Shown: piece by piece, positions 1 to 5,405 of the stretch
Layout of the letters: every line of letters begins with the position of its first letter
Numbering within the stretch: the stretch's first letter is position 1
Source: Desulfobacterales bacterium
GTDB lineage: Bacteria > Desulfobacterota > Desulfobacteria > Desulfobacterales > BuS5
Length of the DNA stretch: 5,405 bases
Assembly: GCA_016735355.1 (NCBI GenBank)
Contig: JAERRQ010000280.1
Span: forward strand, 1-5,405
Direction: 5' to 3'
Position numbers and translations under genes: made by a program
Notes under the pieces: model-generated
The model's database searches: none
What the model was told of the DNA's origin: nothing
Seen by the model: only the letters and a program-made list of their open reading frames with translations

Positions 1-138
1 AAAAATAACTTTACATTTTAAGCGTCGATGCATCCTGTCTGACTGCGTTACGAAAACGTAGGAATATCTTGATATTCCTACGTTTTGCGCGCCTTGCCAG
101 CCAGGCGCCTCAACACTTAAAATTGCGAACTTATTTTT
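1..138. repeat. Large imperfect palindromic repeat (candidate dispersed non-coding element)
   Basis: The whole stretch folds back on itself about a centre at 69/70. The core is a perfect 16-bp inverted repeat (53-68 AAAACGTAGGAATATC against 71-86) with only a TT between the arms. The outer ends also match: AAAAATAA at 1-8 against TTATTTTT at 131-138, and ATTTTAAG at 15-22 against CTTAAAAT at 116-123. The material between is partly complementary and GC-rich. No ORF runs through it. It lies about 80 bp beyond the 3' end of the minus-strand apbE gene, where such repeats are usually tolerated. It resembles REP-like or MITE-like elements, but only one copy is visible, so the dispersed nature is inference. 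It may continue left of the window. It is not an obvious intrinsic terminator: the core arm is followed by GCGCGCC rather than a T tract. Confidence 0.7.
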
Positions 139-217
139 GCGCGAACCCTTAAGGAACGTGGACGAAATAACTTCCACAAGTAGGCGCAGCTTCAGGTGGA
201 AAGCTATATCTCAGCGC

Positions 218-1228
218 TCATGATGTAATAAAACCGCTTGTGGTATAGTCGGAGAATGAACCGTCATCTTCGCGGATAATAATTAGACATTCCACCCTGT
301 CTAAACTGTTGATGAGTTCAAGCCCTTTTTTCCTTCCCATTACCATAACGGCAGTTGCAAGTCCGTCTGCCAATATGCATTTATCCGCCAGGATCGAAAC
401 GCTTACCACTCCGTTGCTCACCGGGTATCCTGTTCTGGGGTCGATAACATGCGAATAGCGGATTCCCTTGATTTCAAAAAACTGCCGGTAATCACCGCTG
501 GTCGCGAGTGCCCTGTTTATTAGAGATATTTTTTTGTAAACCTTTTCAAACCCGGCATTTTTTTCAGGGGTGTTTATGCCGATTTGCCACTTTTTATCAT
601 TTTTTTTAAATCCCGATGCGTAAACCTCCCCCCCGATCTCCACTATAAAATTAGAAATGCCATAATTTTTGATAACTTGCCCTATCTGATCTACAGCATA
701 ACCCTTTGCAATCGAAGCAAGATCTAGGGTAACTTGAACTTTATTTTTCACTATAAATTTTTTTTCTGAAACTTCTATTTTATTAAAACCTGTATTTGAT
801 AATGTTTTTTCTATATATTCCTGCTCAGGAACCGATCCTGTTATTGTTGAATCATCGAACCCCCAAAGATGCACAAGAGGTTTAACAGTGCCATCCCATG
901 CTCCTCCAGTAATACGATAAATTTTTTCGGCAACTTTCATTACCTTAAGAAAGTCATCGGAAATATAAATTTTTTTCCCTGATGCCCTGGAGCGATTAAA
1001 CCTGCTGATTTCACTTTCGCCAATATAAGTGGACATGCTCTGGTTGATCTCATCAAGACGTTGATTTATTTTATTTTTTAGTCTTGAAACATTATTGAAT
1101 GATCTTGAAAAAACTTTTATATGGTAGCTTGTCCCCATTGTATTACCGGCAATAATTGTATAATCATTGCCGCTGCAACCATAGCACGAAAACAATATTA
1201 AAATAAAAACCAGCATAAAATGATACAT
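218..1228 (-). CDS. apbE: FAD:protein FMN transferase, ApbE family lipoprotein
   Basis: ApbE enzymes use FAD and Mg2+ to attach FMN covalently to a Thr/Ser of target proteins such as the RnfG/RnfD or NqrB/NqrC subunits, outside the cytoplasmic membrane. The 336-aa product has the family landmarks in order: MGTSYHIK at 31-38, GAWDGTVKPLVHLWGF at 109-124, DLASIAKGYAVD at 169-180, GGEVYASG at 199-206, ATSGDYRQF at 242-250, HVIDPRTGYP at 260-269 and the metal-binding region ADGLATA at 287-293. The length is normal. The N-terminus is a short lipoprotein signal: hydrophobic residues 4-13, then a lipobox-like CYGC ending at Cys18, although Cys at -3 is unusual and there is no basic residue before the hydrophobic stretch. 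The ATG start is supported by AGGGAAG 7 nt upstream. It is monocistronic here, and no Rnf/Nqr target gene is in the window. The family call is very secure; the protein target is unknown. Confidence 0.96.
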   Translation of the reverse strand: MYHFMLVFILILFSCYGCSGNDYTIIAGNTMGTSYHIKVFSRSFNNVSRLKNKINQRLDEINQSMSTYIGESEISRFNRSRASGKKIYISDDFLKVMKVAEKIYRITGGAWDGTVKPLVHLWGFDDSTITGSVPEQEYIEKTLSNTGFNKIEVSEKKFIVKNKVQVTLDLASIAKGYAVDQIGQVIKNYGISNFIVEIGGEVYASGFKKNDKKWQIGINTPEKNAGFEKVYKKISLINRALATSGDYRQFFEIKGIRYSHVIDPRTGYPVSNGVVSVSILADKCILADGLATAVMVMGRKKGLELINSLDRVECLIIIREDDGSFSDYTTSGFITS

Positions 1229-1235
1229 ATTTATT

Positions 1236-1242
1236 CTTCCCT
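1236..1242 (-). promoter_or_regulatory. Ribosome binding site of apbE
   Basis: On the minus strand AGGGAAG lies 7 nt before the ATG at 1228. It is the only Shine-Dalgarno-like sequence near the start and fixes the start just before the signal peptide. Confidence 0.7.
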
Positions 1243-1255
1243 GTTTATATTCTGG

Positions 1256-1287
1256 AATAAATTCATCGGTAGACCTATGAATTTATT
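1256..1287. promoter_or_regulatory. 32-bp palindrome between divergent apbE and fba (possible operator or leader hairpin)
   Basis: A perfect 11-bp inverted repeat (AATAAATTCAT at 1256-1266, its complement at 1277-1287) encloses a second small inverted repeat GGT/ACC at 1268-1275. The whole is therefore nearly symmetrical about 1271/1272. It lies 28 bp upstream of the apbE start, in the spacer shared with the divergent fba gene. The symmetry suits a dimeric repressor site; as RNA from the minus strand it could be a leader hairpin of apbE. No T tract follows on either strand, so a terminator is unlikely. Function is inferred only from position and symmetry. Confidence 0.4.
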
Positions 1288-1317
1288 TGCATATCAATTT
1301 AAAGTATCATACAAGTT

Positions 1318-1347
1318 TTATCAATATTTGTTATATCATGCTATAAT
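1318..1347 (+). promoter_or_regulatory. Sigma-70 extended -10 promoter of the fba-nudix operon
   Basis: A perfect -10 TATAAT (1342-1347) is preceded by TGC at 1339-1341, an extended -10 motif. An imperfect -35 TTATCA (1318-1323, 4 of 6 consensus bases) lies 18 nt upstream. Transcription should start near 1354, giving a leader of about 70 nt before the fba ATG. Confidence 0.65.
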
Positions 1348-1379
1348 ATATTTCATTTAAAAAATCTATAATTGGCAAG

Positions 1380-1405
1380 AAAGGTCTTGGTAAAAAGAGA
1401 TCTTT
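1380..1405 (+). other. Leader hairpin upstream of the fba ribosome binding site
   Basis: AAAGGTCT (1380-1387) can pair with AGATCTTT (1398-1405), 8 bp with one G-U pair and a 10-nt loop. It lies in the predicted fba 5' leader and ends 7 nt before the Shine-Dalgarno. It may stabilise the mRNA or modulate translation, but the stem is AU-rich and could be chance. Confidence 0.25.
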
Positions 1406-1412
1406 GAAAAAT

Positions 1413-1419
1413 GGGAGGT
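1413..1419 (+). promoter_or_regulatory. Ribosome binding site of fba
   Basis: GGGAGGT, a near-consensus Shine-Dalgarno, ends 5 nt before the ATG at 1425. It selects this start and suggests strong translation. Confidence 0.85.
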
Positions 1420-1424
1420 AATAT

Positions 1425-2720
1425 ATGTATGGTCAATCAGTTGTAAATTCAAAAGATTTTGATAATGCACTAAAAGTGGGACGTCCGCCGAATGTGGTGA
1501 AACTGTTCCCCAACTCCAGGGCTCTTATAGTCAGCGGCAAATTTATAGACAGGGCGATGATCGTAAAAGGCAATGCGATGACAATAGCGGCGAACGCCAG
1601 AAGCCGCCTTGTTTTACAGGGAGCCTTGCAGGCTGCCCAGAGGGCCAATGCCGCTGTAATTATTGAAATAGCAAAGTCGGAAGGCGGGGCAAATGCATAC
1701 TGTGCCGTAAACTACTGGAACATTGCAATGATGGCTGATGCGATCTGCAACCAGCTTGGTATTACAGTTCCTGTGGCCATACATGCTGATCACTATGGAA
1801 TAAAGAGTGATGAAGATGTGCAAAAAGCAAGAACAGAGATTCCTTCAATGTTTGATGCAGGCATTACATCCATTGCCATAGATGCGTCTCATCAGCCTGA
1901 TGACCTAAATCTGCTTTCAAATATTGCATTAAATCCAATGGTGCCGGAATGGGCGGGCCTTGAGACGGAAGTCGGTGAGATAAAAGGGAAGGCCGGGCTC
2001 TCAACTGTTGAAGAGGCTCTGTTTCTTATACAGGGTCTAAATGCTCATAATATTTTTCCGGACTGGATAGCATTAAATAATGGAACCACCCATGGAATCG
2101 AAGCGAGCTCGCAGGGTATCCAGATCGATTTAACAACCGAAATTCATAATGCTTTGGAAAAGTATAAAGTGTCAGGCGCTCAGCACGGCACCTCCGGGAA
2201 CAGCTCGGAAAGACTGAAAAAAATTGTTTCTGTTACAAGAACCACCAAGGCCAATGTCGCAACAGCACTTCAGATGATTGCCTGGGGTCTGGAGGTCAAT
2301 GACTACGGCAATGCTATACTCGATGATAACGGTAATTTTACCAAAGTTAAAGGGGAAGGACTAACTGGTGAACTCTGGTCCGAGATGGTCTCCTATGCTG
2401 ATGCCAACGGTATTAAAGGCGGTAATTACAAAAAGCTGAATTTAGTCTTTGAAAATAAAATTATGGGACAGCCTGCTGAGATCAGATCAAGAATGGCCGG
2501 GAGGGTAGAGGATTTTGTTTATAACCTCCTTGTAAATGTTTTTAATGCCGCTGATACAGCCCCTCTCTGTATAGATACCATACTAAAAGCCGGCTCATTC
2601 GACCCCGGTACTCGGGTGAACAGAATTGAGTCTCCTGAAGAATGGACAGAGGAAAAGATCAAAAAGCGCGCTTCTTTAATCACAAGCAATAAAGGGCCGG
2701 ATGGCGATTTTGACGATTAA
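1425..2720 (+). CDS. fba: Class II (metal-dependent) fructose-bisphosphate aldolase family protein, long form
   Basis: This looks like a zinc-dependent class II aldolase, which cleaves or forms fructose 1,6-bisphosphate (DHAP plus glyceraldehyde 3-phosphate) in glycolysis and gluconeogenesis in the cytoplasm. Visible landmarks are AIHADHYG at 118-125 (catalytic Asp122 and metal ligand His123, corresponding to the HTDH motif of E. coli), the ETEVGEIKGKAG acidic segment at 180-191, and two further metal histidines in NNGTTHGI (His223) and SGAQHGTSG (His254, with the phosphate-binding Gly/Ser loop). KANVATALQMIAWG at 275-288 corresponds to the E. coli NIDTDTQ segment. At 431 aa it is clearly longer than the usual 280-360 aa; the extra length sits at both ends. 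Two features differ from standard FBA: both Asp residues after the conserved Asn (Asn277) are Ala, and the N-terminus carries about 30 extra residues. The family is secure. The substrate is most likely FBP, but another ketose bisphosphate is possible. The gene is first in an operon with the Nudix gene. Confidence 0.88.
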   Translation: MYGQSVVNSKDFDNALKVGRPPNVVKLFPNSRALIVSGKFIDRAMIVKGNAMTIAANARSRLVLQGALQAAQRANAAVIIEIAKSEGGANAYCAVNYWNIAMMADAICNQLGITVPVAIHADHYGIKSDEDVQKARTEIPSMFDAGITSIAIDASHQPDDLNLLSNIALNPMVPEWAGLETEVGEIKGKAGLSTVEEALFLIQGLNAHNIFPDWIALNNGTTHGIEASSQGIQIDLTTEIHNALEKYKVSGAQHGTSGNSSERLKKIVSVTRTTKANVATALQMIAWGLEVNDYGNAILDDNGNFTKVKGEGLTGELWSEMVSYADANGIKGGNYKKLNLVFENKIMGQPAEIRSRMAGRVEDFVYNLLVNVFNAADTAPLCIDTILKAGSFDPGTRVNRIESPEEWTEEKIKKRASLITSNKGPDGDFDD

Positions 2721-2722
2721 TC

Positions 2723-3223
2723 ATGCCTGAGAAAACAAATTGTCATTTTTGCGGTTCATTACTTACAAAAAAATTTTACGACGGCCGGGATCGTCTTTTT
2801 TGTGAAAAATGTAATGAACCTATCTACGAAAACCCGCTGCCGGCCACATGCATTGTGCTGGTCGACGACAATGAAAGGTTGTTGCTGGTAAAGCGCAGCG
2901 TTGAGCCTAAAATCGGCCACTGGTGTCTGCCCGGCGGGTTTATTGAAATCGGAGAATCACCGGAAAAGGGTGCCTTGAGAGAACTTCAAGAGGAGACCGG
3001 CCTGTCAGGCCGGATTGAGACCCTCCTTGGCGTTACCGCCACCACCAGTTCGCATTATAGTTCCATCCTGATGGTGGGTTATCTGGTTAAAAAATATGCC
3101 GGAACTCCTGTGGCCGGTGACGATGCAATGGATGCGGCTTTTTTTGAGCATGACAAGCTGCCCGAGATTGCATTTGACAGTCACCGAAGTTTTGCCAGAA
3201 TATATTACGCAGCTTATCGTTAA
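2723..3223 (+). CDS. Nudix hydrolase with N-terminal zinc ribbon
   Basis: Nudix enzymes hydrolyse a nucleoside diphosphate linked to another group, X (for example ADP-ribose, NADH, NTPs), using Mg2+. The 166-aa product begins with a zinc ribbon, CHFC at 7-10 and CEKC at 27-30, followed by the Y-x-NP motif (YENP, 35-38) typical of the Nudix_N_2 type. A complete Nudix box follows: Gly72-x5-Glu78-x7-Arg86-Glu87-Leu88-x-Glu90-Glu91-x-Gly93-Leu94. Length is normal for this two-domain type. The start lies 2 nt after the fba stop with no clear Shine-Dalgarno of its own, so translation is probably coupled to fba. The substrate cannot be told from sequence; similar proteins are annotated as ADP-ribose or NADH pyrophosphatase-like. 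Its stop codon overlaps the stop of the convergent selenoprotein gene by 4 bp. Confidence 0.93.
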   Translation: MPEKTNCHFCGSLLTKKFYDGRDRLFCEKCNEPIYENPLPATCIVLVDDNERLLLVKRSVEPKIGHWCLPGGFIEIGESPEKGALRELQEETGLSGRIETLLGVTATTSSHYSSILMVGYLVKKYAGTPVAGDDAMDAAFFEHDKLPEIAFDSHRSFARIYYAAYR

Positions 3224-3903
3224 TGCGAGACTTTTACAATTTCAGAATCATAAACTGGTATTTGAGCCTCAACTGCTTTTTTAAGCGCTGCAGCATGTAT
3301 CTCGCCTGCTAAATGGACTGGACTTTTTGCGTATATTGGATCCCATCCGGCCGGGTCGGCAGTGCAGAAAAACTGTGCTTCAATGCCCATTCTTATTATT
3401 CCTTCTTCAACCTGCATATTCAGCACTCGCCGGATAGCATCCCAGGTTGCTCCGCAGGGAGCCCCTCTTTTTATGGTAATATCAACAAACTTACCATCAC
3501 ACACCTTAACCGTGAATTCTGGCGCTCCGAATTTTTCACCATAGGTTCCCAGGCAGACCTGCCTGGAAAGCCAGCATCAGGTGGGAGGTATAAAGACTCC
3601 CGGAAAGCGCATTTTTTTTCCGGGACTGACAACAGGAATATTTTTTTTCATACACATTTTTGCCAGATCGTAGGAAAGATCAAGATGTTTTAGATAATCG
3701 AGAACCAGATCCGCCTTTATGTCATCCGGCAGGTATCCGGAAGTGTCGTCAATGACCGGGGGAAGTTCTTCATCAATGGAGCAAGTTTCCAGCCTGAAAA
3801 GATTGTCACCATGTTGCCTTATACCTTTTATTTTGCTTTCTCCGCTCCCGTTTTGCTGAAAAATCAAAATATGCTGGGTCTTTGTGTTAGTATTTTTATG
3901 CAT
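3220..3903 (-). CDS. dfsP: DUF166 family selenoprotein (UGA-encoded Sec109)
   Basis: A single minus-strand frame is interrupted by one UGA (3577-3579) that I read as selenocysteine. Upstream, residues 11-108 contain FQQNGSGESKIKGI, LPPVIDD, YLPDDIKADLVLDYLKHLDL and IPVVSPG. Downstream in the same frame come CWLSRQVCLGTYGEKFGAPEF, KRGAPCGATWDA (145-156), QFFCTADPAGWDPIY and KSPVHLAGEIHAAALKKA. These are as I remember the DUF166 (PF02593) family, whose bacterial members carry Cys-Cys where this protein has Sec109-Cys110. Further cysteines at 117, 150 and 180 suggest metal or redox chemistry, but the family's function is unknown. Total length is 227 aa including Sec. I chose ATG 3903 (GGAA 6 nt upstream); an in-frame TTG at 3948 would add 15 residues but has no Shine-Dalgarno. 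A SECIS hairpin and a strong promoter accompany it. The symbol dfsP is from memory of NCBI naming for this family. A nonsense-mutated pseudogene is the alternative, made unlikely by the hairpin and the intact frame on both sides. Confidence 0.88.
3546..3579 (-). promoter_or_regulatory. Bacterial SECIS element with its Sec UGA codon
   Basis: On the minus-strand mRNA the UGA at 3579-3577 is followed by a 10-bp stem (UUUCCAGGCA at 3569-3560 with UGCCUGGGAA at 3555-3546, one U-G pair) closed by the tetraloop GGUC (3559-3556). The loop begins 17 nt after the UGA and opens with GG followed by U, as SelB requires. The ten bases GCAGGUCUGC across the apex match, as I remember it, the E. coli fdhF SECIS apex exactly. 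The stem lies inside the coding sequence, as bacterial SECIS elements do. This is the decisive evidence that UGA is recoded here and not a stop. Confidence 0.9.
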
Positions 3904-3974
3904 AAATATTTCCGTGTTTATAAATGTTGTCTCCGATTTTCTGTACAACGGAGCAATTTCTTAAAAAAATAAAT

Positions 3975-4002
3975 ATTATCAAAGAAAGCTTAAAGCTGTC
4001 AA
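3975..4002 (-). promoter_or_regulatory. Sigma-70 promoter of the DUF166 selenoprotein gene
   Basis: On the minus strand a perfect -35 TTGACA (4002-3997) is followed after 16 nt by GATAAT (3980-3975, 5 of 6 consensus bases). Transcription would start near 3968, about 65 nt before the ATG at 3903. The spacer contains an 11-bp palindrome (AGCTTAAAGCT on the plus strand, 3987-3997) that overlaps the edge of the -35 and could be a repressor site. Confidence 0.75.
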
Positions 4003-4064
4003 TTTTTTATTCATAATTGTATAGGGTAATCGCTTTTGATAAACTGCAGACAAGCAAAGCGGAA

Positions 4065-4085
4065 TGGATGAAATTATTTTATCCA
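4065..4085. other. Hairpin in the truA upstream region
   Basis: TGGATGAAA (4065-4073) pairs with TTTTATCCA (4077-4085), 9 bp with one G-U pair and a 3-nt loop, about 50 bp before truA in the spacer shared with the divergent selenoprotein gene. No T run follows, so it is not a standard terminator; operator or leader hairpin are both possible. The rest of the spacer is AT-rich. TAAAAT at 4101-4106 could be a truA -10, but no good -35 goes with it. Confidence 0.3.
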
Positions 4086-4136
4086 TGTAGCGGTATAGGA
4101 TAAAATCTACCATGCATAATCAAAATAAAGACATAT

Positions 4137-4901
4137 ATGAAAAATATGCCTAAAAACTTTAAACTGATTATAGAATATGACGGAACTTCCTATCACGGGT
4201 GGCAGCGGCAAAAGAGCTGCCGCACTATTCAGGGTGAAATTGAAAAGGCGTTGCTTCGAATGACCGGGGACCGGATTACTATTACAGGTTCCGGCAGGAC
4301 AGATGCCGGTGTTCACGCTATGGGCCAGGTAGCCAATTTTTTTTGCGATAAAAATATTGAACCTAAAAATTTTCGAAAAGGTCTCGACAGCATTCTACCC
4401 AAGGATATAATAATCAAAGACTGTCTTATTGTTGATAGTAAATTTCATGCCAGGTATGATGTAACGAGTAAAATTTATAATTATAGAATCCTGAACAGTA
4501 AAATTCCTTCAGCTATTGATCGAAACTATTCCTGGTTTATACAAAAAAAACTTAATAAAACCGCCATGCAATCGGCGATCCTTCACATACTCGGACAGCA
4601 TGATTTTAAAGCATTCGAAGGGGCAGGCAGTCCAAGGTCAAATAGCATAAGAACCGTTTTGCAGGCAAGTCTTGAAAAACAGGAAAATGGTTATCTGAAA
4701 TTCAAAATAGAGGGCAACGGTTTTTTGAGATTCATGGTGCGAAATATTATGGGAACACTTGTGGAAGTGGGATTCGAAAAAATTACTCCTGGTGATTTTA
4801 AAAAAATACTTCTCTCAAAGGATCGTAATCTCGCAGGCGCAACCGCTCCGCCACATGGTCTGTTTTTGATGGAAGTGAAATATAGATTTCCACATAAGTA
4901 A
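4137..4901 (+). CDS. truA: tRNA pseudouridine(38-40) synthase TruA
   Basis: TruA converts uridines 38, 39 and 40 in the anticodon arm of many tRNAs to pseudouridine in the cytoplasm. The 254-aa product has normal length and the family signatures: KLIIEYDGTSYHGWQRQ at 9-25, the catalytic loop GSGRTDAGVHAMGQVANF at 51-68 with catalytic Asp56, FHARYD at 103-108, HDFKAFEGAGS at 155-165, GNGFLRFMVRNIMGTLVEVG at 193-212, and the C-terminal AGATAPPHGLFL at 233-244. The ATG at 4137 is chosen because an in-frame stop lies at 4101-4103 and the conserved core begins at residue 9. No clear Shine-Dalgarno is visible, and ATG 4146 is a possible alternative. It stands alone, divergent from the selenoprotein gene. 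No broken or missing residues were seen. Confidence 0.97.
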   Translation: MKNMPKNFKLIIEYDGTSYHGWQRQKSCRTIQGEIEKALLRMTGDRITITGSGRTDAGVHAMGQVANFFCDKNIEPKNFRKGLDSILPKDIIIKDCLIVDSKFHARYDVTSKIYNYRILNSKIPSAIDRNYSWFIQKKLNKTAMQSAILHILGQHDFKAFEGAGSPRSNSIRTVLQASLEKQENGYLKFKIEGNGFLRFMVRNIMGTLVEVGFEKITPGDFKKILLSKDRNLAGATAPPHGLFLMEVKYRFPHK

Positions 4902-4912
4902 TTTCTGACTGG

Positions 4913-4944
4913 GCTTAGCTTTAACGTTGGCCAAAAGCTAAAGC
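4913..4944. other. Hairpin just beyond the truA stop
   Basis: GCTTAGCTTT (4913-4922) can pair with AAAGCTAA and, after one bulged A, GC (4934-4944). It begins 11 nt past the truA stop and overlaps the stop codon of the small convergent minus-strand ORF. It sits where a shared terminator would be expected but lacks a T run on either strand, so termination is only a possibility. Confidence 0.3.
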
Positions 4945-5084
4945 TCCAAAAGTGGATAAATGTATTTCGTCCCAACTAAACTTTTTATCTCTGTTTGCAA
5001 ATTTTCACTATTTGGCTCGTTACAGCAACCTGCGCATAAACCAAAAAAAATAATAAACACCATGGCGAGCCATTTCTTTTTCAG
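4938..5084 (-). CDS. Putative small lipoprotein, possibly truncated (48 aa, non-standard CTG start)
   Basis: A minus-strand frame reads KKKWLAMVFIIFFGL, then CAGCC, then NEPNSENLQTEIKSLVG and a short tail ending in PLLEL. It has three lysines, a hydrophobic stretch and a lipobox-like LCAGC with Cys20, which is a classical lipoprotein export signal. Only 28 residues follow the candidate modified Cys, so it is either a very small lipoprotein or the stub of a longer one cut off beside truA. A good Shine-Dalgarno AAGGAG (5102-5097) stands upstream, but the codon in start position is CTG, 12 nt away. The only in-frame ATG (5063) would delete the lysines. ATG to CTG mutation of a dying gene, or a genuine rare start, are both possible. 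I do not recognise a family. Confidence 0.4.
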   Translation of the reverse strand: MKKKWLAMVFIIFFGLCAGCCNEPNSENLQTEIKSLVGTKYIYPLLEL

Positions 5085-5244
5085 ATAAGTTTTTTTCTCC
5101 TTGTTGCCCGGCTGTTTTTTTTAACAGCCTTTGAGATACACATTTGCAGTCTTTTGACAAAGATATTCACTTCTTTCCAATTGATGGAATTCCATTTTAT
5201 ATATTGCCGGTTGGTGCACCAGCTGGACGTTTGTCCGCTGTCAT
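5081..5244 (-). pseudogene. Group II intron reverse transcriptase/maturase, N-terminal remnant (frameshifted and truncated)
   Basis: From ATG 5244 the minus strand reads MTADKRPAGAPTGNI and stops at 5197. One frame over, directly continuing, it reads KWNSINWKEVNIFVKRLQMCISKAV. Together these match the start of group II intron-encoded proteins as I know them: an MT-x-D-K-x-AGAP opening, then WNSI(N/D)W, then V-x-RLQ-x-RI-x-KAV. An indel near 5197-5206 therefore breaks the frame. After KAV (about 5120) the resemblance fades into a lysine/arginine-rich run ending at 5081, where the LQ-x-LL segment should be. Everything downstream (RT fingers-palm, maturase, endonuclease) is absent, because truA and the small ORF occupy the space. 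The gene is dead. Intact relatives are typically more than 400 aa. The exact right-to-left break point lies between about 5081 and 5120. Confidence 0.72.
5097..5102 (-). promoter_or_regulatory. Shine-Dalgarno of the putative small lipoprotein
   Basis: AAGGAG on the minus strand, followed by an A-rich spacer of 12 nt to the CTG at 5084. The spacing is somewhat long. It is the main reason to take the small ORF seriously. Confidence 0.4.
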
Positions 5245-5405
5245 TTGCTTTCCTACCTGAAAAGATTCTCCAAATTTTTTCACAAAGAAAACACCTGCCC
5301 GGGCATGTATGTATCATACCCGCCGGAAGTCAGCTTCCTTTCGGAACCGGATAAAATCCGTATCCACTTCATTACAAAGTGGCATTTGCTTTTTCCTGCA
5401 TCTTA
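5106..5405 (-). mobile_element. Truncated group II intron (intron RNA plus RT start), running off the right edge
   Basis: Upstream of the RT remnant the minus strand shows no gene but a string of hairpins expected of intron RNA: CCACTT/AAGTGG with a 7-nt loop (5364-5382), CGGAT/ATCCG with a 3-nt loop (5348-5360), UUCC-GAAA-GGAA (5335-5346, a GNRA tetraloop), and GGGTATG/CATGCCC with one wobble (5301-5321). The order structured RNA, then the MTADK start codon region, is that of group II introns carrying their ORF in domain IV. The 5' boundary lies beyond position 5405. The 3' part, including domains V and VI, is missing, so it cannot splice or retrotranspose by itself. The 3' limit near 5106-5120 is approximate. 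Confidence 0.7.

Follow-up and report, generated by a model that had tools for sequence, protein, structure and literature searches.

DfsP, a branch of the DUF166 proteins, is already in print as a selenoprotein family (PMC9312934; PMC13188914), and in the accessible parts of these two papers the table rows on DfsP give neither a function nor a Sec motif. Whole-word mentions of DUF166 in the same parts are lists of selenoprotein families, and no functional assignment was found in them. The corresponding NCBIfam model, NF041372 (DUF166 family (seleno)protein DfsP), combines a curated cut-off of 200 bits with a second criterion, a Sec or Cys immediately before a conserved cysteine, Cys110. Here, we analyze a DUF166-type gene on a 5,405-nucleotide stretch of Desulfobacterales DNA (contig JAERRQ010000280.1, hereafter the window). 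When minus-strand positions 3903-3220 were translated through an internal UGA, a check proposed in an earlier note made from the DNA letters, the product scored 323.7 bits against NF041372 and aligned with the full length of the model (positions 1-203 of 203), with the UGA at residue 109, in the Sec/Cys column of the family. The earlier note had also given the name DfsP for DUF166 selenoproteins; NF041372 carries this name, and the family is therefore not new. No difference sets the window protein apart from NF041372, making it another sequence of a known family, and what is new is a functional lead to metal-sulfur cluster assembly.

A UGA within a single DUF166 reading frame

Standard ORF listing yields two ORFs on the minus strand of this region (3948-3577 and 3504-3220), which are present as first described: they share a frame, and the gap between them consists of one UGA and 24 sense codons. 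From 3903 to 3220 the minus strand is a single frame with the UGA as its sole interruption. The start of dfsP is likely the ATG at 3903 (MHKN...) rather than the TTG at 3948, and a GGAA stretch was spotted by eye 5' of this ATG. The idea that both halves and the joining segment make up one DUF166-type protein held up, as a whole-genome HMM search returned the DUF166 domain as one match enclosing exactly ‘1 TGA’, and the read-through product scored 123.6 bits against PF02593 (gathering cut-off 24.4). Within the 24-codon joining segment, the window and a locus of the same genus (L071) differ at four codons, all of them synonymously, and the window and L019 show seven synonymous and two non-synonymous differences.

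Table 1. Positions of dfsP and its features in the window.
Feature	Position	Strand	Description
dfsP coding sequence	3220..3903	minus	227 residues if UGA is read as Sec; start ATG 3903, stop TAA 3222-3220; matches NF041372 and PF02593
In-frame UGA	3577..3579	minus	Residue 109, predicted Sec; column shared by every internal UGA (25) in the 64 loci; Cys in DfsP relatives
SECIS hairpin, bacterial type	3546..3569	minus	10-bp stem, nt 8-17 with 22-31 after UGA; apical loop GGUC 3559-3556
C-terminal domain	3256..3606	minus	Residues 100-216; weakly IscU-like predicted fold
Cys84	3652..3654	minus	99% in DfsP group only; mostly Val or Ala in others
Cys110	3574..3576	minus	Next to Sec; 120/120 listed homologs in each of three DUF166 groups
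Cys150 (APCG motif)	3454..3456	minus	120/120 in each group; aligns with IscU Cys63 in weak profile comparison
Cys180	3364..3366	minus	120/120 in each of three groups
His197	3313..3315	minus	99-100% in all three groups

Sec and Cys loci and the SECIS hairpin

The UGA was compared across 64 DUF166-type loci, comprising 60 stretches from the searched genomes, three from a separate search, and the window. Internal UGA codons were observed at 25 of these, every one in the same alignment column, and three UGA genomes outside the set (L061, L062, L065) agree on this column. In the 53 loci of the DfsP branch the column holds Sec (n = 25) or Cys (n = 28), whereas the 11 distant loci (canonical, non-DfsP) have Phe (n = 7) or Leu (n = 4). 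The earlier statement that relatives have Cys-Cys is correct for DfsP but not for the wider DUF166 family, in which the pair is Phe-Cys or Leu-Cys. Among the best 120 of 761 listed homologs, residue 109 is Cys in 114, as anticipated, and Trp in the other six; these are protein records only, and the Trp would be consistent with a UGA that was misread by applying a different code.

On a tree of 62 rows from which the Sec column had been removed, Sec needs at least eight changes, four of them forced by supported branches, and Sec and Cys have therefore been swapped for one another repeatedly. Even if the role proposed below is wrong, the Sec/Cys comparison provides a clean set on the gain and loss of selenocysteine sites. 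One genome (G135) contains both a Sec dfsP (L076) and a Cys dfsP (L077). Additionally, L020, the sister of Sec locus L021, encodes a dfsP (5029-5658) of the Cys form, with TGT as its Sec-column codon, and keeps a SECIS-like stem and a GGAU loop; this hairpin is probably left over from a Sec site that recently changed to Cys.

The earlier note had placed a SECIS hairpin after the UGA. One is present there, and its loop and stem separate Sec from Cys loci. The published limits for bacterial SECIS elements, as given in the accessible part of PMC13188914 (section 5), are a loop of 3-9 nt, an upper stem of 4-16 bp, a G in the first two loop positions, a UGA-to-loop distance of 16-37 nt, and an MFE of at most -7.5 kcal/mol. 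The window hairpin falls within every one of them, with a 4-nt GGUC loop, a 10-bp stem, a spacing of 17 nt, and an MFE of -17.9 kcal/mol for the 50 nt after the UGA; the z-score of this MFE against shuffled sequence is just -1.86, and 13 of 200 shuffles gave an equally good fold. At the level of sequence comparison, the convincing evidence for the hairpin is the contrast between Sec and Cys loci together with the paired changes, not the shuffle score. A GG in the loop, at nt 18-19 counted from the UGA, was found at 25/25 Sec loci versus 7/28 Cys loci, and the complete GGUC loop at 21/25 versus 0/28. Stem pairs 16-23 (25/25 versus 8/28), 15-24 (18/25 versus 9/28), 14-25 (24/25 versus 20/28), 12-27 (24/25 versus 11/28), and 11-28 (24/25 versus 9/28) are likewise more frequent at Sec loci, whereas pairs 13-26 (13/25 versus 11/28) and 17-22 (11/25 versus 13/28) show no separation. 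Overall, 83.3% of cells pair, compared to a shuffled mean of 78.2. Seven stem cells changed on both sides (reached in 0 of 500 shuffles) and three stem pairs with both-sided change (reached in 7 of 500) were observed, both being counts that relatedness can inflate; in L019, from the same genus, one stem G-C pair has become A-U. The loop of the window hairpin presumably resembles that of the E. coli fdhF SECIS.

The assembly that contains the window (2.2 Mb, 82.8% complete) encodes selA (615.5 bits), and neither selB, selD, nor tRNA-Sec was found in it above cut-off, the best tRNA-Sec match being a tRNA-Trp. Two other genomes of the genus, G001 (97% complete) and G002, possess selB, a tRNA-Sec whose anticodon is TCA, and the same UGA in dfsP. 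A host without selA, selB, or selC had been named as evidence against Sec: this concern stands in part for the window's own assembly, where selA is the one gene found, and is eased by the selB and tRNA-Sec of G001 and G002. We infer that the missing selB, selD, and tRNA-Sec are sequence absent from an incomplete assembly. In comparative terms, dfsP passes every selenoprotein test completed, save for the machinery genes missing from its own assembly, and we predict with near certainty that its UGA is decoded as Sec, which SelB carrying Sec-tRNA would do by way of the hairpin. It is very improbable that the UGA is a true stop, with the locus being a pseudogene, containing a sequencing error, or encoding two separate proteins. 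Such a stop would be in keeping with the two listed ORFs and with an assembly without selB and tRNA-Sec above cut-off, but it is contradicted by the frame maintained across the UGA, by the UGA in the same column in G001, G002, and 22 further loci of the 64, and by a hairpin that tells Sec from Cys loci.

A second SelB-like gene was observed in G001 (L028, 733-2619 on the minus strand; also L036); over 362 residues, it is 43% identical to the first. It directly adjoins a second, shorter tRNA-Sec (2707-2798, anticodon TCA) and lies beside an ORF that resembles a reverse transcriptase, as named by eye from its translation; the two genes are perhaps a mobile Sec-decoding pair.

Conserved residues and the predicted fold

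Residue conservation was examined in three groups of DUF166 homologs, using the best 120 listed of 761 (DfsP), of 2313, and of 207. The conservation of Cys150 and Cys180 proposed at the outset is complete in all three groups (Table 1). Canonical PF02593 members have Cys110, Cys150, Cys180, and His197 in common with DfsP, and differ from it in having Phe or Leu for Sec/Cys109, mostly Val or Ala for Cys84, and His for Gln177. Among the best 120 listed in each group, residue 109 is Cys in 95% of the DfsP group and Phe in 99% and 98% of the other two, and residue 177, a Gln in the DfsP group, is His in the other two (99% in canonical members). As the three cysteines and His197 are kept in all groups and residue 109 is not, they form the core of the family, to which Sec is an addition. 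One DUF166 group (P0243-P0362, L126) has an N-terminal extension with a Cys-rich CNGCxxDCDxCRDK motif, and its record names include Nitrospirota and Actinomycetota.

These residues bear on whether DfsP is a selenol/thiol redox enzyme (a reductase, a peroxidase, or an enzyme of disulfide exchange) with Sec109-Cys110 as its active site and no cluster, a reading that we consider unlikely. Sec and Cys are adjacent, DfsP also has Cys84, and redox chemistry is the presumed task of most selenoprotein families (PMC9312934, accessible part). However, the other groups have Phe or Leu in the Sec column and still retain Cys110, Cys150, Cys180, and His197, and the basic work of DUF166 therefore needs no Sec-Cys pair.

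The structure model of the window protein (pLDDT 92.7, pTM 0.86) has a Rossmann-like N-terminal half (residues about 6-124). A Foldseek search with the predicted C-terminal fold returned IscU at ranks 1-12 with weak E-values, and fold and profile comparisons with IscU gave weak Z and hhalign probability values. In IscU, three cysteines and a histidine ligate the cluster. The likeness of DUF166 to IscU/NifU N-terminal scaffolds consists of a weak fold match, the presence of three cysteines, and a CG motif at Cys150 that, in the weak profile comparison, aligned with IscU Cys63 in every DUF166 group. The two differ in Cys spacing and in the Rossmann-like domain that DUF166 adds, and a Pfam-A search of the window protein at E 0.001 reported DUF166 alone, with no match to the IscU/NifU_N profile.

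Gene neighbors and a possible role in cluster assembly

Seven of the 11 canonical DUF166 loci (three in family f18, four in f38) lie within CODH/ACS clusters on the same strand, and nine of the 11 adjoin CODH/ACS or SUF-like genes. At the three f18 loci, all from one genus, DUF166 is located between cdhA and cdhB, and these cdh genes pass their family models (run on L117). The four f38 loci contain cdhC, cdhD, cdhE, an AcsV-like gene, and a gene for a CooC-like ATPase, followed by DUF166; here, cdhC, cdhD, and cdhE were named by tblastn similarity to the f18 genes (30-43% identity), the AcsV-like gene is below its model cut-off, and the CooC-like gene was named from sub-cut-off MinD-type matches and its position, with no CooC-specific model matched. 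At the two f21 loci, DUF166 comes after SufC-like and SufB-like genes that score 192.7 (cut-off 212.8) and 165.1 (cut-off 346.4) in family models run on L120, which L121 resembles, and the SufB-like protein passes Pfam SUFBD_core. Neither CODH/ACS nor SUF-like neighbors were found at the two remaining canonical loci (L126, L127), nor at any of 53 DfsP-branch loci in the stretches fetched, 32 of which had at least 5 kb on both sides.

The f18 genus (g22; L117, L118, L124) has a cdhA-cdhB-cdhC-cdhE-type CODH/ACS set within a bacterial Wood-Ljungdahl cluster that also carries FolD-like, NuoE-like, and NuoF-like genes (NuoE-, NuoF-, and NuoG-like names were assigned by eye from translations), and DUF166 may have arrived along with it. 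We take COG1810 to be DUF166. In the accessible part of a 2007 table, two Methanococcus maripaludis entries that are close in number, MMP0976 (COG1810) and MMP0984 (CO dehydrogenase), appear among the proteins that all methanogens and Archaeoglobus fulgidus have and that are specific to them.

Across the phylum, a DUF166-type match at E 0.001 was found in 84 of 395 genomes, 58 of them over the DfsP cut-off, and an ACS domain in 268 of 395. ACS is present in 76/84 DUF166 carriers compared to 192/311 other genomes (p = 1.5e-7), an overlap read by eye and with lineage not removed. Within f38, ACS was counted by eye in five of six DUF166 carriers and three of nine non-carriers, and most other families have no variation for this comparison. 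In the window's family, ACS is present in G001 and G003, and none is shown in G000 or G002.

The neighborhood of canonical members further argues against the redox reading, given that nine of 11 adjoin CODH/ACS or SUF-like genes, while some DfsP loci are found in the electron-transfer settings that it would favor: L020 and L021 adjoin molybdopterin-oxidoreductase and HdrA-like genes, and the Cys dfsP of L077 is flanked by two HdrA-type genes. Less likely again is that DUF166 proteins, DfsP included, are chaperones or stores of a metal such as nickel for CODH/ACS-like enzymes, with Sec tuning metal affinity. CooC, the nickel-insertion factor of CODH (PMC6006190, accessible part), has a CooC-like MinD-type counterpart directly 5' of DUF166 at the four f38 loci, and canonical members gain a His at residue 177; in DfsP this residue is Gln, however, and the SufC/SufB-like neighbors in f21 and the weakly IscU-like C-terminal fold point to Fe-S handling. 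A CooC-like gene shares its cluster with DUF166 at seven of 11 canonical loci, whereas the window protein has no sequence relation to CooC, Pfam giving DUF166 only.

With confidence approaching an even balance, we propose that DfsP is a DUF166 selenoprotein decoded through UGA and SECIS, and a likely scaffold for the assembly or repair of Fe-S or Ni-Fe-S clusters; the metal-sulfur cluster-assembly role in itself, drawn from the neighbors of distant relatives and the predicted shape, is put forward tentatively. In such a scaffold, Cys110, Cys150, Cys180, and His197 would hold a metal or cluster, and the Rossmann-like and IscU-like halves would form a two-domain carrier. Beside Cys110, Sec109 and the DfsP-only Cys84 could serve as an added ligand, or as a reducing or sulfur-handling group. 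Along with the CooC-like ATPase, canonical relatives would act on CODH/ACS, and proteins of the DfsP branch would perform a similar task for some client enzyme or protein. The most specific form of this proposal, in which a protein of Rossmann-like and IscU-like domains with three cluster-binding cysteines matures CODH/ACS with CooC, and DfsP places selenium beside the first of these cysteines, is somewhat doubtful. If true, DUF166 would be a missing factor of CODH/ACS maturation, metal chemistry that is central to the Wood-Ljungdahl pathway, and DfsP would be a case of selenium inside a cluster-scaffold protein.

Elsewhere in the window, positions 1425-2720 (plus strand) encode a 431-residue class II aldolase-like protein that scores above the Pfam cut-off (87.2 bits) and below the cut-offs of all 15 matching NCBIfam models. 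At the start of the window, positions 53-86 form a perfect inverted repeat, in which 2 bases separate arms of 16 bases each.
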